A stretch of DNA of 64,000 nt from NCBI GenBank assembly GCA_028278525.1, contig JANQEE010000069.1, positions 1-64,000 of the forward strand, read 5' to 3'. A program made the position numbers and the translations under genes. This stretch comes from Minwuiaceae bacterium. GTDB lineage: Bacteria > Pseudomonadota > Alphaproteobacteria > Minwuiales > Minwuiaceae. Below are positions 1-64,000 of this stretch, one piece after another (positions within the stretch are counted from its first letter, which is position 1; every line of letters starts with the position of its first letter). The notes under the pieces were generated by a model. It worked only from the letters and a program-made list of their open reading frames with translations. It was not told the origin of the DNA and searched no databases.

Positions 1-80
1 AGCGACCGCAACGTGCCGCTTGCCGGTCTGATCGCCAATCGACCACCCTTGTGTTTGGCCGGCGTTTTCGTTTTGCGTAA

Positions 81-101
81 GCCGCCCCGGGCCGGGGCGG
101 C
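81..101. other. GC-rich palindrome after the DUF2336 gene
   Basis: A near-perfect palindrome with 10-base arms (GCCGCCCCGG at 81-90, CCGGGGCGGC at 92-101) lies just past the stop codon of the minus-strand DUF2336 gene. Read on the minus strand it is not followed by a T tract, so it may be a transcript-end stabilising hairpin or a weak terminator rather than a classical intrinsic terminator. Confidence 0.35.
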
Positions 102-105
102 GCGA

Positions 106-1227
106 TCAGGCCACGGCGTGCGAGCTGTCGCCGCTCAGCTTGTTGATCAGATAATCGAAGCTCTCGGAATCGAAGCCATCCTCGAAGCTGGTCAGCACCC
201 GCTGGATCATACGGTCGCGGAAACGCTCCCGGTCGCCGGGGCCCCCGTCATACTCGGTCTCATGCAGCACATCGACGGCGGCGCGCACGAACGGGAACAG
301 CCCGGTCGGCATCTCCGCCTTGTCGTAGATGGCGCTTAAGCCCAGTTCGCCGCGGTCGAAAATCAGGGAATGGGCATTTGCGACCGGCACATCGGCCAGC
401 TCGGCGATCGCGGCTTCGAAGAAGTCGATATCGCCGAGGCAAAGCGCCCGCAGGATAATCGTCGGCGTCAGGCGCCCGTTACCCTTCAGCTGCTGCACGA
501 GCTGCAAGGCATCGAGCTCGCCTTCCTTATCCAGCAGGCTGAGCGTCGCGCGCTCGCGGCTTTGCAGAATAAGGTCGGTGGCCATATCGGCCGACATCTC
601 GTGATGGGTGACCAGGTGATCTTTCAGCGCATCGGACACCAGGTTGACCAGCCGCTCGGAGACCGAAACCGGCAGTTCCTGGCGCTTGGCCATCGGGGCG
701 TTGACCCGCTCGCTCTCGCCGAAGTTGTCCAGCACCTTCTGGAACGTGCTCTCGCCGATCTCGGCGTTGTCGTTTTCCATCAGGGTCGCGACGACTTCCT
801 CGCTCTCGCTGTCGGCCAGGGCCTCGGACACGCTTTCGGAAACGGACTCGCGCTTGGCGACGGCGATCTGGTGCCCCTCGGGCTGCGAGCGAACGATCTC
901 GACGAGATCCTCGTCGCTCAGAACGTTGGAGAATTCGAGCACGGGCAGGGCGACTTCCGCGACATCGCCGGCCAGACCCTTCACCACATCGTGCGGGACG
1001 TCGGGATTTTCCTTCAACCGCTCCGACAATGCCTGGCGCACCAGCACCTCGGCGTCCTTGAGCATAAGCCGGAAGATCTCCTCCGCGATTTCCCGCTCCT
1101 GGTCCGTCATGGAGCCAGAGCTGAAACCCTCGGCAACCTTCTCAGCCGTGGCCGCCCGTGTCTCGCCGGACGGATCCTGCAAGAGATTGGCGACATCCGC
1201 CCTCGTCAATGTAATCTCTTCAGCCAC
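106..1227 (-). CDS. DUF2336 domain-containing protein
   Basis: A 373-residue acidic, Leu/Ala/Glu-rich soluble protein without signal peptide or membrane segment. The first ~250 residues are short helical segments of HEAT-like character (for example VLVRQALSERLKENPDVP and LPVLEFSNVLSDEDLVEIV), the usual look of alphaproteobacterial DUF2336 proteins, whose biochemical function is unknown. The reading frame begins at a GTG preceded by GGAACGGAAGG. About 100 bases upstream lies a TTAA-N7-TTAAC site on the gene's own strand, so CtrA-type cell-cycle control is plausible. It is divergent from the rhodanese gene. Family assignment rests on overall pattern and length; I infer no molecular role. Confidence 0.8.
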   Translation of the reverse strand: MAEEITLTRADVANLLQDPSGETRAATAEKVAEGFSSGSMTDQEREIAEEIFRLMLKDAEVLVRQALSERLKENPDVPHDVVKGLAGDVAEVALPVLEFSNVLSDEDLVEIVRSQPEGHQIAVAKRESVSESVSEALADSESEEVVATLMENDNAEIGESTFQKVLDNFGESERVNAPMAKRQELPVSVSERLVNLVSDALKDHLVTHHEMSADMATDLILQSRERATLSLLDKEGELDALQLVQQLKGNGRLTPTIILRALCLGDIDFFEAAIAELADVPVANAHSLIFDRGELGLSAIYDKAEMPTGLFPFVRAAVDVLHETEYDGGPGDRERFRDRMIQRVLTSFEDGFDSESFDYLINKLSGDSSHAVA

Positions 1228-1328
1228 GCCTTCCGTTCCTCCCGTCAGGTGGACTGCCGCAACCCCCGCGAATAACCAAAATTCGGCAGGGAAATTGCCC
1301 TCTACACCATGATTTTGCCTGCTGAGGG

Positions 1329-1343
1329 TTAAACCAGTCTTAA
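1329..1343 (-). promoter_or_regulatory. Candidate CtrA-binding site
   Basis: The minus strand reads TTAA-GACTGGT-TTAAC, an exact match to the alphaproteobacterial CtrA consensus TTAA-N7-TTAAC. It is about 100 bases upstream of the DUF2336 start and 145 bases upstream of the rhodanese start, in their shared divergent region. The match is seen directly; binding is inference. Confidence 0.5.
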
Positions 1344-1488
1344 GAAGACGGACGAATTAGGCCATCTGTTCGAGTACGGGGCGGTGACGGCCCGCCGGCA
1401 GCGCGGCTCACGGACATGTGAGCGCCGGTGCGTTGCGCCGGTGTAGGCCCTGGGCCAAGGATACCGCGACACTATCGGGAGTTCGCCT

Positions 1489-1980
1489 TTGACCCGACCC
1501 GGATTGATCGCGTGGACCGCCGTATCCGCCCTGATCGTCGCCGGCCTTCTGGCAGTCGCCGGGCCGCCCTTTCCGGGCACATCCGGCGAAACGAAAAACA
1601 TCGCCGCCGCGGCGGGCCCGATCGAGCCGAGCCGGGCCTATGAAGAGGCCAAGACCGGCCGGCTTCTGTTGATCGACATCCGGACGCCCGGCGAATGGCG
1701 GGCCACCGGACTGCCCGAGGGAGCGGCGCGAAGCGACTGGTGGCAATCCGGCGGCCGGAAGAAATTCCTACAGGATATTCTGGCGCTGACCGATTCCGAC
1801 AAGACCCGTCCGATCGCCCTGATCTGCGCCCGCGGCGGCCGCAGCAGCAACGCGTTGAGGTACCTGAGCGAGAACGGCTTCACCGCCGTCCACGATGTGG
1901 GGGAAGGCATGCTGGGCAGCCGGAGCGGACCCGGCTGGCTGGCCCGCAAGCTGCCGACAACCCCATGTGCGTCATGTTGA
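1489..1980 (+). CDS. Membrane-anchored rhodanese-like sulfurtransferase
   Basis: A 163-residue protein with one N-terminal hydrophobic segment (about residues 7-25) acting as a membrane anchor or uncleaved signal, followed by a single rhodanese domain. The domain shows the conserved LIDIRTPGEW strand near residue 62 and the active-site loop LICARGGRSS, where Cys would carry the persulfide (CxxGxRS pattern). The domain probably faces the periplasm. It opens at TTG after a weak GGGA. The next gene downstream is a periplasmic cytochrome c about 100 bases away on the same strand; a shared redox or sulfur role is possible but unproven. Confidence 0.85.
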   Translation: MTRPGLIAWTAVSALIVAGLLAVAGPPFPGTSGETKNIAAAAGPIEPSRAYEEAKTGRLLLIDIRTPGEWRATGLPEGAARSDWWQSGGRKKFLQDILALTDSDKTRPIALICARGGRSSNALRYLSENGFTAVHDVGEGMLGSRSGPGWLARKLPTTPCASC

Positions 1981-2083
1981 CTGGTTACGCCTGACATCTT
2001 TTCATGCTATGAGCCATGCCGCTGACGGTCGTTGCCAGTACTGCGGAGCGATCTATCTCAGGGAGTCGACGATTGGGAAAGGA

Positions 2084-2470
2084 ATGTCGATGAAACTACG
2101 TTTCTTGATTGCCATGGCCGCTGCCGGCGTCGTTACGCTGGGGTCCGCCGCGATGGCCGCGGATGGCGACCCGGCCAAGGGCAAAAAGGTCTTCAACAAG
2201 TGCAAGGCCTGCCACGTGGTGAATGCCGAGAAGAACCGCGTGGGTCCTCACCTGAAGGGCCTGATCGGCCGCGTGGCCGGGACCGTCGAAGGCTATAAGT
2301 ATTCGAAGGCCAACAAGGAATCGGGCATCACCTGGACCGAAGAGGTGCTGTTCGAGTACCTGGAAAATCCGAAGAAGTACCTCAAGGGCACCAAGATGGC
2401 CTTCCCGGGCCTGAGAAAGGAAAAAGACCGCTGGGACGTGATCGCCTACATGAAACAGGAAGGCGGCTGA
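2084..2470 (+). CDS. Periplasmic class I cytochrome c
   Basis: A 128-residue c-type cytochrome. A Sec signal peptide (MSMKLRFLIAMAAAGV, cleavage likely after SAAMA near residue 25) precedes a mature domain with one CKACH haem-binding motif near residue 41 and a methionine ligand in the C-terminal KMAFPGL segment. The final helix (DRWDVIAYMKQ) is typical of soluble cytochromes c2/c552 that shuttle electrons to terminal oxidases or reductases. The frame is open 189 bases further upstream, but the signal peptide fixes the start at 2084 (or the ATG two codons later). The gene is followed directly by a strong intrinsic terminator. Confidence 0.92.
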   Translation: MSMKLRFLIAMAAAGVVTLGSAAMAADGDPAKGKKVFNKCKACHVVNAEKNRVGPHLKGLIGRVAGTVEGYKYSKANKESGITWTEEVLFEYLENPKKYLKGTKMAFPGLRKEKDRWDVIAYMKQEGG

Positions 2471-2496
2471 CGCCCGAAGGATCGCGGTTTCAAGTC

Positions 2497-2527
2497 AACC
2501 CCCGCGCCTGAAGGCGCGGGGGTTTTC
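2497..2527. terminator. Bidirectional intrinsic terminator
   Basis: A perfect 12-bp stem (AACCCCCGCGCC / GGCGCGGGGGTT) with a TGAA loop is followed by TTC on the plus strand and carries A residues on the other side. It sits between the convergent cytochrome c and uspA genes and can serve both. Confidence 0.88.
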
Positions 2528-2536
2528 ATTTCAGGA

Positions 2537-2965
2537 TCAGTCGCGGACAACCAGCACCGAAATATTGGCGTGACGGACCACGCGGGCCGCGTTGGGGCCA
2601 AGCAGGTAATCCTGCAGCTCCGGACGGTGCGACGCCATCAGGATCAGGTCGGCGCCGACATCCTTGGCCACGCGCAGGATCTCGCCGTAGACCGTGCCTT
2701 CAGCGACGATATGCTGGACCTTGATATCGGACGGCACCTTGTCGGCCACGAAGGCATGGAGCTGCTTATCGGCCCCTTCCCGCGCCTTGCTCTCGAAATC
2801 CTTCGGGAAGTAGCCGGCGACGATGGGCAGGCCGAAATCCGGCAGCACCGTCATGACGTGCAGGTTGGCGCCGAATGCCTTGCAGTATTCGAGCGCGGTG
2901 GGCAGAGCCTTCTGCCACGAACTCTCGTGGTTCAGGTCGACGGGCAGCAAAATGTCCTTATACAT
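2537..2965 (-). CDS. Universal stress protein UspA family, TRAP-associated
   Basis: A 142-residue single-domain Usp protein: N-terminal MYKDILLPVDL strand, and a C-terminal ATP-binding loop that deviates somewhat from the canonical G-x2-G-x9-G-(S/T) (LMASHRPELQDYLLGPNAARVVRHANISVLVV). Its GGAGGAT ribosome site lies just before the ATG, 12 bases after the TRAP permease stop, so it is the last gene of the TRAP operon. A precedent is TeaD of Halomonas elongata, a Usp encoded with the TeaABC ectoine TRAP transporter that modulates uptake. A similar regulatory role here is inferred from context. Confidence 0.9.
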   Translation of the reverse strand: MYKDILLPVDLNHESSWQKALPTALEYCKAFGANLHVMTVLPDFGLPIVAGYFPKDFESKAREGADKQLHAFVADKVPSDIKVQHIVAEGTVYGEILRVAKDVGADLILMASHRPELQDYLLGPNAARVVRHANISVLVVRD

Positions 2966-2977
2966 GGCGATCCTCCA

Positions 2978-5581
2978 TCAAGCCGTGGCGAGTTCGCGGC
3001 CGCGACGGCCACGCTGCAGGAAGGCGACCAGACCCAGCAGCAGGAACGCCGGCAGATAGAATACTTCCGCCGGCATGCGTTCGGCCGGAACCTTGACCGA
3101 CAGGACCTTCCAGTCGAAGTCGAGCCCGGCCTTTTCCGCCGGCGTGTCGAAGCCGATATTGTCGACCAGCATCGCGCCGTCCTCCTCGCGCAACTCCAGC
3201 CCGGCGCCGGTGAGACGCGCCACACCATCGCCATCGGCCGGCAGCGGCAAGATGATCTGCTTGTTGATGATCTTGCCGGTCGCCATGTCCTCGCCTTCGA
3301 CCTGGAGCCGCAGGTCCGCCTCGCCCTCGATCCCGTCGATGACGGAGAAGACCTGCTTGCCGTCATGCACATCGAACGGCGCCTGCACCTGGTCCAGCCA
3401 ATAGCCGGGGCGGAACAGGGTGAACGCGATCAACAGCAACGCCACCGACTCCCATTTTCGGCTTCGGGCCACGAAATAGCCCTGCGTGGCGGCGGCGAAT
3501 ATCAGCATCGCCACCACCGCAATGACAATCGTAACCACCAGATCGACGGGGCCATTGATCCCGATCAAAAGCAGCTTGGTGTTGAAAATGAAGATGAACG
3601 GCAACGCCGCCGTCCGCATCGAGTAGAAAAACGCCTGGAAACCGGTCTTGATCGGATCGGCCCCGGATACCGCGGCGGCCGCGAACGACGCCAAGCCGAC
3701 CGGCGGCGTCACATCCGCCATGATACCGAAGTAGAAGACGAACAGATGCACGGCGATGAGCGGCACGATCAACCCGCTCTGCGCACCGAGCTCGACCACC
3801 ACGCCGGCCATCAGCGACGAGACCACAATGTAGTTGGCCGTGGTCGGCAGACCCATGCCGAGGATCAGGCTGATGATGGCGACGAAGATCAGCATCAGGA
3901 TGACGTTGCCGCCGGAAATGACCTCGACGAATTCGGTCATGACCTGACCGATGCCGGTCAGGCTGACGGTGCCGACGATGATGCCGGCCGCGGCAGTGGC
4001 GACGCCGATGCCGATCATGTTGCGGGCGCCGGCGATCAGGCCGTCGATCAGTTCGTCGAAACCCCGCCGCACGGCCGCGCCCATCGCGCCGTCGCCGCGA
4101 AACGCGCTGTAGATCGGCCGCTGGGTCAGCAGGATGAAGATCATCAATGCCGATGCCCAGAATGCCGACAGGCCGGGCGACAGACGCTCGATCATCAAAC
4201 ACCAGATCAGCACGATGATCGGCAGCAGGAAGTGCAATCCCGTCCTGGATGTCGGACCGAATTCCGGCAGCTCGACAACCGGCGAATTCGGGTCGTCCAG
4301 CTCCAGTTCCGGATACTTGGCGGCAAACCGCATCAGGGCGACGTAAACCACGCCGATAACAATCGCGATGACGTAGGAGGCGCCGTCACCGAACAGCTGC
4401 TTGACCCAGCCGACGCCGAAATAGACGGCGGCGACGAGTATGGCCGTCGCGATGATGCCGATGGCGAAACCGTTGACCCGCTGCAACAGGGTTTTCGCCG
4501 CGCCGCGCGACGGCAGTCCCTGCATGTTCGCCTTCAACGCTTCCAAATGCACGATGTAGAGCAGGGCGATATAGGAGATCACGGCGGGCAGGAAGGCGTG
4601 CTTGATCACCTCTACGTAAGAGATGCCGACATACTCGACCATCAGGAAGGCGGCCGCGCCCATCACCGGCGGCATGATCTGCCCGTTCACCGACGAGGCA
4701 ACCTCCACGGCGCCCGCCTTCTCGCCCGAGAAGCCGACGCGCTTCATCAGCGGGATGGTGAAGGTGCCGGTCGTCACCGTGTTGGCGATGGACGAGCCGG
4801 AAATAAGGCCGGTCATGCCCGACGCCAGGACGGCCGCCTTGGCCGGTCCGCCGCGCATATGGCCGAGCAGCGAAAATGCGACCTGGATGAAATAGTTGCC
4901 CGCGCCGGCCTTATCCAGCAGCGAGCCGAACAGGACGAAGAGAAACACGAAGCTGGTCGAAACGCCGAGCGCGATGCCGAACACGCCCTCCGTCGTCAGC
5001 CACTGGTGCGACATCGCCTTGGCGAACGAGGCGCCCTTCCAGGCGATCACATCCGGCGCCAGATGGCCGAAGAACACATAGGTCAGGAAGACCGCGGCCA
5101 CCACCATCAACGGCGGGCCGAGGGCGCGGCGGGTCGCTTCGAGCAGCAGAACCATGCCGATGCCGGCGGTCCACAGGTCCATCTGGTTCGGGTTGCCGGG
5201 CCGGTCGGACAGCGACCCGTAGAACAGAAACAGATAGCCGGCGCAAAACGCCCCGGCCAGCGCCATGACCCAATCCTGGATCGGAATCCTGTCGCGCGGG
5301 CTGCGCTTCATGGCCGGATAGGCGAGGAAGGCGAGGAAGACGGCCAAAGCCAGATGAATCGAGCGCGCCTGCGTGTCGTTCAGGACCGGAATGATGTTGG
5401 CCACCATGAACGGCAGCGGCGATGCGTACCAAAGCTGGAACAGGGACCAGGCCAGCGCGACGCCAAGCAGTATCTTGGAACTCAGGCCGGACGGCGCGCG
5501 AGCCCCCGTGTCGGTCGACGCAACCAAATCCTGCAGCGCATCGTCGGACATCGGATCTTTGTCGGTTTTCTGATCACTCAT
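2978..5581 (-). CDS. TRAP transporter fused permease (4TM-12TM), DUF3394 C-terminus
   Basis: An 867-residue integral membrane protein fusing the small (DctQ-like) and large (DctM-like) TRAP subunits, as in TAXI-type transporters. After a polar N-terminus of ~30 residues come many hydrophobic helices. Family segments include GNYFIQVAFSLLGHMRGG, SGSSIANTVTTGTFTIPLM and GMGLPTTANYIV. After the last helical bundle a ~110-residue soluble segment (from about residue 715) matches DUF3394 and ends with one more hydrophobic helix. It would drive Na+- or H+-coupled uptake of an organic acid or similar solute delivered by the two TAXI proteins encoded upstream. Substrate cannot be read from sequence. 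Confidence 0.93.
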   Translation of the reverse strand: MSDQKTDKDPMSDDALQDLVASTDTGARAPSGLSSKILLGVALAWSLFQLWYASPLPFMVANIIPVLNDTQARSIHLALAVFLAFLAYPAMKRSPRDRIPIQDWVMALAGAFCAGYLFLFYGSLSDRPGNPNQMDLWTAGIGMVLLLEATRRALGPPLMVVAAVFLTYVFFGHLAPDVIAWKGASFAKAMSHQWLTTEGVFGIALGVSTSFVFLFVLFGSLLDKAGAGNYFIQVAFSLLGHMRGGPAKAAVLASGMTGLISGSSIANTVTTGTFTIPLMKRVGFSGEKAGAVEVASSVNGQIMPPVMGAAAFLMVEYVGISYVEVIKHAFLPAVISYIALLYIVHLEALKANMQGLPSRGAAKTLLQRVNGFAIGIIATAILVAAVYFGVGWVKQLFGDGASYVIAIVIGVVYVALMRFAAKYPELELDDPNSPVVELPEFGPTSRTGLHFLLPIIVLIWCLMIERLSPGLSAFWASALMIFILLTQRPIYSAFRGDGAMGAAVRRGFDELIDGLIAGARNMIGIGVATAAAGIIVGTVSLTGIGQVMTEFVEVISGGNVILMLIFVAIISLILGMGLPTTANYIVVSSLMAGVVVELGAQSGLIVPLIAVHLFVFYFGIMADVTPPVGLASFAAAAVSGADPIKTGFQAFFYSMRTAALPFIFIFNTKLLLIGINGPVDLVVTIVIAVVAMLIFAAATQGYFVARSRKWESVALLLIAFTLFRPGYWLDQVQAPFDVHDGKQVFSVIDGIEGEADLRLQVEGEDMATGKIINKQIILPLPADGDGVARLTGAGLELREEDGAMLVDNIGFDTPAEKAGLDFDWKVLSVKVPAERMPAEVFYLPAFLLLGLVAFLQRGRRGRELATA

Positions 5582-5682
5582 CCTGGTTCCTTTCCTCTCC
5601 CCGTCAATCCGGGCCGTCTTGGCGTTATGGTTCGGTCGTCCGGCTTCTTCCGTTGGTCAGACCGGTTGGACCATGGCCCGAT

Positions 5683-6654
5683 TCACAATAGCCCCTGTTC
5701 CCTGTAGTAACGCTCCGCCCCCGCATGCAGCGGCGCCGACAATCCGTCCCGAACCATGCGGGCCGGATCCAGGCCGACGAATGCCGGGTGAAACCGCTTA
5801 AATCCCTGAAGACCGTCGAACACCGTCTTGACGACCCGATAGATGACGCCGGCATCGACCTTGGCCGAGCTGACCACGGTCGCCATGACGCCGAAGGTGG
5901 TGACCGGCTCCGGATTGCCGCCGTAGAGGCCGCCCGGCACCTGGGTGTAGGCGTAGTACGGATTCTCGTCGACCAGGGTGTCGATCTCCGGCCCCTTCAC
6001 TTCGACGATGACGGCCTGGCATAAATTCGCCGCCTGCCTGACCGACGGGTTGGGATGGCCGACGGTATAGATCATCGCCTGGACACGGTTGTGGCAAAGC
6101 GCCAGCGACTGTTGCGACGCCGGCAGCTCGTTGGCCAGGGAGAACACGCTTTTGTCCCAGCCCATCGCCCGCATCACCACTTCCATCGTGGCGCGCTGAC
6201 CGGAGCCCGGATTGCCGATATTGACCGCGCGGCCGGCCAGGTCGCCGAGCGACCGAATGCCGGAGTCCCGGCGCGCGACGACCGTGAACGGCTCGCCATG
6301 CACCGAGAACAGCGCGCGAAGGTCTGAATCGGCGTTCGCATCGGCGAACGGACCGCTGCCCTTAACGGCATGGAACTGCCAGTCGGACTGGGCCACGGCG
6401 ATCTGCATGTCGCCGGCGCGCAGGCCTTTCAAATTGAAGATCGATCCGGCCGTCGACAAGGCCTGACAATTCAGCCCGTGCGACGCCGAGCCGGCATTCA
6501 CCAGCCGGCAAATGCCGCGGCCGACCTGAAAATAGACACCGGACGTCGACCCCGTGCCGATCGTGAGATCGGCGCCGGACACCGTCGTCCCGCCGTAGGC
6601 GATCAATCCCGACGTCGCGACGGCAGCGAGGATTAAACGAAACCGATTTTGCAC
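5683..6654 (-). CDS. TAXI-family TRAP solute-binding protein (copy 2)
   Basis: A 323-residue periplasmic binding protein with a Sec signal (MQNRFRLILAAVATSGLIAY) and the TAXI signature GTGSTSGVYFQVGRGICRLV right after it. The central [15 protein letters not shown] segment and the TVGHPNPSVRQAA region are also typical. It starts with GTG. It is clearly paralogous to the next gene upstream (7763-6780): both share the same block order and C-terminus ([16 protein letters not shown] versus [16 protein letters not shown]). It lies 101 bases before the permease. It may present a second substrate to the same permease; that is inference. Confidence 0.92.
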   Translation of the reverse strand: MQNRFRLILAAVATSGLIAYGGTTVSGADLTIGTGSTSGVYFQVGRGICRLVNAGSASHGLNCQALSTAGSIFNLKGLRAGDMQIAVAQSDWQFHAVKGSGPFADANADSDLRALFSVHGEPFTVVARRDSGIRSLGDLAGRAVNIGNPGSGQRATMEVVMRAMGWDKSVFSLANELPASQQSLALCHNRVQAMIYTVGHPNPSVRQAANLCQAVIVEVKGPEIDTLVDENPYYAYTQVPGGLYGGNPEPVTTFGVMATVVSSAKVDAGVIYRVVKTVFDGLQGFKRFHPAFVGLDPARMVRDGLSAPLHAGAERYYREQGLL

Positions 6655-6744
6655 CGCACGCCCTCCCCCATCCTGATCCGGGTTCGACCGCCGTTTGCCG
6701 GCAGCGCCCGGACTTCCTAAGTAAGACGCGACACGAAAGGCAGG

Positions 6745-6771
6745 CGGGCGGAGGGAACGCCCCTCCGCCCG
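6745..6771. other. Intercistronic hairpin between the two TAXI genes
   Basis: A perfect 11-bp inverted repeat (CGGGCGGAGGG at 6745-6755, CCCTCCGCCCG at 6761-6771) with a 5-base loop and no T tract. Between two genes of one operon it more likely stabilises or partly attenuates the upstream binding-protein message than terminates it. Confidence 0.6.
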
Positions 6772-6779
6772 TAACAGAG

Positions 6780-7763
6780 CTACATCCAGCCCTTTTCTTT
6801 GTAGTACTTCGCGGCGCCGTCATGCAGCGGGGCAGACAGGCCGTCCTTGATCATCTGCTCCGGCTTCAGAACCGAGAACGCCGGGTGCAGCTTCTTGAAG
6901 GTGTCGAAGTTCTCGAACACCGCCTTGACGACTTCGTAGACCGTGTCGGACGGCGTTGCGGTCGAGGACACGAAGGTGGCGCCGACGCCGAAGGTCGTGA
7001 CGTCGCGGTCGGTGCCGCGATACATGCCGCCCGGGATCACCGCGGTCCGGTAGTAGGAGTTGTCGCCCACCAGTTTCTCGATCGCGGAACCGGTCACGTC
7101 GACCAGAACGGCGTCGCAGCTGGTGGTCGCTTCCTTGATCGAACCGCTGGGATGGCCGACGGTGAAGATCATGGCGTCGATCTTGTTGTCGCAGAGCGCC
7201 TGCGCCTGCTCGGACGACTTGAGCTCCGACGCGAGCGCGAAGTCCGACGTGGACCAGCCAAGGGCGTTCAGGACGACGTCCATCGTGCCGCGCTGACCCG
7301 AGCCCGGATTGCCGATATTGACGCGCTTGCCTTTCAGGTCGTCGAACTTGACGATGCCGGAATCGGCCCGGGCGACCACGGTGAACGGCTCCGGATGTAC
7401 CGAGAAGACGGCGCGCAGGTCTTTATTAGCGCCGGCATCCTGGAACTTGCTGGTGCCGTTGTAGGCATGGAACTGCCAGTCCGACTGGGCGACGCCCATG
7501 TCCAGCTCGCCCTGGCGGATGGTGTTCAGGTTGTAGACCGAACCGCCCGTGCTCTCGACCGAGCAGCGGATGTTGTGCTCCTTGCGGCCACGATTGACCA
7601 GACGGCAGATCGCGCCGCCGGTCGGATAGTACACGCCGGTCACGCCGCCGGTACCGATGGTGATGAACTTCTGGTCCTGCGCGGTCGCAACCGAGGCAGA
7701 CCCGGCGAACCAGGCGCCCGCGGCCACCAGGGCCGCCGCTGTGGTCAACAAACGTTTCGTCAT
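6780..7763 (-). CDS. TAXI-family TRAP solute-binding protein (copy 1)
   Basis: A 327-residue periplasmic binding protein, first gene of the TRAP operon. The Sec signal ([19 protein letters not shown], cleavage near ATAQD) is followed by the TAXI motif [20 protein letters not shown] and [15 protein letters not shown]. Length is normal for the family. TAXI proteins capture substrates such as glutamate, 2-oxoglutarate or other acids, but the ligand here is unknown. A strong 20-bp palindrome 75-95 bases upstream of its ATG is a candidate operator. Confidence 0.93.
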
Positions 7764-8174
7764 AACTTCGCTCCTTCAGACTTCCCAATTGACATCGACT
7801 TGTCGCCGTGAGCCCCGAGGTCAACCAGACCGCTACGACGACCGCCAAGGCGGTCGTACGTACGGGAGGCACGGCCAAGCCCGGCATCGACCTGCGTTCG
7901 ACGCAAAATCTACCGAGCACGCATCAGTGGATGGCTTCCAGCTAGTTTGTCGCCTCCTACCCATACCGCCGATTTTCAGCGGTTTCCTTTTTTCCTGTTT
8001 TACCCTTGTTCCGTTGAACGCGTTAGTAAGGGTTTCTACTGATACGATTTCCTGGACGGCATCCATCCGCTCCTCCCTGGGGCGGAACATCCCGCCAGGC
8101 ACAGTCATCCGCGGATATAACCGCGTTACGTTACATGCATAAACCTTTTTTGCGGTTTTTACGGATGACGATCG
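7764..8174. other. 411-base intergenic region upstream of the TRAP operon
   Basis: No convincing gene. The minus strand has a short frame from ATG at 8066 (MDAVQEIVSVETL...) with a GGAGG upstream that soon turns into Trp/Arg/Cys-rich sequence unlike a protein; I do not call it. The region holds the 7838-7857 palindrome and T-rich tracts (7978-8000, 8145-8160) that could contribute to termination of the aminotransferase transcript and the promoter of the TRAP operon. Confidence 0.5.
7838..7857. promoter_or_regulatory. 20-bp perfect palindrome, candidate TRAP-operon operator
   Basis: ACGACCGCC-AA-GGCGGTCGT is a perfect two-fold symmetric site whose near edge is 75 bases upstream of the first TAXI start codon. 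The size and centre-to-centre symmetry suit a dimeric GntR, TetR or LacI-type repressor. No regulator gene is adjacent on the TRAP side. Confidence 0.4.
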
Positions 8175-9509
8175 CTATTTTCTCGTTTCTCCTATCGCAG
8201 TCTCGATCGCGTTACCTAGTTTTTCTACGATCTCCGTAATATGCAATGCATCTACGATGAACGGCGGCGCCAGGAGGACGTGGTCGCCCACGCGCCCGTC
8301 TATCGTTCCGCCGCCGGGGTAACAGATCAGTCCCTCTGCCATCGCTGCACGCTTGATGCGCTGATGCAGTTTCAGCGACGGGTCGAACGGCTGTTTCGTC
8401 GCACGGTCGGCAACGAGCTCGATACCGCGGAACAGCCCACGGCCACGCAAGTCGCCGACATGCGGGTGATTGCCGAGCCTTTCGTGCAACGCCGCGTCCA
8501 GTTCCTCGCCGCGGCGGCGCACGTTGGCCAGAAGATCGGCATCGGAAATCTTTGCCTGAACGGCCAGAGCGGCGGCGCAGGCCGTTGCGTGGCCCATATA
8601 GGTGTGGCCGTGCTGGAAAGAGCCGGAACCGTCGCGCACGGCGGCGTAGATCTTTTCCGACACCAGGACCGCGCCGATCGGCTGATAGCCGGCGCCGATC
8701 CCTTTTGCCGCATACAGCAAGTCGGGCACGACATCGTCCTGCTCGCAGGCATAAAGCGTGCCGGTGCGCCCCATGCCGCACATCACCTCGTCCAGGATCA
8801 GCAGCACGCCGTACTTGTCGCAGATCTCCCTGATCCGCCGAAAATAGCCGGCCACCGCAGGCACCGCGCCGGCGGTCGCGCCGACCACCGGTTCGGCCAC
8901 GAAGGCGCAGACGGTTTCCGGGCCGAGTTCCAGGATTTCGGTTTCCAGTTCGTCGGCGACACGGCGACCGTAGGCTTCTTCCGATTCGTCCGGCCGCATG
9001 CCGCGATAGGCGTAACAGGGCGAAATGTGCGCGCAATCCGCCAACAGCGGTTCATACGGCTCGCGGCGCCACATGTTGCCGCCGACCGCCAGCGCGCCCA
9101 GGGTATTGCCGTGATAGCTCTGCAGCCGGGCGATGAAGCGGCGCCGTTCCGGCTGGCCGATCTCCAGGAAATACTGCCGCGCGAGCTTGAGCGCCGCCTC
9201 CGCGGCTTCGGAGCCGCCGGACACGAAATAGACCCAATCCAGGCCGGATGGCGCGGATTCGACCAGCCTGTCCGCCAAATCCTCCATCGGCCGATTGGTG
9301 AAGAAGCCCGTATGCGCGAACGGAATGGCATCCAGTTGCGCCTTCATCGCGGCGATGACGTCCGGGTCGCTGTGGCCCAGGCAGGAGACCGCGGCGCCGC
9401 CCGACGCATCGATATAGCGGCGCCCGTCCGCGTCGACGATGTAGACACCGTCGCCGTTCGCCGCGACCGGCAGGACGCCCCCGGTGGCGCGGTGAAAAAC
9501 ATGGGTCAT
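8175..9509 (-). CDS. Class III PLP aminotransferase
   Basis: A 444-residue fold-type I aminotransferase of the ornithine/4-aminobutyrate/omega-amino acid group. Markers are an N-terminal DADGRRYIDASGGAAVSCLGH, the cofactor-phosphate loop YFVSGGSEAAEAALKLARQY, LILDEVMCGMGRTG with the pyridine-binding Asp, and the Schiff-base lysine in YAAKGIGAGYQPIGA. The start at 9509 overlaps the RpiR stop (ATGA), so the two are translationally coupled; the frame is open further upstream but only through the regulator gene. It probably deaminates an amine or amino acid imported by the nearby ABC transporter. The exact substrate is not readable. Confidence 0.92.
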   Translation of the reverse strand: MTHVFHRATGGVLPVAANGDGVYIVDADGRRYIDASGGAAVSCLGHSDPDVIAAMKAQLDAIPFAHTGFFTNRPMEDLADRLVESAPSGLDWVYFVSGGSEAAEAALKLARQYFLEIGQPERRRFIARLQSYHGNTLGALAVGGNMWRREPYEPLLADCAHISPCYAYRGMRPDESEEAYGRRVADELETEILELGPETVCAFVAEPVVGATAGAVPAVAGYFRRIREICDKYGVLLILDEVMCGMGRTGTLYACEQDDVVPDLLYAAKGIGAGYQPIGAVLVSEKIYAAVRDGSGSFQHGHTYMGHATACAAALAVQAKISDADLLANVRRRGEELDAALHERLGNHPHVGDLRGRGLFRGIELVADRATKQPFDPSLKLHQRIKRAAMAEGLICYPGGGTIDGRVGDHVLLAPPFIVDALHITEIVEKLGNAIETAIGETRK

Positions 9510-10414
9510 GACGATTGCTCTTCGTGCCAGTAAGCCTCGTGACTGACCAGCGACCGCTCCGCTTCGGCAAGCGAGCGGATCGTAGCCTCGCCGCCGCGCG
9601 CCACCCAGAAGGCGACCAGTGCCTGGGCGATCGACATGGCCGCCGACAGCGACCGGAAAAACGACGGCCCGTCGTTGGAAACCACGAAACAATGTTCCGC
9701 CGACGTGGCGAGCGGGGACACGGCACTGTCCGTCAGTGCAATGATTTTCGCACCCGACGCCACCGCGTCGCGAACCGCCTGCACCGTTTCCCGCGTATAG
9801 GGATCGAAGCCGACCGCCAGGACGACATCGTCCGCCGACATGCCCCGCAACTCGTCGGAAAAGGTGCCCGCGGCGCCCTGCACCAGCTCGACCGGCCGGC
9901 CGAACATCCGGCAGGCGTAGTGGAAGTAATACGCGACGGGAAAGCACTTCCGCATGCCAACGGCGAAGATCCGCCGCGCCGCCGCCAATGTCTCGACCGC
10001 CGCGGCGATGTCCTGCCGCGAGGTCTCCGCGAATGTCTGGCGGATATTGTTGGTGTCGGCGGCGATGATCTCGCTCAACAGCCCCATCGCCTCCGACGGT
10101 TCCGTCCGGGTCTGCAACTGCCGGGCCCGTTGGGCATAACGCGGCGGGTGACGGCGCAGCCGTTCGCGGAACGGTTCCCTGAACGCGGCATAGGTCTCGA
10201 ATTCCAGGTGGCGAACCAGCCGCGACATGGTCGACGGCTGCACGCCGGCCCGCATGGCGACGGACCGCATGGAGTGCAACGCAACCTCGTCCGGCGCATC
10301 CAGCACATAGCGCGCGGCGCGCTTGAGTTGCGGGCTGAGGTCCGCGTACGCGGCTTCCAGCAGGGCCGTTACGTCCGCCCCCGCGCCTGATCCGGTGGCA
10401 CCTACTTCCGACAT
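9506..10414 (-). CDS. MurR/RpiR family transcriptional regulator
   Basis: A 302-residue regulator with an N-terminal RpiR helix-turn-helix (residues ~20-95; SVAMRAGVQPSTMSRLVRHL is the recognition region) and a C-terminal SIS sugar-phosphate/isomerase-fold domain (about residues 135-275, with GVGMRKCF-like entry and DDVVLAVGFDPYTRET). The start at 10414 follows AGAGGGGAAG closely; the open frame extends upstream but lacks a better ribosome site. It overlaps the aminotransferase gene by four bases and is divergent from the dpp-like genes, so it likely controls both. Possible operators lie at 10507-10535. Confidence 0.9.
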   Translation of the reverse strand: MSEVGATGSGAGADVTALLEAAYADLSPQLKRAARYVLDAPDEVALHSMRSVAMRAGVQPSTMSRLVRHLEFETYAAFREPFRERLRRHPPRYAQRARQLQTRTEPSEAMGLLSEIIAADTNNIRQTFAETSRQDIAAAVETLAAARRIFAVGMRKCFPVAYYFHYACRMFGRPVELVQGAAGTFSDELRGMSADDVVLAVGFDPYTRETVQAVRDAVASGAKIIALTDSAVSPLATSAEHCFVVSNDGPSFFRSLSAAMSIAQALVAFWVARGGEATIRSLAEAERSLVSHEAYWHEEQSS

Positions 10415-11125
10415 CTTCCCCTCTAAACGTGTTCCCCTCGAAACGTAGCCGGCGCGTTTCGCCGATTTCGTGAAGGGAACGGTAGCGGGCCGGGTCGGGC
10501 TACGCAACAAATGAATCATTTCTGGAACAAATGATCCACCTGTTTCAACCTGCGAAGCCTGCGGAGATGTCGCTACACGATATGCCGACGTCGCCTGCGG
10601 CACAGGGAGCGCCGCCGACACAAGACTAGACTCAGCAAAAGGTCGCCTTTAGGCGATGGCGGTGTCGCCATGGGGACAATATCATTGACACGAAAATCTA
10701 CGAAGACCTATCATCTATTGGACGATACGAAATCAAACGAGAAGGAGCGGCAAGCTCCAGAATAATTGAGTGCGGGAGACAGGTAATACAATAATAATCC
10801 GGGGCGGTCACACGGCTATCGTTTGAGTACTTTATGTGGATTTACTTGCGTTGGACCTGACAAACGGGATTTCCATTCGCAAGTGGGATCGTGCCGATTC
10901 GGTGACCAGACCCGAGAATGCGATCGACGACACGCTGCCCGATCGTGGCGTAAGCGTCGGCGACGATCCGGAGGCGGCAGATGACCGACGATCAAGCATG
11001 CCCGACGGCTTCCCCATCGCAGTGTCGATGCAGGAGACCGGTTCCGGCCGCGCCGTTCGACCGATGAGCGGTCTCCGAGGAAAAACCCGCGCCCTGCCGT
11101 TCGGAACTGACACAGGCCCCACACA
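10415..11125. other. 711-base divergent intergenic region, no gene seen
   Basis: This spans the gap between the rpiR-aminotransferase unit (minus) and the dipeptide-type ABC genes (plus). It contains the candidate RpiR operators (10507-10535), small hairpins (TCGCC-TTTA-GGCGA near 10640-10655, ATGGCG-GTGT-CGCCAT just after, GGAGC-GGCAA-GCTCC near 10746) and an A/T-rich stretch at 10665-10800 suited to promoters. Short open frames at 10836-11129 look like shadows. A periplasmic binding-protein gene, normally first in such an ABC operon, is absent. Confidence 0.6.
10507..10535. promoter_or_regulatory. Candidate RpiR operator pair
   Basis: ACAAATGA occurs at 10507-10514 and again at 10528-10535, 21 bases apart (two helical turns). 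The first copy sits within the perfect palindrome AAATGAATCATTT (10509-10521). The pair lies about 95-120 bases upstream of the rpiR start, where an autoregulatory site would be expected. Confidence 0.45.
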
Positions 11126-12058
11126 ATGATTGTTCTTCTGGCGAAACGGTTCGGCGGCATGGTGCTGACCATGCTGACGGTTTCCATCCTTTTGTTCCTG
11201 CTGTTCGAAACCAACATCGAAAGCGTCGCGACCAAGGTCCTGGGCCCCTACTCGTCGGACGAACAACGCCAGATCTGGCTGGAGAAGGAAGGCTATTTCC
11301 GGCCGCTCTACATCCGCTATTTCGAGTGGCTGGGCAACGTGGTGACCGGCGACTTCGGCGAATCCGTGCGGTTCAAGGTGCCGGTCGGCGATGTGATGTG
11401 GGACCGGCTGGCCAACACGGCGATCCTGGGCGCGGCGGCAATGGCGGTGATCATCCCGCTGTCGCTGCTGCTGGGCGTGCTGGCCGGGATGCGGGAGGCG
11501 TCCAAGCTGGACCGAACGATTTCGGTGCTGTCGATCGCCACCACCTCGGTGCCGGAATTCGCCAGCGCTGTCCTCCTGTCGGCGATCTTCGTCTTCTGGC
11601 TCGGCATATTGCCGGGCACCAGTTCGATGACCGGCGGATTCAATCTGGTCGAACTGATCCTGCCGGCGCTGGTGCTGATCCTCTACGACTTCGGCTACGT
11701 GACGCGCATGACGCGCGCCTCGATGGCGGAGGTGATGACGACCGGCTATATCCGAACCGCGATCCTGAAAGGCCTGCCCTATCGCACGGTGATCCTGAAA
11801 CATGCGCTGCGCAACGCGCTGATCGCGCCGTTCACGGTCATCATGCTGCAATTCAACTGGCTATTGTCGGGCGTGATCGTCGTCGAGTTCTTCTTCGCCT
11901 ACAAAGGATTCGGCGCGCTGCTGCTGGAGGCGGCGCTGAACCAGGACATCTATCTGGTCGAAGCCTGCGCCATGGTCGCGGTGTTCGTCGCGGTTGCGAC
12001 GCAGACCATCGGCGATGTCGGGTACACCTATCTGAACCCGCGCATCCGGTTCAACTAG
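11126..12058 (+). CDS. Dipeptide/oligopeptide-type ABC permease (DppB/OppB-like)
   Basis: A 310-residue inner-membrane permease with an N-terminal helix (MIVLLAKRFGGMVLTMLTVSILLFLLF), a large periplasmic loop and five further helices, as in DppB/OppB. The EAA cytoplasmic loop that docks on the ATPase is visible as YIRTAILKGLPYRTVILKHALRNALI near residue 210. It pairs with the permease encoded 13 bases downstream. The ATG follows directly after a region lacking a binding-protein gene. Substrate class is peptide, opine or nickel-type by family; not resolvable here. Confidence 0.93.
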   Translation: MIVLLAKRFGGMVLTMLTVSILLFLLFETNIESVATKVLGPYSSDEQRQIWLEKEGYFRPLYIRYFEWLGNVVTGDFGESVRFKVPVGDVMWDRLANTAILGAAAMAVIIPLSLLLGVLAGMREASKLDRTISVLSIATTSVPEFASAVLLSAIFVFWLGILPGTSSMTGGFNLVELILPALVLILYDFGYVTRMTRASMAEVMTTGYIRTAILKGLPYRTVILKHALRNALIAPFTVIMLQFNWLLSGVIVVEFFFAYKGFGALLLEAALNQDIYLVEACAMVAVFVAVATQTIGDVGYTYLNPRIRFN

Positions 12059-12071
12059 GGGGCAGGACGAG

Positions 12072-12953
12072 ATGACCGAAACCACGGCCACCGCACCCCG
12101 CGAATCCGGCGCGATGCGCGCCCTGAAAGGCATCGGCCTGTTGCGCGAGAGCGGCGTCGGCATGACCGGCGCCGGCATCATCCTGTTCTGGCTGATAGTC
12201 GCGATCCTGGCGCCGGTGCTGGCGCCGTTCCCGCCGAACGCGACGCTGGTGCCGATGCTGGCCCCCGGCGGCGAAGCGCCGGACGGCGGCATCTTCCTGC
12301 TGGGCACCGACCATATCGGGCGGGACATCCTGTCGCGGCTGATATGGGGTTCGCGCACGGTGCTGTTCTACGGCATCGTCGCGACCGCCTGCGCCTACGC
12401 CGTCGGCATCGTGATGGGGCTGGCCGCCGGCTATTTCGGCGGCATCGTCGACGAAGTGATCTCGTTCATCGCCAACGTGATCCTGTCATTTCCGGTGATG
12501 GTGCTGTACGTGATCATCATTTCCGTGTTCGGCGCTTCCGGCATCAATATCGTGGTCGCGGTGACCTTCGCCAGCGCGCCCGGCATCATGCGCATCGTGC
12601 GCGGCCTGGTGCTGGACCTGCGCAACCGGGACTACGTCGCAGCGGCGCAGACCCGCGGCGAGGGCGCCTGGCAGATCATGATGGTGGAGATTTTGCCGAA
12701 CGCGCGCGGCCCGCTGATCGTCGATTCATGCCTGCGCATGGGTTACGTGATCATCACGATCGGCGTGCTGGGCTTCTTAGGCCTGGGCCTGCCGCCACCA
12801 GATCCGGACTGGGGCGGCATGATCAACGAGACGCGGACGATGGCGCTGATCTTCCCGCATATGACGGTGTTCCCGTGCATCGCGATTTCGTCGCTGGTGC
12901 TGGGGTTCAACCTGCTGGCCGACGGCCTGCGCGAAGTCAGCCTGCGCGATTGA
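12072..12953 (+). CDS. Dipeptide/oligopeptide-type ABC permease (DppC/OppC-like)
   Basis: A 293-residue partner permease with an N-terminal OppC_N helix (GAGIILFWLIVAILAPVLAPF), the family motif LGTDHIGRDILSRLIWGSRTV, and an EAA loop DYVAAAQTRGEGAWQIMMVEILPNA. It ends 15 bases before the ATPase gene and is clearly in one operon with its neighbours. Its ribosome site GGGGGCAGGACG precedes the ATG. Confidence 0.94.
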   Translation: MTETTATAPRESGAMRALKGIGLLRESGVGMTGAGIILFWLIVAILAPVLAPFPPNATLVPMLAPGGEAPDGGIFLLGTDHIGRDILSRLIWGSRTVLFYGIVATACAYAVGIVMGLAAGYFGGIVDEVISFIANVILSFPVMVLYVIIISVFGASGINIVVAVTFASAPGIMRIVRGLVLDLRNRDYVAAAQTRGEGAWQIMMVEILPNARGPLIVDSCLRMGYVIITIGVLGFLGLGLPPPDPDWGGMINETRTMALIFPHMTVFPCIAISSLVLGFNLLADGLREVSLRD

Positions 12954-12968
12954 CGGGAGAGCGAAGCG

Positions 12969-15062
12969 ATGTCGAACGGGCAATCGGGTGCGGGCAAGCC
13001 TCTGCTGGAATGCAACGACCTCTGCATCTCCTACTTCACGCGGGCCGGCGAGATCCCCGCGGTCAAGGATTTCTCGCTGCAACTCTATCCCGGCGAGTCG
13101 GTCGGCATCGTCGGCGAATCCGGCTGCGGCAAGTCCACCGTGGCGATGGCGATCATGAACTATATGGGCGCCAACGGCGGCATCGTCGGCGGCAGCATCG
13201 TCTTCGACGGTCGCGATATGGCGAGTTTGAGCCCGGAAGAACTACGGCAGTTGCGCGGCGGCGATATCGCCATGGTCTATCAGGAGCCGATGGCGGCGCT
13301 TAACCCGTCGCTGACGATCGGCAAGCAGTTGATGGAAGTGCCGATGTTCCACGAGAACATTTCGGCGACCGAGGCGGCGGCCCGCGCCAAACAGATGCTG
13401 GCCGACGTCAACCTGCCCGACCCGGACCGGGTGATGGCCGCCTATCCGCACCAGATCTCCGGCGGGCAGCAGCAGCGGGTAGTGATTTCCATGGCGCTGC
13501 TGTCGCACCCGAAGCTGCTACTGCTGGACGAGCCGACGACGGCGCTGGACGTCACTGTGGAAGCCGGCATCGTCGAGCTGATCGGCGAGATCAGCGCCAA
13601 GTTCGGCACCAGCATGCTGTACATTTCGCATAATATGGGCCTGATCAAGGATACCTGCGACCGGGTCTGCGTGATGTATTCCGGCGAGGTCGTCGAGGAA
13701 GGCCCGATCGACACCGTGTTCAATGCGATGAGCCATCCCTACACGCGTGGCCTGTTCGGCGCGATCCCCCTGCCCAGCGCGGACAAACGGTCCCATCCGC
13801 TGGTGGCGATCCGTGGCCAGCTTCCCCTGCCGCACGAGCGCCCGCGCGGTTGCAACTTCGGGCCGCGCTGCGACTTCTTCGACGCCGGCCGGTGCGACGC
13901 CGGCGACATCCCGATTGTCGACGGGGCGCATGCGATGCAGCGCGTGCGCTGCGTGCGCTGGCAGGAAATCGACTGGGCGAGCCATCGTCCGGATGTCACT
14001 GTTCGGCCGGAAGAGCCGGCCGGCGAAGAGGTGCTGGCGGTCGACGAGATGCGCAAGTACTACACGGTGCACGACCGGTCGATCAAAGCGATGCTGTCCG
14101 GGCACTCAGTCCGTCACGTGAAGGCCAACGAGTCGATCACATTCAACGCGCGCAAGCAGGAAACGGTGGCGATCGTCGGCGAGTCCGGCTGCGGCAAATC
14201 GACCTTCGCCAAGGTCCTGACCGGGCTGGAAACCGCGACCGACGGCAAGATCGACTTCGACGGCGTGGATATCAGCCACGTCCCGGTCCATAACCGCACG
14301 CCGAAGCAACTCGGCTCTTTGCAGATGGTGTTCCAGAACCCGAACGACACGCTGAATCCGAGCCACACCATCGGCGCGCAGATCGGCCGGGTGATCAAGA
14401 AATTCGGGGTCGAGACGGAACCGGCGAAAATCCAGCAACGGGTTATGCAGTTGCTGGACGCGGTCAAGCTGCCGCGCGACTTCATGTGGCGCCGGCCGCG
14501 GCAATTGTCCGGCGGGCAGAAACAGCGGGTCGGTATCGCGCGGGCGTTTGCCGGCAACCCGTCCATGGTGATCGCCGACGAGCCGGTCTCCGCCCTGGAC
14601 GTGTCGGTCCAGGCGGCGGTGACCGATCTGCTGATGGACCTGCAACGGGAAAACAAGACGACGCTGCTGTTCATCAGCCACGACCTGTCGGTCGTGCGCT
14701 ACCTGGCGGACCGCATCGTGGTCATGTATCTGGGCCAGATCATGGAGCGCGGCACGACCGAGCAGGTGTTCGCGCCGCCGTACCACCCCTATACCGAGGC
14801 GCTGCTGTCGGCCGTACCGATCGCCGACACGTCGGTCACCAAGAAGCGGATCCTGCTGGAAGGCAACCTGCCGAGCGTGCTGAACCCGCCGACCGGCTGC
14901 CCGTTCGAGACCCGCTGCCCGAGGAAAGTCGGCCGAATCTGCGAGGAGGAACGGCCGCCAGTGATCGAAATCAGCGCGGAACACCGAATAGCCTGCCATA
15001 TTCCGCTGGAGGAACTGGCCAAGGCGGAACCGGTCATCCAGGTCGGGAAAGCGGCGGAATAA
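12969..15062 (+). CDS. Fused double ATPase of a dipeptide-type ABC transporter (DppD-DppF fusion)
   Basis: A 697-residue protein containing two complete ABC ATPases. Half one (residues ~12-340) has Walker A GESGCGKS, signature ISGGQQQR and Walker B LLLLDEPTTALD. Half two (residues ~355-690) repeats GESGCGKS, LSGGQKQR and MVIADEPVSALD. Each half ends with the oligopeptide-transporter C-terminal region containing clustered cysteines (CNFGPRCDFF and CPFETRCPRK), which in this family may bind an Fe-S cluster. The fusion replaces separate D and F genes and is common in Alphaproteobacteria. It energises the two upstream permeases. Confidence 0.95.
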   Translation: MSNGQSGAGKPLLECNDLCISYFTRAGEIPAVKDFSLQLYPGESVGIVGESGCGKSTVAMAIMNYMGANGGIVGGSIVFDGRDMASLSPEELRQLRGGDIAMVYQEPMAALNPSLTIGKQLMEVPMFHENISATEAAARAKQMLADVNLPDPDRVMAAYPHQISGGQQQRVVISMALLSHPKLLLLDEPTTALDVTVEAGIVELIGEISAKFGTSMLYISHNMGLIKDTCDRVCVMYSGEVVEEGPIDTVFNAMSHPYTRGLFGAIPLPSADKRSHPLVAIRGQLPLPHERPRGCNFGPRCDFFDAGRCDAGDIPIVDGAHAMQRVRCVRWQEIDWASHRPDVTVRPEEPAGEEVLAVDEMRKYYTVHDRSIKAMLSGHSVRHVKANESITFNARKQETVAIVGESGCGKSTFAKVLTGLETATDGKIDFDGVDISHVPVHNRTPKQLGSLQMVFQNPNDTLNPSHTIGAQIGRVIKKFGVETEPAKIQQRVMQLLDAVKLPRDFMWRRPRQLSGGQKQRVGIARAFAGNPSMVIADEPVSALDVSVQAAVTDLLMDLQRENKTTLLFISHDLSVVRYLADRIVVMYLGQIMERGTTEQVFAPPYHPYTEALLSAVPIADTSVTKKRILLEGNLPSVLNPPTGCPFETRCPRKVGRICEEERPPVIEISAEHRIACHIPLEELAKAEPVIQVGKAAE

Positions 15063-15210
15063 GCCGTTTTCGCGCGATTCGTGTCTGGGTAAAACCGGCC
15101 GGCGCGTCATGAACACTTTGTGAAGCGGTTCCCTTGCGCTCGCCGGGCGGGCTAAGCTGACCTAGATTGAAGGGCCTTAGTGTTCCCTTCGACAGCGCTG
15201 GAGTGGTGCC

Positions 15211-16251
15211 ATGCGACCGTCTCCGCCGCGCCGAAAGGCGCGTTCCGTCTTACAAGGACTACAGCAATCACTTCGGCTGCCTTTCGCGGCCGCCTTCTTT
15301 TGCCTGATAGCGTCGGCAGCCACCGCCGACACGCGAAGCGAGGGCGCAGCCCTGGTGTCCGCGGTGGTTCGTCTGAGCGCGGAGATTCCGCCCGACGCCC
15401 GCACCGCCGCCGGACTGGGTACGCAGCGCGACGGCAACGGCGTCGTCATCGACGACAGCGGCCTGATCCTGACCATCGGCTATCTGATCCTGGAAGCGAT
15501 GACGGTGACGGCGTTCACCGCGGACGGCAAGCCGGTGCCGGCCGACATCCTGGCTTACGACTACGACACCGGGTTCGGGCTGGTGCGCGCGCTGTCGCCG
15601 CTGAACGTGAAGCCGATAGCGATCGGCGATTCGGACACCGTGAACGAGAGGGACCCCATCATCGTCGCCGGACATGGCGGCGTCGACAGCGCCATCGGCG
15701 CGATGGTCGTATCGCGACGCGAGTTCGCCGGCTATTGGGAATACCTGCTGGACAACGCGATCTTCACCTCGCCGCCGCATCCGAACTGGGGCGGCACGGC
15801 GCTGATAAACCTGGACGGTGAACTGGTCGGAATCGGATCGCTGATCGTCAACGACGCGCTGCCCGCGACACGCCCGATACCGGGCAATATGTTCGTGCCG
15901 ATCAATCTGCTGAAGCCGGTGTTCGCGGACCTGCTGGAATCGGGCCGCGCCGGCGGGCCGCAACGCCCCTGGCTTGGTATTTTTACCGCCGAGCAGGCCG
16001 GCCAAGTGGTGGTCACGCGGGTCGCGCCGAACGGTCCGGGCGCCAAGGCGGGCCTGCAGCCGGGCGACCGGGTGATCGGCGTCGGACCCGAGCCCGTCGG
16101 TTCCATGGCGGACTTTTTCCGCAAAATCTGGGATATCGGCCCGGCCGGATCGGACATTCCCGTCAACGTCCTTCGCGACGGGCAGCCATACAGTATCGTG
16201 ATCGCGTCCGGCGACAGATACGACTATTTGAAACTGAAGCCATCTTATTGA
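15211..16251 (+). CDS. HtrA/DegP-like S1C protein with PDZ domain, catalytic triad lost
   Basis: A 346-residue exported protein. A signal or anchor helix (LPFAAAFFCLIASAA, near residue 31) is followed by a trypsin-like fold and one PDZ domain (residues ~245-335; PWLGIF, VVVTRVAPNGPGAKAGLQPGDRV). Aligning by eye to HtrA, the catalytic His block (LTNNHVV) reads LTIGYLI, the Asp block (DxxTDIAVL) reads YDYDTGFGLV, and the Ser block (GNSGGPLVN) reads PNWGGTALIN. All three triad residues appear replaced while the fold motifs stay. It is therefore probably a peptide-binding pseudoprotease or scaffold in the periplasm. The gene stands alone. Confidence 0.82.
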   Translation: MRPSPPRRKARSVLQGLQQSLRLPFAAAFFCLIASAATADTRSEGAALVSAVVRLSAEIPPDARTAAGLGTQRDGNGVVIDDSGLILTIGYLILEAMTVTAFTADGKPVPADILAYDYDTGFGLVRALSPLNVKPIAIGDSDTVNERDPIIVAGHGGVDSAIGAMVVSRREFAGYWEYLLDNAIFTSPPHPNWGGTALINLDGELVGIGSLIVNDALPATRPIPGNMFVPINLLKPVFADLLESGRAGGPQRPWLGIFTAEQAGQVVVTRVAPNGPGAKAGLQPGDRVIGVGPEPVGSMADFFRKIWDIGPAGSDIPVNVLRDGQPYSIVIASGDRYDYLKLKPSY

Positions 16252-16280
16252 ACTAGGTAAATCCGATTGCAGATTTGCGC

Positions 16281-16303
16281 TGGGACTTAATGATAAAGTC
16301 CCA
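16281..16303. other. Hairpin after the HtrA-like gene
   Basis: TGGGACTT (16281-16288) and AAGTCCCA (16296-16303) form a perfect 8-bp stem with a 7-base loop, 30 bases past the stop codon. There is no clear T run, so termination is possible but not certain. Confidence 0.4.
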
Positions 16304-16489
16304 ATGTTCAGGACGCCGACAATAGGACAACGGCCATACCCGATGCCGATCAGAAGATCGGGCAGTTGGCCGCGGTCCGGATAAAACAGCGATGACGGCG
16401 ATGATTGTAGTGTTGTTTCGACCGAACGGGCGCAATACCGAGTCTTTTCCCCGGGCCACATCCGGCCCCGGCAGACACGGGATTTGAGG

Positions 16490-18211
16490 ATGCGCCGCTC
16501 ACCGATCAACGTTTTGGTGATTGACCGCACCGGCCTCCGCGCCGCAGTCGACATTGCGGGTACGGGCGCCTTTGCCGGCCTGAGCCTGACGTTTGCAGGC
16601 GACGACGGCGCGATCAACGCCGCGACGGAATCGGCCGATTGCGTTCTGGCCGAGCTGGCCGATGGCCCGGACGCGGCGGACGCGGTCCTAAGGCGCATTC
16701 GCGGCCACGGGATCGACGCGCCGGTCATCCTGGTCGGGCACAATGCGACCGCCGACGAGGCGGTGCGGTTTCTAAGAGCCGGCGCGGCGGACTACCTGGA
16801 CATAACCGAAATCGGGGCTCTGCGGCTTTCCTGTTCGGTATGGAACGCCGTGCGCGCCGGAAACGTCGTTCGCAGGCTGGCGGAAGCCGAAGGCCAGCAA
16901 AACCGTGACGCCATGCATGACGGATTGACCGGCCTGCCGAACAGGCAGCTTTTTTTCGACCGCCTGGACATGTCGATGACCCTGGCGGAACGGGAAGGCA
17001 GATCGCTGGCACTGTTGATGCTCGACCTCAACGGCCTGGACGCCGTGACCCGGGCGTTCGGCCAGGCGACGTGCGACGGTCTGTTGCGGCAGGTCGCGGA
17101 ACGGCTGCGCCCCATGCTGCGCTCCTCGGACGCCCTGGCCCGGCTGGACGACGACGAATTCGCCATCACCCTGCCGACCGGCGCATCGCTGACCGGGGCG
17201 GCGACGGCGGCCGACAAGATCCTGGACAGCGTGCGACAGCCCTATGAGGTGGCCGGGCATTCGCTGACGATAAGCGCCAACCTGGGGATCGCGCTGTTCC
17301 CGGCGCACGGCGCCAGAGCCGGCCAAATCGCCAGCCGCGCCGAGGCGGCGATGCGGCAGGCGCAACAATCCGAAGCCGCCTATGTCATCTACACCGGCGA
17401 AGGCGACTCGGACGGCAACGGGTCGCCTTCCCTGGTGCACGACCTGGCATCGGCCGTGGAGCGCGGCGAAATCGCGTTGCACTACCAGCCCAAGGTTTCG
17501 ATGCCGCAGTCCCGTGTCTGCGGTGTCGAAGCGTTGGCGCGATGGCAGCATCCGACGAAGGGCATGATCTGCCCGGACGAGTTCGTCCCGCTGGCCGAAC
17601 AATCGGGCCTGATCGAACCGCTGACGCAATGGGTGCTGGACGCATCGCTGACCCAGTTGGCGGCCTGGCGGAAATCCGGATTGGACCTGACGATATCTGT
17701 GAACCTGTCCGCCAAGTCGCTGCACAGCCACGACCTTGCCAAACGGATCGAAGCGACGCTTGGCGCCTTGAGGCTGGCACCCGACACGCTGATGCTGGAA
17801 ATCACCGAAAGCGCGATCATTTCCGACGCGCCGCGCGCGCGGCAAACCGTGGCCGAGCTGCACGAAATGGGCATCGCCATTTCGATCGACGATTTCGGCA
17901 CCGGCTACACGTCGCTGTCGCATGTGCGCGAACTGCCGGTACAGGAAATCAAGGTCGACAAATCCTTCGTCATGAATATGGCGCAGACGCCGGACGACCG
18001 GGTCATCGTCGGAACCCTGATCGAGTTGGGCCATAACCTGGGCCTGCAAGTGGTTGCCGAGGGTGTCGAAAACGCAGGCGTCTGGGAGATGCTGAACAAA
18101 CTGGGGTGCCACATCGCCCAGGGGTATTACATGAGCAAGCCGCTGGAAGCGGATGCGGTGCGCGAATGGGTCGCGAACTCGCCATGGGGCCTCGCCGCCG
18201 GCCAAGCGTGA
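16490..18211 (+). CDS. Cyclic-di-GMP phosphodiesterase (REC-like, degenerate GGDEF, EAL)
   Basis: A 573-residue signalling protein with three parts. Residues 1-~110 have a receiver-like fold (VLVIDRTGL, VILVGHNATADEAVRFLRAGAADYL), but the expected phospho-Asp position reads VLAELAD, so phosphorylation is doubtful. Residues ~140-300 are a GGDEF domain whose signature is RLDDDEF instead of RGGDEF, so no cyclase activity is expected. Residues ~315-565 are an EAL domain with EALARW, ITESAI, DDFGTGYTSLSHV, KVDKSFV and EGVE all intact, so c-di-GMP hydrolysis is likely. A TTG two codons earlier (16484) is an alternative start. Confidence 0.9.
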   Translation: MRRSPINVLVIDRTGLRAAVDIAGTGAFAGLSLTFAGDDGAINAATESADCVLAELADGPDAADAVLRRIRGHGIDAPVILVGHNATADEAVRFLRAGAADYLDITEIGALRLSCSVWNAVRAGNVVRRLAEAEGQQNRDAMHDGLTGLPNRQLFFDRLDMSMTLAEREGRSLALLMLDLNGLDAVTRAFGQATCDGLLRQVAERLRPMLRSSDALARLDDDEFAITLPTGASLTGAATAADKILDSVRQPYEVAGHSLTISANLGIALFPAHGARAGQIASRAEAAMRQAQQSEAAYVIYTGEGDSDGNGSPSLVHDLASAVERGEIALHYQPKVSMPQSRVCGVEALARWQHPTKGMICPDEFVPLAEQSGLIEPLTQWVLDASLTQLAAWRKSGLDLTISVNLSAKSLHSHDLAKRIEATLGALRLAPDTLMLEITESAIISDAPRARQTVAELHEMGIAISIDDFGTGYTSLSHVRELPVQEIKVDKSFVMNMAQTPDDRVIVGTLIELGHNLGLQVVAEGVENAGVWEMLNKLGCHIAQGYYMSKPLEADAVREWVANSPWGLAAGQA

Positions 18212-18328
18212 CGGATCGGACAGCCAGCGCCAGCCTCAGTTATTACAATATTTTGAAGTTTTTGCAGATCAGCCACTAAACCTGGTTGCGTGGCCGGTCG
18301 GATTCTGGTAGCAATCCGCACATAAGAA

Positions 18329-18445
18329 GGGCGTCAGGTGCACGGGTCGGGCTCCCATGCATCGAACCCAGAGGTTCTCCTGACGCCCCAGGAGCCGGTC
18401 AAGCCCCTGACACCCGAGAGCACGGGTGGACGGGGTTTTCTTTTT
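18329..18445 (+). ncRNA. Candidate structured RNA ending in an intrinsic terminator
   Basis: A 10-bp perfect stem (GGGCGTCAGG at 18329-18338 with CCTGACGCCC at 18379-18388) encloses a second helix (GGGT-CG at 18344-18349 with CG-A-ACCC at 18363-18369). Downstream CACCCG/CGGGTG (18411-18416, 18423-18428) forms a stem followed by GACGGGG and T4CT5. The layout, a closed multi-helix domain then a terminator-like hairpin, fits a small RNA or leader. I do not recognise the family. It could instead simply be the 3-prime end of the upstream transcript. Confidence 0.4.
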
Positions 18446-18460
18446 GGCCGACCGCCAGTC

Positions 18461-19010
18461 TCCCGAAGAAGTCCGACCGCCGCCGTCAAAGATGGCTCGT
18501 CATGGCGGAACCGCTCGCCTTCCGCCGCACCACCCGGTTCCTGATCGGCCAAGTTCCGAAGAACCCCACCGTCCCGTCACCGAACGACCCAGCGTCCGAT
18601 CCGCGGCCTTTCCCGGGCGCCGGCTTTCCGTCCGGGCGCTGCACCCTAAAGGGCGCGCAGCCTGGACATCCGTCCGCCGCCTGAGAAGCCGCCGTTCCCG
18701 ACGCCGACCGACACCCGAAGGCATCCGACAACGCCACGGAGCGGTGTGGCTTCTCGAACCGGCCACTACCCGAACATTTGCCCCGAAGGACCAATGCCGG
18801 CAAAGCGACCAATTCCGGGAGAGGTTCGGCTCGCCGGCAGCGCATGAAGCCTCCGAAGAAGTTCCTTCGCTACCGCCGGCCGGCCCCCGCCGCCGCTGAC
18901 ACGCCGCTTCAAAGCCACCGCGCCTCCCTGTAGAGAAACCCGGCATCGATGTCGCCGCGACGTCCGCGGTCGGTGTTCCTTCGCGACAAGGATGGCTTCC
19001 GAAGAAGTTG
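18461..19010. repeat. Scattered short repeats forming UUCG-type hairpins on the minus strand
   Basis: TCCGAAGAA or CCCGAAGAA recurs near 18461, 18555, 18852 and 18998, and CCCGAAGGAC near 18781 and again near 19197 just outside this interval. Read on the minus strand these give CTTC-TTCG-G(A/G)AG units, UUCG tetraloops closed by C-G pairs. Flanking sequence is only weakly similar between copies. Confidence 0.35.
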
Positions 19011-19254
19011 CCCCCGCCGGTCCGGTCCACCCCTTCGACGCTCGCCTGGCCGACCAACCTCGCCCTCGCGGGCGAAACCAACCGGTCCGGCCGGCATCGA
19101 AGTAGAGCCTACCGTCCTTACTGACCGATCTTCGGGCCCGCCTTGCCGTGAGCCCGTCGTCCGGCCGGCGTTGCGTTCCGTCGTGAAACCTTCCGCCCCG
19201 AAGGACTTCGATTTCGTTCTGAAGCACAACACCCACGCTCTCTTGCGCGTGTTA

Positions 19255-19425
19255 AGTATTGACTGAGGGATTTACTTGCTGCAACAAAAATTAAATGAAA
19301 AGAACGAAAAATCTGTGCGTCAAATCGAAAATAATTCACATGCCATCAACACATTATCCACAGGCATATACACAGCTTGTTAAAGGTTTTTGTTTTTCCA
19401 ATACTTAAATAGTACGGTCCGCCGC
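19255..19425. other. AT-rich island with DnaA-box-like sequences
   Basis: This ~170-base island is visibly far richer in A+T than its surroundings. It contains one exact DnaA box TTATCCACA (19354-19362) and two one-mismatch matches to TTATNCACA: TAATTCACA (19332-19340) and ATATACACA (19366-19374). All three have the same orientation within 43 bases. Flanking genes are not the usual alphaproteobacterial oriC neighbours, so a DnaA-regulated promoter or DnaA-titrating site is as likely as an origin. Confidence 0.4.
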
Positions 19426-19516
19426 GAATTGCAAATCGAAGATACGAGACCGCCGCCGTGCTGGCGCGTTCGCCCGCGATGCCTATTATCCGGGGATCAG
19501 ATCGAGGGAGGATAGC

Positions 19517-20098
19517 GTGCAGCAATACGGCCCGGCGGTAACACTGGAGGATCCGGCGTTCATTCATCCGAGTGCCGAGATCTACGGGAAAGTGTCGATC
19601 GGCAAAGGCGCGTCGGTTTGGATAAACGCGGCGATCCGCAGCGAGAGCCAGGAAATCACGATCGGCGACTACACCAACATCCAGGACTTCGTCATGCTGC
19701 ATGTCGGGTACGGAAAAGGCGTGCATGTCGGTCGCCATTGCTCGATCACGCACCATGTCACACTGCATGGCTGCACGGTGGGCGACAATTGCCTGATCGG
19801 CATCAACTCGACGATCATGGACGGATGCGTCATCGGCGACAATTGCATCGTCGGCGCGCATACATTTCTGAAGGAAGGAACGGTCATCCCCGAGAATTCG
19901 ATCGTCGCCGGCTCCCCCGGCGCGGTCAGGAAGACCCGCAACAGTTTTGTCGAGAACCGGATGAACGCGTTCTTCTATTACCATAACGCTCTCGCCTATG
20001 CTGAGGGCAACCACCGCCGGTGGCAGGACCCGGATTTCCTGGAACTGGCGGGCAAGGAAATGGAGAAACTGCGCGCGAAACTGGCGGAAGTGTCTTAG
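19517..20098 (+). CDS. Gamma-carbonic anhydrase family hexapeptide-repeat protein
   Basis: A 193-residue left-handed beta-helix protein built of hexapeptide turns (VSIGKGASVWINAAI, TIGDYTNIQDFVML, TVGDNCLIGINSTIMDG, VIGDNCIVGAHTFL). The histidine positions that bind metal in gamma-carbonic anhydrases appear in HVGYGKGVHVGRHCSITHHVTLHG. The C-terminus is a short helix. It starts with GTG after GAGGGAGGA. Many close relatives (YrdA/PaaY/CaiE group) lack measurable carbonic anhydrase activity, so the enzymatic role is uncertain. It is cytoplasmic and presumably trimeric. Confidence 0.9.
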   Translation: MQQYGPAVTLEDPAFIHPSAEIYGKVSIGKGASVWINAAIRSESQEITIGDYTNIQDFVMLHVGYGKGVHVGRHCSITHHVTLHGCTVGDNCLIGINSTIMDGCVIGDNCIVGAHTFLKEGTVIPENSIVAGSPGAVRKTRNSFVENRMNAFFYYHNALAYAEGNHRRWQDPDFLELAGKEMEKLRAKLAEVS

Positions 20099-20105
20099 TC
20101 GGGTT

Positions 20106-20189
20106 GCCCTGCCGGCCCGCTCCCCCGTCCCAACCACCCACACAGGGTACCCTATGGGTGGTTGGGACGGGGGAGCGGGCCGGCAGGGC
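20106..20189. repeat. 84-bp palindromic repeat element, copy 1
   Basis: Two 35-base arms (20106-20140 and 20155-20189) are perfectly complementary. They flank a 14-base loop that itself contains the palindrome AGGGTACCCT. A second copy lies at 36274-36358; the arms differ by one compensated pair (C-G here, A-T there) and the loops by one base. It sits between the gamma-carbonic anhydrase and dgcN genes and could also block transcription. There is no transposase. Confidence 0.9.
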
Positions 20190-20246
20190 TCAAAGCACTG
20201 AAACGAAAGCCGCATCGGCGCGTAAATTTGTGCAGGAGGTAACACG

Positions 20247-21239
20247 ATGGATCATCCGTACCTGATGTTCCTTGGCGACGTCGCCGATCAACTGGCGGCC
20301 AAGACCGCCGACGGCATCGTCTATTGGCGGGCGGAATGGTGCGTCGGCCAGGTTCGGCTGGACGGCTGCGCGGCGGATGTCCGGCTGCCGGATATGAGCA
20401 TCGAGGACGGCGCCAAACTGGGCGCCAAGACGATGGTTATCGGCGTGGCCAATTCGGGCGGCTTTTTGCCGGACCATTGGATCGAGTCGATCACCCGCGC
20501 GCTTGAATTGGGCATGGACGTGGCGTCCGGCCTGCATGTCCGTCTGGCCGACATCGAGCCGATCCGGCTGGCCGCCGAAAAGCATGGCCGCAGCCTGTTC
20601 GACGCACGGCATCCCACGCGGACCTTCGCGACCGGCACCGGCGTGAAGCGGACCGGCAAGCGCATGCTGGCGGTCGGCACCGATTGTTCCGTCGGCAAGA
20701 TGTACACCGCCTTGGCCGTCGAGAAGGAAATGCAGGCGCGCGGCATGAAGTCCGCTTTCCGCGCCACCGGCCAGACCGGCATCTTCATCGCCGGCGACGG
20801 CGTCTCCATCGATGCGGTGGTCGCCGACTTCATATCCGGCGCGGTCGAGTGGCTGAGCCCGGACGTGGACCCGGACCAATGGGACCTGATCGAGGGCCAG
20901 GGATCGCTGTTCCATCCGGCATTCGCCGGTGTGTCGCTGGGCCTGCTGCACGGCGCGCAGGCCGATGCGCTGGTGCTGTGCCACGAGCCGACGCGGCAGC
21001 ATATGCGCGGGCTGCCGCAACAGCCGTTGCCGGACTTGAAAGAGTGCATCGACCTGAACCTCGCGACCGCGCGGCTGACCAACCCGAACGCCAAGTTCGT
21101 CGGGGTCAGCGTCAACACCTCCCATCTGGACGAAGCCGCCGCCGCGGCGTACCAGGACAAGACCGAACAGGAACTGGGCCTGCCCTGCGTCGACCCGCAC
21201 ACCACCGGGGTCGGCCGTCTGGTCGATGCCATGGACTGA
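20247..21239 (+). CDS. dgcN: D-glutamate N-acetyltransferase DgcN (DUF1611)
   Basis: A 330-residue DUF1611 protein. It has an N-terminal region (residues 1-~125) and a C-terminal P-loop-like domain with AVGTDCSVGKMYTALAVEKEM near residue 147 and EGQGSLFHPAFAGVSLGLLHG near residue 215. DUF1611 members paired with an enolase-superfamily racemase were characterised in marine bacteria as DgcN, which acetylates D-glutamate to N-acetyl-D-glutamate. Here the racemase gene follows six bases downstream, which supports that assignment. The ATG follows CAGGAGGTAACAC. The DgcR activator described elsewhere is not adjacent. Confidence 0.85.
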   Translation: MDHPYLMFLGDVADQLAAKTADGIVYWRAEWCVGQVRLDGCAADVRLPDMSIEDGAKLGAKTMVIGVANSGGFLPDHWIESITRALELGMDVASGLHVRLADIEPIRLAAEKHGRSLFDARHPTRTFATGTGVKRTGKRMLAVGTDCSVGKMYTALAVEKEMQARGMKSAFRATGQTGIFIAGDGVSIDAVVADFISGAVEWLSPDVDPDQWDLIEGQGSLFHPAFAGVSLGLLHGAQADALVLCHEPTRQHMRGLPQQPLPDLKECIDLNLATARLTNPNAKFVGVSVNTSHLDEAAAAAYQDKTEQELGLPCVDPHTTGVGRLVDAMD

Positions 21240-21245
21240 TCCGAG

Positions 21246-22232
21246 ATGGCGACACGACACCTGACGGTGCGCCGCGAGACCTGGCCGATCCGCGGCGCCT
21301 TCACCATTTCGCGCGGATCGCGCACGGAAGCCGAGGTCGTGGTGGTCGAACTGCACGCGGGCGAGCATCGCGGCTGGGCGGAATGCGTGCCCTATGCGCG
21401 GTACGGCGAAACGGTGGACAGCGTCGTCGCCCAGATCGAGACGTTGCGCGAACCGTTGGAAACCGGGGTCGACCGGCTGGGCCTGCAATCCCAGATCAAA
21501 CCCGGCGCCGCGCGCAACGCGGTCGACTGCGCGCTGTGGGACCTGGAGGCCAAGGCGAGCGGTGAGCCCGCCTGGCGGCTGGCCGGCCTGGACACGCCGA
21601 CGCCACTGATCACCGCCTATACGCTGAGCCTGGGCACGCCGGAGAAAATGGCCGAGGAAGCGGCCGCGTCGGCGGACCGGCCATTGCTCAAGGTCAAGCT
21701 TGGCGGCGAACAGGATATCGACCGGGTCAGCGCCATCCGCAAAGCCGCGCCCGACAGCCGGCTGATCGTCGACGCCAACGAAGCCTGGCGGCCGGAGATG
21801 CTGCCGGACTACCTGCCGGCGATGGCGGAACTGGGCGTCGCGCTGATCGAACAGCCGCTGCCGGCGGGAAAAGACGACGCCCTGGCCGACATCGAGCGGC
21901 CGGTGCCGGTCTGCGCCGACGAATCGTTCCACGATTCGGCGACCCTGGACCGGGTCGCGCCGCTTTACGACTACGTGAACATCAAGCTGGATAAGACCGG
22001 CGGGCTGACCGAGGCGTTGCGGGCGGCCGAAGGCGCGAAGGAACTCGGCCTCGGCGTGATGGTCGGCTGCATGATCGGCACCAGCCTGGCGATGGCGCCC
22101 GCCACGCTGATCGGCGGCATGGCGGCATTCGTCGACCTGGACGGTCCGCTGTTGCTGGACAAGGACCGCGAGCCCGGCCTGGTCTTCGCCGGCAGCACGT
22201 TAAATCCCCCCGCGGCCGAACTTTGGGGATAA
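21246..22232 (+). CDS. dgcA: N-acetyl-D-glutamate racemase DgcA (enolase superfamily)
   Basis: A 328-residue muconate-lactonising/dipeptide-epimerase-type enolase-superfamily enzyme. The KxK catalytic pair is in LLKVKLGG, the metal ligands in IVDANEAW, IEQPLPAG and CADESFHD, and the opposite lysine in VNIKLDKTGG, so both acid-base faces needed for 1,1-proton-transfer racemisation are present. Alone it would be annotated L-Ala-D/L-Glu epimerase. The tight coupling to dgcN favours conversion of N-acetyl-D-Glu to N-acetyl-L-Glu, releasing L-glutamate after deacetylation. An ArgE-like deacetylase is encoded at 37215 but not in this operon. Confidence 0.82.
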   Translation: MATRHLTVRRETWPIRGAFTISRGSRTEAEVVVVELHAGEHRGWAECVPYARYGETVDSVVAQIETLREPLETGVDRLGLQSQIKPGAARNAVDCALWDLEAKASGEPAWRLAGLDTPTPLITAYTLSLGTPEKMAEEAAASADRPLLKVKLGGEQDIDRVSAIRKAAPDSRLIVDANEAWRPEMLPDYLPAMAELGVALIEQPLPAGKDDALADIERPVPVCADESFHDSATLDRVAPLYDYVNIKLDKTGGLTEALRAAEGAKELGLGVMVGCMIGTSLAMAPATLIGGMAAFVDLDGPLLLDKDREPGLVFAGSTLNPPAAELWG

Positions 22233-22250
22233 TTCCCACGGCCGCGGGGG
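22207..22250. other. Hairpin overlapping the dgcA stop
   Basis: CCCCCGCGGCCG (22207-22218, within the last dgcA codons) pairs perfectly with CGGCCGCGGGGG (22239-22250), leaving a 20-base loop. It lies before the T-tailed terminator at 22318 and may protect the 3-prime end of the dgcNA message. Confidence 0.5.
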
Positions 22251-22317
22251 AGACAATATTCGGTACTTTCGCGATGTAATGGAGACGGCCCCTAACACAA
22301 CCACTCCCGGGCCTGAT

Positions 22318-22348
22318 AAACCCCGGTACGCTACGTCGGGGTTTTAAA
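22318..22348 (+). terminator. Intrinsic terminator of dgcN-dgcA
   Basis: AAACCCCG and CGGGGTTT form an 8-bp stem with an ~11-base loop, and the descending arm runs into TTTTAAATT. It is the best T-tailed terminator downstream of dgcA. Confidence 0.75.
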
Positions 22349-22534
22349 TTCCTCCCACCGAACCGCCGATTCCGGCGCCAGGGGGGATCGGGGAGCACCG
22401 GGACAACCCGATGGGAGGAACTTGCTTTTCTTGTATGCAAGGGGTGGGCCAAACCAAGAAGCGCAGAAAACTGCGATAAAAAAATTCCTGGCACGGGCAA
22501 ATCGCCAAAATCGACTCCGCAATTCGCAAATTCG

Positions 22535-22549
22535 TTCGCAAAATGCGAA
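22535..22549. promoter_or_regulatory. Candidate operator TTCGCA-N3-TGCGAA
   Basis: A perfect 6-bp inverted repeat with an AAA centre. A further half-site TTCGCA starts at 22523, exactly 12 bases before the left arm. It is about 115 bases upstream of the acyl-CoA ligase gene. Transcription-factor identity is unknown. Confidence 0.3.
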
Positions 22550-22663
22550 AACGTCCGTCCGATTTGGCATGTTGGCATGCCGGACACGGACGCGGCGGTT
22601 GACTTACGTATCGGTCCGATGCCCACTGCGCCGAAACGATAAGGATGGCCGGGTAGCGATAGA

Positions 22664-24175
22664 ATGCTGGCGGGAGAGTTGTTGGCGCGGAGCGCAAAGC
22701 GGTTTCCGGAGCGGGCCGCCATTGTCGCCGGCGATCTGACCTGGACCTACCGCGCGCTTGCCGAGCGGGCGGCGCGCGCGGCCAACGGCCTGACCGGCCT
22801 GGGCCTGACGCCGGGCGACCGCGTCGCGGTGCTCAGCCGCAACCTGCCGGACTATGCGGCGCTGTATTTCGGCATGGCGCAGGCCGGGATGATCCTGGTC
22901 AACCTGTCGCCCCGCATGACCGAGCGCGAGATCGCCGCGCTGCTGTCGCGCACCGGCGCGACTTGCCTGATCGTCGATCCCGCGTTCGAGGCCCTGGCCG
23001 CGGCGGCAAGCGCAGAACTTTCGTTGCGCCGCATCGTCATCGGCGAGGCGTTCGACAAGCTGGTGGACGGCGCATCCGCCGCGCCGCCGTCCGTCGCGGT
23101 GTCGCCGGACGATCCCTATTGCATGACCTTCACCGGCGGCACGTCCGGCACGCCGAAGGGCGTGGTGGTAACCCAGAGAAACCGCTGCGAGATCGCGGAG
23201 ACCGTGGCGCGGGAATTCGGCCTGAGCGACGGCGACCGGGTCTGCGTTTCGACACCGCTGTTCCACACAGCCGGCTTGTTCGTCTGGTTCCAGCCGGCCA
23301 TCGCCATCGGCTGCACCTGCGTGCTGCTGCCGTCGTGGGACACCAGCGCGTTCCTCGACGCGGTGGAAGCCAGCGCCAGCGCCAGCCTGCTGGTGCCGAC
23401 GCAGTTGTCCGACCTGCTGAACCACGAACGGTTCGACCCGGAGCGGATGCGGGCGCTGAAGCGCATCGTCTATGCCGGCGCGCCGATGGCGGAGAGCATT
23501 CTGAGCAAGCTGAGCGACGCCCTGCCCTGGGTCGAGTTTATCGAGAATTACGGCCAGTCGGAGATCGGGCCCGGCACGGTGCGGCGCGGGTCGGACCTAC
23601 CGGCCAAGGCCGGCAGCATCGGCCGAGCGATCAAGGGCGTCGAGATGGCGGTCCTGACACCGTCCGGAAAACCGGCCAAGCCGGGCGAGGTCGGCGAACT
23701 GGCGAGTCGCGGGCCTTACGTCCTGCACGAATATTACGGCGACCCGGAAACGACCGCCGAGCTGTTCCGCTACGGCGACGGTTGGGCCGCGACCGGCGAC
23801 GCCGCGACGATGGACGCGGACGGCTTCTTCACCCTGGTCGACCGGCTGAAGGACATGATCGTGTCCGGCGGCGAGAACATCTATCCGGCGGAACTGGAGA
23901 TGGCGCTGGACAAGCATCCGGATGTCGAGGAATGCGCGGTGTTCGGCATCCCCGACGACCGGCTGGGCGAAGTGCCGGCGGCCCACGTGGTGCTGCGCGA
24001 CGGCGCCGAGATGACGGCCGAAGCGCTGATCGACTTCTGCTGCCGCGACGTCGCGCGCTACAAACGGCCGCGGCTGGTGGCGTTCGTCGAGACGCTGCCG
24101 CGCACGGCAATCGGCAAGGTCCAGAAGAACCTGTTGCGCGAACCCTATTGGCAGGACGGCCGCCGGCGGGTATGA
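22664..24175 (+). CDS. Acyl-CoA synthetase (AMP-forming, ANL superfamily)
   Basis: A 503-residue ligase that activates a carboxylic acid as acyl-AMP and then acyl-CoA. The P-loop motif TFTGGTSGTPKGV lies near residue 152, followed by YGQSEIGPG (motif A5), TGDAATMDADGFF with the conserved Asp, and RLKDMIVSGGENIYP at the domain hinge. The C-terminal catalytic lysine is in PRTAIGKVQK. Length and motifs fit the fatty-acid/aryl acid ligase group; the acid is not predictable. The formyltransferase-like gene follows within 60 bases, suggesting cotranscription. Confidence 0.93.
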   Translation: MLAGELLARSAKRFPERAAIVAGDLTWTYRALAERAARAANGLTGLGLTPGDRVAVLSRNLPDYAALYFGMAQAGMILVNLSPRMTEREIAALLSRTGATCLIVDPAFEALAAAASAELSLRRIVIGEAFDKLVDGASAAPPSVAVSPDDPYCMTFTGGTSGTPKGVVVTQRNRCEIAETVAREFGLSDGDRVCVSTPLFHTAGLFVWFQPAIAIGCTCVLLPSWDTSAFLDAVEASASASLLVPTQLSDLLNHERFDPERMRALKRIVYAGAPMAESILSKLSDALPWVEFIENYGQSEIGPGTVRRGSDLPAKAGSIGRAIKGVEMAVLTPSGKPAKPGEVGELASRGPYVLHEYYGDPETTAELFRYGDGWAATGDAATMDADGFFTLVDRLKDMIVSGGENIYPAELEMALDKHPDVEECAVFGIPDDRLGEVPAAHVVLRDGAEMTAEALIDFCCRDVARYKRPRLVAFVETLPRTAIGKVQKNLLREPYWQDGRRRV

Positions 24176-24233
24176 GGGGTACGGGTTAAGGGGGAATTTG
24201 GGCAATCGACACCGTGACAAAGCGGGGGCTAGC

Positions 24234-24914
24234 TTGCCGCGCGATATTATTCTGCTGACGGGCCGCCGGGAGGCACCGCACCTGGGCGGCCACTTAAGGC
24301 GCTTCAACCCGGAGCTTAAAATCCGGACCGCCTTCACGAAATCGGATCTGGCGCGTGCCGCCGCCGCGGCGGACGAGGAAGTTCGCCTGATCTCTTTCAC
24401 CTCGGAGGTCATCGTGCCGAGCGATATCCTGGATGGGCTGGCGCTGACGCCGTACAACTTCCATCCCGGCCCGCCGACGCATCCCGGCGTTTATTCGGAG
24501 AGCTTCGCGCTGTATCACGGCACCAAGCGGTTCGGCGCGACCGTGCACGAGATGACGCCGGAGATAGACGCCGGCCCGATCGTCGGGGTCGAATGGTTCG
24601 ACATTCCGGAAGGCTGCCGGCGGATGCAACTGGCCGGCATGGCCTATGAAGCGCTGGTCAACCTGTTTTCGCATTTCGCGCAGTTCCTGGCGACCGCCAA
24701 CGAACCGCTGCCGAAAATCGAAGCCGAATGGAGCGGCAAGCCGACGCGGCGCAAGGATTTCCAGACGATGTGCGACCTGCCGACGGATATCGGCGCGGCG
24801 GAATTCGAGCGGCGCTTCCGCTGCTTCGGCGAAGGGCCGGACAATGCGTTGACGATCAGCCTGCACAGCCACAAGTTCCGTATCGAGAACGACTGGCAGG
24901 ACGAGTACGACTGA
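24234..24914 (+). CDS. Formyltransferase-fold protein
   Basis: A ~226-residue protein with a methionyl-tRNA/GAR formyltransferase N-terminal fold. The catalytic Asn-His pair is in YNFHPGPPTHPG, and the catalytic Asp in MTPEIDAGPIV follows at the normal spacing. It lacks the tRNA-binding C-terminal domain of Fmt; the ~80-residue tail (PTRRKDFQTMCDLP...) resembles the short tail of sugar-nucleotide or small-molecule formyltransferases. I chose TTG at 24234 (MPRDIILLTG, after GCGGGGG); TTG at 24198 is an in-frame alternative. The acceptor is unknown. It lies between the acyl-CoA ligase and oligopeptidase B genes. Confidence 0.85.
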   Translation: MPRDIILLTGRREAPHLGGHLRRFNPELKIRTAFTKSDLARAAAAADEEVRLISFTSEVIVPSDILDGLALTPYNFHPGPPTHPGVYSESFALYHGTKRFGATVHEMTPEIDAGPIVGVEWFDIPEGCRRMQLAGMAYEALVNLFSHFAQFLATANEPLPKIEAEWSGKPTRRKDFQTMCDLPTDIGAAEFERRFRCFGEGPDNALTISLHSHKFRIENDWQDEYD

Positions 24915-24954
24915 CCCCGCACCCATCGTTACCTTCCATCGACGGCAGGAGACC

Positions 24955-27042
24955 ATGACCGCAAAACCGCCCGTCGCCGCGCGCAAGGACCACAGCACCG
25001 TCCGCCACGGCGAAACCATGGCCGACCCCTATCACTGGCTGCGCGATCAGGACTGGCAACGGGTGATGCGCGAGCCGGAGGCGCTGACGCCGGAGATCCG
25101 CGACTACCTGGAAGCCGAGAACGCCTATACGGACGCGATCCTCGCGCCGCTTTCCAAGCTGCGACAAGACCTGGTCGCCGAGATGAAGGGCCGGATCAAG
25201 CAGGACGATTCGAGCGTGCCGACGCCGGACGGCGCCTACGAGTACTACCGGCGTTTCGAGACCGGCGCCGAATACCCGCGCTATTGCCGCCGCAAGCGCG
25301 ACGATGCCGGCAGCGAGACCGTGTTGCTGGATTGCGCGGCCGAGGCCGAGGGCGAGGAGTTCTTCCGGCTGGGCGACTGCGAACACCGGCCCGACCACGG
25401 CCAACTGGCCTATTCGGTCGACCTCAACGGGTCCGAATACTACACCGTTCATATCGCCGATCTGGAAAGCGGCGACCTGCTCCCCGACCGGATCGAGCGC
25501 ATTCAGGGCGAGGTGGTCTGGAGCAACGACGGCAAGTGGCTGTTCTATATCCTTCTCGACGACAACCACCGGCCGTCCAAGGTGTTCCGGCACCGGATCG
25601 GCGACGACGCGGCCAACGACGCGCTCGTCTACGAAGAGACCGACCCGGCGTTCTATCTCTCGATCTGGCAGACCGAGAGCCGCCGGTTCGTCGCGATCGA
25701 GGCTCAGGACCATTCGCTGACCGGGGAAGTGCGGGTGATCGACGCCGACGATCCGACCGGCGAGGCCGTGCTGGTCGCGGCGCGGGAGAGCGGCGTCGAC
25801 TACGAGATCAGCGAGCGCGACGGCCAGTTCCTGATCCTGACCAACGCCGACGGCGCGGAGGATTTCAAGATCGCGACGGCGCCGGCCGGCCCGGCGTCGC
25901 GGGAGACCTGGCAGGACCTGATCCCGCATCAGCCGGGACGGCTGATCAAATCCATGCTGGTGTTCAAGGACTTCCTGGCACGGCTGGAGATGGTCGACGC
26001 CCTGCCGCGCATCGTGATCCGGCGTTTCGACGACGGCAGCGAACATGAGATCGCGTTCGAGGAAGAGGCCTACGACCTGGGGCTGATGCCGGGCTACGAG
26101 TACGACACCACGACGCTCCGCTTCGCCTACAGCTCGCCGGCGACGCCGACGCAGGTGTTCGACTACGACATGGCGACGCGGGAACGGACCTTACGCAAGC
26201 AGGAAGAGATCCCGAGCGGTCACGATCCCGAGGCCTATGTCGTGCGCCGGCTGAGCGCCAAGAGTCACGACGGCACCGACGTGCCGGTCACCGTACTGCA
26301 CGCCAAGGACACCGCCATCGACGGCAGCGCGCCGCTGCTGCTTTACGGCTACGGCTCCTACGGCCTGTCGATCCCGGCGTCGTTCGCGCCGAACCGGTTT
26401 AGCCTGGTCGACCGCGGCTTCGTTTATGCCATCGCGCATATCCGCGGCGGCCGCGACCGGGGCCAGCACTGGTACCTGAACGGCAAGCTGGCGTCGAAAA
26501 AGAACACGTTCCTGGACTTCATTGCCGCCGGGGAACACCTGATCGCCGAGAACTACAGTTCGACAGGCGCGCTTGTCGCGCATGGCGGCAGCGCCGGCGG
26601 CATGCTGGTCGGCGCTGTCGCCAACATGCGGCCGGACCTGTTTAAAGGCATCGTCGCGGACGTGCCGTTCGTGGACGTGATCAACACCATGTGCGACGCC
26701 GACCTGCCGCTGACGCCCGGCGAATGGTCGGAATGGGGCGACCCGATCACGGACGAGACGGCATTCCGCTATATGAAGTCCTATTCGCCCTACGACAACG
26801 TCGCCGCCCAGGACTATCCGAACATCCTGGCCATGGCCGGGCTGACCGACCCGCGCGTCACCTATTGGGAGCCGGCCAAGTGGATCGCCAGGCTGCGCGC
26901 GACCAAGACAGACGACAACCTGACCCTGCTGCACACCAACATGCATGCCGGTCACGCCGGCGCCAGCGGCCGGTTCTCCAAGCTGGACGAAGTGGCGCTG
27001 ATCTACGCCTTCGCGCTGCTGGTGTCGGGTAAAGCGGGATAG
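24955..27042 (+). CDS. ptrB: Oligopeptidase B-type S9 serine peptidase
   Basis: A 695-residue prolyl-oligopeptidase-family enzyme with no signal peptide. An N-terminal DPYHWLRDQDW segment leads into a beta-propeller (residues ~70-410), then an alpha/beta-hydrolase domain. The nucleophile is in HGGSAGGMLVG near residue 543, the Asp in GLTDPRV near 630, and the His in MHAGHAG near 663. Acidic residues in the propeller and hydrolase parts agree with oligopeptidase B, which cuts short peptides after Arg/Lys in the cytoplasm. Length matches the family. A fold-back repeat begins at its stop codon. Confidence 0.93.
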   Translation: MTAKPPVAARKDHSTVRHGETMADPYHWLRDQDWQRVMREPEALTPEIRDYLEAENAYTDAILAPLSKLRQDLVAEMKGRIKQDDSSVPTPDGAYEYYRRFETGAEYPRYCRRKRDDAGSETVLLDCAAEAEGEEFFRLGDCEHRPDHGQLAYSVDLNGSEYYTVHIADLESGDLLPDRIERIQGEVVWSNDGKWLFYILLDDNHRPSKVFRHRIGDDAANDALVYEETDPAFYLSIWQTESRRFVAIEAQDHSLTGEVRVIDADDPTGEAVLVAARESGVDYEISERDGQFLILTNADGAEDFKIATAPAGPASRETWQDLIPHQPGRLIKSMLVFKDFLARLEMVDALPRIVIRRFDDGSEHEIAFEEEAYDLGLMPGYEYDTTTLRFAYSSPATPTQVFDYDMATRERTLRKQEEIPSGHDPEAYVVRRLSAKSHDGTDVPVTVLHAKDTAIDGSAPLLLYGYGSYGLSIPASFAPNRFSLVDRGFVYAIAHIRGGRDRGQHWYLNGKLASKKNTFLDFIAAGEHLIAENYSSTGALVAHGGSAGGMLVGAVANMRPDLFKGIVADVPFVDVINTMCDADLPLTPGEWSEWGDPITDETAFRYMKSYSPYDNVAAQDYPNILAMAGLTDPRVTYWEPAKWIARLRATKTDDNLTLLHTNMHAGHAGASGRFSKLDEVALIYAFALLVSGKAG

Positions 27043-27197
27043 CCCTCTCCCCCGGGGCAGGGCAATCGCATTTGGAGATTCTGAGAGCGTTTTGGACTTC
27101 ATCTGCTCTCGAAACCCTTGGAATCACCGAGTCCAGAAACACTCCAATTCTTCCCAAAGAGCCATATGCGATTCCCCTGCTCCCCCGGGGAGAGGGT
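27042..27197. repeat. Imperfect fold-back (MITE-like) element, ~155 bp
   Basis: The outer arms CCCTCTCCCCCGGGGCAGGG...ATCGCAT (27043-27070) and ATGCGATT...CTCCCCCGGGGAGAGGG (27166-27196) are inverted copies with small gaps. Inner arms (GGAGATTCTGAGAGCGTTT, 27074 on, and GAAACACTCCAATTCTT, 27136 on) also pair. No coding capacity is present. Confidence 0.6.
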
Positions 27198-27385
27198 TGG
27201 GTGAGGGGAGAAAGACCTTGCTCGACGGCGCGGCGGCGCGCCTCTTTTTCATCCCCTCACCCCGTCCCTCTTCCAAAGGGAGAGGGAGTCAAGCCTGAAA
27301 GCGGCTTCTACACCAATTGCCGTCCGGGCCCTGCCCGCCTACGATGCGCGGAACGAGAGAAACGCATCTTCGGGAGGGAACAAGG
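27043..27385. other. 343-base intergenic region filled by repeats
   Basis: Between the oligopeptidase B and dehydratase genes. Almost all of it is the fold-back element and the inverted repeat pair; the last ~80 bases lead to the GGGAGGGAACAAGG ribosome site of the dehydratase. No gene is seen. Confidence 0.6.
27171..27290. repeat. Inverted pair of GTGAGGGG/CTCTCCC intergenic repeats
   Basis: GAGAGGGTTGGGTGAGGGGAG (27190-27210) is followed about 40 bases later by its inverted counterpart CCCCTCACCCCGTCCCTC (27253-27270) and a small stem ending in GGGAGAGGGAG. The same family appears at 29157-29332 and 31964-32084, always as inverted pairs, resembling REP/BIME elements. Confidence 0.65.
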
Positions 27386-29116
<1,731 letters not shown>

Positions 29117-29497
29117 GAGACAGCGTTGGGTGAGACGATAGAGCACTTTCTCAAACCCCTCTCCCCACGCTTGCGGGGGGAGAGGTTAGGGTGAGGGGGG
29201 TGTCGATGCCGTGTGTCGCTCTTACCGGAATGCACCAAGCCGGACACAGGGTCCGGACTGTCATAGACATCGTCGATGCCGGGGCGGGAACACCCCCTCA
29301 CCCGACCCTCTCCCCCATCAAGGGGGAGAGGGCTATTGGCCGGGCGTCTTGATACCGGCCGTGTGCGGCCTGACCGACTCCCCGATTGACGCCTGCCAGG
29401 ATTCGCGTCACGCTTCACACAACCAAAAAGCGTTGAACGTGCGTAGCGTCCGTAGCTTCCGATAAGAACCGATAACGGGTCCAGGGAGGAAGGCGCG
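29117..29497. other. 381-base intergenic region with paired repeats
   Basis: It contains the repeat pair at 29157-29332 and then about 120 bases of ordinary sequence before the GGGAGGA ribosome site of the ABC ATPase gene. No gene seen. Confidence 0.55.
29157..29332. repeat. Inverted pair of GTGAGGGG/CTCTCCC intergenic repeats
   Basis: Unit one (29157-29200) has a CCTCTCCCC/GGGGAGAGG stem followed by TTAGGGTGAGGGGGG. Unit two (29291-29332) is the mirror: CCCCCTCACCCGACCCTCTCCCCC with AGGGGGAGAGGG. The outer ends can pair with one another across the 90-base gap, a BIME-like arrangement. Confidence 0.7.
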
Positions 29498-30586
29498 GTG
29501 GCAGGCGTCGAGATTCGGGACGTCCGGAAAGCGTTCGGCAAGACCCCGGTGATCCACGGGGTGGACATCGACATCGCCGACGGCGAGTTCGTCGTGCTGG
29601 TCGGCCCGTCCGGGTGCGGCAAATCCACGTTACTGCGCATGATCGCCGGGCTGGAACAGATCACCGGCGGCGAGATCGCCATCGGCGGGCGCGTCGTCAA
29701 CATGGTGCCGCCGAAAGAGCGCGACGTGGCGATGGTGTTCCAGAACTACGCGCTCTATCCGCACATGACCGTCTACGACAACATGGCGTTCAGCCTGAAG
29801 CTCAGACGCGCGCCGAAGTCGCTGGTCGACGAGCGGGTGCGGCGCGCGGCGGACATCCTGAATCTGGGCGAATACCTGGAGCGGTATCCGCGCCAGCTTT
29901 CCGGCGGCCAGCGCCAAAGGGTCGCCATGGGCCGGGCCATCGTGCGCGACCCGCAGGTGTTCCTGTTCGACGAGCCGCTGAGCAACCTGGACGCCAAGCT
30001 GCGCGTGCAGATGCGGACCGAGATCAAGGAGCTGCACCAGCGGCTTCGCACGACCACAGTCTACGTTACGCACGACCAGATCGAGGCCATGACCATGGCC
30101 GACCGCATCGTCGTGATGCACGACGGGCTGGTCGAGCAGATCGGCCAACCGCTGGACCTGTACGACGAGCCGAACAACCTGTTCGTCGCCGGCTTCATCG
30201 GCTCCCCGGCGATGAATTTCATCGAGGGCACGCTCAGGCGGAACGGCGCCGCCGCCGCGGTGGAAATCGGCGATGGCACCAGGCTGCCGGCGCCGCCGGT
30301 CAACGGCCATGCCGACGGCGCCAAGGTGGTTTACGGCATTCGGCCGGAGCACTTCGCCTACGGCAACAACGGCGGCGGCCTGAACGCCGAAGTGGTGGTG
30401 GTCGAGCCGACCGGCACCGAGATCCAGGTGATGTCGAAGCTGGCCGGCCAGGACATCTGCGCCGTGTTCCGCGAACGGCACGACCTGACGCCCGGACAGA
30501 CGCTGGGTCTGAGCCCGGCATTGGACAAGGTTCATTTATTCGATGCGGCGACCGGCCAACACCTTCGGCCACCGCCATCGACATGA
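29498..30586 (+). CDS. Sugar ABC transporter ATPase (UgpC/MsmK type)
   Basis: A 362-residue ATPase with Walker A GPSGCGKST near residue 36, Q-loop VFQNYALYPHMTVYDN, signature LSGGQRQRV, Walker B VFLFDEPLSNLD and H-loop YVTHDQIEAMTMADRI. A C-terminal TOBE/OB-fold region (residues ~240-355) is typical of MalK/UgpC proteins that serve sugar or polyol importers. It starts with GTG after AGGGAGGAAGG. It is the first gene of the transporter block and powers the permeases at 32096 and 33145. Confidence 0.94.
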   Translation: MAGVEIRDVRKAFGKTPVIHGVDIDIADGEFVVLVGPSGCGKSTLLRMIAGLEQITGGEIAIGGRVVNMVPPKERDVAMVFQNYALYPHMTVYDNMAFSLKLRRAPKSLVDERVRRAADILNLGEYLERYPRQLSGGQRQRVAMGRAIVRDPQVFLFDEPLSNLDAKLRVQMRTEIKELHQRLRTTTVYVTHDQIEAMTMADRIVVMHDGLVEQIGQPLDLYDEPNNLFVAGFIGSPAMNFIEGTLRRNGAAAAVEIGDGTRLPAPPVNGHADGAKVVYGIRPEHFAYGNNGGGLNAEVVVVEPTGTEIQVMSKLAGQDICAVFRERHDLTPGQTLGLSPALDKVHLFDAATGQHLRPPPST

Positions 30587-30620
30587 CGGGGGCAAACAAG
30601 AACCAGAGGGAGGAAGCGAG

Positions 30621-31937
30621 ATGACCGACTTTACCAGACGCGACGTGTTACGGACGACGACCGCGCTGACCGCCGGCGCGATGCTGACGGGGACATCCCT
30701 GCTCGACTGGGCCAAGGCCTGGGCGGCGGACATGCCGTTCAAGCCGGAAGACGGCGCCAAGCTGAGGGCGCTGCGCTGGAACCGCTTCGTCGAATCCGAA
30801 GACGTGCAGTTCGACGCCAACATCAAGGCGTTCATCGAGGCGACCGGCGTCGAGGTGCGGCTGGACAAGGAATGGCTGGACGACATCCAGCCGAAGGCCG
30901 CGGTGGCGGCCAATGTCGGCGCCGGGCCGGACGTGGTGTGGGGTCCGTTGGCCATGGCTCACCTGTTCCCGGAGAAGCTGGTCGACATGACCGACGTCGC
31001 CGATTACCTGGGCGGCAAGTACGGCGGCTGGTTCCCGGTGGCCGAGACCTACGGCAAGCGCGACGACAGATGGATCTGCATCCCGCTCTGCGTCGGCGGC
31101 AACTACATCAACTACCGCAAATCGATGGTGCAGGCGGCTGGCTTCGACGAATTCCCGGCCGACACCGACGGCCTGCTGAAACTCAGCGCCGAGATGAACA
31201 AACAAGGCAATGCCGGCGGCATGGCGCTGGGCCACGCCAGCGGCGACGGCAACGCCTGGACCCATTGGGCGGTGTGGGCGTTCGGCGGCCGGCTGGTCGA
31301 CGAAAACAATAAAGTCGCGGTCAACAGCCCGGAAACCATCCAGGGCCTGGAATATGTCCGCGAGCTGTACCAGACCTTCACGCCGGGCACCGCGTCGTGG
31401 CTGGACGGGCACAACAACAAGGCGTTCCTGTCCGGCGAGGTCGGCTGGACCAACAACGGCATCTCGATCTACGCCAAGGCAGTGCGCGACGGGATGGATA
31501 TCGCCGCCGATATCGAGCATGCCTATTACCCGGTCGGGCCGGTCGGCCGCCCGACGGAGATGCATGTGCCGTTCCCGTGGATGGCATTCAACTACACCAA
31601 GTATCCGAACGCGGCGAAGGCCTTCATGACCTTCATGATGGAGGCCCCGCAATACAACGCCTGGCTCCAGGAATCCGTCGGCTACTTTACGCATACGCTG
31701 AAGGGCTACGCCGACCATCCGGTCTGGACGGAAGACCCGAAGCGGCGGGTGTTCAAGGACGCGACGGAACGGGCGCTGTCAATCGGCCATGCCGGCACGC
31801 TCGGCTATGCCGCGGCCAGCGCGCTGGCGGACTTCATCATCGTCGACATGGTGGCGGAAGCCGCGACCGGGCAGGCCTCGCCGAAGGACGCGGCAGCCAG
31901 GGCGGAGAAGCGGGCGAACCGGTACTACCGGGTTTAG
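30621..31937 (+). CDS. Sugar ABC transporter substrate-binding protein (Tat-exported)
   Basis: A 438-residue extracellular solute-binding protein of the MalE/UgpB type. The N-terminus TRRDVLRTTTALTAGAML is a twin-arginine signal, and the mature protein begins near AWAAD. The internal segment VGGNYINYRKSMVQAAGF and the WLDGHNNKAFLSGEVGWTNNG block are typical of family 1 binding proteins. The ATG at 30621 is preceded by AGGGAGGAAGCG, better than any upstream start. Ligand probably a mono- or oligosaccharide or polyol, given the neighbours. Confidence 0.93.
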   Translation: MTDFTRRDVLRTTTALTAGAMLTGTSLLDWAKAWAADMPFKPEDGAKLRALRWNRFVESEDVQFDANIKAFIEATGVEVRLDKEWLDDIQPKAAVAANVGAGPDVVWGPLAMAHLFPEKLVDMTDVADYLGGKYGGWFPVAETYGKRDDRWICIPLCVGGNYINYRKSMVQAAGFDEFPADTDGLLKLSAEMNKQGNAGGMALGHASGDGNAWTHWAVWAFGGRLVDENNKVAVNSPETIQGLEYVRELYQTFTPGTASWLDGHNNKAFLSGEVGWTNNGISIYAKAVRDGMDIAADIEHAYYPVGPVGRPTEMHVPFPWMAFNYTKYPNAAKAFMTFMMEAPQYNAWLQESVGYFTHTLKGYADHPVWTEDPKRRVFKDATERALSIGHAGTLGYAAASALADFIIVDMVAEAATGQASPKDAAARAEKRANRYYRV

Positions 31938-31963
31938 GTCAGGGCAAATAGGGCTCGATTAGA

Positions 31964-32084
31964 CCCCTTCTCCCCTGGGGAGAAGGATGGGATGAGGGGA
32001 GCGAGAACCGCGGCGGCGCAAACTTTGTCGAGGATTCTTGATCCCCTCACCCCTACCCTCTCCCGTTGGGAGAGGGAGAAGGGA
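31964..32084. repeat. Inverted pair of GTGAGGGG/CTCTCCC-type repeats
   Basis: Unit one at 31964-32000 (CCCCTTCTCCCC/GGGGAGAAGG then GATGAGGGGAG), unit two inverted at 32042-32084 (TCCCCTCACCCCTACCCTCTCCC with GGGAGAGGGAG). The distal end of unit two (GGGAGAAGGGAG) supplies the purine-rich ribosome site of the permease gene. Confidence 0.7.
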
Positions 32085-32095
32085 GCAACAGGTTA

Positions 32096-33046
32096 GTGGC
32101 GACGATTGCGGAGCGGGAGGAGGTTGCGGCGCCGGCGGCGTGGCATTGGACGCGGGTTCGCAACAACCGCAACTTCCTCGGCTTCTGGTTCATGCTGCCG
32201 GCGGCGGCGTTCCTGCTGCTGTTTTTGACCTATCCGCTCGGGCTCGGCATCTGGCTCAGTTTCACCGATACGCGGATCGGCCGCGACGGCGTCTTCATCG
32301 GGCTCGAGAACTTCGTCTGGCTGGCCGACGACCCGGTGTTCTGGCTGTCGGTGTTCAACACCTTCCTCTACACCATCGTCGCCAGCGTCATCAAATTCGC
32401 GCTCGGCTTCTATCTCGCGATCCTGCTGAACAACCACATGCCCTTCAAGGCGTTCATCCGGGCCATCGTGCTGCTGCCGTTCATCGTGCCGACGGTGCTG
32501 TCGGCCATCGCGTTCTGGTGGATCTACGACACGCAGTTCTCGATCATCAGCTGGTCGCTGACCAAGCTCGGCCTGATCACCGAGAACATCAACTTCTTAG
32601 GGGAGCCGAACAACGCGCGGGCCTCGGTGATCTTCGCCAACATCTGGCGGGGCATCCCGTTCGTGGCGATCACGCTGCTGGCCGGCCTGCAGACGATACC
32701 GGCATCGCTCTACGAGGCGGCGACCATCGACGGGGCGTCGCGCTGGCAGATGTTCCGGCACATCACCTATCCGATGCTGACGCCGATCATCGCCGTGGTC
32801 ATGACCTTTTCGGTGCTGTTCACCTTTACCGACTTCCAACTGATCTACGCCATGACCCGCGGCGGGCCGATCAATGCCACGCACCTGATGGCGACGCTGT
32901 CGTTCCAGCGGGCGATCCTCGGCGGCAACCTGGGCGAAGGCGCGGCGATCTCGACGGCGATGATTCCGTTCCTGCTGGGCGCGATCATGTTCAGTTGGTT
33001 CGGATTGCAGAAACGGAAGTGGCAGCAGGGCGAGGCGGACGACTGA
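32096..33046 (+). CDS. Sugar ABC transporter permease (MalF/UgpA type)
   Basis: A 316-residue inner-membrane permease. A helix (FWFMLPAAAFLLLFLTYPLGLGIWLSF) follows a ~25-residue cytoplasmic lead, and five more helices follow. The EAA loop ASLYEAATIDGASRWQMFRHITYPML docks on the ATPase. I chose GTG at 32096 (MATIAEREE) because AGAAGGGAG precedes it; TTG at 32066 is in frame but lies inside the repeat. The NNRNFLGFWFMLP start resembles other rhizobial-type sugar permeases. Confidence 0.92.
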   Translation: MATIAEREEVAAPAAWHWTRVRNNRNFLGFWFMLPAAAFLLLFLTYPLGLGIWLSFTDTRIGRDGVFIGLENFVWLADDPVFWLSVFNTFLYTIVASVIKFALGFYLAILLNNHMPFKAFIRAIVLLPFIVPTVLSAIAFWWIYDTQFSIISWSLTKLGLITENINFLGEPNNARASVIFANIWRGIPFVAITLLAGLQTIPASLYEAATIDGASRWQMFRHITYPMLTPIIAVVMTFSVLFTFTDFQLIYAMTRGGPINATHLMATLSFQRAILGGNLGEGAAISTAMIPFLLGAIMFSWFGLQKRKWQQGEADD

Positions 33047-33078
33047 CGATGGCGGGAGAAATTGGAGTCCGATTGCCC

Positions 33079-33117
33079 ATCCTTCGAGACGGCGCTTCGC
33101 GCCTCCTCAGGATGAGG
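33079..33117. repeat. Dispersed CATCCTTCGAGAC...AGGATGAGG repeat
   Basis: A short inverted element (CATCCT ... AGGATG with an internal GGCGC-TTC-GCGCC hairpin) in the gap between the two permease genes. Elements of this type are abundant in alphaproteobacterial intergenic regions (from memory). It interrupts an otherwise tightly spaced operon. Confidence 0.65.
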
Positions 33118-33144
33118 TTTGAGCTAAGGCTTAGGGGCTGAGCA

Positions 33145-34089
33145 ATGGCGGAACAGGTCTCTCCCTCAAGGCAGGCGGCCGCGGCAGCCCGGCCGAACCT
33201 GTTCCAGCGCTGGCTGGAGCGGAAGCGCGAGGCGGCGGAGGGGACGGATTATCTGACCAGCCTGCCGAAGCGGTTCGTCTACGTTTACCTGCCGGTGCTG
33301 CTGTTCCTGTTCATCCTGCTGTTCCCGTTCTATTGGATGGGGCTGACCAGCATCAAGCCGGACACGGAACTGATCGACCTGGAGACCCACAATCCCTGGT
33401 GGGTGGTGAACCCCACGCTGGCGCACTTCAACCGGCTGCTGTTCGAGACGGACTATCCGTCCTGGATGTGGAACACGATGCTGGTCGCCGTCTCCGCGAC
33501 CTTCCTGTCGATCGTCGCCAGCGTGATGGCGGCCTACGCCATCGTGCGCATCCGTTACAGCGGATCCAACTGGGTCGGCGGGCTGATCTTCCTGGCCTAT
33601 CTGGTGCCGCCGTCGATCCTGTTCATTCCGCTGGCGATCATCGTCTTCGACTACGGCCTGTTCGACAGTCCGCTGGCGCTGATCCTGACCTATCCGACCA
33701 TCCTGATCCCGTTCAGCACCTGGCTGCTGATGGGCTATTTCAAGTCGATCCCTTACGAGTTGGAGGAATGCGCGCTGATCGACGGGGCGTCGCGGCTGCA
33801 GATCCTGGTCAAGATCGTGCTGCCGCTGTCGATCCCCGGCATCATCTCCGCCGGCATCTTCGCCTTCACGCTCTGCTGGAACGAGTTCATCTACGCGCTG
33901 ACCTTCATCTCCTCGTCGGAGAACAAGACGGTGCCGGTCGCCGTGTTGAGCGAGCTGATCGACGGCGACATCTACCATTGGGGCGCGCTGATGGCCGGGG
34001 CGCTTCTCGGCTCCGTGCCGGTGGCGCTCGTTTACTCCTTCTTTGTCGAGCATTATGTTTCCTCGATGACGGGCGCCGTGAAAGAGTAA
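33145..34089 (+). CDS. Sugar ABC transporter permease (MalG/UgpE type)
   Basis: A 314-residue partner permease. A long ~50-residue polar N-terminus (RWLERKREAAEGTDYLTSLPKRF) precedes the first helix (VYLPVLLFLFILLFPFYWM). The EAA motif IPYELEECALIDGASRLQILVKIVLPLSIPG is near residue 205. It completes the importer with the ATPase, binding protein and MalF-type permease. The ATG is preceded by a weak purine stretch. Confidence 0.93.
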   Translation: MAEQVSPSRQAAAAARPNLFQRWLERKREAAEGTDYLTSLPKRFVYVYLPVLLFLFILLFPFYWMGLTSIKPDTELIDLETHNPWWVVNPTLAHFNRLLFETDYPSWMWNTMLVAVSATFLSIVASVMAAYAIVRIRYSGSNWVGGLIFLAYLVPPSILFIPLAIIVFDYGLFDSPLALILTYPTILIPFSTWLLMGYFKSIPYELEECALIDGASRLQILVKIVLPLSIPGIISAGIFAFTLCWNEFIYALTFISSSENKTVPVAVLSELIDGDIYHWGALMAGALLGSVPVALVYSFFVEHYVSSMTGAVKE

Positions 34090-34111
34090 GCCCGTCCGGG
34101 GAGGCGCTATT

Positions 34112-35104
34112 ATGAGAGTTGTGATTACCGGCGGCGCCGGCTTCATCGGGCAGAAGCTGGCGGCCGCGCTGCTGAAACGCGGCGAACTGACGGCCTTAAG
34201 CGGCGCGCCGGAGGCTATCGACAAGCTGGTGCTGTTCGACCATGTCGCGCCGGCCGGACCGGACGACCCGCGGGTCGAGCGGATCACCGGCGATATCACC
34301 GACGCCGCGGCCGTCAAGGCGGCCATCGGCGATGCGGCCAGCATCTTCCACCTGGCGGCGGTGGTAAGCGCCGCGGCGGAAGAGGACTTCGACTTGGGCG
34401 TCGGGGTCAATCTGGACGGCACCCGCAACGTGCTGGACGCGGCCAGGGCGCTGCCGCACGCGCCGCGCCTGTTGTTCGCCAGTTCCATCGCGGTCTATGG
34501 CGGCGCCGACATCCCGGCGACGGTCGAGGACGACACGCCACTGACGCCGCAAACCTCCTACGGCGCATCTAAATCGATGGGCGAGTTCCTGGTCAGCGAT
34601 ATGAGCCGCAAGGGCTTCATCGACGGCAGGGCGCTGCGCCTGCCGACGATCTGCGTACGGCCGGGCAAGCCGAACAAGGCGGCGTCGACCTGGGTGAGCT
34701 CGATGATCCGCGAGCCGCTGTCCGGCGTCGACGCGGTCTGCCCGGTAAGCCCCGACTCGGCGATGGCCTGCCTGAGCCCGCGGCGGATCGTCGATATCTT
34801 CATCCGCGCGCATGAGCTGCCGGCGGCGGACCTCGGCGACTGGCGGTCGGTCCTGCTGAACGGCATCACGGTGACCGCCGGGCAGATCGCCGAAGCGGTG
34901 GAGCGCCGCGGCAACGAGCACAAGCTGGGCCGCATCGTCTGGGAGCCGGACCCGGGCATTCAGAAGATCGTCGACGGCTGGCCCAAGGGCAGCCGCTCGG
35001 CCAAGGCGACGGCGCTCGGCTTCCTGGCAGACGAGTCGATCGACGAGATCATCGACGCCTTCGTCGAGGACGACCTGGCGGCGCAGATTGCAAGTCTCGA
35101 TTAG
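34112..35104 (+). CDS. denD: NAD-dependent epimerase/dehydratase-family oxidoreductase, D-erythronate dehydrogenase-like
   Basis: A 330-residue extended SDR with the N-terminal NAD motif ITGGAGFIGQKL, a YGASKSMGE catalytic Tyr-Lys pair near residue 150, and the segment RLPTICVRPGKPNKAASTWVSSMIREPLSG. That last block is characteristic of the DenD branch, which oxidises D-erythronate (or the related D-threonate) at C2 in the DenD/OtnK/OtnC/OtnI pathway. The kinase and isomerase partners are not in this window, so another four- to six-carbon acid substrate is possible here. GGGGAGG precedes the ATG 23 bases after the permease stop. Confidence 0.8.
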   Translation: MRVVITGGAGFIGQKLAAALLKRGELTALSGAPEAIDKLVLFDHVAPAGPDDPRVERITGDITDAAAVKAAIGDAASIFHLAAVVSAAAEEDFDLGVGVNLDGTRNVLDAARALPHAPRLLFASSIAVYGGADIPATVEDDTPLTPQTSYGASKSMGEFLVSDMSRKGFIDGRALRLPTICVRPGKPNKAASTWVSSMIREPLSGVDAVCPVSPDSAMACLSPRRIVDIFIRAHELPAADLGDWRSVLLNGITVTAGQIAEAVERRGNEHKLGRIVWEPDPGIQKIVDGWPKGSRSAKATALGFLADESIDEIIDAFVEDDLAAQIASLD

Positions 35105-35119
35105 CGTAGGAGCGATGGA

Positions 35120-35857
35120 ATGGGCAATCGACTGCAGGGCAAGAAGTGCCTGATCACCGGCGCGGCGCAGGGTATCGGCCGGGCGACGGCGCTGGCCTGG
35201 GCCGACGAGGGCGCGCGGGTGATCGCGACCGACCGCAACCCGGACGCCTTACGCACCTTCGCCGGCTCCGACCGGATAGCGGTGCGGGAACTGGACGTGA
35301 CCGACCATGCGGCGATTGAGGTCGCGGCGCGGGAGACCGGCGCGGTCGACGTGCTGTTCAACTGCGCCGGCTGGGTGGCCGCGGGCTCCATCCTGGAGAC
35401 GCCGGAGGAGGACTGGGACCGGTCGTTCGCGCTGAACGTTACAGCGATGTATCGGGTGATCGCGGCCTTTCTGCCGGCCATGTTGGAAAGCGGCGGGTCG
35501 ATCATCAACATGGCGTCGGTCGCCTCTTCGGTGATGGGGGTGCCGAACCGACTGGCCTACGGCGCCAGCAAGGCCGCCGTGATCGGCCTGACAAAATCGG
35601 TCGCCGCGGACTATGTGGACAGGCGGATCCGCTGCAACGCGATCTGCCCCGGGACCGTGCAGACCCCGTCGCTGGACGACCGGATCAACGCCTTCGACGA
35701 CCCCGAGCAGGCCAGGCGCGACTTCATCGCCCGCCAGAAGATGGGCCGGATCGGTACGGCCGAGGAGATCGCGGAACTGGCGACCTATCTGGCCTCCGAC
35801 CTGTCGGCCTACACCACCGGACAGGCCATCGTGATCGACGGCGGCATGAGTATGTAG
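35120..35857 (+). CDS. SDR oxidoreductase, 2-keto-3-deoxy-L-fuconate dehydrogenase-like
   Basis: A 245-residue classical SDR with TGAAQGIG cofactor motif, NCAG, catalytic Ser in MASVAS, YGASK, and NAICPGTVQTPSLDDRI. The last motif and the MGNRLQGKKCLITGAAQGIG start place it near BDH2 and bacterial 2-keto-3-deoxy-L-fuconate dehydrogenase. With an aldonate dehydratase in the same locus, a role in oxidising the 2-keto-3-deoxy acid is attractive. It is 16 bases after denD. Substrate remains inferred. Confidence 0.85.
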   Translation: MGNRLQGKKCLITGAAQGIGRATALAWADEGARVIATDRNPDALRTFAGSDRIAVRELDVTDHAAIEVAARETGAVDVLFNCAGWVAAGSILETPEEDWDRSFALNVTAMYRVIAAFLPAMLESGGSIINMASVASSVMGVPNRLAYGASKAAVIGLTKSVAADYVDRRIRCNAICPGTVQTPSLDDRINAFDDPEQARRDFIARQKMGRIGTAEEIAELATYLASDLSAYTTGQAIVIDGGMSM

Positions 35858-35950
35858 CCGGTTCGCATTGACCCATCTCAATTCCCAATTGCAGCCTCCC
35901 GTACTAAAATCAATGTTACATGGGCGTGACAGACAAGGGAGACGGCTGAC

Positions 35951-36262
35951 GTGGACCAAGCCGAACTGCGCAAAAAACTGGAGACGCGGCTGAACCAGCT
36001 TGCCGTCAAGGTCGACGACATCGACCACACGTTGATGGAGGCGTCGCCGGCGGATTTCGAGGAACAAGCCACGGAAGCCGAGGGCGACGAGGTGCTGGAG
36101 GGCCTGAGCCAGGCCGGCCACGACGAGATCGACGCGATCCGCGCCGCGCTGAAACGGTTGGAAGACGGCACCTACGGGGTCTGCGTGTCCTGCGGCGAGG
36201 ATATCGCGCCGAAACGGCTGGAAGTCCTGCCCCACGCGGCGCTGTGCATCAGCTGCGCTTGA
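35951..36262 (+). CDS. TraR/DksA-family C4 zinc-finger protein
   Basis: A 103-residue protein with an N-terminal helical hairpin (residues 3-75, acidic) and a C-terminal zinc finger CVSCGEDIAPKRLEVLPHAALCISC, a C-x2-C-x17-C-x2-C arrangement. Short members of the family bind the RNA polymerase secondary channel or act as uncharacterised stress proteins. GTG start at 35951 after AAGGGAGACGG. It is separate from the sugar operon (93-base gap) and followed by the second palindromic element. Confidence 0.87.
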   Translation: MDQAELRKKLETRLNQLAVKVDDIDHTLMEASPADFEEQATEAEGDEVLEGLSQAGHDEIDAIRAALKRLEDGTYGVCVSCGEDIAPKRLEVLPHAALCISCA

Positions 36263-36273
36263 TCGGCGAAAGA

Positions 36274-36358
36274 GCCATGCCGGCCCGCTCCCCCGTCCCA
36301 ACCACCCACACGAGGGTACCCTATGGGTGGTTGGGACGGGGGAGCGGGCCGGCATGGC
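36274..36358. repeat. 85-bp palindromic repeat element, copy 2
   Basis: Arms 36274-36308 and 36324-36358 are perfect 35-base inverted repeats with a 15-base loop. Compared with copy 1 at 20106 the loop has one extra G, and one base pair near the tips is A-T instead of C-G, so pairing is preserved. It lies between the ends of two convergent genes (the C4 zinc-finger gene and an SDR). Confidence 0.9.
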
Positions 36359-36373
36359 GCAACCCAATAAATC

Positions 36374-37126
36374 CTAGTACGTCGCCCGGCCGCCCGAGAT
36401 ATCGAACACGCCGCCGGTGGTGAATGAGCAATCTTCGGAGGTCAGCCAGGCGACCAGGGCCGCCACCTCCTCCACCTTGACGAAGCGGCCCATCGGGATC
36501 TTCGACAGCATGAAGTCGATGAAGTCCTGCTCGATCTGATCGAAGATGCGTGTCTTCGCCGCCGCCGGGGTTATGCAATTGACGATGACGCCGTCGTCAA
36601 CCAGTTCCTTGCCCAGCGCCTTGGTCAGCCCGATCACCGCGGCCTTGGCGGCGGCGTAGGCCGAAGCGCGCGGGTTGCCTTCCTTGCCGGCGATGGACGC
36701 GATATTGACCACGCGGCCGTATTTCTGCGCGCGCATCGCGGGAACCACGGCGCGGCAGCAATGGAACACGCCGTTCAGGTCCAGGTTAATCACCTTGTTC
36801 CATTCGTCGATCGGATATTCCCAAAGCGGATGGTTGGGGCCGGCGATGCCGGCATTGTTGACGAGGATGTCGATCTTGCCGAAGTGGTCGAGGGTCTTGT
36901 CCTTGGCCGCCTCCGCCGCCGCAGCGTCGGTGATGTCGACCGCGACCTCCAGCACCTGGCCCTTGGCCGACAGTTCGCCGGCGGCCTTGCGCATCAGGTC
37001 GGCGTCCAAGTCCCAGAGAGCGACCGAGGCGCCGGACTCAAGCTGGCGTTCGGCGATGGCGTAGCCGATGCCCTGCGCGCCGCCGGTGACGATGGCGACG
37101 CGGCCTTCCAGGTCGATCTTGTTCAT
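36374..37126 (-). CDS. SDR family NAD(P)-dependent oxidoreductase
   Basis: A 250-residue FabG-like SDR with TGGAQGIG, NNAGIAGP, catalytic Ser in NIASIAGKEG and YAAAK. The segment NHPLWEYPIDEWNKVINLDLNGVFHCCRAVVPAMRA resembles 2-keto-3-deoxy-L-rhamnonate/sugar-acid 4-dehydrogenases and related sugar dehydrogenases. The start at 37126 follows AGGGAGCGGAG; the open frame upstream is not used. It faces the sugar operon convergently and is likely part of the same catabolic module, though cofactor and substrate are not certain. Confidence 0.85.
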   Translation of the reverse strand: MNKIDLEGRVAIVTGGAQGIGYAIAERQLESGASVALWDLDADLMRKAAGELSAKGQVLEVAVDITDAAAAEAAKDKTLDHFGKIDILVNNAGIAGPNHPLWEYPIDEWNKVINLDLNGVFHCCRAVVPAMRAQKYGRVVNIASIAGKEGNPRASAYAAAKAAVIGLTKALGKELVDDGVIVNCITPAAAKTRIFDQIEQDFIDFMLSKIPMGRFVKVEEVAALVAWLTSEDCSFTTGGVFDISGGRATY

Positions 37127-37214
37127 GGGCTCCGCTCCCTGTTCATCGATTTGGCTGCATGATGCGGTAAGCCGGGATTGCGGGCAAGGCGGCACCGTGG
37201 TCATAATCCCGCCC

Positions 37215-38378
37215 ATGACAGCAAGTAGCGAGAGCATCGAGATGCTCAAGCGGCTGGTCGCGTTCGACACGACCAGCCGCAATTCGAACCTGGCCCTGAT
37301 CGACTGGGTGCGCGACTACCTCGCAGATCTGGGGGTCGAGAGCCAGACCGTGTATAGCGAGGACGGCGCCAAGGCCAACCTCTACGCCACCATCGGGCCG
37401 GACGACAAGCCGGGCGTCATGCTGTCCGGGCATACCGACGTGGTGCCGGTGGACGGCCAGGAGTGGGACACCGACCCGTTCGAGATCGTCGAAAAGGACG
37501 GCAGGCTCTACGGGCGCGGCACCTGCGACATGAAGGGCTTCGGCGCCGTAGTGCTGGCATTGGCGCCGGAGTTCAAGCGGCGCAATTTGAAGACGCCGAT
37601 CCATCTCGCCTTTTCCTACGACGAGGAGGTCGGCTGCATCGGCGTGCGCCGGCTGATCGACGAGGTGCAGCGGATGGACGTGCGCCCGGCCGCCTGCATC
37701 GTCGGCGAGCCGACCGAGATGAAGGTGATCCGCGCCCATAAGGGCAAGAGCAGCTTCGTCTGCGAGGTGCGCGGCTTCGAATGCCACTCGTCGCTGGCCC
37801 ATACCGGGGTGAACGCGGTGGAGTACGGCGCGGCGGTCGTCGCGCGCCTCCGCGAGATGGCCAAGGCGCGGCGCGACAACGGGCCGTTCGACGACGGCTA
37901 TATGCCGCCCTACACCACGATCCATACCGGCCTGATGAACGGCGGCACCGCGCTCAACATCGTGCCGAAGGATTGCTCGTTCGAATTCGAGTGGCGCTAC
38001 CTGCCGGACGACGACCCGGCGGCGATCCTGAAAGAGATCCAGACTTACGTGGACGAGGAGCTGGTGCCGGAGATGCAGGCGATCCATCCGGATACCGGCA
38101 TCACCATCACCGAGATGTCGGACATCGCCGGGTTCGACACGCCGGAGGACGCGGACGTGACGACGCTCGCCAAGGCGCTGGCCCAGGTGAACGACACATC
38201 CAAGGTGAGCTTCGGCACCGAGGCCGGCCTGTTCAACAACGCCGACATCCCGACCATCATCTGTGGGCCCGGCAGCATCGACCAGGCGCATAAGCCGAAC
38301 GAGTTCGTCAGCCTGGATCAGCTTGCCGCCTGCGAGGCGTTCCTGAAACGCCTGATGGATCGCGTCGCAAAGGGGTAG
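37215..38378 (+). CDS. argE: M20 metallopeptidase, acetylornithine deacetylase (ArgE) family
   Basis: A 387-residue di-zinc amidohydrolase. Metal ligands appear in SGHTDVVP (His and Asp near residues 75-80), YGRGTCDMKGF (Asp near 107), DEEVGCIG (Glu-Glu), GEPTEMK and the C-terminal CGPGSIDQAHKPNEFV. The lid/dimer domain lies at residues ~175-285. The motifs fit ArgE, which removes acetyl from N-acetylornithine and related N-acyl amino acids. It could also act on the N-acetyl-L-glutamate produced by DgcNA, but no operon link exists. I chose the ATG at 37215 by family length. Confidence 0.88.
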   Translation: MTASSESIEMLKRLVAFDTTSRNSNLALIDWVRDYLADLGVESQTVYSEDGAKANLYATIGPDDKPGVMLSGHTDVVPVDGQEWDTDPFEIVEKDGRLYGRGTCDMKGFGAVVLALAPEFKRRNLKTPIHLAFSYDEEVGCIGVRRLIDEVQRMDVRPAACIVGEPTEMKVIRAHKGKSSFVCEVRGFECHSSLAHTGVNAVEYGAAVVARLREMAKARRDNGPFDDGYMPPYTTIHTGLMNGGTALNIVPKDCSFEFEWRYLPDDDPAAILKEIQTYVDEELVPEMQAIHPDTGITITEMSDIAGFDTPEDADVTTLAKALAQVNDTSKVSFGTEAGLFNNADIPTIICGPGSIDQAHKPNEFVSLDQLAACEAFLKRLMDRVAKG

Positions 38379-38417
38379 TTGTTTCTGTTTGGTTTGCCAG
38401 GCCACCCGCTCCCCCTT

Positions 38418-38456
38418 CTTGGCAGAAAACGAGGGATATTTGACGTTGCTGCCAAG
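38418..38456. promoter_or_regulatory. Inverted repeat CTTGGCAG...CTGCCAAG upstream of the GlxA-type regulator
   Basis: Perfect 8-base arms (38418-38425 and 38449-38456) with a 23-base spacer lie directly before the regulator gene. They could be an autoregulatory site or a hairpin in the leader. Confidence 0.3.
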
Positions 38457-38480
38457 CGCCGCTGCCGCGACAATGGGCGC

Positions 38481-39530
38481 ATGGTTGGCAACGGAAACGG
38501 CATGGCAGGACTTCGCGGGGTGCCGCGCAAGGTCGCCATGGTCATCTATCCCGACGTTTTGCTGTTGGACGCGACCGGGCCGGTGCAGGTGTTTTCGTCC
38601 GCCAACGAGGAAGTCGCCCGACGGTTCGGCGACGAAACCGTCGCCTACGACATCGAGATGCTGGGGCCACACGAAGGTCCCGTCAAAACCGCCGCCGGCA
38701 TTTTGCTGGTCGCCGACCGGTCCCTCTCGGAAGCACGGTATGGGTTCGACACGGTACTGATCGCCGGCGGTAGCGGCGTTCTGAAATTACTTTACGATAC
38801 GTCCGTAACCGATTGGATTTCCGAAATTTCACGACAATGCCGACGTATCGGCTCAGTCTGCACCGGCTCCTTCCTGCTGGCGGCGTCCGGCCTGCTGGAC
38901 GGCCGCCGAGCGACGACTCACTGGGTGCACCTGGACGATTTCGCGGCGCGGTTTCCGAAGGTCGACGTGGAGCCGGATGCGATCTTCGTGGAGGACGACG
39001 GCATCTATACCGCGGCCGGCGTCAGCGCCGGCATGGACCTGGCCCTGGCGCTGGTGGAGGAGGACTGGGGCCGCGACGTGGCGCTGGCGGTGGCGCGGCG
39101 GCTGGTGCTGTTCCTGAAACGGCCGGGCGGGCAGTCGCAGTTCTCCAGTCACCTGCGCGCGCAGACCGCGGAGCGCGACCGGATCAGCGACCTGCAGACC
39201 TGGATCCTGGATAACCTGGACGGCGATCTCACGGTCGCGGCGCTGGCCGACCGCGCGGCGATGAGCCCGCGCAACTTCGCCCGCGCCTTCCTGGCCGAGA
39301 CCGGCATGACGCCGGCCAAGTACGTCGAAACCGCCCGCCTGGAAGCGGCCCGCCGCCGGCTGGAAGACGCGCATCCCTCCGTCGACATCGTCGCGGCAGC
39401 CTGCGGCTTCGGCAATGCCGAGCGCATGCGCCGCGTGTTCCACCGGCATTTGCGGATTAGCCCGTCGGAATACCGCGACCGCTTCCGCTCGCCCGCCCCT
39501 CAAGCAATCCTGCAAGGAGCAGCCCTATGA
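38481..39530 (+). CDS. GlxA-family transcriptional regulator (DJ-1/PfpI plus AraC HTH)
   Basis: A ~349-residue regulator with an N-terminal DJ-1/PfpI-like amidotransferase fold (residues ~14-195; KVAMVIYPDVLLLD, nucleophile-elbow Cys in SVCTGSFLLAASGLL) and a C-terminal AraC/XylS double helix-turn-helix (residues ~235-330; LAALADRAAMSPRNFAR-like and VAAACGFGNAERMRRVFHRH). ATG at 38502 (MAGLRG) is an alternative start. Related regulators control amino-acid or amine catabolism. Its stop overlaps the next gene's ATG, giving a coupled regulator-effector pair. Confidence 0.9.
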   Translation: MVGNGNGMAGLRGVPRKVAMVIYPDVLLLDATGPVQVFSSANEEVARRFGDETVAYDIEMLGPHEGPVKTAAGILLVADRSLSEARYGFDTVLIAGGSGVLKLLYDTSVTDWISEISRQCRRIGSVCTGSFLLAASGLLDGRRATTHWVHLDDFAARFPKVDVEPDAIFVEDDGIYTAAGVSAGMDLALALVEEDWGRDVALAVARRLVLFLKRPGGQSQFSSHLRAQTAERDRISDLQTWILDNLDGDLTVAALADRAAMSPRNFARAFLAETGMTPAKYVETARLEAARRRLEDAHPSVDIVAAACGFGNAERMRRVFHRHLRISPSEYRDRFRSPAPQAILQGAAL

Positions 39531-40120
39531 GCAAAACCATCGGTATCCTGATTTTCGACGGCGCCGAGGAACTGGACTTCGTCGGCCCCTGGGAAGTCTT
39601 CACCATGGCGGCGCAGATGCGCGACGACATCAAGGTCGTCATCATCGCCGAGACCAAGGACCCGGTGAACGCGGCCAAGGGCATGCGCATCCTGCCCGAC
39701 CACGACATCACGGACGCGCCGAAGCTGGACGTCCTGCTGGTGCCGGGCGGCCGCGGCACCCGCACAGAGGTCGACAACCAACGGCTGCTCGACTGGATCG
39801 CGACGGTGAGCGCCGGCTGCGAATGGACCACCAGCGTCTGCACCGGCTCTCTGCTGCTGGTCGCGGCCGGGCCGGCCAAGGGAAAGCGGGTGACCAGCCA
39901 CTGGAGCTTCATCGACGCCATGAAGAAGCGGGGCGACTCGGAAGTGCTGGAGGCGGTGCGGTACGTGCGGGACGGCAACGTGGTGACATCCGCCGGGGTT
40001 TCGGCCGGCATCGACATGGCGCTTTGGCTGACCGGGCAGATGTACGAGCCGGCCTTTGCGCGGCAGGTGCAGCGGTATATGGAATACGACCCGGCGCCGC
40101 CCTATACGGCGGAGGTGTGA
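39527..40120 (+). CDS. DJ-1/PfpI family protein
   Basis: A 197-residue DJ-1/PfpI-fold protein. GILIFDGAEELDFVGPWEVF is the typical start with the acidic residue near the active site, and the nucleophilic cysteine is in TTSVCTGSLLLVAAG near residue 105. There is also HWSFIDAMKKRGD and SAGVSAGIDMALWL. It overlaps the upstream regulator by ATGA. It strongly resembles the sensory half of that regulator, so it may have arisen by duplication. Relatives include isonitrile hydratases (InhA) and glyoxalases; no specific reaction can be assigned. Confidence 0.9.
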   Translation: MSKTIGILIFDGAEELDFVGPWEVFTMAAQMRDDIKVVIIAETKDPVNAAKGMRILPDHDITDAPKLDVLLVPGGRGTRTEVDNQRLLDWIATVSAGCEWTTSVCTGSLLLVAAGPAKGKRVTSHWSFIDAMKKRGDSEVLEAVRYVRDGNVVTSAGVSAGIDMALWLTGQMYEPAFARQVQRYMEYDPAPPYTAEV

Positions 40121-40268
40121 TCCGACCTGTGCGTTGCAGGGACGGATGACAAAAACAGACCCTTGTCTCTCACCGCAAGTATCGGCGAAGGGAAGTCCGC
40201 TCGCCAAAATCGATACGCGTCTGCGGGAAGTCTTGAAGGAACCGGAAAGCCATCACCTCAGGCGGTGA

Positions 40269-40823
40269 CTATTCGGCGTCCAGCTTCGGGGGGTCTACAT
40301 AGTCCACGCCAACAATCCGTTCCGATCCGAAATGTGGATAAACCCTGGCGTCGGCGATGGAACCTTGCTCCGTGAACACTTGCGCGTTGGCAAGGCCGCG
40401 GTCGCGTAGCCAACTCAGCGACGCCGCCAACAGGAACAGGCCAAGGCCCTGCCTTTGATGGTCAGGCAAGACACAGAGACCGGTGAGAAAGTTCTGGTCG
40501 GTCCAATGCTCTTCGGCGATGCCGGAAACCGCGACGATCCGATCATCCCTGGTAATGCAGAAATACGCCGAATTGGCCTGTCCGAAAGTATCCGTAACGC
40601 GGTCGGTCATGCGCCGCCTTATCGACTGAATCATCGGCTGCCAAGTCGGATCCGACCCATACGCCTCCACGGACACGTTGGCGAAGACTTCCGCTTCCCC
40701 GTCCCGTCCCGTTCTTACCTCATAGCCCTCGAGGAGAGGACTTTCGAATCGCTTTCCTTGAAGCGGCCACACGTATTTGACCCAAACCACATCACCGCTC
40801 ACCGCGCCTACCCTCCCAAACAA
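40269..40823 (-). CDS. GNAT family N-acetyltransferase
   Basis: A protein of up to 184 residues with a GNAT core. FCITRDDRIVAVSGIAEEHW is the beta4 region, and LTGLCVLPDHQRQGLGLFLLAASLSWLRDRG contains the acetyl-CoA pyrophosphate loop (Q/RxxGxG/A as QRQGLG). The C-terminus FTEQGSIADARVYPHFGSER is the usual beta6-beta7 hairpin. The frame opens at TTG 40823; internal GTG codons about 20 residues later are plausible true starts, since the first residues look non-conserved. Substrate unknown. It stands alone. Confidence 0.8.
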   Translation of the reverse strand: MFGRVGAVSGDVVWVKYVWPLQGKRFESPLLEGYEVRTGRDGEAEVFANVSVEAYGSDPTWQPMIQSIRRRMTDRVTDTFGQANSAYFCITRDDRIVAVSGIAEEHWTDQNFLTGLCVLPDHQRQGLGLFLLAASLSWLRDRGLANAQVFTEQGSIADARVYPHFGSERIVGVDYVDPPKLDAE

Positions 40824-41119
40824 GTCGCTTCAACGCTGGCCGGCACGCTTCCAAATACCGTTCCCGATCTCGAGCGGGCTGGAAGCGCCGATTTCCCGCG
40901 CCTCAACCGAGGGACCTATCTTGTCCATTTCGCGTTCGGAGACAAGCTGCGCCGAACGGAGAAAAAACGGGCCTAGTATCACTCCAAATTCGGCAATCAG
41001 CGCCTGCATCCCAGCCCAAGGCAAACTGTCCTGCCGCCCCTTGTGCGGCGCAGCAAAAGCTCTATATTCCGAGCGCCTTTAAGGTAGCCGCGGGACGGGC
41101 CCGCGGCCAGAGAGCGTTC

Positions 41120-42946
41120 ATGACCCTTCGCAATATCGCCATCATTGCCCATGTCGACCATGGCAAGACCACCCTGGTCGACGCCATGCTGCGCCAGTCC
41201 GGCCTGATCCGCGACAACCAGCAGGTCGCCGAGCGGGCCATGGACAGCGGCGAGCTGGAGCGCGAGCGCGGCATCACGATCCTGGCCAAATGCACCTCCG
41301 TGCAGTGGCACGACACCCGGATCAACATCGTCGACACGCCGGGCCATGCCGACTTCGGCGGCGAGGTCGAGCGCATCCTGAGCATGGTGGACGGGGTGGT
41401 GCTGCTGGTCGACGCGGCCGAAGGGCCGATGCCGCAGACCAAGTTCGTGACCGCCAAGGCGCTGCAGCTCGGCCTGAAGCCGATCGTGGTGATCAACAAG
41501 GTCGACCGGCCCGACGCCCGGCCGGACGAGGTGCATGACGAGGTGTTCGACCTGTTCGCGGCGCTGGACGCCGACGACGAGCAGTTGGACTTCCCCACCC
41601 TGTTCGCTTCCGGCCGCGACGGCTGGGCGGCCGAGGACCGCGAAGGGCCGAAGAAGGATCTGGGCCCGCTGCTGGACCTGATTCCGAAGCACGTGCCGGC
41701 GCCGACGGTGGAAGCGGACGCGCCGTTTTCGATGCTGGCGTCGATCCTGGAATACGATCCCTATCTCGGCCGCATCCTGACGGGGCGGATCTATAGCGGT
41801 AGCGTGCGTCCGAACACGACGATCAAGGCGCTGGACCGGGACGGCCGGGAAGTCGAGCAGATCCGGGTGACCAAGCTGCTGGCCTTCCGGGGGCTGGAGC
41901 GGAGTCCGGTGGATCTGGCCGAAGCCGGCGACATCGTCGCCATCGCCGGCGTGCAGGAGGCGAGCGTCGCCGACACCCTTTGCGACCCCGCGGTGAAGAC
42001 ACCGATCCAATCCATGCCGGTCGACCCGCCGACCCTGGCCGTCACCTTCGCCATCAACGACTCGCCACTGGCGGGCCGCGACGGTAAGAAGGTGCAGAGC
42101 CGGGTGATCCGCGAGCGGCTGATGCGCGAGGCGGAAGGCAACGTCGCGATCCGGGTGAAAGAGACAGCGGACAAGGACGCCTTCGAAGTGGCCGGCCGGG
42201 GCGAGCTGCAGCTCGGCGTGCTGATCGAGACCATGCGGCGCGAGGGTTTCGAACTGTCGATCAGCCGGCCCAGGGTGCTGTTCCAGACCGACCCGGAATC
42301 CGGCCAGCGCCTGGAGCCCATCGAGGAAGTGCAGGTCGACGTCGACGACGACTACACCGGCGTGGTGGTCGAGAAGCTGTCGGAGCGCCGCGCCGAGATG
42401 ACGGACATGCGCCCGTCCGGCGGCGGCAAGACGCGGGTCACCTTCCTGGCGCCGTCGCGCGGGCTGATCGGCTATCACGGCGCGTTCCTGTCGGACACGC
42501 GCGGCACCGGCATCATGCACCGGGTGTTCCACGCCTATCAGCCGCACCGCGGGCCGATCCCCGGCCGCCGCACCGGCGTGCTGATTTCCAACGGCGCCGG
42601 CAAGGCGGTGCCCTATGCGCTGTGGAATCTGGAAGAGCGCGGCGTGATGTTCATTTCGCCCGGCGCGGACGTCTACGCGGGCATGATCATCGGCGAGCAC
42701 AGCAGAGGCAACGACCTGGAGGTCAACCCGCTGCGCGCCAAGCAGCTCACCAATATCCGTGCCGCCGGCAAGGACGACGCCGTGGCGCTGACGCCGCCGC
42801 GGGTACTCAGTCTGGAACAGGCGATCGCCTACATCGCCGACGACGAGCTGGTGGAAGTGACGCCGAATTCGATCCGGCTGCGCAAGCGCCTGCTGGACCC
42901 GCACGCCCGCAAACGCGCCGCCCGCGAGGCCGCCGCCCAACTTTGA
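41120..42946 (+). CDS. typA: Ribosome-associated GTPase TypA/BipA
   Basis: A 608-residue translational GTPase. G1 AHVDHGKTT lies near residue 9, switch [18 protein letters not shown] near 72, NKVD near 128. Domain II, the EF-G-like domain III and the BipA-specific C-terminal domain ([23 protein letters not shown] and [18 protein letters not shown]) are all present at normal length. It acts in 50S assembly and stress or low-temperature growth. The start is fixed by [16 protein letters not shown] strong promoter for the next gene overlaps its last codons. Confidence 0.96.
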
Positions 42947-42969
42947 CAGCGCGCGACGCCGCCTATAAT
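42943..42969 (+). promoter_or_regulatory. Sigma-70-like promoter with both consensus hexamers
   Basis: TTGACA (42943-42948) and TATAAT (42964-42969) are exact consensus hexamers separated by 15 bases, shorter than the optimal 17. The -35 overlaps the end of typA. Transcription would begin near 42976-42978, about 30 bases before the biotin-carrier ATG. Confidence 0.7.
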
Positions 42970-43008
42970 GAAGGTGGCAAAATTGCGTGTACACAAGGGA
43001 GGGAGCCG

Positions 43009-43230
43009 ATGGCGACCATCGACGTAAAATCCGAAATCGCCGGCCGTGTCTGGCGGATCGACGCCGCCATCGGCGAGGACCTGGACGAGGACGATCCGGT
43101 CATGACGCTGGAAAGCATGAAGATGGAGATCCCCGTCGGCGCGCCGCGCGACGGCAAGGTGGCGGAGATCCTGGTCGCGGAAGGCGACCCCGTGGCCGAG
43201 GGGCAGGTCGTCGCCAAGCTGGAGGAGTGA
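43009..43230 (+). CDS. Small biotin/lipoyl-carrier protein
   Basis: A 73-residue biotinyl domain. The modification motif LESMKMEIPV near residue 36 is the biotin version (MKM), flanked by the usual half-sites DVKSEIAGRVWRI and APRDGKVAEILVAEGDPVAEGQVVAKLE. It has nothing beyond the carrier fold, so it must work with separate biotin carboxylase and carboxyltransferase proteins, which are not encoded here. GGGAGGGAGCC precedes the ATG at 43009. It begins a short unit with two crotonases and a GFA protein, with 3 bases to the next gene. Confidence 0.9.
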   Translation: MATIDVKSEIAGRVWRIDAAIGEDLDEDDPVMTLESMKMEIPVGAPRDGKVAEILVAEGDPVAEGQVVAKLEE

Positions 43231-43233
43231 GCC

Positions 43234-44025
43234 ATGGCCTATGAGACGCTGACCTACGAGAAGCGCGGACGGGCCTGCTGGATCACCCTGAACCGGCCCG
43301 ACGCGCTGAACGCCATCAGCCAACAGGTGATGGACGACCTGTGGGTGGCGCTGGATGCGGCGGAGGCGGACGAGGAGGTCTGGGCCGCCGTGCTGACCGG
43401 CGCGGGCCGGGCGTTCTGCGCGGGCGCCGACCTGAAGGAAGTGCTGGGCATTCTCGGCGGCGACGACGCGGAAGCGATCCGCGCCTTCATGAACAACGCC
43501 TACCGCACGTTCCGGCGCGTTGCGCAGTTCGAGAAGCCGCTGATCGCCGCGGTCAACGGCATCGCCGCGGCCGGCGGGCTGGAACTGATCCTCGGCTGCG
43601 ACCTGGTGATCGCGGCGGAGGGCGCGAAGATCGGCGACGCGCACGCGAATTACGGCCTGGTGCCGGGCGGCGGCAGTTCGATCCGGCTGCCGCGCAAGAT
43701 CGGCCCGACGCGGGCGCGGCAACTGCTCTACACCGGCGAGTTTCTGCCCGCGCAGACCCTGATGGACTGGGGCCTGATCAACGAGGTGGTGCCGGACGGC
43801 GAGCTGACGAACGCCGTGAACGCGACGCTGGAGAAGATGCTGGCCAAGAGCCCGGTGGTGCTGCGCCGCATGAAACGGCTCGTCGACGACGGACTGGACG
43901 CGCCGATGGACCCGGCGCTGCGGTTGGAGATGATGGCCTGGGAGGCGCACAGCCAGTCGGAAGACCTGAAGGAAGGGCTCAGCGCGTTCTCGGAAAAACG
44001 AACGCCGGCCTATACCGGACGCTGA
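43234..44025 (+). CDS. Enoyl-CoA hydratase/isomerase (crotonase) family protein
   Basis: A 263-residue crotonase with oxyanion-hole segments GRAFCAGADLKEV and NGIAAAGGLELILGCD. The first catalytic Glu equivalent (GGLEL) is kept, but the position of the second (GxPE in rat hydratase) reads GDAHANYGLVPGGGSSIRL, with His or Ala in place of Glu. Simple hydration may therefore be altered; isomerase or hydrolase activity is possible. It follows the biotin-carrier gene by 3 bases. The role is probably in branched-chain or isoprenoid acyl-CoA breakdown. Confidence 0.9.
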   Translation: MAYETLTYEKRGRACWITLNRPDALNAISQQVMDDLWVALDAAEADEEVWAAVLTGAGRAFCAGADLKEVLGILGGDDAEAIRAFMNNAYRTFRRVAQFEKPLIAAVNGIAAAGGLELILGCDLVIAAEGAKIGDAHANYGLVPGGGSSIRLPRKIGPTRARQLLYTGEFLPAQTLMDWGLINEVVPDGELTNAVNATLEKMLAKSPVVLRRMKRLVDDGLDAPMDPALRLEMMAWEAHSQSEDLKEGLSAFSEKRTPAYTGR

Positions 44026-44055
44026 TCCGCCCATTCCAGCGAAGGAGTTTCGCCC

Positions 44056-44841
44056 ATGAGTTATGAAACCGTCGAGGTCGCCATCGACGGGCGCGGCGTC
44101 GCGACCGTGACCTTGAACCGGCCCGACAAGCACAACGCCATGAACGCGGCGCTGATGACCGATATGCGCGCGGCGCTGGCCGACCTGCGCGGGAGGGACG
44201 GCCTGCGCGCCGTGGTGCTGACCGGAGCGGGCGAGAGCTTCTGCGCCGGCGGCGACCTGAACTGGATGCGCGAGCAGGTGACCAAGACGCGGGAGGAGCG
44301 GATTGCCGAGACGCGGCAACTGGCCACCATGCTGGCCGAGTTGAACAGCCTGCCGATGCCGCTGATCGGGCGGATCAACGGGCCGGCCTACGGCGGCGGC
44401 ATCGGCATGATCTCGGTCTGTGATATGGCGTTCGGCGCGCGCGGCGCCCGCTTCGGCCTGACCGAGGTGCGGCTTGGCCTGATCCCGGCGACGATCAGCC
44501 CTTATGTGGTCAACCGCATGGGCGAGGCGAACGCCAGGCGGACCTTTTTCAACGGCCGCCTGTTCGACGCCGACGAGGCGCATCGGCTGGGCCTGCTGAC
44601 CGAGGTGGTCGAGCCGGCCGACCTGGACGCGGCGGTGGAGAAAGAGCTCGGCTACATCCTGAACTGCGCGCCGGGGGCCGTCGCCATGTGCAAGGAACTG
44701 GTGGCCTACGTCGCCACCCATTCCGGCGAAGACAATTTCATCTTCACCGCCAACCAACTGGCCGACGCCTGGGAGACGGCGGAAGGCCAGGAAGGGATCG
44801 CCTGCTTCCTGGAGAAACGCAAACCGTCCTGGCAGCAGTAA
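44056..44841 (+). CDS. Crotonase, methylglutaconyl-CoA hydratase (LiuC)-like
   Basis: A 261-residue crotonase with GESFCAGGDLNWM and INGPAYGGGIGMISVCD. The segment FGLTEVRLGLIPATISPYVVNRMGEANARRTFFNGR is typical of LiuC/AtuE hydratases that act on 3-methylglutaconyl-CoA or isohexenylglutaconyl-CoA, the step after a biotin-dependent carboxylase. A biotin-carrier gene two genes upstream makes a leucine or isoprenoid catabolic role attractive, but the carboxylase itself is not nearby. AGCGAAGGAG precedes the ATG. Confidence 0.88.
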   Translation: MSYETVEVAIDGRGVATVTLNRPDKHNAMNAALMTDMRAALADLRGRDGLRAVVLTGAGESFCAGGDLNWMREQVTKTREERIAETRQLATMLAELNSLPMPLIGRINGPAYGGGIGMISVCDMAFGARGARFGLTEVRLGLIPATISPYVVNRMGEANARRTFFNGRLFDADEAHRLGLLTEVVEPADLDAAVEKELGYILNCAPGAVAMCKELVAYVATHSGEDNFIFTANQLADAWETAEGQEGIACFLEKRKPSWQQ

Positions 44842-44861
44842 CGAGACCGGAGGCCGAGACC

Positions 44862-45353
44862 ATGCAACTCGAAGGATCCTGCCATTGCGGCGGCGTCGGC
44901 TTCTCCGTCCGGTCGCGCCACCCCTACCCGTTCAACGTCTGCTACTGCTCGATCTGCCGCAAGACCGGCGGCGGTGGCGGCTATGCGATCAACATCGAGG
45001 GCGATACCGATACGCTGGAAGTACAGGGGCGCGAGCATGTCCGCGTCTACCACGCCAAGATGCGGGAGCCGGGCGAGGACGAGACCGAGAGCCCGGGCGA
45101 GCGAAACTTCTGCGGCCTGTGCGGCAGCGCGCTCTGGGTCTGGGACCCGCGCTGGCCGGAAATCCTGCACCCATTCGCCTCGGCCATCGACACGCCGCTG
45201 CCGGTGCCGCCGGAACGAACGCACCTGATGCTGGGGTCCAAGGCGAGTTGGGTGGAGCCGCGGATCGGCGGGAAGGATAAGACGTTCGACGGCTATCCGG
45301 AGGAGTCGGTTGCCGGCTGGCACGAGCGGTTGGGGTTGAGCGACGAGGGGTGA
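44862..45353 (+). CDS. GFA family (glutathione-dependent formaldehyde-activating-like) zinc protein
   Basis: A 163-residue protein with the GFA metal-binding pattern. GSCHCGGVGF lies near residue 6, CYCSICRKTGG near 29, and FCGLCGSALWVW near 85 (Cys ligands for one or two zinc ions). The central region between motifs is beta-rich. Family members are mostly uncharacterised and not necessarily true formaldehyde enzymes. The start at 44862 follows GGAGGCCGAG and gives a complete domain. Confidence 0.9.
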   Translation: MQLEGSCHCGGVGFSVRSRHPYPFNVCYCSICRKTGGGGGYAINIEGDTDTLEVQGREHVRVYHAKMREPGEDETESPGERNFCGLCGSALWVWDPRWPEILHPFASAIDTPLPVPPERTHLMLGSKASWVEPRIGGKDKTFDGYPEESVAGWHERLGLSDEG

Positions 45354-45440
45354 GGGCGGCAACCGCAGCCGTCGGCCCAAAGCGTCTCAACTCAGTTTCA
45401 ATGCCAATGCCCTGACTGCGGAGGCTGAGCAGGCTGCGCC

Positions 45441-45575
45441 ATGGATGCTCGGATCAAGTCCGAGCATGACGTTCTAGCCCGACTCTGGCTGTCATCGCGA
45501 GGCGCGCAGCGCTGTGGCGATCTGGAGATGACGAGCTCGGCCGGTCGAGATTGCTTCGCTTCGCTCGCAATGACG
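45441..45575. repeat. Two dispersed intergenic repeats
   Basis: First, GATGCTCGGATCAAGTCCGAGCATGAC (45445-45471), a hairpin with CTCGGA/TCCGAG arms. Second, 45490-45575, bounded by GTCATCGCGAGG and CTCGCAATGAC and containing GATTGCTTCGCTTCGCTCGC. Both types are frequent in alphaproteobacterial genomes (from memory). They fill most of the 232-base gap between the GFA gene and the end of the giant gene. Confidence 0.75.
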
Positions 45576-45585
45576 GCGAAGGTTG

Positions 45586-48500
45586 TCAGGCTGCGGATTT
45601 CGGCCGGCCCAAGGCTTCGTTGAGGACCACGTAGAGCTTGCCGACATCCGACGTGAGTAGCGTGCGTTTCAGCATCGCGGCGTGGTCGGACTGTTCGCTC
45701 TGGACCATGATGCCTTCGAATTCCTGGCGGTAGAGATCCATGTAGCGGCGGAAGTCGGCGTCTTCCTGGTACTTGTGCCGGATCGAGTCCGCGCCGGAAC
45801 GGTCCAGCAGGCGGCGGGTGAACAGGCCCTTCTCGCCGTTGTAGTAACGCTCCCACACCTCGTCGGCGACGGCGCGGTCGAGGAAGCGGTTGAGGTCGAT
45901 GGCGATCGAATCCAGGCGCTCGATCGAGAACGCGGCGGCGCGCATGATCTCGTCGCCGCGGCGCATCTCCTCCGCTTTACGCAGAACGTCCGATTGCTCC
46001 GCCGCCTGCTCGGCGGCCTGGACCAGCGCTTCGGCCTGGGTCCGGAACGATTCCGCCGCGGTATCGGCCTGGGCGGCGGCCGCCTTGCTCGCCGCCGTCA
46101 ACTGCTCGGCGTGGCGGCGCATGGATTCTTCGACCTCGGTCGTGGTCTGAATGGCGTTCATGGCCATCTGGGCGATGCCGTCTTCGTGACGCTGCATCGC
46201 CGTCTCGGCCTCGCGGACCATGGCGAGAATCAGGTCGCCGGTCTCCGCGATCACATGCGCCTGGCGGCGGAAGCCGTCCGAGGCTTCGTTCGCGTTGGCC
46301 AGAGCCTGCTCGGACGCATCGGCAGCCCCTCTGGCGCTGCCGCCGATCGCGTCGCCGGCCTGCTCCAGCCGGCCGGCGACCGCGGCCGCACGGTCCAACT
46401 GCGCTTCGTGCCGGTCGAAGGCGCGGCCGGTTTTTTCCAGTTCCTCGCGGGTGCGGACGCCGGCGGCGGACAGCGCCTCTGTGCGCGCATCGATCATCTC
46501 GCCGGCCTCGCCCATTTCCTCGGCGCGGCGGCGCAAGGCCTCGCCGATCGCCGCCGTCTGCAGCGACAGCTGGCCGGACAGGCGCGACAGGCCTTCCGCC
46601 TTCTCCTGCAATTCCTGACGCAGCACGGCGGCCTCCTCGCGCGCCTGGCTGAAGGCGGCGGCGAAGGCATCGCCCTGGGACCGGGCCGCCTCGCCGGCGG
46701 CTTCGATCTGCTGGGCCGCTTCGACGAACTGGGCCACCTGCTCGGTCGCCTGCTCGCTGGCGGCGCGCATCGCTTCGGTCTCCTGGCGGGCATCCTTGCC
46801 GAGGCCGATCAGTTGCGCGGTCGCCTGCTCGGCCGTCCTGGCCAATTGTTCCGCCTGACGTCGCACAACGCCGCCCGTGACTTCCGCCTTGCCGGCGGCG
46901 TCGCCGGACGCCTTGGCGAACGCGTCCAATTCCTCCCGCGTCGCGGCGGCGGCGGTGCGCAGCGCCGCTTCCGCATCGCCGGCTGCTTCCGTCAAGGCGC
47001 CGGTCTGAGCCCGCGCGGCCGACTGAGCCTGGACCAACTTGCCGGCCACATCGTCCCCGGCCGTGCCGAGATTTTCCGCGGCGCGGCGGAAATCCGCCTC
47101 CGCGCCCATTAGCTGCTCGCCGGTCGCCGCCGCCGTCTCGTTCAACGCGGTCGCTTCGCGGCGCGCGGCCTCGAAACCGGCGGCAGCCGTCTCGCCGGCC
47201 TCGGCGATGCGCGCCGTCTCCGCGACGACGCCCTCCGCCGCCGCAAGCATCTCCGCGCTCTCGTTACGCGCCGTCTGGCTGAGACCGGAGAGCTTGCCGG
47301 ACGCGAGTTCCGTCGCCTCCGCCAAGCCTTCGGCCGATTGCCGGGCCGCTTCGGCGAACCGCGTCGCCTTGGCCGCGGCGTTGTCCGCTTCCGAGCCGAA
47401 TTCGCCGGCCTGTTCCTTGGCCGTCTCGGTCGCCTGCTTCAGCTTGCCTTCGGCGCCGAGCGCGGCCTGGGCAAGTTCGAGGGTCTGCGACTTCGCGCCG
47501 GACGCGGCATTTTCCAGGCGCGCCGTCGCCTGCTCGCCGGCTTCGCCCATCGCCTGGGCGGCGCGGCGGAATTCCGCCTCGGCGGCGGTGATATCGGTGC
47601 CGGCCTTGGCGGTGGTCTCGACCAGCGCCTCCGCTTCCCGACGCGCGGTTTCGGCCTGCGCGGCCGCGGCTTCGCCGACCGCGGCGATCTTCTCCGCCGC
47701 CGCGCCGCCGACTTCGGCGACACGGTCCGCCTGCGCCGCCACGTCGTCAACGGCAACCCGCAACGACCCGGCCTGGGTCAACGCCGCTTCGCCGGCGCCG
47801 GTAAGGCGCGCGGTGGCGCGGGCAGACGCCACGGAAAGTTCTTCGTTGCCGAGACGCGCACTCTCGGCCGCCTGCGCCGCCATGTCGCGCGCCGCCTCCG
47901 CTTCCTCGGTAAAGCCTTCCAACTGGCCGCGGATGGTTCCAACCGCGTCCAGCAGCTTGCCCTCGGTCTCGATTGCCGACTGCGCGAGTTCGTAGGTCTC
48001 GGACTTGACGGTCGCGCCAGCCTCGCCCAGCCGCGACGCCACGTCGCCGCCGGCGTCGCCCAAGGCGCCGGCCGCGCGAAGCAGATCGCTCTCCAGGGCT
48101 TTCAGGTCGACACCGGTGGATTCAGCAGATGCGATCAGCGCGCGCGTCTCGGCGCGGACCGTCTCGCCGACGGCAAGCACCGCCTCGCCCGCGCGCTCGA
48201 CACCGGCGGTCGCCGTTTGCGTCAGCGTCGCAATCTCTTCCGCCGCGGTGCGGCCGGCGGAGGCGACACGCACCGCTTCGGTCGCGACCGCCTTGCCGGC
48301 TTCCTGAATTTCCACCGCACGATCGCGGGCAGTGGCGCCCATGCGCTCCAGCCGGACCGCGGACTCTTCCGCCACCTCGCTGAGGCGCTGCGTCTGCTGT
48401 TCGGCCTGCGTGCCAGCTTCCTCGGTGGCGGCCTTCGCCTGCTCCGCCGCCACGCGCAGGGCATCTGCGATCCGTTCGGCCGCGGCCCCGGTATCGGTCA

Positions 48501-51500
48501 GTTGCAGGTCGGCCTTCTCCGCCACGTCCGACAGGGCGGCGGTCTGCTCCCGCGTCCGGTCGGCGGCATCGGAAAGCTGTTCGGCGGTCTGTTCGCCCGC
48601 CTGGGTCAGCTCCGCCGCGGTACGGCGCATGTCGGCGGCGGCCTCACCGGCCGCGCCCAACTGTTCGATGGCCGCGGTGCTGGTCGCGGCAAGCTCCCGG
48701 GTCTGGTCCGCGGCCGTCTCGCCGGCGCGGCGCAACGCATCGGTCTGCGCACCGGCCTGTTCGCCGAGCGCGGCAAGCTGCTCTTCGGCGTGGCCCATCG
48801 CTTGGCCGAGCGCACCGGCCTGCTGACGCGCCGCGGCGCCGGCACCGGACGCCTTGGCGATGGCGTCGTCGGCGACGGTGGCGAATTCGGAAAGATCCTG
48901 CTTCGCGGTCTCCGCCGCCGATTGCAGGCTTTGTTCGGCCCGCCCGGCGGCAGCACCCAAGGCATCGCTCTGCTCGGTTGCACGGGAGCTCATCTTGTCC
49001 AGGGAGCCGGCCGCGCGGCGCACCTCGGCGGCGACGATGCCGAGGCGGTCGCCCGCATCCTCGGCGGCTTCGCGCAGGTCCTCGGTCTGCTGGCGCGCGG
49101 TCTCGCCGGCGGCGCCGAAGGTGTCGGCAATCGCATCAACTTCCGCGCGGGCGGCATCGCCCGCTTCGCGAACCGTGACGACCATGCCGTCCGCTTCGCG
49201 CTGCAAGAGCTGCCGCAGGGCTTCGGTATTGTCGCGCGCGGCGCTGCCGGCGCTTTCGACCGAGGCGATCATCGCTTCGGCCTGTTTGTGCACGGCGGCG
49301 CCAAGCTGTTCGGCTTCGCTGCGCGCGGCGGCGCTGGCCCGACTGACGGTTTCGACGATCGTGTCGGCCTGCGCCTTGGCGTCGGCGCCGGCCTGCTCAG
49401 TCGCGGCGCGCGCCTCCTCGCCGGTGCGCTTGATCCCCTCGACGACGAAGTCGGCCTGAATCCGCGCCGCCTCGCCGAGCGCCTCGGTCTGCTGGCGTGC
49501 CTCTTCCCCAGCCTCGCGGAGCGCGGTCACTGTTTCTTCCGCATGCTCCTTGGCGGCGTCGGACAACACCGCGCCGTGGCGGCGCGCCTGGTTGGTCGCT
49601 TCCTGCACGGACTCGACGACCTCGCCGATCTTCGCGGTCGCGGCTTCGCCGAGTTCGCCGGCTTCGCGGCGCGCGGCATCGGCGGCATCGCGCATCGACG
49701 CGGCAACCGCATCGACATCGGCCTTCGCCGCCTTGCCGACCTCGGTGTTCTCCCGCCTGGCCGCAGCGCCCGCCCGGGCGACCGCATCGGTGATTTCGTC
49801 CGCCTGCGTCTCCGCCGCCCTGCTGGCTGCGACAAGGGCCGCCGCGGCTTCGCGGCCGGCCTCGGTCAGCGCATCGGTCCGTTCCAGCGTCTCGGCGCCG
49901 GCGTCGCGAACCGCTTCGGTCTGCGCCAGGGTCGCATCGGTCATTTCGGCCAGACGGTCGGCGGCTTCGTCGGCCGCCTCCGTCAGCCGGCCCGTCTCCT
50001 GCCGAACCGCCTCCGCGGCGGATTCGGAAGCGGACGCGGCCTGCCCGACGCCCTCGGCCAGATTGTCCACCTGACCGCGGACGGAACCGGTCATCTTCTC
50101 GAGCGTCTCGCCGGCGGCGGCCGCCGCCGTTTGCAGCGCGGCAGCCTGGTCCAGCGCCGCGGCGCCGGTTTGGCGCAATCCTTCGCCGGCTTCCCGGGCA
50201 GAGGTCTCCAGCGAATCCTTCTCGAGACGCATGCGTTCGCCCGCCTCGGCGACGCCGCGCATCGCGGCGGCCGCCGCATCGGTCAGGACGGTCGCCTGAT
50301 GGCGCAACAGGTTGCCGGTCTCCGCGACCTGGGCGCCGGTGCTGGCGGCGGCGCTCGACAGCCGCCGCGTCGCGTCGTCCAAATTGTCGCCGATGGTCTC
50401 GGTGAAGCCCGCCGTCTTTTCGGACAGCCCGGCCAGATCGTCCATCCGGTCGTTCACGCTGGCGGCAAGCGCTTCGGCGCGGCGGTCCGCCTCGTCCGCG
50501 GTGTCGCGGAGCGCCCGCGCATGACTGCGGAAACCGGCGCCGAGCGCGGCACTGCGCTGTTCGGCCTGATCGGCAGCGGCACCGAGGGCGGTTTCCGTCT
50601 CCCGCAACGACGCTTCGGCGCCGGTCAGTTTGGCCGTGGTGTCGCCCGCCGCCGCGGCCAGCGCCTCCGCCTGATCGGTCACGGCGCCGGTCGCGCTGAC
50701 CAGCCGCGCCTCGGCGTCCGACGCGGCGCGGTCCATGGTTTCGTAAAGCTCGTCGCTCCGGTCGCCGATCGACTGGCCGGCGGTTTCGAACCGGACCTCG
50801 ATCTCCGACGCGGTCAGGTCCGCCGCCTTGGCCATGGCGCGGCCCTGCGCCTCGACCGCCTCTCCGGCGGCCGCGACGCGCTGTTCGACAGAGGCGGCGG
50901 ATTGAGCCGACGCCTCGACCATGGCCTGCGTCTGCTCCGAGACGGCATCGCCGACCGTTTCCAGCCGCCCTTCCATCTCGGCGGCTGCCTTGTCGACAGC
51001 TTGCAACGCGTCGTGCGACTTCTGGGCCATCGCCTCGCCCGCCGCAATGAAGCGGGTCTCGGTGGCGTCCGCGGCCCGATCGACATTCTCGACCATCGAC
51101 CGGATCTGGGTGCGCAGGGTTGCGCTGACGGCCGTGAGGCCGGCCCTGGCCTTCTCGACCAACCGATTGTGCGCGAGGCCAAGCGCCTCGCCACGCTTCT
51201 CGAGCACGGACTGGGACTTCGCGATGCGTTCTTCCGCATCGGTGAGGGCCCGGTCGGTCGCGCCGACAACCGCATCGCCATGTTCGGTTATCTTGTCCAG
51301 CGCACCGGCGATGCGCGTCTCGGCCGACGTGGCGGCGGACGTGGCGACCTCGGCCATCCGGTCCGCCTGTTCGGCCATCGCATCGGCCGCGGCCTGGCCG
51401 CGCGCCTCGATGTCGGCGGCGGAGGCATCCGCCGCCTTGGACAGCGCATCCGCCCGACCGGTCAACGCGTCCGAGACGGCGCCGACGCGCTGACCGGATT

Positions 51501-52719
51501 TTTCGGCAGCAGCGGCAACATCGGCGGATTGCCGAGCCAGGCTTTCCGTCGCCTCGCGCAGCCGCGCTTCGGAACTTTCCGCGGCGGCGGACAAATCGCG
51601 CGCCTGAAGATCCATGGCTTCGGCCGCTTTGGCAAAGTCGCCGACGCGCGCCTGCATGGCGTCGCCGGCCTTGTCCAGGGCCGCCGTCGCGATGCCCGAC
51701 GACCGGTCGAGTGTCGATGCATTCTCGGCAATCGCAGTGCCGGCTTCGGTGATGCGGGCAAGCGTCCGTTCGGCCGACGCGTCCATTTCGATCAGGCGGT
51801 TCTGAAACGTCTCACCGGCATGGTCGGTCAATTGCGACGTGCGCTCCGCGGCCTCGGCCATCTCCTGCGATTCCCTGCGCAGAATCTCGCCGGCATTGGT
51901 CGCCTGCTCCATCGCCTCGCCGGTCCGCTCCAGCAATCGGCGGGCGTGGCCTTCGAGATCGGCGCCGACATCCTGGGCTTTGGCCGCAGCATAGTTGGCG
52001 GCATTGTTCAGGGAATCGACCTGCTGCTGCAGCTTGTGGCGTACGACAAGCGAGCGCTCCGCCGCTTCCGACGCGGCATTGACCAGCTCACGAGCCTGGC
52101 CGCGGGCGGACTCGCGCACCTCGGCCTCGCGCGCCTGCATCTGCTGAACCATGTCGTTCAGGTTGGCGCTGCGCTTCTCCAGCGACCGTTCGAACTGGGC
52201 GGCCTGGCTGGCAAAGCCGTCGCCGGCCTGGCCGATGGTCTTGGCGTGGGTTTCGATCTGGCCGCTCAGCACCTGCACCTGGGCCAGGGTGTTTTCCGAC
52301 GTCGCCTGCAACTCGCGGCCATGACGGCGGAGCGTCGTCGTCAGGGCGGAGACCCGCGCCTCCACCTCGGGCGTCGGATAGGTTAGATCGGTCAGGATGT
52401 CGTGCAGGGCGCGGGCGTTGCGGCGCAAGTCGACGCCGCGAATGACGTAGAGGACCGCGACCCAAATCACCACCAGCGGCGTCGCCGCACCGGTCACCAG
52501 GCTGCCGACTTCATGCGGCAGCAGTTGGGTGAAGACCGACCAGCCGATGGCCTGGAAGAAATAGGCGATGCAGAAGGTCAGCCAGACGGCCGTGACCCCG
52601 AGCGCGATCGCCACCGCAATTCGGCCCCGTTTGACGGCCTTGAGCTCCGGCACGACCATCGGCGACAGCATGGGCGCCGGCATATTTTCTTGTCTAGCGC
52701 GCGGGAATTTCAGCAGCAT
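45586..52719 (-). CDS. Giant membrane-anchored coiled-coil protein, TipN-like polarity factor (tentative)
   Basis: A 2377-residue protein with two N-terminal membrane helices (about residues 33-58 and 72-94) and then ~2140 residues of Ala/Glu/Gln/Arg-rich helix. From about residue 118 to ~2370 I see no proline, and the rod also lacks tryptophan and cysteine. The last ~130 residues form a different, conserved-looking domain (RLDSIAIDLNRFLDRAV, WERYYNGEKGLFTRRLL, SDVGKLYVVLNEALGR). Layout and tail recall TipN-type polar proteins of Alphaproteobacteria, but TipN of Caulobacter is under 900 residues. The rod holds exact 29-residue repeats at residues 411-700 and 984-1186, and three long repeats after residue ~1500. 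Transcribed divergently from ridA across two palindromes. Confidence 0.8.
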   Translation of the reverse strand: MLLKFPRARQENMPAPMLSPMVVPELKAVKRGRIAVAIALGVTAVWLTFCIAYFFQAIGWSVFTQLLPHEVGSLVTGAATPLVVIWVAVLYVIRGVDLRRNARALHDILTDLTYPTPEVEARVSALTTTLRRHGRELQATSENTLAQVQVLSGQIETHAKTIGQAGDGFASQAAQFERSLEKRSANLNDMVQQMQAREAEVRESARGQARELVNAASEAAERSLVVRHKLQQQVDSLNNAANYAAAKAQDVGADLEGHARRLLERTGEAMEQATNAGEILRRESQEMAEAAERTSQLTDHAGETFQNRLIEMDASAERTLARITEAGTAIAENASTLDRSSGIATAALDKAGDAMQARVGDFAKAAEAMDLQARDLSAAAESSEARLREATESLARQSADVAAAAEKSGQRVGAVSDALTGRADALSKAADASAADIEARGQAAADAMAEQADRMAEVATSAATSAETRIAGALDKITEHGDAVVGATDRALTDAEERIAKSQSVLEKRGEALGLAHNRLVEKARAGLTAVSATLRTQIRSMVENVDRAADATETRFIAAGEAMAQKSHDALQAVDKAAAEMEGRLETVGDAVSEQTQAMVEASAQSAASVEQRVAAAGEAVEAQGRAMAKAADLTASEIEVRFETAGQSIGDRSDELYETMDRAASDAEARLVSATGAVTDQAEALAAAAGDTTAKLTGAEASLRETETALGAAADQAEQRSAALGAGFRSHARALRDTADEADRRAEALAASVNDRMDDLAGLSEKTAGFTETIGDNLDDATRRLSSAAASTGAQVAETGNLLRHQATVLTDAAAAAMRGVAEAGERMRLEKDSLETSAREAGEGLRQTGAAALDQAAALQTAAAAAGETLEKMTGSVRGQVDNLAEGVGQAASASESAAEAVRQETGRLTEAADEAADRLAEMTDATLAQTEAVRDAGAETLERTDALTEAGREAAAALVAASRAAETQADEITDAVARAGAAARRENTEVGKAAKADVDAVAASMRDAADAARREAGELGEAATAKIGEVVESVQEATNQARRHGAVLSDAAKEHAEETVTALREAGEEARQQTEALGEAARIQADFVVEGIKRTGEEARAATEQAGADAKAQADTIVETVSRASAAARSEAEQLGAAVHKQAEAMIASVESAGSAARDNTEALRQLLQREADGMVVTVREAGDAARAEVDAIADTFGAAGETARQQTEDLREAAEDAGDRLGIVAAEVRRAAGSLDKMSSRATEQSDALGAAAGRAEQSLQSAAETAKQDLSEFATVADDAIAKASGAGAAARQQAGALGQAMGHAEEQLAALGEQAGAQTDALRRAGETAADQTRELAATSTAAIEQLGAAGEAAADMRRTAAELTQAGEQTAEQLSDAADRTREQTAALSDVAEKADLQLTDTGAAAERIADALRVAAEQAKAATEEAGTQAEQQTQRLSEVAEESAVRLERMGATARDRAVEIQEAGKAVATEAVRVASAGRTAAEEIATLTQTATAGVERAGEAVLAVGETVRAETRALIASAESTGVDLKALESDLLRAAGALGDAGGDVASRLGEAGATVKSETYELAQSAIETEGKLLDAVGTIRGQLEGFTEEAEAARDMAAQAAESARLGNEELSVASARATARLTGAGEAALTQAGSLRVAVDDVAAQADRVAEVGGAAAEKIAAVGEAAAAQAETARREAEALVETTAKAGTDITAAEAEFRRAAQAMGEAGEQATARLENAASGAKSQTLELAQAALGAEGKLKQATETAKEQAGEFGSEADNAAAKATRFAEAARQSAEGLAEATELASGKLSGLSQTARNESAEMLAAAEGVVAETARIAEAGETAAAGFEAARREATALNETAAATGEQLMGAEADFRRAAENLGTAGDDVAGKLVQAQSAARAQTGALTEAAGDAEAALRTAAAATREELDAFAKASGDAAGKAEVTGGVVRRQAEQLARTAEQATAQLIGLGKDARQETEAMRAASEQATEQVAQFVEAAQQIEAAGEAARSQGDAFAAAFSQAREEAAVLRQELQEKAEGLSRLSGQLSLQTAAIGEALRRRAEEMGEAGEMIDARTEALSAAGVRTREELEKTGRAFDRHEAQLDRAAAVAGRLEQAGDAIGGSARGAADASEQALANANEASDGFRRQAHVIAETGDLILAMVREAETAMQRHEDGIAQMAMNAIQTTTEVEESMRRHAEQLTAASKAAAAQADTAAESFRTQAEALVQAAEQAAEQSDVLRKAEEMRRGDEIMRAAAFSIERLDSIAIDLNRFLDRAVADEVWERYYNGEKGLFTRRLLDRSGADSIRHKYQEDADFRRYMDLYRQEFEGIMVQSEQSDHAAMLKRTLLTSDVGKLYVVLNEALGRPKSAA
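47083..48078 (-). repeat. Three long internal repeats in the giant gene
   Basis: Blocks ESDLLRAAGALGDAGGDVASRL, EAEFRRAAQAMGEAGEQATARL and EADFRRAAENLGTAGDDVAGKL recur around residues 1548, 1719 and 1879, spaced 171 and 160 residues. Each is followed by similar LxLAQxAxxxEGKL or TxALTEAAGDAEAAL segments. At the DNA level GCGCGGCGGAAATCCGCCTC (47081) and GCGCGGCGGAATTCCGCCTC (47561) differ at one base. Confidence 0.75.
49162..49770 (-). repeat. Tandem array of seven 29-residue (87-bp) units in the giant gene
   Basis: Residues 984-1186 divide without gaps into seven units of 29 residues. Most begin x-x-x-A-R, for example GAAARRENTEVG, ADAARREAGELG, TNQARRHGAVLS, GEEARQQTEALG, GEEARAATEQAG, SAAARSEAEQLG and GSAARDNTEALR. 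An eighth partial unit starts GDAARAEVDAI at 49161. The period is exact in all seven. Confidence 0.85.
50620..51489 (-). repeat. Tandem array of ten 29-residue units in the giant gene
   Basis: Residues 411-700 divide into ten gapless 29-residue units with a different consensus from the other array. Nine begin with Arg, usually followed by a hydrophobic residue: RVGAVSDAL, RGQAAADAM, RIAGALDKI, RIAKSQSVL, GLTAVSATL (the Gly exception), RFIAAGEAM, RLETVGDAV, RVAAAGEAV, RFETAGQSI, RLVSATGAV. A 21-residue break follows and then at least one more unit (RSAALGAGF). Confidence 0.85.
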
Positions 52720-52829
52720 CGAATCGCCCCACTAGCTGGAAACTGGAAAAGTCTCTGAATTCAACGCGTTCGTCAATTCCGTTGTGAAACCACGTACAAT
52801 GACTTAGCGGCGGACACGGTCTGGTACGC

Positions 52830-52870
52830 GGCCCAATATTGGGCCACCATTGGTTAAGAATCATTAACCA
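52830..52870. promoter_or_regulatory. Two adjacent palindromes between the giant gene and ridA
   Basis: GGCCCAATATTGGGCC (52830-52845) is a perfect 16-bp palindrome. Five bases on, TGGTTAA-GAATCA-TTAACCA (52851-52870) has perfect 7-base arms. It includes a GANTC methylation site and TTAA half-sites with a TTAACCAT, reminiscent of CtrA/CcrM-controlled promoters (spacing N6 rather than N7). Confidence 0.5.
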
Positions 52871-52897
52871 TGCAAGACCTCCGAAAGGAACACTACC

Positions 52898-53284
52898 ATG
52901 CCGAAAGTCCACAATCCCGCGACGATTTCCGCACCGCTGGCGCTCTACACTCACGCCATCGAAAACGCGGCCAATGCGCGCTGGCTGCACATCTCAGGCC
53001 AAGTCGGCGTCGAGCCCGACGGGTCGACCGCCGAGGGCGTCGAGGCGCAAGCGGACCGGGCCTTCGCCAACATCGTCGCCATCCTGGAGGATGCCGGGAT
53101 GGGCGTCGGCGATCTGGTCAAGGTGACTTCCTTCCTGACATCGACCGACGATATCGGCGCCTACCGCAAGGCGCGCGACAAGCATCTGGGCGACGCCCGG
53201 CCGGCGTCGACATTGCTGGTGATCAGCGCGCTGGCCCGCCCCGACCTGAAGATCGAGATCGAAGCCGTCGCCGCTAAAGAGTGA
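52898..53284 (+). CDS. RidA/YjgF/UK114 family enamine-imine deaminase
   Basis: A 128-residue RidA-fold protein. It carries ALYTHAIENAANARWLHISGQVGVEPDGS near residue 13, QADRAFANIVAILEDAGMGVGDLVKVTSFLTS and the C-terminal RPASTLLVISALARPDLKIEIEAVAA. The Arg that binds the carboxylate in active RidA proteins appears as the Arg of ARPAS. Family members hydrolyse reactive 2-aminoacrylate and similar imines. It is slightly divergent from archetypal RidA, so subfamily (Rid1-7) is uncertain. AAAGGAAC precedes the ATG. Confidence 0.88.
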   Translation: MPKVHNPATISAPLALYTHAIENAANARWLHISGQVGVEPDGSTAEGVEAQADRAFANIVAILEDAGMGVGDLVKVTSFLTSTDDIGAYRKARDKHLGDARPASTLLVISALARPDLKIEIEAVAAKE

Positions 53285-53331
53285 GGTTTCCGCGGCTCAT
53301 CCGCGAAATCTAGTGTCCGCTCGGCGGTCGA

Positions 53332-53380
53332 CCACAATATCTTGTTGACCGCCGTAAAATCCCAACTACTATATCTCGTC
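53332..53380. promoter_or_regulatory. Candidate NrdR box pair upstream of nrdA
   Basis: CCACAATATCTTGTTG (53332-53347; 12 of 16 matches to the NrdR box) and a weaker box centred on CTATATCTCG (53369-53378). The shared core is C(A/T)ATATCT(T/C)G, 34 bases apart. NrdR boxes usually occur as pairs before RNR genes about 31-32 bases apart, so the spacing is slightly long. Confidence 0.45.
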
Positions 53381-53452
53381 GCCGTGGACGTTGGGGAACA
53401 CAACATAAACCGCGGTTCGCAGAAACATAAGTAAATTGTTGGAGGGGCCGGG

Positions 53453-55333
53453 GTGTTAAACACGGTGCAAACCGAGCGTGGCGTTCGTGTCGAAATTGAT
53501 CGTGGGCGGGATCGATTGCTGACGGATTTCGGACGCGCCGTGCTCAGCGACCGCTATCTGATGCCGGGCGAGGACTACCAGGATCTGTTCGCCCGGGTGG
53601 CCAGTCACTACGCCGATGACACGGCCCACGCACAGCGCATCTACACCTACATTTCGAAGCTGTGGTTCATGCCGGCGACGCCGGTGTTGAGCAACGGCGG
53701 CACCCGTCGGGGCTTGCCGATTTCCTGCTTCCTGAACGAAGCTTCCGACAGCCTGGACGGTATCGTCGGGCTGTGGAACGAGAACGTCTGGCTGGCCGCA
53801 AAAGGCGGCGGCATCGGCAGTTATTGGGGCAATCTGCGCTCCATCGGCGAGAAGGTCGGCGCCAACGGCAAGACGTCCGGCGTGATCCCCTTCATCCGGG
53901 TCATGGACAGCCTGACCTTGGCGATCAGCCAGGGGTCGCTGCGCCGCGGCAGCGCCGCCGTCTACCTGCCGGTCGACCATCCGGAGGTGGAGGAGTTCGC
54001 CGAACTGCGCCGGCCGACCGGCGGCGACCCGAACCGCAAGGCGCTGAACCTGCATCACGGCCTGCTGATTTCCGACGCGTTCATGCGCGCCGTCGAGGCC
54101 GACGAGGAATGGGCGCTGATCAGCCCGAAAGACCGCACCGTGGTCCGCACGGTTTCGGCCCGGGCGCTGTGGATCCGCATCCTGACGGCACGGATTGAAA
54201 CCGGCGAACCCTATCTGGTGTTCATCGACCACGTGAACCGGTCGATGCCGGAGCATCACAAGCTGGCGGGGCTGACCGTCAAGACATCGAACCTCTGCAG
54301 CGAGATCACGCTGCCGACCGGCACCGACCATAGGGGCAAGGAACGCACCGCGGTCTGCTGCCTGTCGTCGCTGAACGTCGAGCTGTTCAACGAGTGGAAA
54401 GACCACCCGCTGTTCATCGAGGACGTGATGCGGTTTCTGGACAACGTGCTGGACGATTTCATCGCCAACGCGCCGGACAGCATGGAACGGGCCGCCTACG
54501 CGGCGTTGCGCGAACGCAGCGTCGGGTTGGGCGTGATGGGTTTGCATTCGTTTCTGCAGGCCAACATGGTGCCGTTCGAGTCGGTCATGGCCAAGGTCTG
54601 GAACAAGAAAATCTTCCGCCACATCCAGCAGGGCGTGAACGCGGCGTCGGGCAAGCTGGCGACGGAACGCGGCGCCTGCCCGGACGCGGCCGACTACGGT
54701 TTCATGGAGCGGTTCTCCAACAAAACGGCGATCGCGCCGACGGCGTCGATCTCGATCATCTGCGGCGGCACCAGCCCGGGCATCGAACCGATCGCCGCCA
54801 ACGCGTTCACGCACAAGACCCTGTCCGGGTCATTCACCGTGCGCAACAAGTACCTGTCCCGCCTGCTGGCCGAAAAAGGCGAAGACACGCCGGAGACTTG
54901 GTCGTCGATCACCCTGAACGGCGGATCGGTGCAGCATCTGGACTTCCTGAGCGACGACGAGAAGGACGTGTTCAAGACGGCCTTCGAGTTGGATCAGCGC
55001 TGGGTGGTCGACCTTGCCGCGGACCGCGCGCCGATGATCGACCAGGCGCAGTCCGTCAACGTTTTCCTGCCGGCGGACGTGCATAAGCGGGACCTGCACC
55101 AGATCCATTTCCAGGCCTGGAGCAAAGGGCTTAAGAGCCTGTATTACTGCCGGTCGTTGTCGATGCAACGGGCCGACAAGGTCTCGGAAACGGTGGCGCC
55201 GAAAGCGGTCAAGATTCCGCATCGCGGCGTGATCAACGACAGCGAGTTGCCGTTGGCCGCCGACGCCGTGGCGGCCACGCCGGTCAACCCGGCGGAAGAC
55301 ACCCGCTACGAGGAATGCCTGAGCTGCCAGTGA
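53453..55333 (+). CDS. nrdA: Ribonucleoside-diphosphate reductase class I, alpha subunit (no ATP cone)
   Basis: A 626-residue catalytic subunit. Active-site elements visible: first redox Cys in GLPISCFLNEASDSLDGI near residue 88, radical Cys and Glu in SNLCSEITLPTG near 281, second redox Cys in TAVCCLSSLNVE, the YY radical-transfer pair in LKSLYYCRSLS near 563, and the C-terminal shuttle cysteines ECLSC. The N-terminal ATP-cone of E. coli NrdA is absent, so overall dATP inhibition through that domain is not expected. GTG start after GGAGGGG. Operon with nrdB, 41 bases on. Confidence 0.94.
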   Translation: MLNTVQTERGVRVEIDRGRDRLLTDFGRAVLSDRYLMPGEDYQDLFARVASHYADDTAHAQRIYTYISKLWFMPATPVLSNGGTRRGLPISCFLNEASDSLDGIVGLWNENVWLAAKGGGIGSYWGNLRSIGEKVGANGKTSGVIPFIRVMDSLTLAISQGSLRRGSAAVYLPVDHPEVEEFAELRRPTGGDPNRKALNLHHGLLISDAFMRAVEADEEWALISPKDRTVVRTVSARALWIRILTARIETGEPYLVFIDHVNRSMPEHHKLAGLTVKTSNLCSEITLPTGTDHRGKERTAVCCLSSLNVELFNEWKDHPLFIEDVMRFLDNVLDDFIANAPDSMERAAYAALRERSVGLGVMGLHSFLQANMVPFESVMAKVWNKKIFRHIQQGVNAASGKLATERGACPDAADYGFMERFSNKTAIAPTASISIICGGTSPGIEPIAANAFTHKTLSGSFTVRNKYLSRLLAEKGEDTPETWSSITLNGGSVQHLDFLSDDEKDVFKTAFELDQRWVVDLAADRAPMIDQAQSVNVFLPADVHKRDLHQIHFQAWSKGLKSLYYCRSLSMQRADKVSETVAPKAVKIPHRGVINDSELPLAADAVAATPVNPAEDTRYEECLSCQ

Positions 55334-55374
55334 TCGGCCGGCAATCGTAAATCCCCAGCAGTAGGAACCGCCCG

Positions 55375-56334
55375 ATGTCGCTGCTTGAAGAGCGCCTTGT
55401 CTACAAGCCGTTTCAGTACCCCTGGGCCTACGATGCGTGGCTGATGCAGCAGCGCATCCACTGGCTGCCCGAGGAAGTGCCGCTGGCCGACGACGTCAAG
55501 GACTGGCACCAGTCGCTGACCGACGCGGAGCGCAGCCTGCTGACCCAGATCTTCCGCTTCTTCGTGCAGTCGGACGTGGAAGTGAACAACTGCTACATGA
55601 AGCACTATTCGCAGGTCTTCAAACCGACCGAGGTGCAGATGATGCTGGCGGCATTCTCCAACATGGAGACGGTGCATATCGCGGCCTACTCGCACCTGCT
55701 GGACACCATCGGCATGCCGGAGACCGAGTATTCGGCCTTCCTCCGCTACAAGGAGATGAAGGACAAGTACGACTACATGCAGCAGTTCGGCACCGAGACG
55801 CCGCACGACATCGCGATGACGCTCGCCGTGTTCGGCGCGTTTACCGAGGGCCTGCAACTGTTCGCCAGTTTCGCGATCCTGCTGAACTTCCCGCGCTTCA
55901 ACAAGATGAAGGGCATGGGGCAGATCATCTCCTGGTCGGTCCGCGACGAAACGCTGCACACGGATTCGACGATCCGGCTGTTCAAGACCTTCACCGAGGA
56001 GAACCCGGAGCTTTGGGGCGAGGAGTTGCACCGGGAGATCTACCGCGCCTGCCACACGATCGTCGCGCATGAGGACGCCTTCATCGAGCTCGCCTTCTCG
56101 GAAGGCGGCGTGGAGGGCCTGACGGCGGACGAGGTGAAGGCCTATATCCGGTACATCGCCGACCGGCGGCTGATGCAGCTCGGCCTGCAGCCGATCCACG
56201 AAATCGACAAGAACCCGCTGCCCTGGCTGGACGAGATGCTGAACGCCGTGGAGCACACCAACTTCTTCGAGAACCGGGCAACGGAATACACCAAGGCAGC
56301 GACCCAGGGCACCTGGGACGAGGCCTTCGATTGA
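55375..56334 (+). CDS. nrdB: Ribonucleoside-diphosphate reductase class I, beta subunit
   Basis: A 319-residue ferritin-like radical-generating subunit. Metal ligands appear at the expected spacing: Asp in FFVQSDVEV, Glu and His in NMETVHIAAY, Glu in FTEGLQLF, and Glu/His in SVRDETLH. The radical tyrosine is four residues after the His (ETVHIAAY), as in E. coli Tyr122, and the first ligand is Asp, so this is a tyrosyl-radical (Ia/Ib-like) enzyme rather than class Ic. It ends with a normal C-terminal tail that docks on NrdA. A strong terminator follows. Confidence 0.95.
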   Translation: MSLLEERLVYKPFQYPWAYDAWLMQQRIHWLPEEVPLADDVKDWHQSLTDAERSLLTQIFRFFVQSDVEVNNCYMKHYSQVFKPTEVQMMLAAFSNMETVHIAAYSHLLDTIGMPETEYSAFLRYKEMKDKYDYMQQFGTETPHDIAMTLAVFGAFTEGLQLFASFAILLNFPRFNKMKGMGQIISWSVRDETLHTDSTIRLFKTFTEENPELWGEELHREIYRACHTIVAHEDAFIELAFSEGGVEGLTADEVKAYIRYIADRRLMQLGLQPIHEIDKNPLPWLDEMLNAVEHTNFFENRATEYTKAATQGTWDEAFD

Positions 56335-56399
56335 GAGAAATGCGGCCTGCGACCGACCCTTAAAGCAGGCCGGACAGCTAGCCGGTCGCCCCAAGCAGG

Positions 56400-56433
56400 A
56401 AGGCCGGTCCCGGAGACGGGGCCGGCCTTTTTG
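56400..56433 (+). terminator. Intrinsic terminator of nrdA-nrdB
   Basis: AAGGCCGGTCCC pairs with GGGGCCGGCCTT (12 bp with one G-T) around a GGAGAC loop and runs into TTTTTG. This is a clear rho-independent terminator 65 bases after nrdB. Confidence 0.92.
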
Positions 56434-56581
56434 TATTGGATTCAAGGCTCCTCGGCACCGTGCGGCATGGCTAACGTCCCCTTAACGCATCGACCTTAGT
56501 CTGTCCGATCAGGCTGGGTAGAGGATAAGGGGGAAGCGCGACTACCCCCGAATCCATGATTGTTATGGGTAGACGGCGCTT

Positions 56582-57970
56582 ATGACCGTTCGGCGTCATC
56601 GTTTTTCGGCCCGGAATTCGTTTTCGGACCGCTTACCGCCGGCAGTGCTGTTTGCCACGGTCTGGCTGGTATTGCCTAACCTGGTATTCGTGCCGCTGTG
56701 GTTCGTGGGCGGCCCGCCGCGCCCCCTGGCGATCATGATTTACGTTTTGGTAGGACTTGCCGGCCGCATGCTGCCGATCTGGGCTGTCGCTGCGCTGCTG
56801 CTGGCCGCTTTCGGCTTCGACGTGATCCTGGTGGTCAGCGGCATCTTCAATCTGGCGCCGACCTCCATCCTGCACGCGATCCGGTTTCTGCCGGACCTCA
56901 GGATCTTCGAATCGAACCAATATCTGATTCTGACGATACTGGTCGGGGTGGTTTTCGTGACCATCCTGTCGGCAATCAGCCAGTACCGCCATCGGCTGCG
57001 GCGCGCGTCCGCGGTCCCCGCGCTGTTGAGCGCCGGGTTGCTGATGACCGGCGACCATCTGATCAACGTCAACCCGGAACAGGAATTCGGCCGCTATCTC
57101 TCGCCGACCGCGCCCTTCCATTCCGCCATGGGCGGTTCCGGCCTGCGCGAGCGGCTGATAAGCCCGACCGGCCGCAACCTGGTGATGGTCATGGTGGAAA
57201 GCATGGGCCATCTGGAAAACCCGGATCATCACCGTTTGCTGACCGAACGCTTCCGCCACGCGGGTCTGCGGCGGCGATACCAGGTCGAGGTCGGTTATGC
57301 CCCATTCTACGGTTCGACCACATCAGCAGAACTGCGCGAGCTGTGCGGCCGCTGGGCGACGTTCGACGAGTTTCTGGACGAGCCCGACCGAAACTGCCTG
57401 CCGGCGCGGTTGTCCGCCGCCGGTTACCGCACCGTGTCCGTTCATGGCTTCACCGGGAATCTGTTTGACCGGCGCCGTTGGTATCCCAATATCGGGTTCC
57501 AGGAGTTGCGGTTTGCCGAAGAAATGTACGAGCCGGGCGATCGGATCTGCGACGGGGTATTCGCCGGTCTATGCGACATCGACGTCGCCGACCACGTCGC
57601 CGCCCTGCTCGACCGAACGCAAGACCGGCCGCATTTCATTCATTGGCTGACATTGAACACGCATCTTCCGGTGATCCACAGGTCCGACCGGCGCCGTCTT
57701 CAATGCGAAGACGCCGACACGCCGCTGGATGTCGTCATGGTGTGCGCCATGACCGAACTCTGGATAGAGCTGTTCGACAGCATAATCGACATCGCCCTGA
57801 CGGAGCGGCCGCGCCCGACCGACTTCCTGATCGTCGGCGACCACGCGCCGCCATTCTGGATCCGGCGGTCGAAGGCGATGTTCGTGTCAGGCCAGGTGCC
57901 CTGGATTCTGCTGCGCGACCGGCGCACCATGGCCGATGGCAACATCGCGGCGGCGCGGGCCGAGGATTGA
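56582..57970 (+). CDS. LtaS/OpgB-like membrane phosphotransferase (sulfatase fold)
   Basis: A 462-residue alkaline-phosphatase-superfamily protein. Three to four N-terminal helices (residues ~20-165) anchor a periplasmic domain. Residues matching LtaS-type active sites: Glu in VMVMVESMGH, the nucleophile Thr in YGSTTSAELRELCG, HGFTGNLFDRRRWYPNIGF, His in WLTLNTHLPV, and Asp-His in VGDHAPPF. Such enzymes move phosphoglycerol or phosphoethanolamine from phospholipid to glycans, lipid A or lipoteichoic acid. It is shorter than LtaS (~650). The following GDPD gene suggests glycerophosphate chemistry in the envelope. Acceptor unknown. Confidence 0.85.
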   Translation: MTVRRHRFSARNSFSDRLPPAVLFATVWLVLPNLVFVPLWFVGGPPRPLAIMIYVLVGLAGRMLPIWAVAALLLAAFGFDVILVVSGIFNLAPTSILHAIRFLPDLRIFESNQYLILTILVGVVFVTILSAISQYRHRLRRASAVPALLSAGLLMTGDHLINVNPEQEFGRYLSPTAPFHSAMGGSGLRERLISPTGRNLVMVMVESMGHLENPDHHRLLTERFRHAGLRRRYQVEVGYAPFYGSTTSAELRELCGRWATFDEFLDEPDRNCLPARLSAAGYRTVSVHGFTGNLFDRRRWYPNIGFQELRFAEEMYEPGDRICDGVFAGLCDIDVADHVAALLDRTQDRPHFIHWLTLNTHLPVIHRSDRRRLQCEDADTPLDVVMVCAMTELWIELFDSIIDIALTERPRPTDFLIVGDHAPPFWIRRSKAMFVSGQVPWILLRDRRTMADGNIAAARAED

Positions 57971-57995
57971 TCGCAGAACGGGCGGGCCCGAACAG

Positions 57996-58859
57996 GTGCT
58001 GAGCGGCCTCAAGAAAACGCGCTTCATCGTGTACCTGGCTCTGCTGGGTGGGCTGCTCTGGGCCGTGCCCGCATTCAAGTCGGAACGGTTTCAAACCCGG
58101 CCGCCCGTCGCCACCGTAAACGACCTGATGTTGATCGCCCATGCCGGCGGCGGGCTTCCGAACGGGATCTACTCGAATGCCAGGGAAGCCTTCGACACGG
58201 CCTACGCGGCCGGCATACGGCAGTTCGAAGTCGACGTGAAGCTTACGCGCGACGGCAAACCGGTCCTCGTCCATGACTGGGGCGACGCCTGGCTGCGATG
58301 GCATAGGGCCGGCCTGATCAGGCCCGTACTGGCGAGCCTCGGCCTGTTGCGTTTCCTGCCGCCGAGCCATGCCGAGTTCATGAACGGCGCCATGACGGAC
58401 CGGCTGACGCCGATGGACCTGGATACGCTCTGCCTTTGGGCCGAGGCCGACCCCGACATCACATTGCTGATGGACTTGAAGGATGGATCAGACGCGCTGC
58501 TGCCCGTGCTCGCCAAGACACCGGAGACATGCCGCGCCAAGATGATACCGCAGGTCTGGACGCCCGGGGAGTATGAATGGGCGAAAGAGCTGCGCTTCGA
58601 CCGCGTTGCCCTGACCGTCTACAAATCGAAGCTTGCGACCGAGGAAATCGAGGCATTCGCCCGCGATCACGACCCGTATTTCCTGGTGATGCCGGCCGCG
58701 CGCGCGTCCGCCGAGACGATCGCCCGCGTAACCGCTTTCGGCGATCCGCTGGTCCTCCATACCGTCAACGATCCAAACCGCGCGGCGCGGTTCGCCGAGG
58801 CGGGCATCGACGCCCTGATCACCGATTCCCTGGTTCCCGGATTACGTAACAAGGAATAG
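57996..58859 (+). CDS. Glycerophosphodiester phosphodiesterase family protein, membrane-anchored
   Basis: A 287-residue protein: one N-terminal helix (KKTRFIVYLALLGGLLWAVPAF) and a GDPD TIM barrel. The expected HRG start is replaced by HAGGGLPNG (His-Ala rather than His-Arg). The metal-binding FEVDVKLTRDGKPVLVHD (E-x-D and the second catalytic His) is present, with later ITLLMDLKDG as the Glu/Lys block and a C-terminal DALITDSL. The missing Arg after the first His makes full activity uncertain, although the two general acid/base His remain. GTG 57996 is chosen; an ATG at 57936 overlaps the upstream gene. Confidence 0.85.
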   Translation: MLSGLKKTRFIVYLALLGGLLWAVPAFKSERFQTRPPVATVNDLMLIAHAGGGLPNGIYSNAREAFDTAYAAGIRQFEVDVKLTRDGKPVLVHDWGDAWLRWHRAGLIRPVLASLGLLRFLPPSHAEFMNGAMTDRLTPMDLDTLCLWAEADPDITLLMDLKDGSDALLPVLAKTPETCRAKMIPQVWTPGEYEWAKELRFDRVALTVYKSKLATEEIEAFARDHDPYFLVMPAARASAETIARVTAFGDPLVLHTVNDPNRAARFAEAGIDALITDSLVPGLRNKE

Positions 58860-58888
58860 ACTAGCCGCCAATCCGGAAGGGGGAGTCC

Positions 58889-59677
58889 GTGGCGGGGACC
58901 AAGGTCGACATTCTTGAAATCTCGGTAGAGTCCTACCGGACCCTGCTGGAAAATTTCCCGGTCTATTTCCGGCTGGTCCGGTGGCCATTCCTGTTTCTGG
59001 CCGGCGTCGCCTGCCTGTTGACGGCTCTGGACCATGCCGGCCTTACCCTGGCGGCCGCATGGGTGTTCCTGGCAATCGACGTCATGGTGATGCTGCCGGT
59101 CGTCACCGCCTGGCACCGGCTGGTCCTGCTCGGTTTCGGAAACCCGACCGTCAGGTCGGACTATTCATTCGGTTGGGAAGAGTGGCTCTACATCAAGTGC
59201 ACGCTGGTCCTGCTCGCGATCTACGCGGCCGGCGGCTTTGCCTACTACTTCGCGGTCGACTGGGCGCTACGCGTCGTCCCCAGTGCAATAATGGGCCTGC
59301 TTGTGTTGCCGGTGTGGCTTGGCCTGATGGGGCTGTTCGCGCGACTTTGCCTGACCCTGCCAGCGGCGGCCATCGGCCGGACCCTGAGCATGGCGGACGG
59401 GTTCACGGCGACGGTGGGCAATACCTGGCGCATCGCGCTCCTCTATCTGCTGATCAGCCTGCCGGCCGGCTTCTTATCGTTGCTGTTCATTGCGATGACG
59501 GACTCGGCGGAAGGCGATACGGAGGCGTTATCGTTGGCCGACTTTCTTCAGGTCATCGTCGGCATGACGCCGGGCTTCCTGTTCGTCCCGATCTATGTCG
59601 CCGCGCTGTCGCTGATCTACCGGCAGTTGTTCCTTGCGCCGCCGCCCGCGCCGGCCGGTAACGGAACAGTCTCTTAA
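58889..59677 (+). CDS. Multi-pass membrane protein of unknown function
   Basis: A 262-residue integral membrane protein with a ~35-residue amphipathic lead (VDILEISVESYRTLLENFPVYF) and about six helices, including FLFLAGVACLLTALDHAG and LLVLPVWLGLMGLFARLCLTL. It ends with a proline-rich tail. No enzymatic motif is recognised. It loosely resembles the membrane domain found fused to some GDPDs, and it follows the GDPD gene by 30 bases, so the three genes 56582-59677 probably act together. GTG start after AAGGGGGAG. Confidence 0.75.
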   Translation: MAGTKVDILEISVESYRTLLENFPVYFRLVRWPFLFLAGVACLLTALDHAGLTLAAAWVFLAIDVMVMLPVVTAWHRLVLLGFGNPTVRSDYSFGWEEWLYIKCTLVLLAIYAAGGFAYYFAVDWALRVVPSAIMGLLVLPVWLGLMGLFARLCLTLPAAAIGRTLSMADGFTATVGNTWRIALLYLLISLPAGFLSLLFIAMTDSAEGDTEALSLADFLQVIVGMTPGFLFVPIYVAALSLIYRQLFLAPPPAPAGNGTVS

Positions 59678-59739
59678 CCTCCCCGAAAGGGATGATATAG
59701 TCGCGTCAACGAACCAAGAAGCGATGGGGACGGCAGCAG

Positions 59740-60564
59740 ATGGGAGACGGCTCCGGCGAGGGCGCCAATTTGCTTGAGGTGGAGGATATCAGCCTCGCCT
59801 TCGGCGGCGTCCGCGCGCTGTCGGACGTATCGTTTCAGGTTCGCGAAGGCGAGTTGTTCTCCATCATCGGCCCGAACGGCGCCGGCAAGACCTCGATGCT
59901 GAACTGCATCTCCGGCCGCTATCAGCCGGACAAGGGCGCGATAAAGTTGCGCGGTCGGGACATCACCCGGCTGAAGCCGAACGCGCGGGCCGATCTGGGC
60001 ATCGGCCGCACTTTCCAGAACCTGGCGCTGTTCGGCCATATGAGCGTGCTGGACAACATCATGGTCGGCCGCCATCACTTGATGAAAGCCGGTTTCCTGC
60101 GCGGCGCACTGTATTGGATCGGCGGCGCGCAGCGCGAGGAACTGGAGCACCGCCGCGAGGTCGAGGAGATCATCGATTTCCTGGAGATCCAGGCGATCCG
60201 GCACGACATGGCCGGCACCCTGGCGTACGGACTGCGCAAACGCGTGGAACTGGCGCGCGCGGTCGCGCTGAAGCCCGACCTGGTGCTGCTGGACGAACCG
60301 ATGGCCGGGATGAACCTGGAAGAGAAGGAGGACATGGCCCGCTACATCGTCGACCTGAACGAGGAATGGGGCATGACGGTGATCATGATCGAGCACGACA
60401 TGGGCGTGGTCATGGACCTGTCGCACCGGGTGATGGTGCTGGACTTCGGCCGCACCATCGCCGCCGGCCTGCCGGACGAGGTGCGCAACGACGAGCATGT
60501 GAAGAAAGCCTATCTGGGCGAGGACGACGAGGTATTGCGCGAACAGGAATTGGCGGTCTCATGA
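59740..60564 (+). CDS. Branched-chain amino-acid-type ABC transporter ATPase (LivG-like)
   Basis: A 274-residue ATPase with Walker A GPNGAGKT near residue 45, the LivG-type long insertion after the Q-loop (IGRTFQNLALFGHMSVLDN, then RHHLMKAGFLRG...), a signature region LAYGLRKRVELARAVA (degenerate relative to LSGGQ, normal for LivG), Walker B LVLLDEPMAGMN and the BC-ATPase C-tail. It is the first gene of the operon; its TGA overlaps the ligase ATG. Substrates of such systems include amino acids, amides and aromatic or terpenoid acids. Confidence 0.94.
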   Translation: MGDGSGEGANLLEVEDISLAFGGVRALSDVSFQVREGELFSIIGPNGAGKTSMLNCISGRYQPDKGAIKLRGRDITRLKPNARADLGIGRTFQNLALFGHMSVLDNIMVGRHHLMKAGFLRGALYWIGGAQREELEHRREVEEIIDFLEIQAIRHDMAGTLAYGLRKRVELARAVALKPDLVLLDEPMAGMNLEEKEDMARYIVDLNEEWGMTVIMIEHDMGVVMDLSHRVMVLDFGRTIAAGLPDEVRNDEHVKKAYLGEDDEVLREQELAVS

Positions 60565-62495
60565 GCCTGGCCCACCTGCCCGACGTCGACCGGTTCGACA
60601 CCCTGCCCAAGCTACTGCGCCACAATGCCACCAAATTCGGCGGCGACATCGCCATGCGGGAAAAGCAGTTCGGGCTGTGGCAAACGCTCACCTGGGCCGA
60701 CTATGCCCGGCGCGTCGAACAGTTCGCGCTCGGCTTCCACAAACTCGGCATCGGCGCCGGCGACGTGGTCGGCATTATCGGCGACAGCCGGCCGGACTGG
60801 GTGGCAGCGGCGGTGGCTAGCCATGCGGTCAAGGCGATGAGCCTCGGCATCTATCAGGATTCGCTCGACCCGGAAGTCGAGTACCTGATCAACTATGCCG
60901 GCGCGCGGCTGATCGTCGCCGAGGACGAGGAGCAGGTCGACAAGATCCTGAACCTCGGCGACAGCATCGAGACGGTCGAGAAGATCGTCTATTGCGACCC
61001 GCGCGGCATGCGTAAATACGACGACCCGCGGCTGATGTCGGCGGAAGCGCTTTGGGCGTTGGCCGATCAGGCGGCCGAAGCCGAGCCCGGCCTGTACGAC
61101 CGGTTGGTCGACGCGACTGAAGGCGAGGACTGTGCGGTTCTCTGCACCACATCCGGCACGACCTCGAACCCCAAACTGGCCATGCTGCCCGCCGGTCGGC
61201 TGATCCGCCATGTCGTCGCCTATTCGGACATGGTGCCGCTCGGCCCCGACGACGAATATGTCTCGGTGCTGCCGATGCCCTGGATCGGCGAGCAGTTCTA
61301 CGCCCTGTTCCAGCCCCTCGTCTGCCGCAACAAGCTGAACTTCGTCGAAGAGCCGGAGACCATGATGCACGACATGCGGGAGATCGGGCCGACCTTCCTG
61401 CTGTTCGCACCCAGGGTCTGGGAACAGATCGCGGCGGACGTGCGCGCCCGGATCGAAGACGCGACACCGCTTAAACGGTGGATGTATCAATTCGGCATGA
61501 AGCTCGGGCTGAAGGCGGCCGAGCGGGGCCGCACCGACAAACTGGCCGACTTCCTGCTGTTTCGCGCGCTGAAAGACCGGCTCGGCTTCGCCCGGCTTCG
61601 CTATGCCGCGACCGGCGGCGCGGCGCTGGGTCCGGACACGTTCAAGTTCTTCATGGCGATGGGCGTGCCGATGCTGCAGATCTACGGCCAGACGGAACTG
61701 ATGGGCGTCTACACGATCCACCGGGCCGACGACGTGGATTTCGACACGGTCGGCAAGCCGTTCAACGACAACTATGAAGTGATGATCGACCAGCCGGACA
61801 AGAACGGCGTCGGCGAGATCGTCAGCCGCCATCCGAACATGTTCCTCGGCTATTTCAAGAACGAGGCGGCGACCGCGGAGAGCATCGTCGACGGCTGGAT
61901 GCGGACCGGCGACGCCGGCTATTACGACAAAAAAGGCCATCTGGTGGTGATCGACCGCATATCGGACATCGCGACCACCGCGGGCGGCGACCGTTTCTCG
62001 CCGCAATTTATCGAAAACAAGCTGAAGTTCTCGCCCTATATCGCGGAAGCGGTCGTGCTGGGCGATGCCAAGCCATACCTGACGGCGATGATCTGCATCC
62101 GCTTCGCGGTCGTCTCCAAATGGGCCGAGCAGCGGCGGATCGCCTTCACAACCTACACCGACCTGTCCGCCCGCGCGGAGGTGCTGGACCTGATCCGCGG
62201 CGAGATCGAGCAGGTGAACGCCTCGCTGCCGGAGGCGCAGAAGATCCGCAAATTCATCCTGCTGTACAAGGAACTGGACGCCGACGACGGCGAACTGACG
62301 CGAACCCGTAAGGTGCGCCGCAGCGTGGTCGCGGACAAGTACGACAACATCATCGGCGGGCTCTACGGGGACGCCGGCGAAATCGACATCGACACCGTGA
62401 TCACCTATCAGGACGGCAGCACGCAGCGGATCCGAACCGTGCTGGCGGTGACCCACATGCAGCCGGCGGCGGCCCTGTCGCAGGCCGCCGAATAG
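60561..62495 (+). CDS. Long-chain/aryl acid CoA ligase embedded in a liv-type operon
   Basis: A 644-residue AMP-forming acyl-CoA ligase. The P-loop LCTTSGTTSNPKLAML is near residue 194, with YGQTELMGVYT near 374, the MRTGDAGYYDKKGHLVVIDRISD hinge, and a C-terminal region with TRTRKVRRSVV containing the likely catalytic Lys area. Residues in the adenylate-forming core are intact. It is translationally coupled to the LivG-like ATPase (ATGA). It probably traps the imported acid as its CoA ester, a common arrangement in alphaproteobacterial liv-like clusters. Confidence 0.92.
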   Translation: MSLAHLPDVDRFDTLPKLLRHNATKFGGDIAMREKQFGLWQTLTWADYARRVEQFALGFHKLGIGAGDVVGIIGDSRPDWVAAAVASHAVKAMSLGIYQDSLDPEVEYLINYAGARLIVAEDEEQVDKILNLGDSIETVEKIVYCDPRGMRKYDDPRLMSAEALWALADQAAEAEPGLYDRLVDATEGEDCAVLCTTSGTTSNPKLAMLPAGRLIRHVVAYSDMVPLGPDDEYVSVLPMPWIGEQFYALFQPLVCRNKLNFVEEPETMMHDMREIGPTFLLFAPRVWEQIAADVRARIEDATPLKRWMYQFGMKLGLKAAERGRTDKLADFLLFRALKDRLGFARLRYAATGGAALGPDTFKFFMAMGVPMLQIYGQTELMGVYTIHRADDVDFDTVGKPFNDNYEVMIDQPDKNGVGEIVSRHPNMFLGYFKNEAATAESIVDGWMRTGDAGYYDKKGHLVVIDRISDIATTAGGDRFSPQFIENKLKFSPYIAEAVVLGDAKPYLTAMICIRFAVVSKWAEQRRIAFTTYTDLSARAEVLDLIRGEIEQVNASLPEAQKIRKFILLYKELDADDGELTRTRKVRRSVVADKYDNIIGGLYGDAGEIDIDTVITYQDGSTQRIRTVLAVTHMQPAAALSQAAE

Positions 62496-62521
62496 CCGGC
62501 CGCGCGGGAGTTCAGTAGCCC

Positions 62522-63415
62522 ATGAATACGTCGCTTTTGCTGCAACTGCTGGTCAACGGGCTGATCGTCGGCGCGCTCTACGGCGTGGTCGCGATGTGTT
62601 TCGTGCTGATCTACAAATCCACCCAGGTGGTGAATTTCGCCCAGGGCGAGTTCCTGCTGGTCGGCGCCTGGTTCTGCTGGTGGGTGGTCACCGACCTGGG
62701 CCTGCCGTTCTGGATCGGCTTTCCGGCCACATTGGTGTTCATGACGATCTTCGGCGTACTGATCCAGGTGGTGGTGTTGCGGCCGCTGATCGGCGAGCCG
62801 ATCATCTCTATCATCATGGTCACCATCGGCCTCGGCATCTTTTTCCAGGCGATGATGAACTGGATCTTCGGCGTCTTCGCCCAGCCGTTCCCGCCGATCT
62901 TCGAGACCGAAACCATCGCGATCTTCGGCCTGAACGTCGAGACGGCCTACATGATGAGCCTGGTCATCTCCGTCGTGATCATGATCGCTTTCGCCTACTT
63001 CTTTAAGTACTCCAACATGGGGCTGGCGATGCGGGCGACGGCGTTCGACCAGCAGGTCGCCCAGAGCCTGGGCGTTTCGATCAAGCAGGTGTTCGCCATC
63101 TCCTGGGCGATTTCGGCGGTGGTCTCGGCCGTTGCCGGCGTGGTGATCGGCATCGTCAACGGCGTGTCGTCGTCGCTCGCCTTCATCGGCATCAAGGTGT
63201 TTCCGGCGGTCATCGTCGGCGGCCTGGAATCGATCGTCGGCGCGATCATCGGCGGCCTGATCATCGGCGTGCTGGAGAACATGGCGCAATTCGTCGACAG
63301 CGAGATCCTGCACTGGGGCAACATGTACGCCATCGCGCCGTTTTACGTGCTGATCATCATCCTGATGATCAAGCCGTACGGCCTGTTCGGCGTGCGCGAC
63401 ATCGAGAGGGTTTGA
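62522..63415 (+). CDS. Branched-chain amino-acid-type ABC permease (LivH-like)
   Basis: A 297-residue permease with about eight helices. It carries GALYGVVAMCFVLIYKSTQVVNFAQGEFLLVG (family start), the cytoplasmic loop MRATAFDQQVAQSLGVSIKQVFAISWAISA, and GGLESIVGAIIGGLIIGVLEN. All are typical of LivH. It is 26 bases after the ligase gene and 3 bases before the LivM gene. Confidence 0.95.
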   Translation: MNTSLLLQLLVNGLIVGALYGVVAMCFVLIYKSTQVVNFAQGEFLLVGAWFCWWVVTDLGLPFWIGFPATLVFMTIFGVLIQVVVLRPLIGEPIISIIMVTIGLGIFFQAMMNWIFGVFAQPFPPIFETETIAIFGLNVETAYMMSLVISVVIMIAFAYFFKYSNMGLAMRATAFDQQVAQSLGVSIKQVFAISWAISAVVSAVAGVVIGIVNGVSSSLAFIGIKVFPAVIVGGLESIVGAIIGGLIIGVLENMAQFVDSEILHWGNMYAIAPFYVLIIILMIKPYGLFGVRDIERV

Positions 63416-63418
63416 GCG

Positions 63419-64000
63419 ATGGCCGGTGGCACGCCCCTGCCCTCGGGCGAATTCCATACGACCTACAAGGCGGACATGACGCTGTTTCCGTCGAAGATGT
63501 CGCGCCTGTTCTGCGCCTTCGGCGTGCTGGTGCTGTTGCTGCTGCCGCTGAACTACGGCGGGTTCCAGTTCGTCGACGCCTATCTGCTGAACCTGATGAT
63601 CCAGATCGGCATCTACGGCATCGGGGCGCTGGGCCTGAACATCCTGGTCGGCTTCACCGGGCAGATCTCGCTCGGCCATAGCGCGTTCTTCGGCTTCGGC
63701 GCGTTCGCCTCCGCCTGGATCAACAACACCACCGGCATTCCGGTATTCTTCAGCATCCCGCTGGGCGCACTGCTGACCACGGCGGTCGGCCTGATCGTCG
63801 GCATTCCCGCCGCGCGGATCCGCGGGCTGTACCTGGCGATTGCGACCCTGGCGTCGCAGTTCATCCTCGAGGACTTCTTCAACCGCGCCGACTGGTTCTC
63901 CGGCGGCGCCTCGGGCGCCCTGGCCGAGCCGTTCACGTTGTTCGGCTACGCGCTCGACACCGACGTCAAGTATTACTACGTCGTCCTGGCCTACATGGTG
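63419..64000 (+). CDS. Branched-chain amino-acid-type ABC permease (LivM-like), cut by window end
   Basis: The 194 residues present show a ~30-residue polar N-terminus and then the LivM-type core: NLMIQIGIYGIGALGLNILVGFTGQISLGHSAFFGFGAFASAW and GIPAARIRGLYLAIATLA. LivM proteins are usually 320-400 residues, so roughly half is missing. The binding protein and LivF-type ATPase of this system presumably follow outside the window. Confidence 0.93.
   Translation, partial: MAGGTPLPSGEFHTTYKADMTLFPSKMSRLFCAFGVLVLLLLPLNYGGFQFVDAYLLNLMIQIGIYGIGALGLNILVGFTGQISLGHSAFFGFGAFASAWINNTTGIPVFFSIPLGALLTTAVGLIVGIPAARIRGLYLAIATLASQFILEDFFNRADWFSGGASGALAEPFTLFGYALDTDVKYYYVVLAYMV

Follow-up and report, generated by a model that had tools for sequence, protein, structure and literature searches.

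HtrA-fold pseudoproteases are already a known kind of protein, of which MamO and PflC are examples. In the available sections of the published description (PMC4794232), MamO is an HtrA relative that has lost catalysis and gained a new function, with changes in the Ser loop similar to those reported below. PflC, from Campylobacter, is presented in the accessible text of PMC12222027 as an HtrA relative that has turned into a scaffold. A survey of prokaryotic serine proteases counts, in the portion available, 42 inactive homologues in 91 genomes (PMC2605481), while the term 'pseudoprotease' has zero occurrences in the accessible part of the HtrA review PMC11642142. Neither the family described here nor its pairing across two compartments was found in the literature searched, which mostly excluded subscription journals.

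The window analysed is the whole stretch of 64,000 nucleotides from the Minwuiaceae bacterium. A first-pass annotation, made from the letters of the sequence, had proposed that one of its genes encodes an HtrA-like protein in which all three catalytic residues are replaced, a maintained pseudoprotease that binds peptides and perhaps regulates a true DegP. The features of that gene and of its product are as follows.

15211..16251, + strand: pseudoprotease gene, 346 aa plus stop; the ORF coordinates match those of the first-pass annotation exactly
15211..15327, + strand: probable Sec signal peptide, residues 1-39, from a hydropathy rule and the sequence by eye
15433..15834, + strand: Trypsin_2 (chymotrypsin-fold) domain, residues 75-208 (Pfam 1.2e-14; AF2 model)
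15481..15483, + strand: Tyr91, at the catalytic His position, from motif blocks and family alignment
15571..15573, + strand: Gly121, at the catalytic Asp position, from motif blocks and family alignment
15736..15744, + strand: Trp176-Glu177-Tyr178, a motif invariant across the family, from column conservation
15781..15783, + strand: Pro191, at the oxyanion Gly position, from column conservation
15787..15789, + strand: Trp193, at the catalytic Ser position, from motif blocks and family alignment
15970..16194, + strand: PDZ domain, residues 254-328 (Pfam PDZ_2 1.1e-10)

The window copy is probably exported, as judged from its N-terminus, and our guess is that the signal peptide is cleaved after ATA. 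No promoter-like site was found upstream of the gene in a promoter and terminator scan. Both Pfam matches exceed the curated cut-offs, and the order of the domains, a Trypsin_2 fold and then a PDZ domain, is that of the HtrA (S1C) proteins. DegP entries are the best solved relatives by sequence. The NCBIfam models for DegP, DegS, DegQ and HtrA all match the window protein, well under their cut-offs; for TIGR02037 (Do/DegP) the score is 84.1 bits, below the cut-off of 416.2. The genome also encodes three HtrAs that score above this cut-off (470.6-510.1 bits), and the window protein is only 28-32% identical to them over the matched part. Structure prediction, a check proposed in the first-pass annotation, returned an ordinary fold resembling DegQ/DegP and Deg1. 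The AF2 model, a single chain built from 40 rows, has a pLDDT of 93.2 and a pTM of 0.90; Foldseek places DegQ and DegP on top (3.1e-22), and the top structure in VIA is Deg1 (Z 25.2, rmsd 5.6, 280 residues aligned). The high rmsd across two domains suggests that the domain angles of the model differ. The predicted structure of a member that lacks a signal peptide (L082) has the same fold, with a pLDDT of 93.6 and again Deg1 on top in VIA (Z 25.0, rmsd 5.7, 272 aligned).

The three motifs on which the claim of lost catalysis was based (LTIGYLI, YDYDTGFGLV and PNWGGTALIN) are present letter for letter in the ORF. Catalytic positions were set by aligning these blocks with three HtrAs from this genome that have intact triads (L003-L005) and show ordinary catalytic residues there. 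The alignment puts Tyr, Gly and Trp at the His, Asp and Ser positions of the window protein, and the replacement of all three residues is thus confirmed. A further Trypsin_2-like protein of this genome (L006, G000 C57) keeps His and Ser and has Glu aligned at the Asp position.

It is apparent that the replacements are shared by the family. A complete triad was found in 0 of 219 distinct members, window included, a pattern that chance does not explain. The residues at the His, Asp and Ser positions are YGW in 164, YGF in 38 and YGY in 8, with FGF (3), YGH (3), FGW (1), FGH (1) and HGF (1) as rarer sets. Gly occupies the Asp position in 219/219, Tyr or Phe the His position in 218/219, and a ring residue (Trp, Phe, Tyr or His) the Ser position in 219/219; Asp or Ser is in place in 0/219. 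One member (L242) keeps His at the His position, with Gly and Phe in place of Asp and Ser. Of 218 rows, 5 retain the oxyanion Gly two positions ahead of Ser and 213 have another residue there. The triad is carried by no relative examined, and the window gene is not a lone decayed copy. On sequence grounds the whole family looks catalytically dead.

A triad elsewhere in the domain was also considered. The best His column has His in 83 of 124 non-redundant rows (67%), so that a conserved alternative Ser-His-Asp triad is absent by column counts, and a conserved His-based one was rejected. Cys columns reach at most 4% of the same rows. It is very improbable that the family still cuts by means of unusual residues. 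D117 and S210 are conserved at 98% and 96%, and dyads are used by some proteases; there is, however, no conserved His, the oxyanion Gly is nearly always replaced, and the fold of the AF2 model is ordinary.

The class-wide search (E<=1e-40) recovered members of the family in 94 of the 385 genomes sampled and in 68 of 277 genera; a phylum-wide search gave 35 of 398 genomes, two of them outside the class, and a near-kin search 13 of 41. Further members lie in some records with the titles Desulfobacterales, Deltaproteobacteria, Gammaproteobacteria or Acidiferrobacterales, and Azospirillum brasilense, a non-pathogenic host, has one as well. The contig scan of genomes kept 80 loci out of 112. The closest relative of the window gene is at 62%, with none nearer; a paralogue (L002, G000 C54:132835-133716), at 54% identity, likewise has Tyr, Gly and Trp and is signal-less. 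In a profile search of 13 genomes members scored 377-455 bits and the next HtrAs at most 104 bits. A tree of 114 members and five active HtrAs, made by a quick method under LG+G4, sets the members apart from the active HtrAs by a branch with full support. The family is, as far as these sequences go, one old clade of HtrA-fold pseudoproteases. 'S1C family serine protease', the RefSeq name of two annotated members, is apparently a misnomer. HtrA proteases are probably overcounted in databases for Alphaproteobacteria, because members are annotated as serine proteases while the whole family looks dead.

Purifying selection on the family was evident from dN/dS, the second check that had been proposed: the median was 0.18 and the maximum 0.40 over 759 pairs with 0<dS<1.5, pairs that overlap and do not include the window gene. 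Reading frames are intact in nearly all matches of the class-wide search. Two single-contig genomes of 1.2 Mb, with a local GC of 31-32%, each keep one exported member (L144 in G098, L247 in G375), which points to selection in small genomes. Taken alone, the loss of the whole catalytic triad would be compatible with a decaying duplicate of an HtrA protease; that reading is extremely improbable in view of substitutions common to the 219 distinct members, a dN/dS of about 0.18 and the nearly always intact frames. The lone decayed copy was rejected for the family on the first two of these grounds. The proposal of a maintained pseudoprotease is well supported by family-wide substitutions, purifying selection, and a fold and PDZ domain that are kept. 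A retained HtrA fold, a lost triad and maintenance by selection, the marks of HtrA-fold pseudoproteases, which make up a kind and not a single homologous family, were all found here.

Conservation was scored in 271 columns over 124 non-redundant rows, and the columns were ranked. The invariant columns include R73, T88, G121, P188, G195 and the W176, E177 and Y178 of the WEY motif, identical in 124/124 rows; E95, N226, R336, Y91 and D117 are near-invariant. Within the cleft, G121 ranks 4, G90 14, G209 16, N226 17 and Y91 36 of 271. The cleft is not uniformly conserved, as columns 191 and 192 rank 155 and 246 and the Ser position, 193, ranks 93. The invariant R73 and WEY motif, together with the near-invariant columns, are compatible with a remodelled cleft that binds a small molecule or metal, the PDZ domain being secondary, and MamO is a precedent for this (PMC4794232, sections available). 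We consider this reading unlikely; no His or Cys column, at the frequencies given above, is fit for a classic metal site.

Signal peptides were called by a home-made hydropathy rule, which is known to miss some and probably gave a false positive at least once (L088). By this rule 137 of 218 distinct members have no recognisable signal peptide, so that signal-less members are the commoner kind in the set. Among genomes of the class with two copies, 35 of 37 have one copy with a signal peptide and one without; in the remaining two (G157 and G131) both copies were called not exported, and by eye one copy in each is a likely missed signal peptide. Three genomes were excluded from the 37: G300, whose second match is partial with a stop, G313, with fragments, and G747, with a copy at a contig end. 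The fair-coin probability of at least 35 of 37 is 5e-9, a guide only, since the genomes are related. The 58 single-copy genomes of the class-wide search comprise 42 signal-less and 16 exported calls, and of the 42, L087 and L094 at the least appear, on inspection by eye, to be missed signal peptides. The pairing across compartments is not universal, because the two genomes behind the Desulfobacterota-labelled loci have two exported copies each. In two rhizobial members the RefSeq start lies 48 bases upstream of the position matching query residue 59, which leaves 16 residues and thus no room for a signal peptide.

Tandem pairs of an exported-type and a signal-less copy occur at L030, L043 and L073. 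At L073 (2842-4248) the exported copy is interrupted by TAG and the signal-less copy is intact; the fragment at 3850-4248, with key columns without letters, was excluded from the 156-row alignment. In the tree, the branches adjoining the outgroup are mostly exported. One clade of 49 rows consists wholly of signal-less members; the starred parent clade, with 51 rows, contains one exported call (L088), kept as called though its N-terminus resembles those of signal-less members; rows L143, L087/L008 and L090/L127 were reset by eye to 'signal peptide'. Further signal-less rows stand elsewhere (the Reyranella-type L027, the tandem copy L030 6976-8031 and several single rows). As these rows are scattered and the tree requires nine changes of state, signal loss probably occurred more than once, although some single rows may be misses.

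The genes around the family members were read in neighbourhood sets dominated by Reyranella-type loci. The recurrent neighbours that were read, labelled by eye as a UvrD-type helicase, a PrmA-type methyltransferase, a metallo-beta-lactamase-fold protein and an FAD oxygenase, are housekeeping genes; nothing in them points to a function, and no conserved operon naming a client was found. A gene for a GGDEF-EAL protein (16490-18211) lies directly downstream of the window gene on the same strand; its cluster, c16, was seen in 6 of the 95 neighbourhood sets used, chiefly in the window's own family. Elsewhere in the window, a DUF1611-type protein (20247-21239) adjoins a hexapeptide-repeat protein (19517-20098). 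A near-perfect intergenic inverted repeat (20112-20183 and 36280-36352) is a dispersed REP-like palindrome: at up to 3 mismatches its arm matches the genome 99 times in forward and 99 times in reverse orientation, against 0 and 0 for a control, and some matches lie near contig ends.

The suggestion that the protein regulates a true DegP gained no positive evidence. As a dominant-negative or allosteric regulator it would enter DegP oligomers or compete with DegP for peptides, and the genome does have three triad-intact HtrAs above the Do/DegP cut-off, as well as a window copy that is probably exported. We nevertheless regard this role as distinctly unlikely. Most members are signal-less and should therefore not meet periplasmic DegP, identity to the HtrAs of the same genome is low, and no recurrent degP neighbour was noticed in the neighbourhoods read. 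At best such a role could apply to the exported members, and periplasmic DegP regulation cannot by itself explain the pairing of exported and signal-less copies.

The reading preferred here, to which we give about even credence on sequence evidence, is a non-catalytic adaptor or scaffold that would bind peptides through its PDZ domain, its remodelled cleft being plugged. Peptide binding is a plausible prediction, assumed from the PDZ family, a PDZ match having been found in 40 of 40 members scanned. The window protein would be an exported member that cuts no peptide bond; its PDZ domain would bind client proteins by their ends or exposed stretches, and the former substrate cleft, filled by aromatic rings, would be a fixed surface with a structural or ligand-binding role. 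After duplication, a sister copy would have lost its signal peptide and so come to lie in the cytosol. A broader proposal, offered tentatively and in our view unlikely, is a two-compartment system, in which the exported pseudoprotease was duplicated and its sister became cytosolic more than once, the pair recognising, on either side of the inner membrane, the ends of proteins or a ligand common to both copies. If true, an extracytoplasmic protease would have been turned into a general non-catalytic recognition module. The family is large and under purifying selection and, in the papers searched, is without an assigned function. One dead protease fold kept on either side of the inner membrane amounts to a natural experiment, and a client of the family would reveal what the HtrA fold and PDZ domain do without cutting.

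Several described proteins may be compared with the family, the first three from the sections of the sources that were available. VCO395_1035 of Vibrio cholerae, known from a computational study, is likewise DegQ-related with an atypical active site, but its N-terminal part, where His and Asp would lie, is missing, its Ser is retained, and the authors of the study argue for activity (PMC3575494). PflC is also a triad-less HtrA relative, exapted as a scaffold; it differs in being a periplasmic part of the flagellar medial disk with two PDZ-like domains (PMC12222027), the window protein having one PDZ stretch. MamO is a close parallel, as an alphaproteobacterial HtrA relative with a degenerate triad, a non-Gly residue at 193 and, in loop L1, a bulky Trp; it differs in its Thr at the nucleophile position, its transporter domain and its di-His metal site (PMC4794232). 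Membership of the MamO family was rejected, NF040961 (cut-off 800 bits) having no match to the window protein at E<=1, and a MamO-type surface di-histidine site was not found in the column counts, where no His column exceeds the 67% already given. With DegP, DegQ, DegS and Deg1 (HtrA, S1C) the family shares a chymotrypsin fold followed by PDZ and three catalytic blocks that align; it differs from them in that the triad is absent, the oxyanion Gly is usually gone, the WEY motif is invariant and signal-less copies are common.

Follow-up and report, generated by a model that had tools for sequence, protein, structure and literature searches.

The window considered here, a stretch of 64,000 nucleotides from a Minwuiaceae bacterium, carries on its minus strand (45586..52719) a gene for a protein of 2377 residues, and the question is what such a giant, mostly rod-shaped protein is and what it could do in the cell. 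Homology places it in a known family, that of the TipN/GPR/RgsE-type scaffolds, membrane-anchored helical proteins organizing one cell end in alphaproteobacteria, and its length is unusual for this family. It probably works as a polar scaffold of this family, anchored in the membrane, with a near-straight, register-locked rod and a head at the far end, and marking a pole in the manner of TipN.

Gene and domain layout

The frame starts with an ATG codon, and its limits and length are exactly those given by an earlier note on this DNA. According to hydropathy, two strong hydrophobic helices lie near the N terminus, at about residues 32-60 (52540..52626, minus strand) and 71-99 (52423..52509, minus strand). 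They belong to a membrane hairpin with a juxtamembrane segment (residues 30-148; 52276..52632, minus strand) recognized as conserved by family and core HMMs. Then comes a helical rod (residues 118-2243; 45991..52368, minus strand), about a quarter of which is Ala, with Pro, Trp, and Cys absent from residues 118-2288. The protein ends with a helical domain formed by the last 135 residues (45589..45993, minus strand). The two membrane helices, the rod of about 2100 residues lacking Pro, Trp, and Cys, and the distinct tail of some 130 residues that the earlier note described are thus all borne out, the tail being a separate domain of about 135 residues.

An antisense ORF of 1682 aa (window 47338-52386, plus strand) spans most of the rod. 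In DNA with a GC content of 65%, the giant frame could be no real gene at all but a frame held open by high GC and repeats, with the long antisense frame, which is open as well, as the alternative. This is hardly credible, as the product of the minus strand is conserved class-wide at either end and the codon-position GC fits the minus frame (0.757/0.534/0.844). For these reasons, the minus strand is the coding one, and the antisense ORF, rejected as a true gene, is an incidental by-product of high GC and codon choice.

The gene is flanked by those for TypA, two enoyl-CoA hydratases, a RidA-like protein, and ribonucleotide reductase. No neighbors shared with same-family relatives were found in the stretches compared, and only the ribonucleotide reductase gene adjoins one distant homologue; the gene neighborhood is uninformative as to function.

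Repeats, period, and length of the rod

The rod had been described as built of exact 29-residue repeats. Two gapless arrays do exist in the registers proposed, array A with ten units (residues 411-700; 50620..51489, minus strand) and array B with seven (residues 984-1186; 49162..49770, minus strand), but they are not exact, as identity at lag 29 is only 24-37%. This identity is 0.238 in array A, where shuffled sequences average 0.114 (z 6.7), and 0.368 in array B, where they average 0.120 (z 10.5). At the DNA level, identity at a lag of 87 nt is 49-54% in the arrays and is concentrated, in array B, at codon positions 1 and 2 (0.58 and 0.62 vs 0.41). Because DNA identity is low and, in array B, weighted to these two positions, the arrays are old or selected repeats. 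A recent tandem duplication of 87-bp units was rejected, DNA identity being at most 54%.

When the rod is taken in full, the strongest lag is 25 (identity 0.203, z 12.5), followed by 50, 29 (0.165, z 6.7), 11, and 39. The autocorrelation peak at lag 29 is therefore present but outranked by that at lag 25, which is the commonest period of the rod, whereas the 29-residue arrays are local. These lag values are sums of 7 and 11, i.e., of heptad and hendecad units. Thus, 25 corresponds to 7+7+11 over 7 turns (3.571 residues per turn) and 29 to 7+11+11 over 8 turns (3.625). Measured locally, the hydrophobic pattern has a period of about 3.62-3.63 within the 29-mer arrays and mostly of 3.53-3.60 elsewhere in the rod. 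The near-straight, non-heptad helix that had been proposed is supported, the rod lying near 3.57-3.63 residues per turn, although the grounds are broader than a unit of 29 residues.

Rods enclosed by the same ends differ in period among relatives, a few of the rods compared having been shortened by the domain parse. Many lineages use 25/50, while Sinorhizobium meliloti, Shinella, and some others use 11/22/44 (3.656-3.667), relatives from the window's own family 18/36, and one relative 29/58. Orthologues with the same tail thus run on 25, 22/11, 18, or 29, an outcome that the earlier note had itself named as refuting its reading. The description of the protein as built of 29-residue repeats is not supported, either here or in the family.

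The earlier note had also suggested a ruler from membrane to cytoplasm. In a molecular ruler of this kind, the 29-residue unit would fix the distance from the membrane to a cytoplasmic target. Conserved domains at the two ends of a long rod are in line with this idea, as is the constant rod length observed among some close congeners. It is nonetheless highly improbable. Indeed, 29 is not the main period, ORFs with the same ends span some 500 to 2872 aa, and the family shows a roughly fivefold spread in rod length. Length also varies within genera (1581-1635, 1926-2121, and 1691-2029 aa), where rods differ by 22-323 residues.

How rods change in length was followed in congeners from genera of relatives rather than from the window's own genus. 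At 51-98% identity, these pairs display very few rod indels. In the first genus, they are multiples of 22 (22, 44, 66, 88, and 132), in the second there is an indel of 54 (25+29, or 15 turns of 3.6), and in the third they measure 51 (aligned as 4+47), 272, and 323. Short indels are concentrated ahead of the membrane helices, in the N-terminal tail; the gap-opening penalty, raised to 3.5, disfavors small gaps everywhere, yet this tail still shows them. Exceptions are gaps of 1-3 residues in a few pairs and the 54-residue gap, once split into 8+46; one of the relatives compared, L209, has an incomplete frame. Among relatives, rods seem to grow or shrink only by blocks that preserve the register, which is a strong pattern rather than a formal test, the events being few and not fully independent. 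Such in-register blocks (22, 44, 66, and 54), together with the near absence of small indels, suggest a continuous, register-locked helix and not a fixed ruler. They also indicate, as a design rule taken from nature, how the rod could be shortened and yet stay intact.

Conserved ends within the TipN/GPR/RgsE family

The studied proteins GPR, RgsE, and TipN are all found at the cell pole (PMC8262873, PMC7327166, PMC10127582). A tblastn search of S. meliloti with the tail retrieves a gene of 2089 aa at 37% identity (4e-16), which is the published length of RgsE, a homologue of Agrobacterium GPR (PMC7327166). RgsE is also found by HMMs that left out the recognized rhizobial rows, at the hairpin (2.8e-8; core hairpin HMM, Z=5000) as well as at the tail (6.7e-37), while shuffled controls score no better than background, and the window hairpin is found at 1.3e-33 by a family HMM lacking the window row (Z=1000). 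The matches to RgsE at hairpin and tail support the earlier view of a polar-type scaffold with a membrane anchor at one end and a distinct tail at the other. In the S. meliloti record CP090106.1, rgsE (L042:3070-9339) is labeled 'kinesin'; this 3.7-Mb record is titled plasmid pSymB yet carries typA, rgsE, and cytochrome bc1, and its labels are probably wrong.

Like RgsE (2089 aa) and GPR (2115 aa in Agrobacterium tumefaciens), the window protein combines two N-terminal membrane helices forming a homologous hairpin, a very long, uninterrupted, proline-poor rod, and a homologous C-terminal domain. Unlike the RgsE rod, based on 11/22/44, that of the window is based on 25 and 29, and the Pfam Apolipoprotein model (PF01442, cut-off 90) scores 257.8 bits with RgsE but 18.8 bits with the window protein. 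Neither this score, nor the 11-22 residue period, nor an MreB-less, polar-growing host is shared with GPR and RgsE.

The weak Apolipoprotein match (E 0.0014), along with the lipid binding proposed for GPR (PMC8262873), could point to a lipid-binding, apolipoprotein-like protein whose rod would lay amphipathic helices along membranes or lipid bodies. This seems very unlikely given the score below cut-off, the absence of an 11/22 period in a rod led by 25 and 29, and the lack of prolines that would break it into short amphipathic helices.

The earlier note regarded the combination as novel, which is not upheld, since the family was already known: GPR and RgsE of Rhizobiales share this architecture, and distant RgsE homologues were already reported outside this order, in Rhodospirillales and Emcibacterales (PMC7327166). 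What seems new lies at the family level, namely, the in-register change of rod length among congeners and a C-terminal domain matching no Pfam, NCBIfam, or PDB-fold entry. These two points, the switch of period, and the Hpt neighbor described below are worth following.

No Pfam or NCBIfam model matches the 135-residue tail, and a profile search of the PDB gave nothing significant. From an alignment of 14 rows, comprising the window sequence and those of related loci, AlphaFold2 predicts eight helices (pLDDT 85, pTM 0.77), and a Foldseek search of the PDB with this model gave nothing convincing (best E 1.9). The tail is present in 20 of the 41 genomes of a first sample, and its profile matches 155 of 387 alphaproteobacterial species sampled, nearly always in single copy. 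In a phylum-wide draw, every tail match, among the matches listed, falls in Alphaproteobacteria. Two or three copies of the domain per genome occur in G208, G254, G268, G305, G320, and G341. The termini of GPR and TipN have been described as disordered (PMC13170164); contrary to this description, the tail is a conserved domain for which a fold is predicted with confidence. Deletion of the last 221 residues abolishes GPR function (PMC8262873), and by homology the deleted segment should include this domain.

On the TipN side, the tail weakly matches Caulobacteraceae proteins of 830-1005 aa (3e-6 to 1.5e-13), among them Brevundimonas TipN-like proteins of roughly 860 aa. The core hairpin HMM gives weak results on TipN-sized Caulobacteraceae proteins as well (1.2e-5 for L103, 0.057 for L104, and 3.4 for L105). 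TipN of Caulobacter crescentus has 882 aa (PMC13170164), and GPR has been described as similar to TipN (PMC8546619). The link to TipN would thus pass through Caulobacteraceae homologues of TipN-like size rather than through the TipN sequence. Through these homologues, the window protein would resemble TipN in its membrane hairpin, alanine-rich rod, and related C-terminal domain, and in a genome with MreB and PopZ, whereas the TipN-side rod is much shorter and the tail similarity weak. One of the Brevundimonas TipN-like proteins (L105:3611-6199) passes the cut-off of Pfam FANCI_S4 (27.3 vs 25.3 bits), in all likelihood a spurious hit caused by its coiled coil.

In genome family f23, homologues of only about 330-420 aa likewise combine the membrane hairpin and the C-terminal domain but lack any long rod, and their profile scores are weak. 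In two such rodless proteins (L106:6142-7131 and L107:4368-5429), the hairpin is kept along with a C-terminal domain that matches weakly. The two conserved ends tie the giant rhizobial growth-pole proteins to homologues across alphaproteobacteria, probably including TipN, and, through this link, a division between function, held by the ends, and spacer, provided by the rod, becomes testable.

A putative role at the cell pole

In the proposed mechanism, the two N-terminal helices would anchor the protein in the inner membrane, and the near-straight, proline-free rod of about 2100 residues would run in the cytoplasm, reaching some 315 nm if the helix is unbroken from end to end (at 0.15 nm per residue). 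The folded helical domain at the far end would most likely dock a partner or cap the assembly. The sequence and exact period of the rod would be free to vary, while its helical stripe would have to stay in register; for that reason, rod length would change mainly by whole-turn blocks. The protein most likely marks and organizes a cell pole in the manner of TipN, a landmark of the new pole with a role involving ParA and PopZ, and polar growth would not depend chiefly on it, in contrast to MreB-less Rhizobiales.

A leading role in polar growth would be that of a GPR-like organizer forming a ring at the growing pole and recruiting cell-wall synthesis, as in Agrobacterium; for GPR and RgsE, such a ring, and cells that become round when the protein is lost, are characteristic. 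RgsE and GPR are the closest characterized relatives by sequence, and their giant size is similar. Such a role is nevertheless unlikely here, as the window genome encodes a full MreB (2.2e-149), which Rhizobiales lack, the rod type differs from that of RgsE, and, where orders outside Rhizobiales have an RgsE homologue, no other Rgs proteins were found (PMC7327166). The same authors suggest that these homologues may serve another purpose (PMC7327166). PopZ is also present in the window genome and, since both MreB and PopZ are kept, MreB-less polar growth is a less likely role than polarity.

A broader and more tentative view, somewhat doubtful as a whole, is that the family forms one class-wide polar module. 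It would consist of a register-locked strut whose length changes by whole-turn steps and whose period switches between lineages, with kept ends, a C-terminal domain acting as functional head and binding a conserved polar partner, and a tie to neighboring Hpt proteins in some lineages.

In 14 loci, among them those of S. meliloti rgsE and of a Sphingomonas, the homologue is immediately preceded by a small, divergently oriented gene for an Hpt (histidine phosphotransfer) protein, whereas the window has a RidA-like gene in its place. The Hpt gene is located at L042:2084-2452 and L043:6649-6942 and also occurs upstream in L033, L034, L035, L044, L083, L085, L089, L090, L093, L099, L100, and L108. 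A search of the literature for an Hpt link to these scaffolds found nothing relevant; a phosphorelay connecting the Hpt protein with the scaffold is an idea that this arrangement brings to mind.
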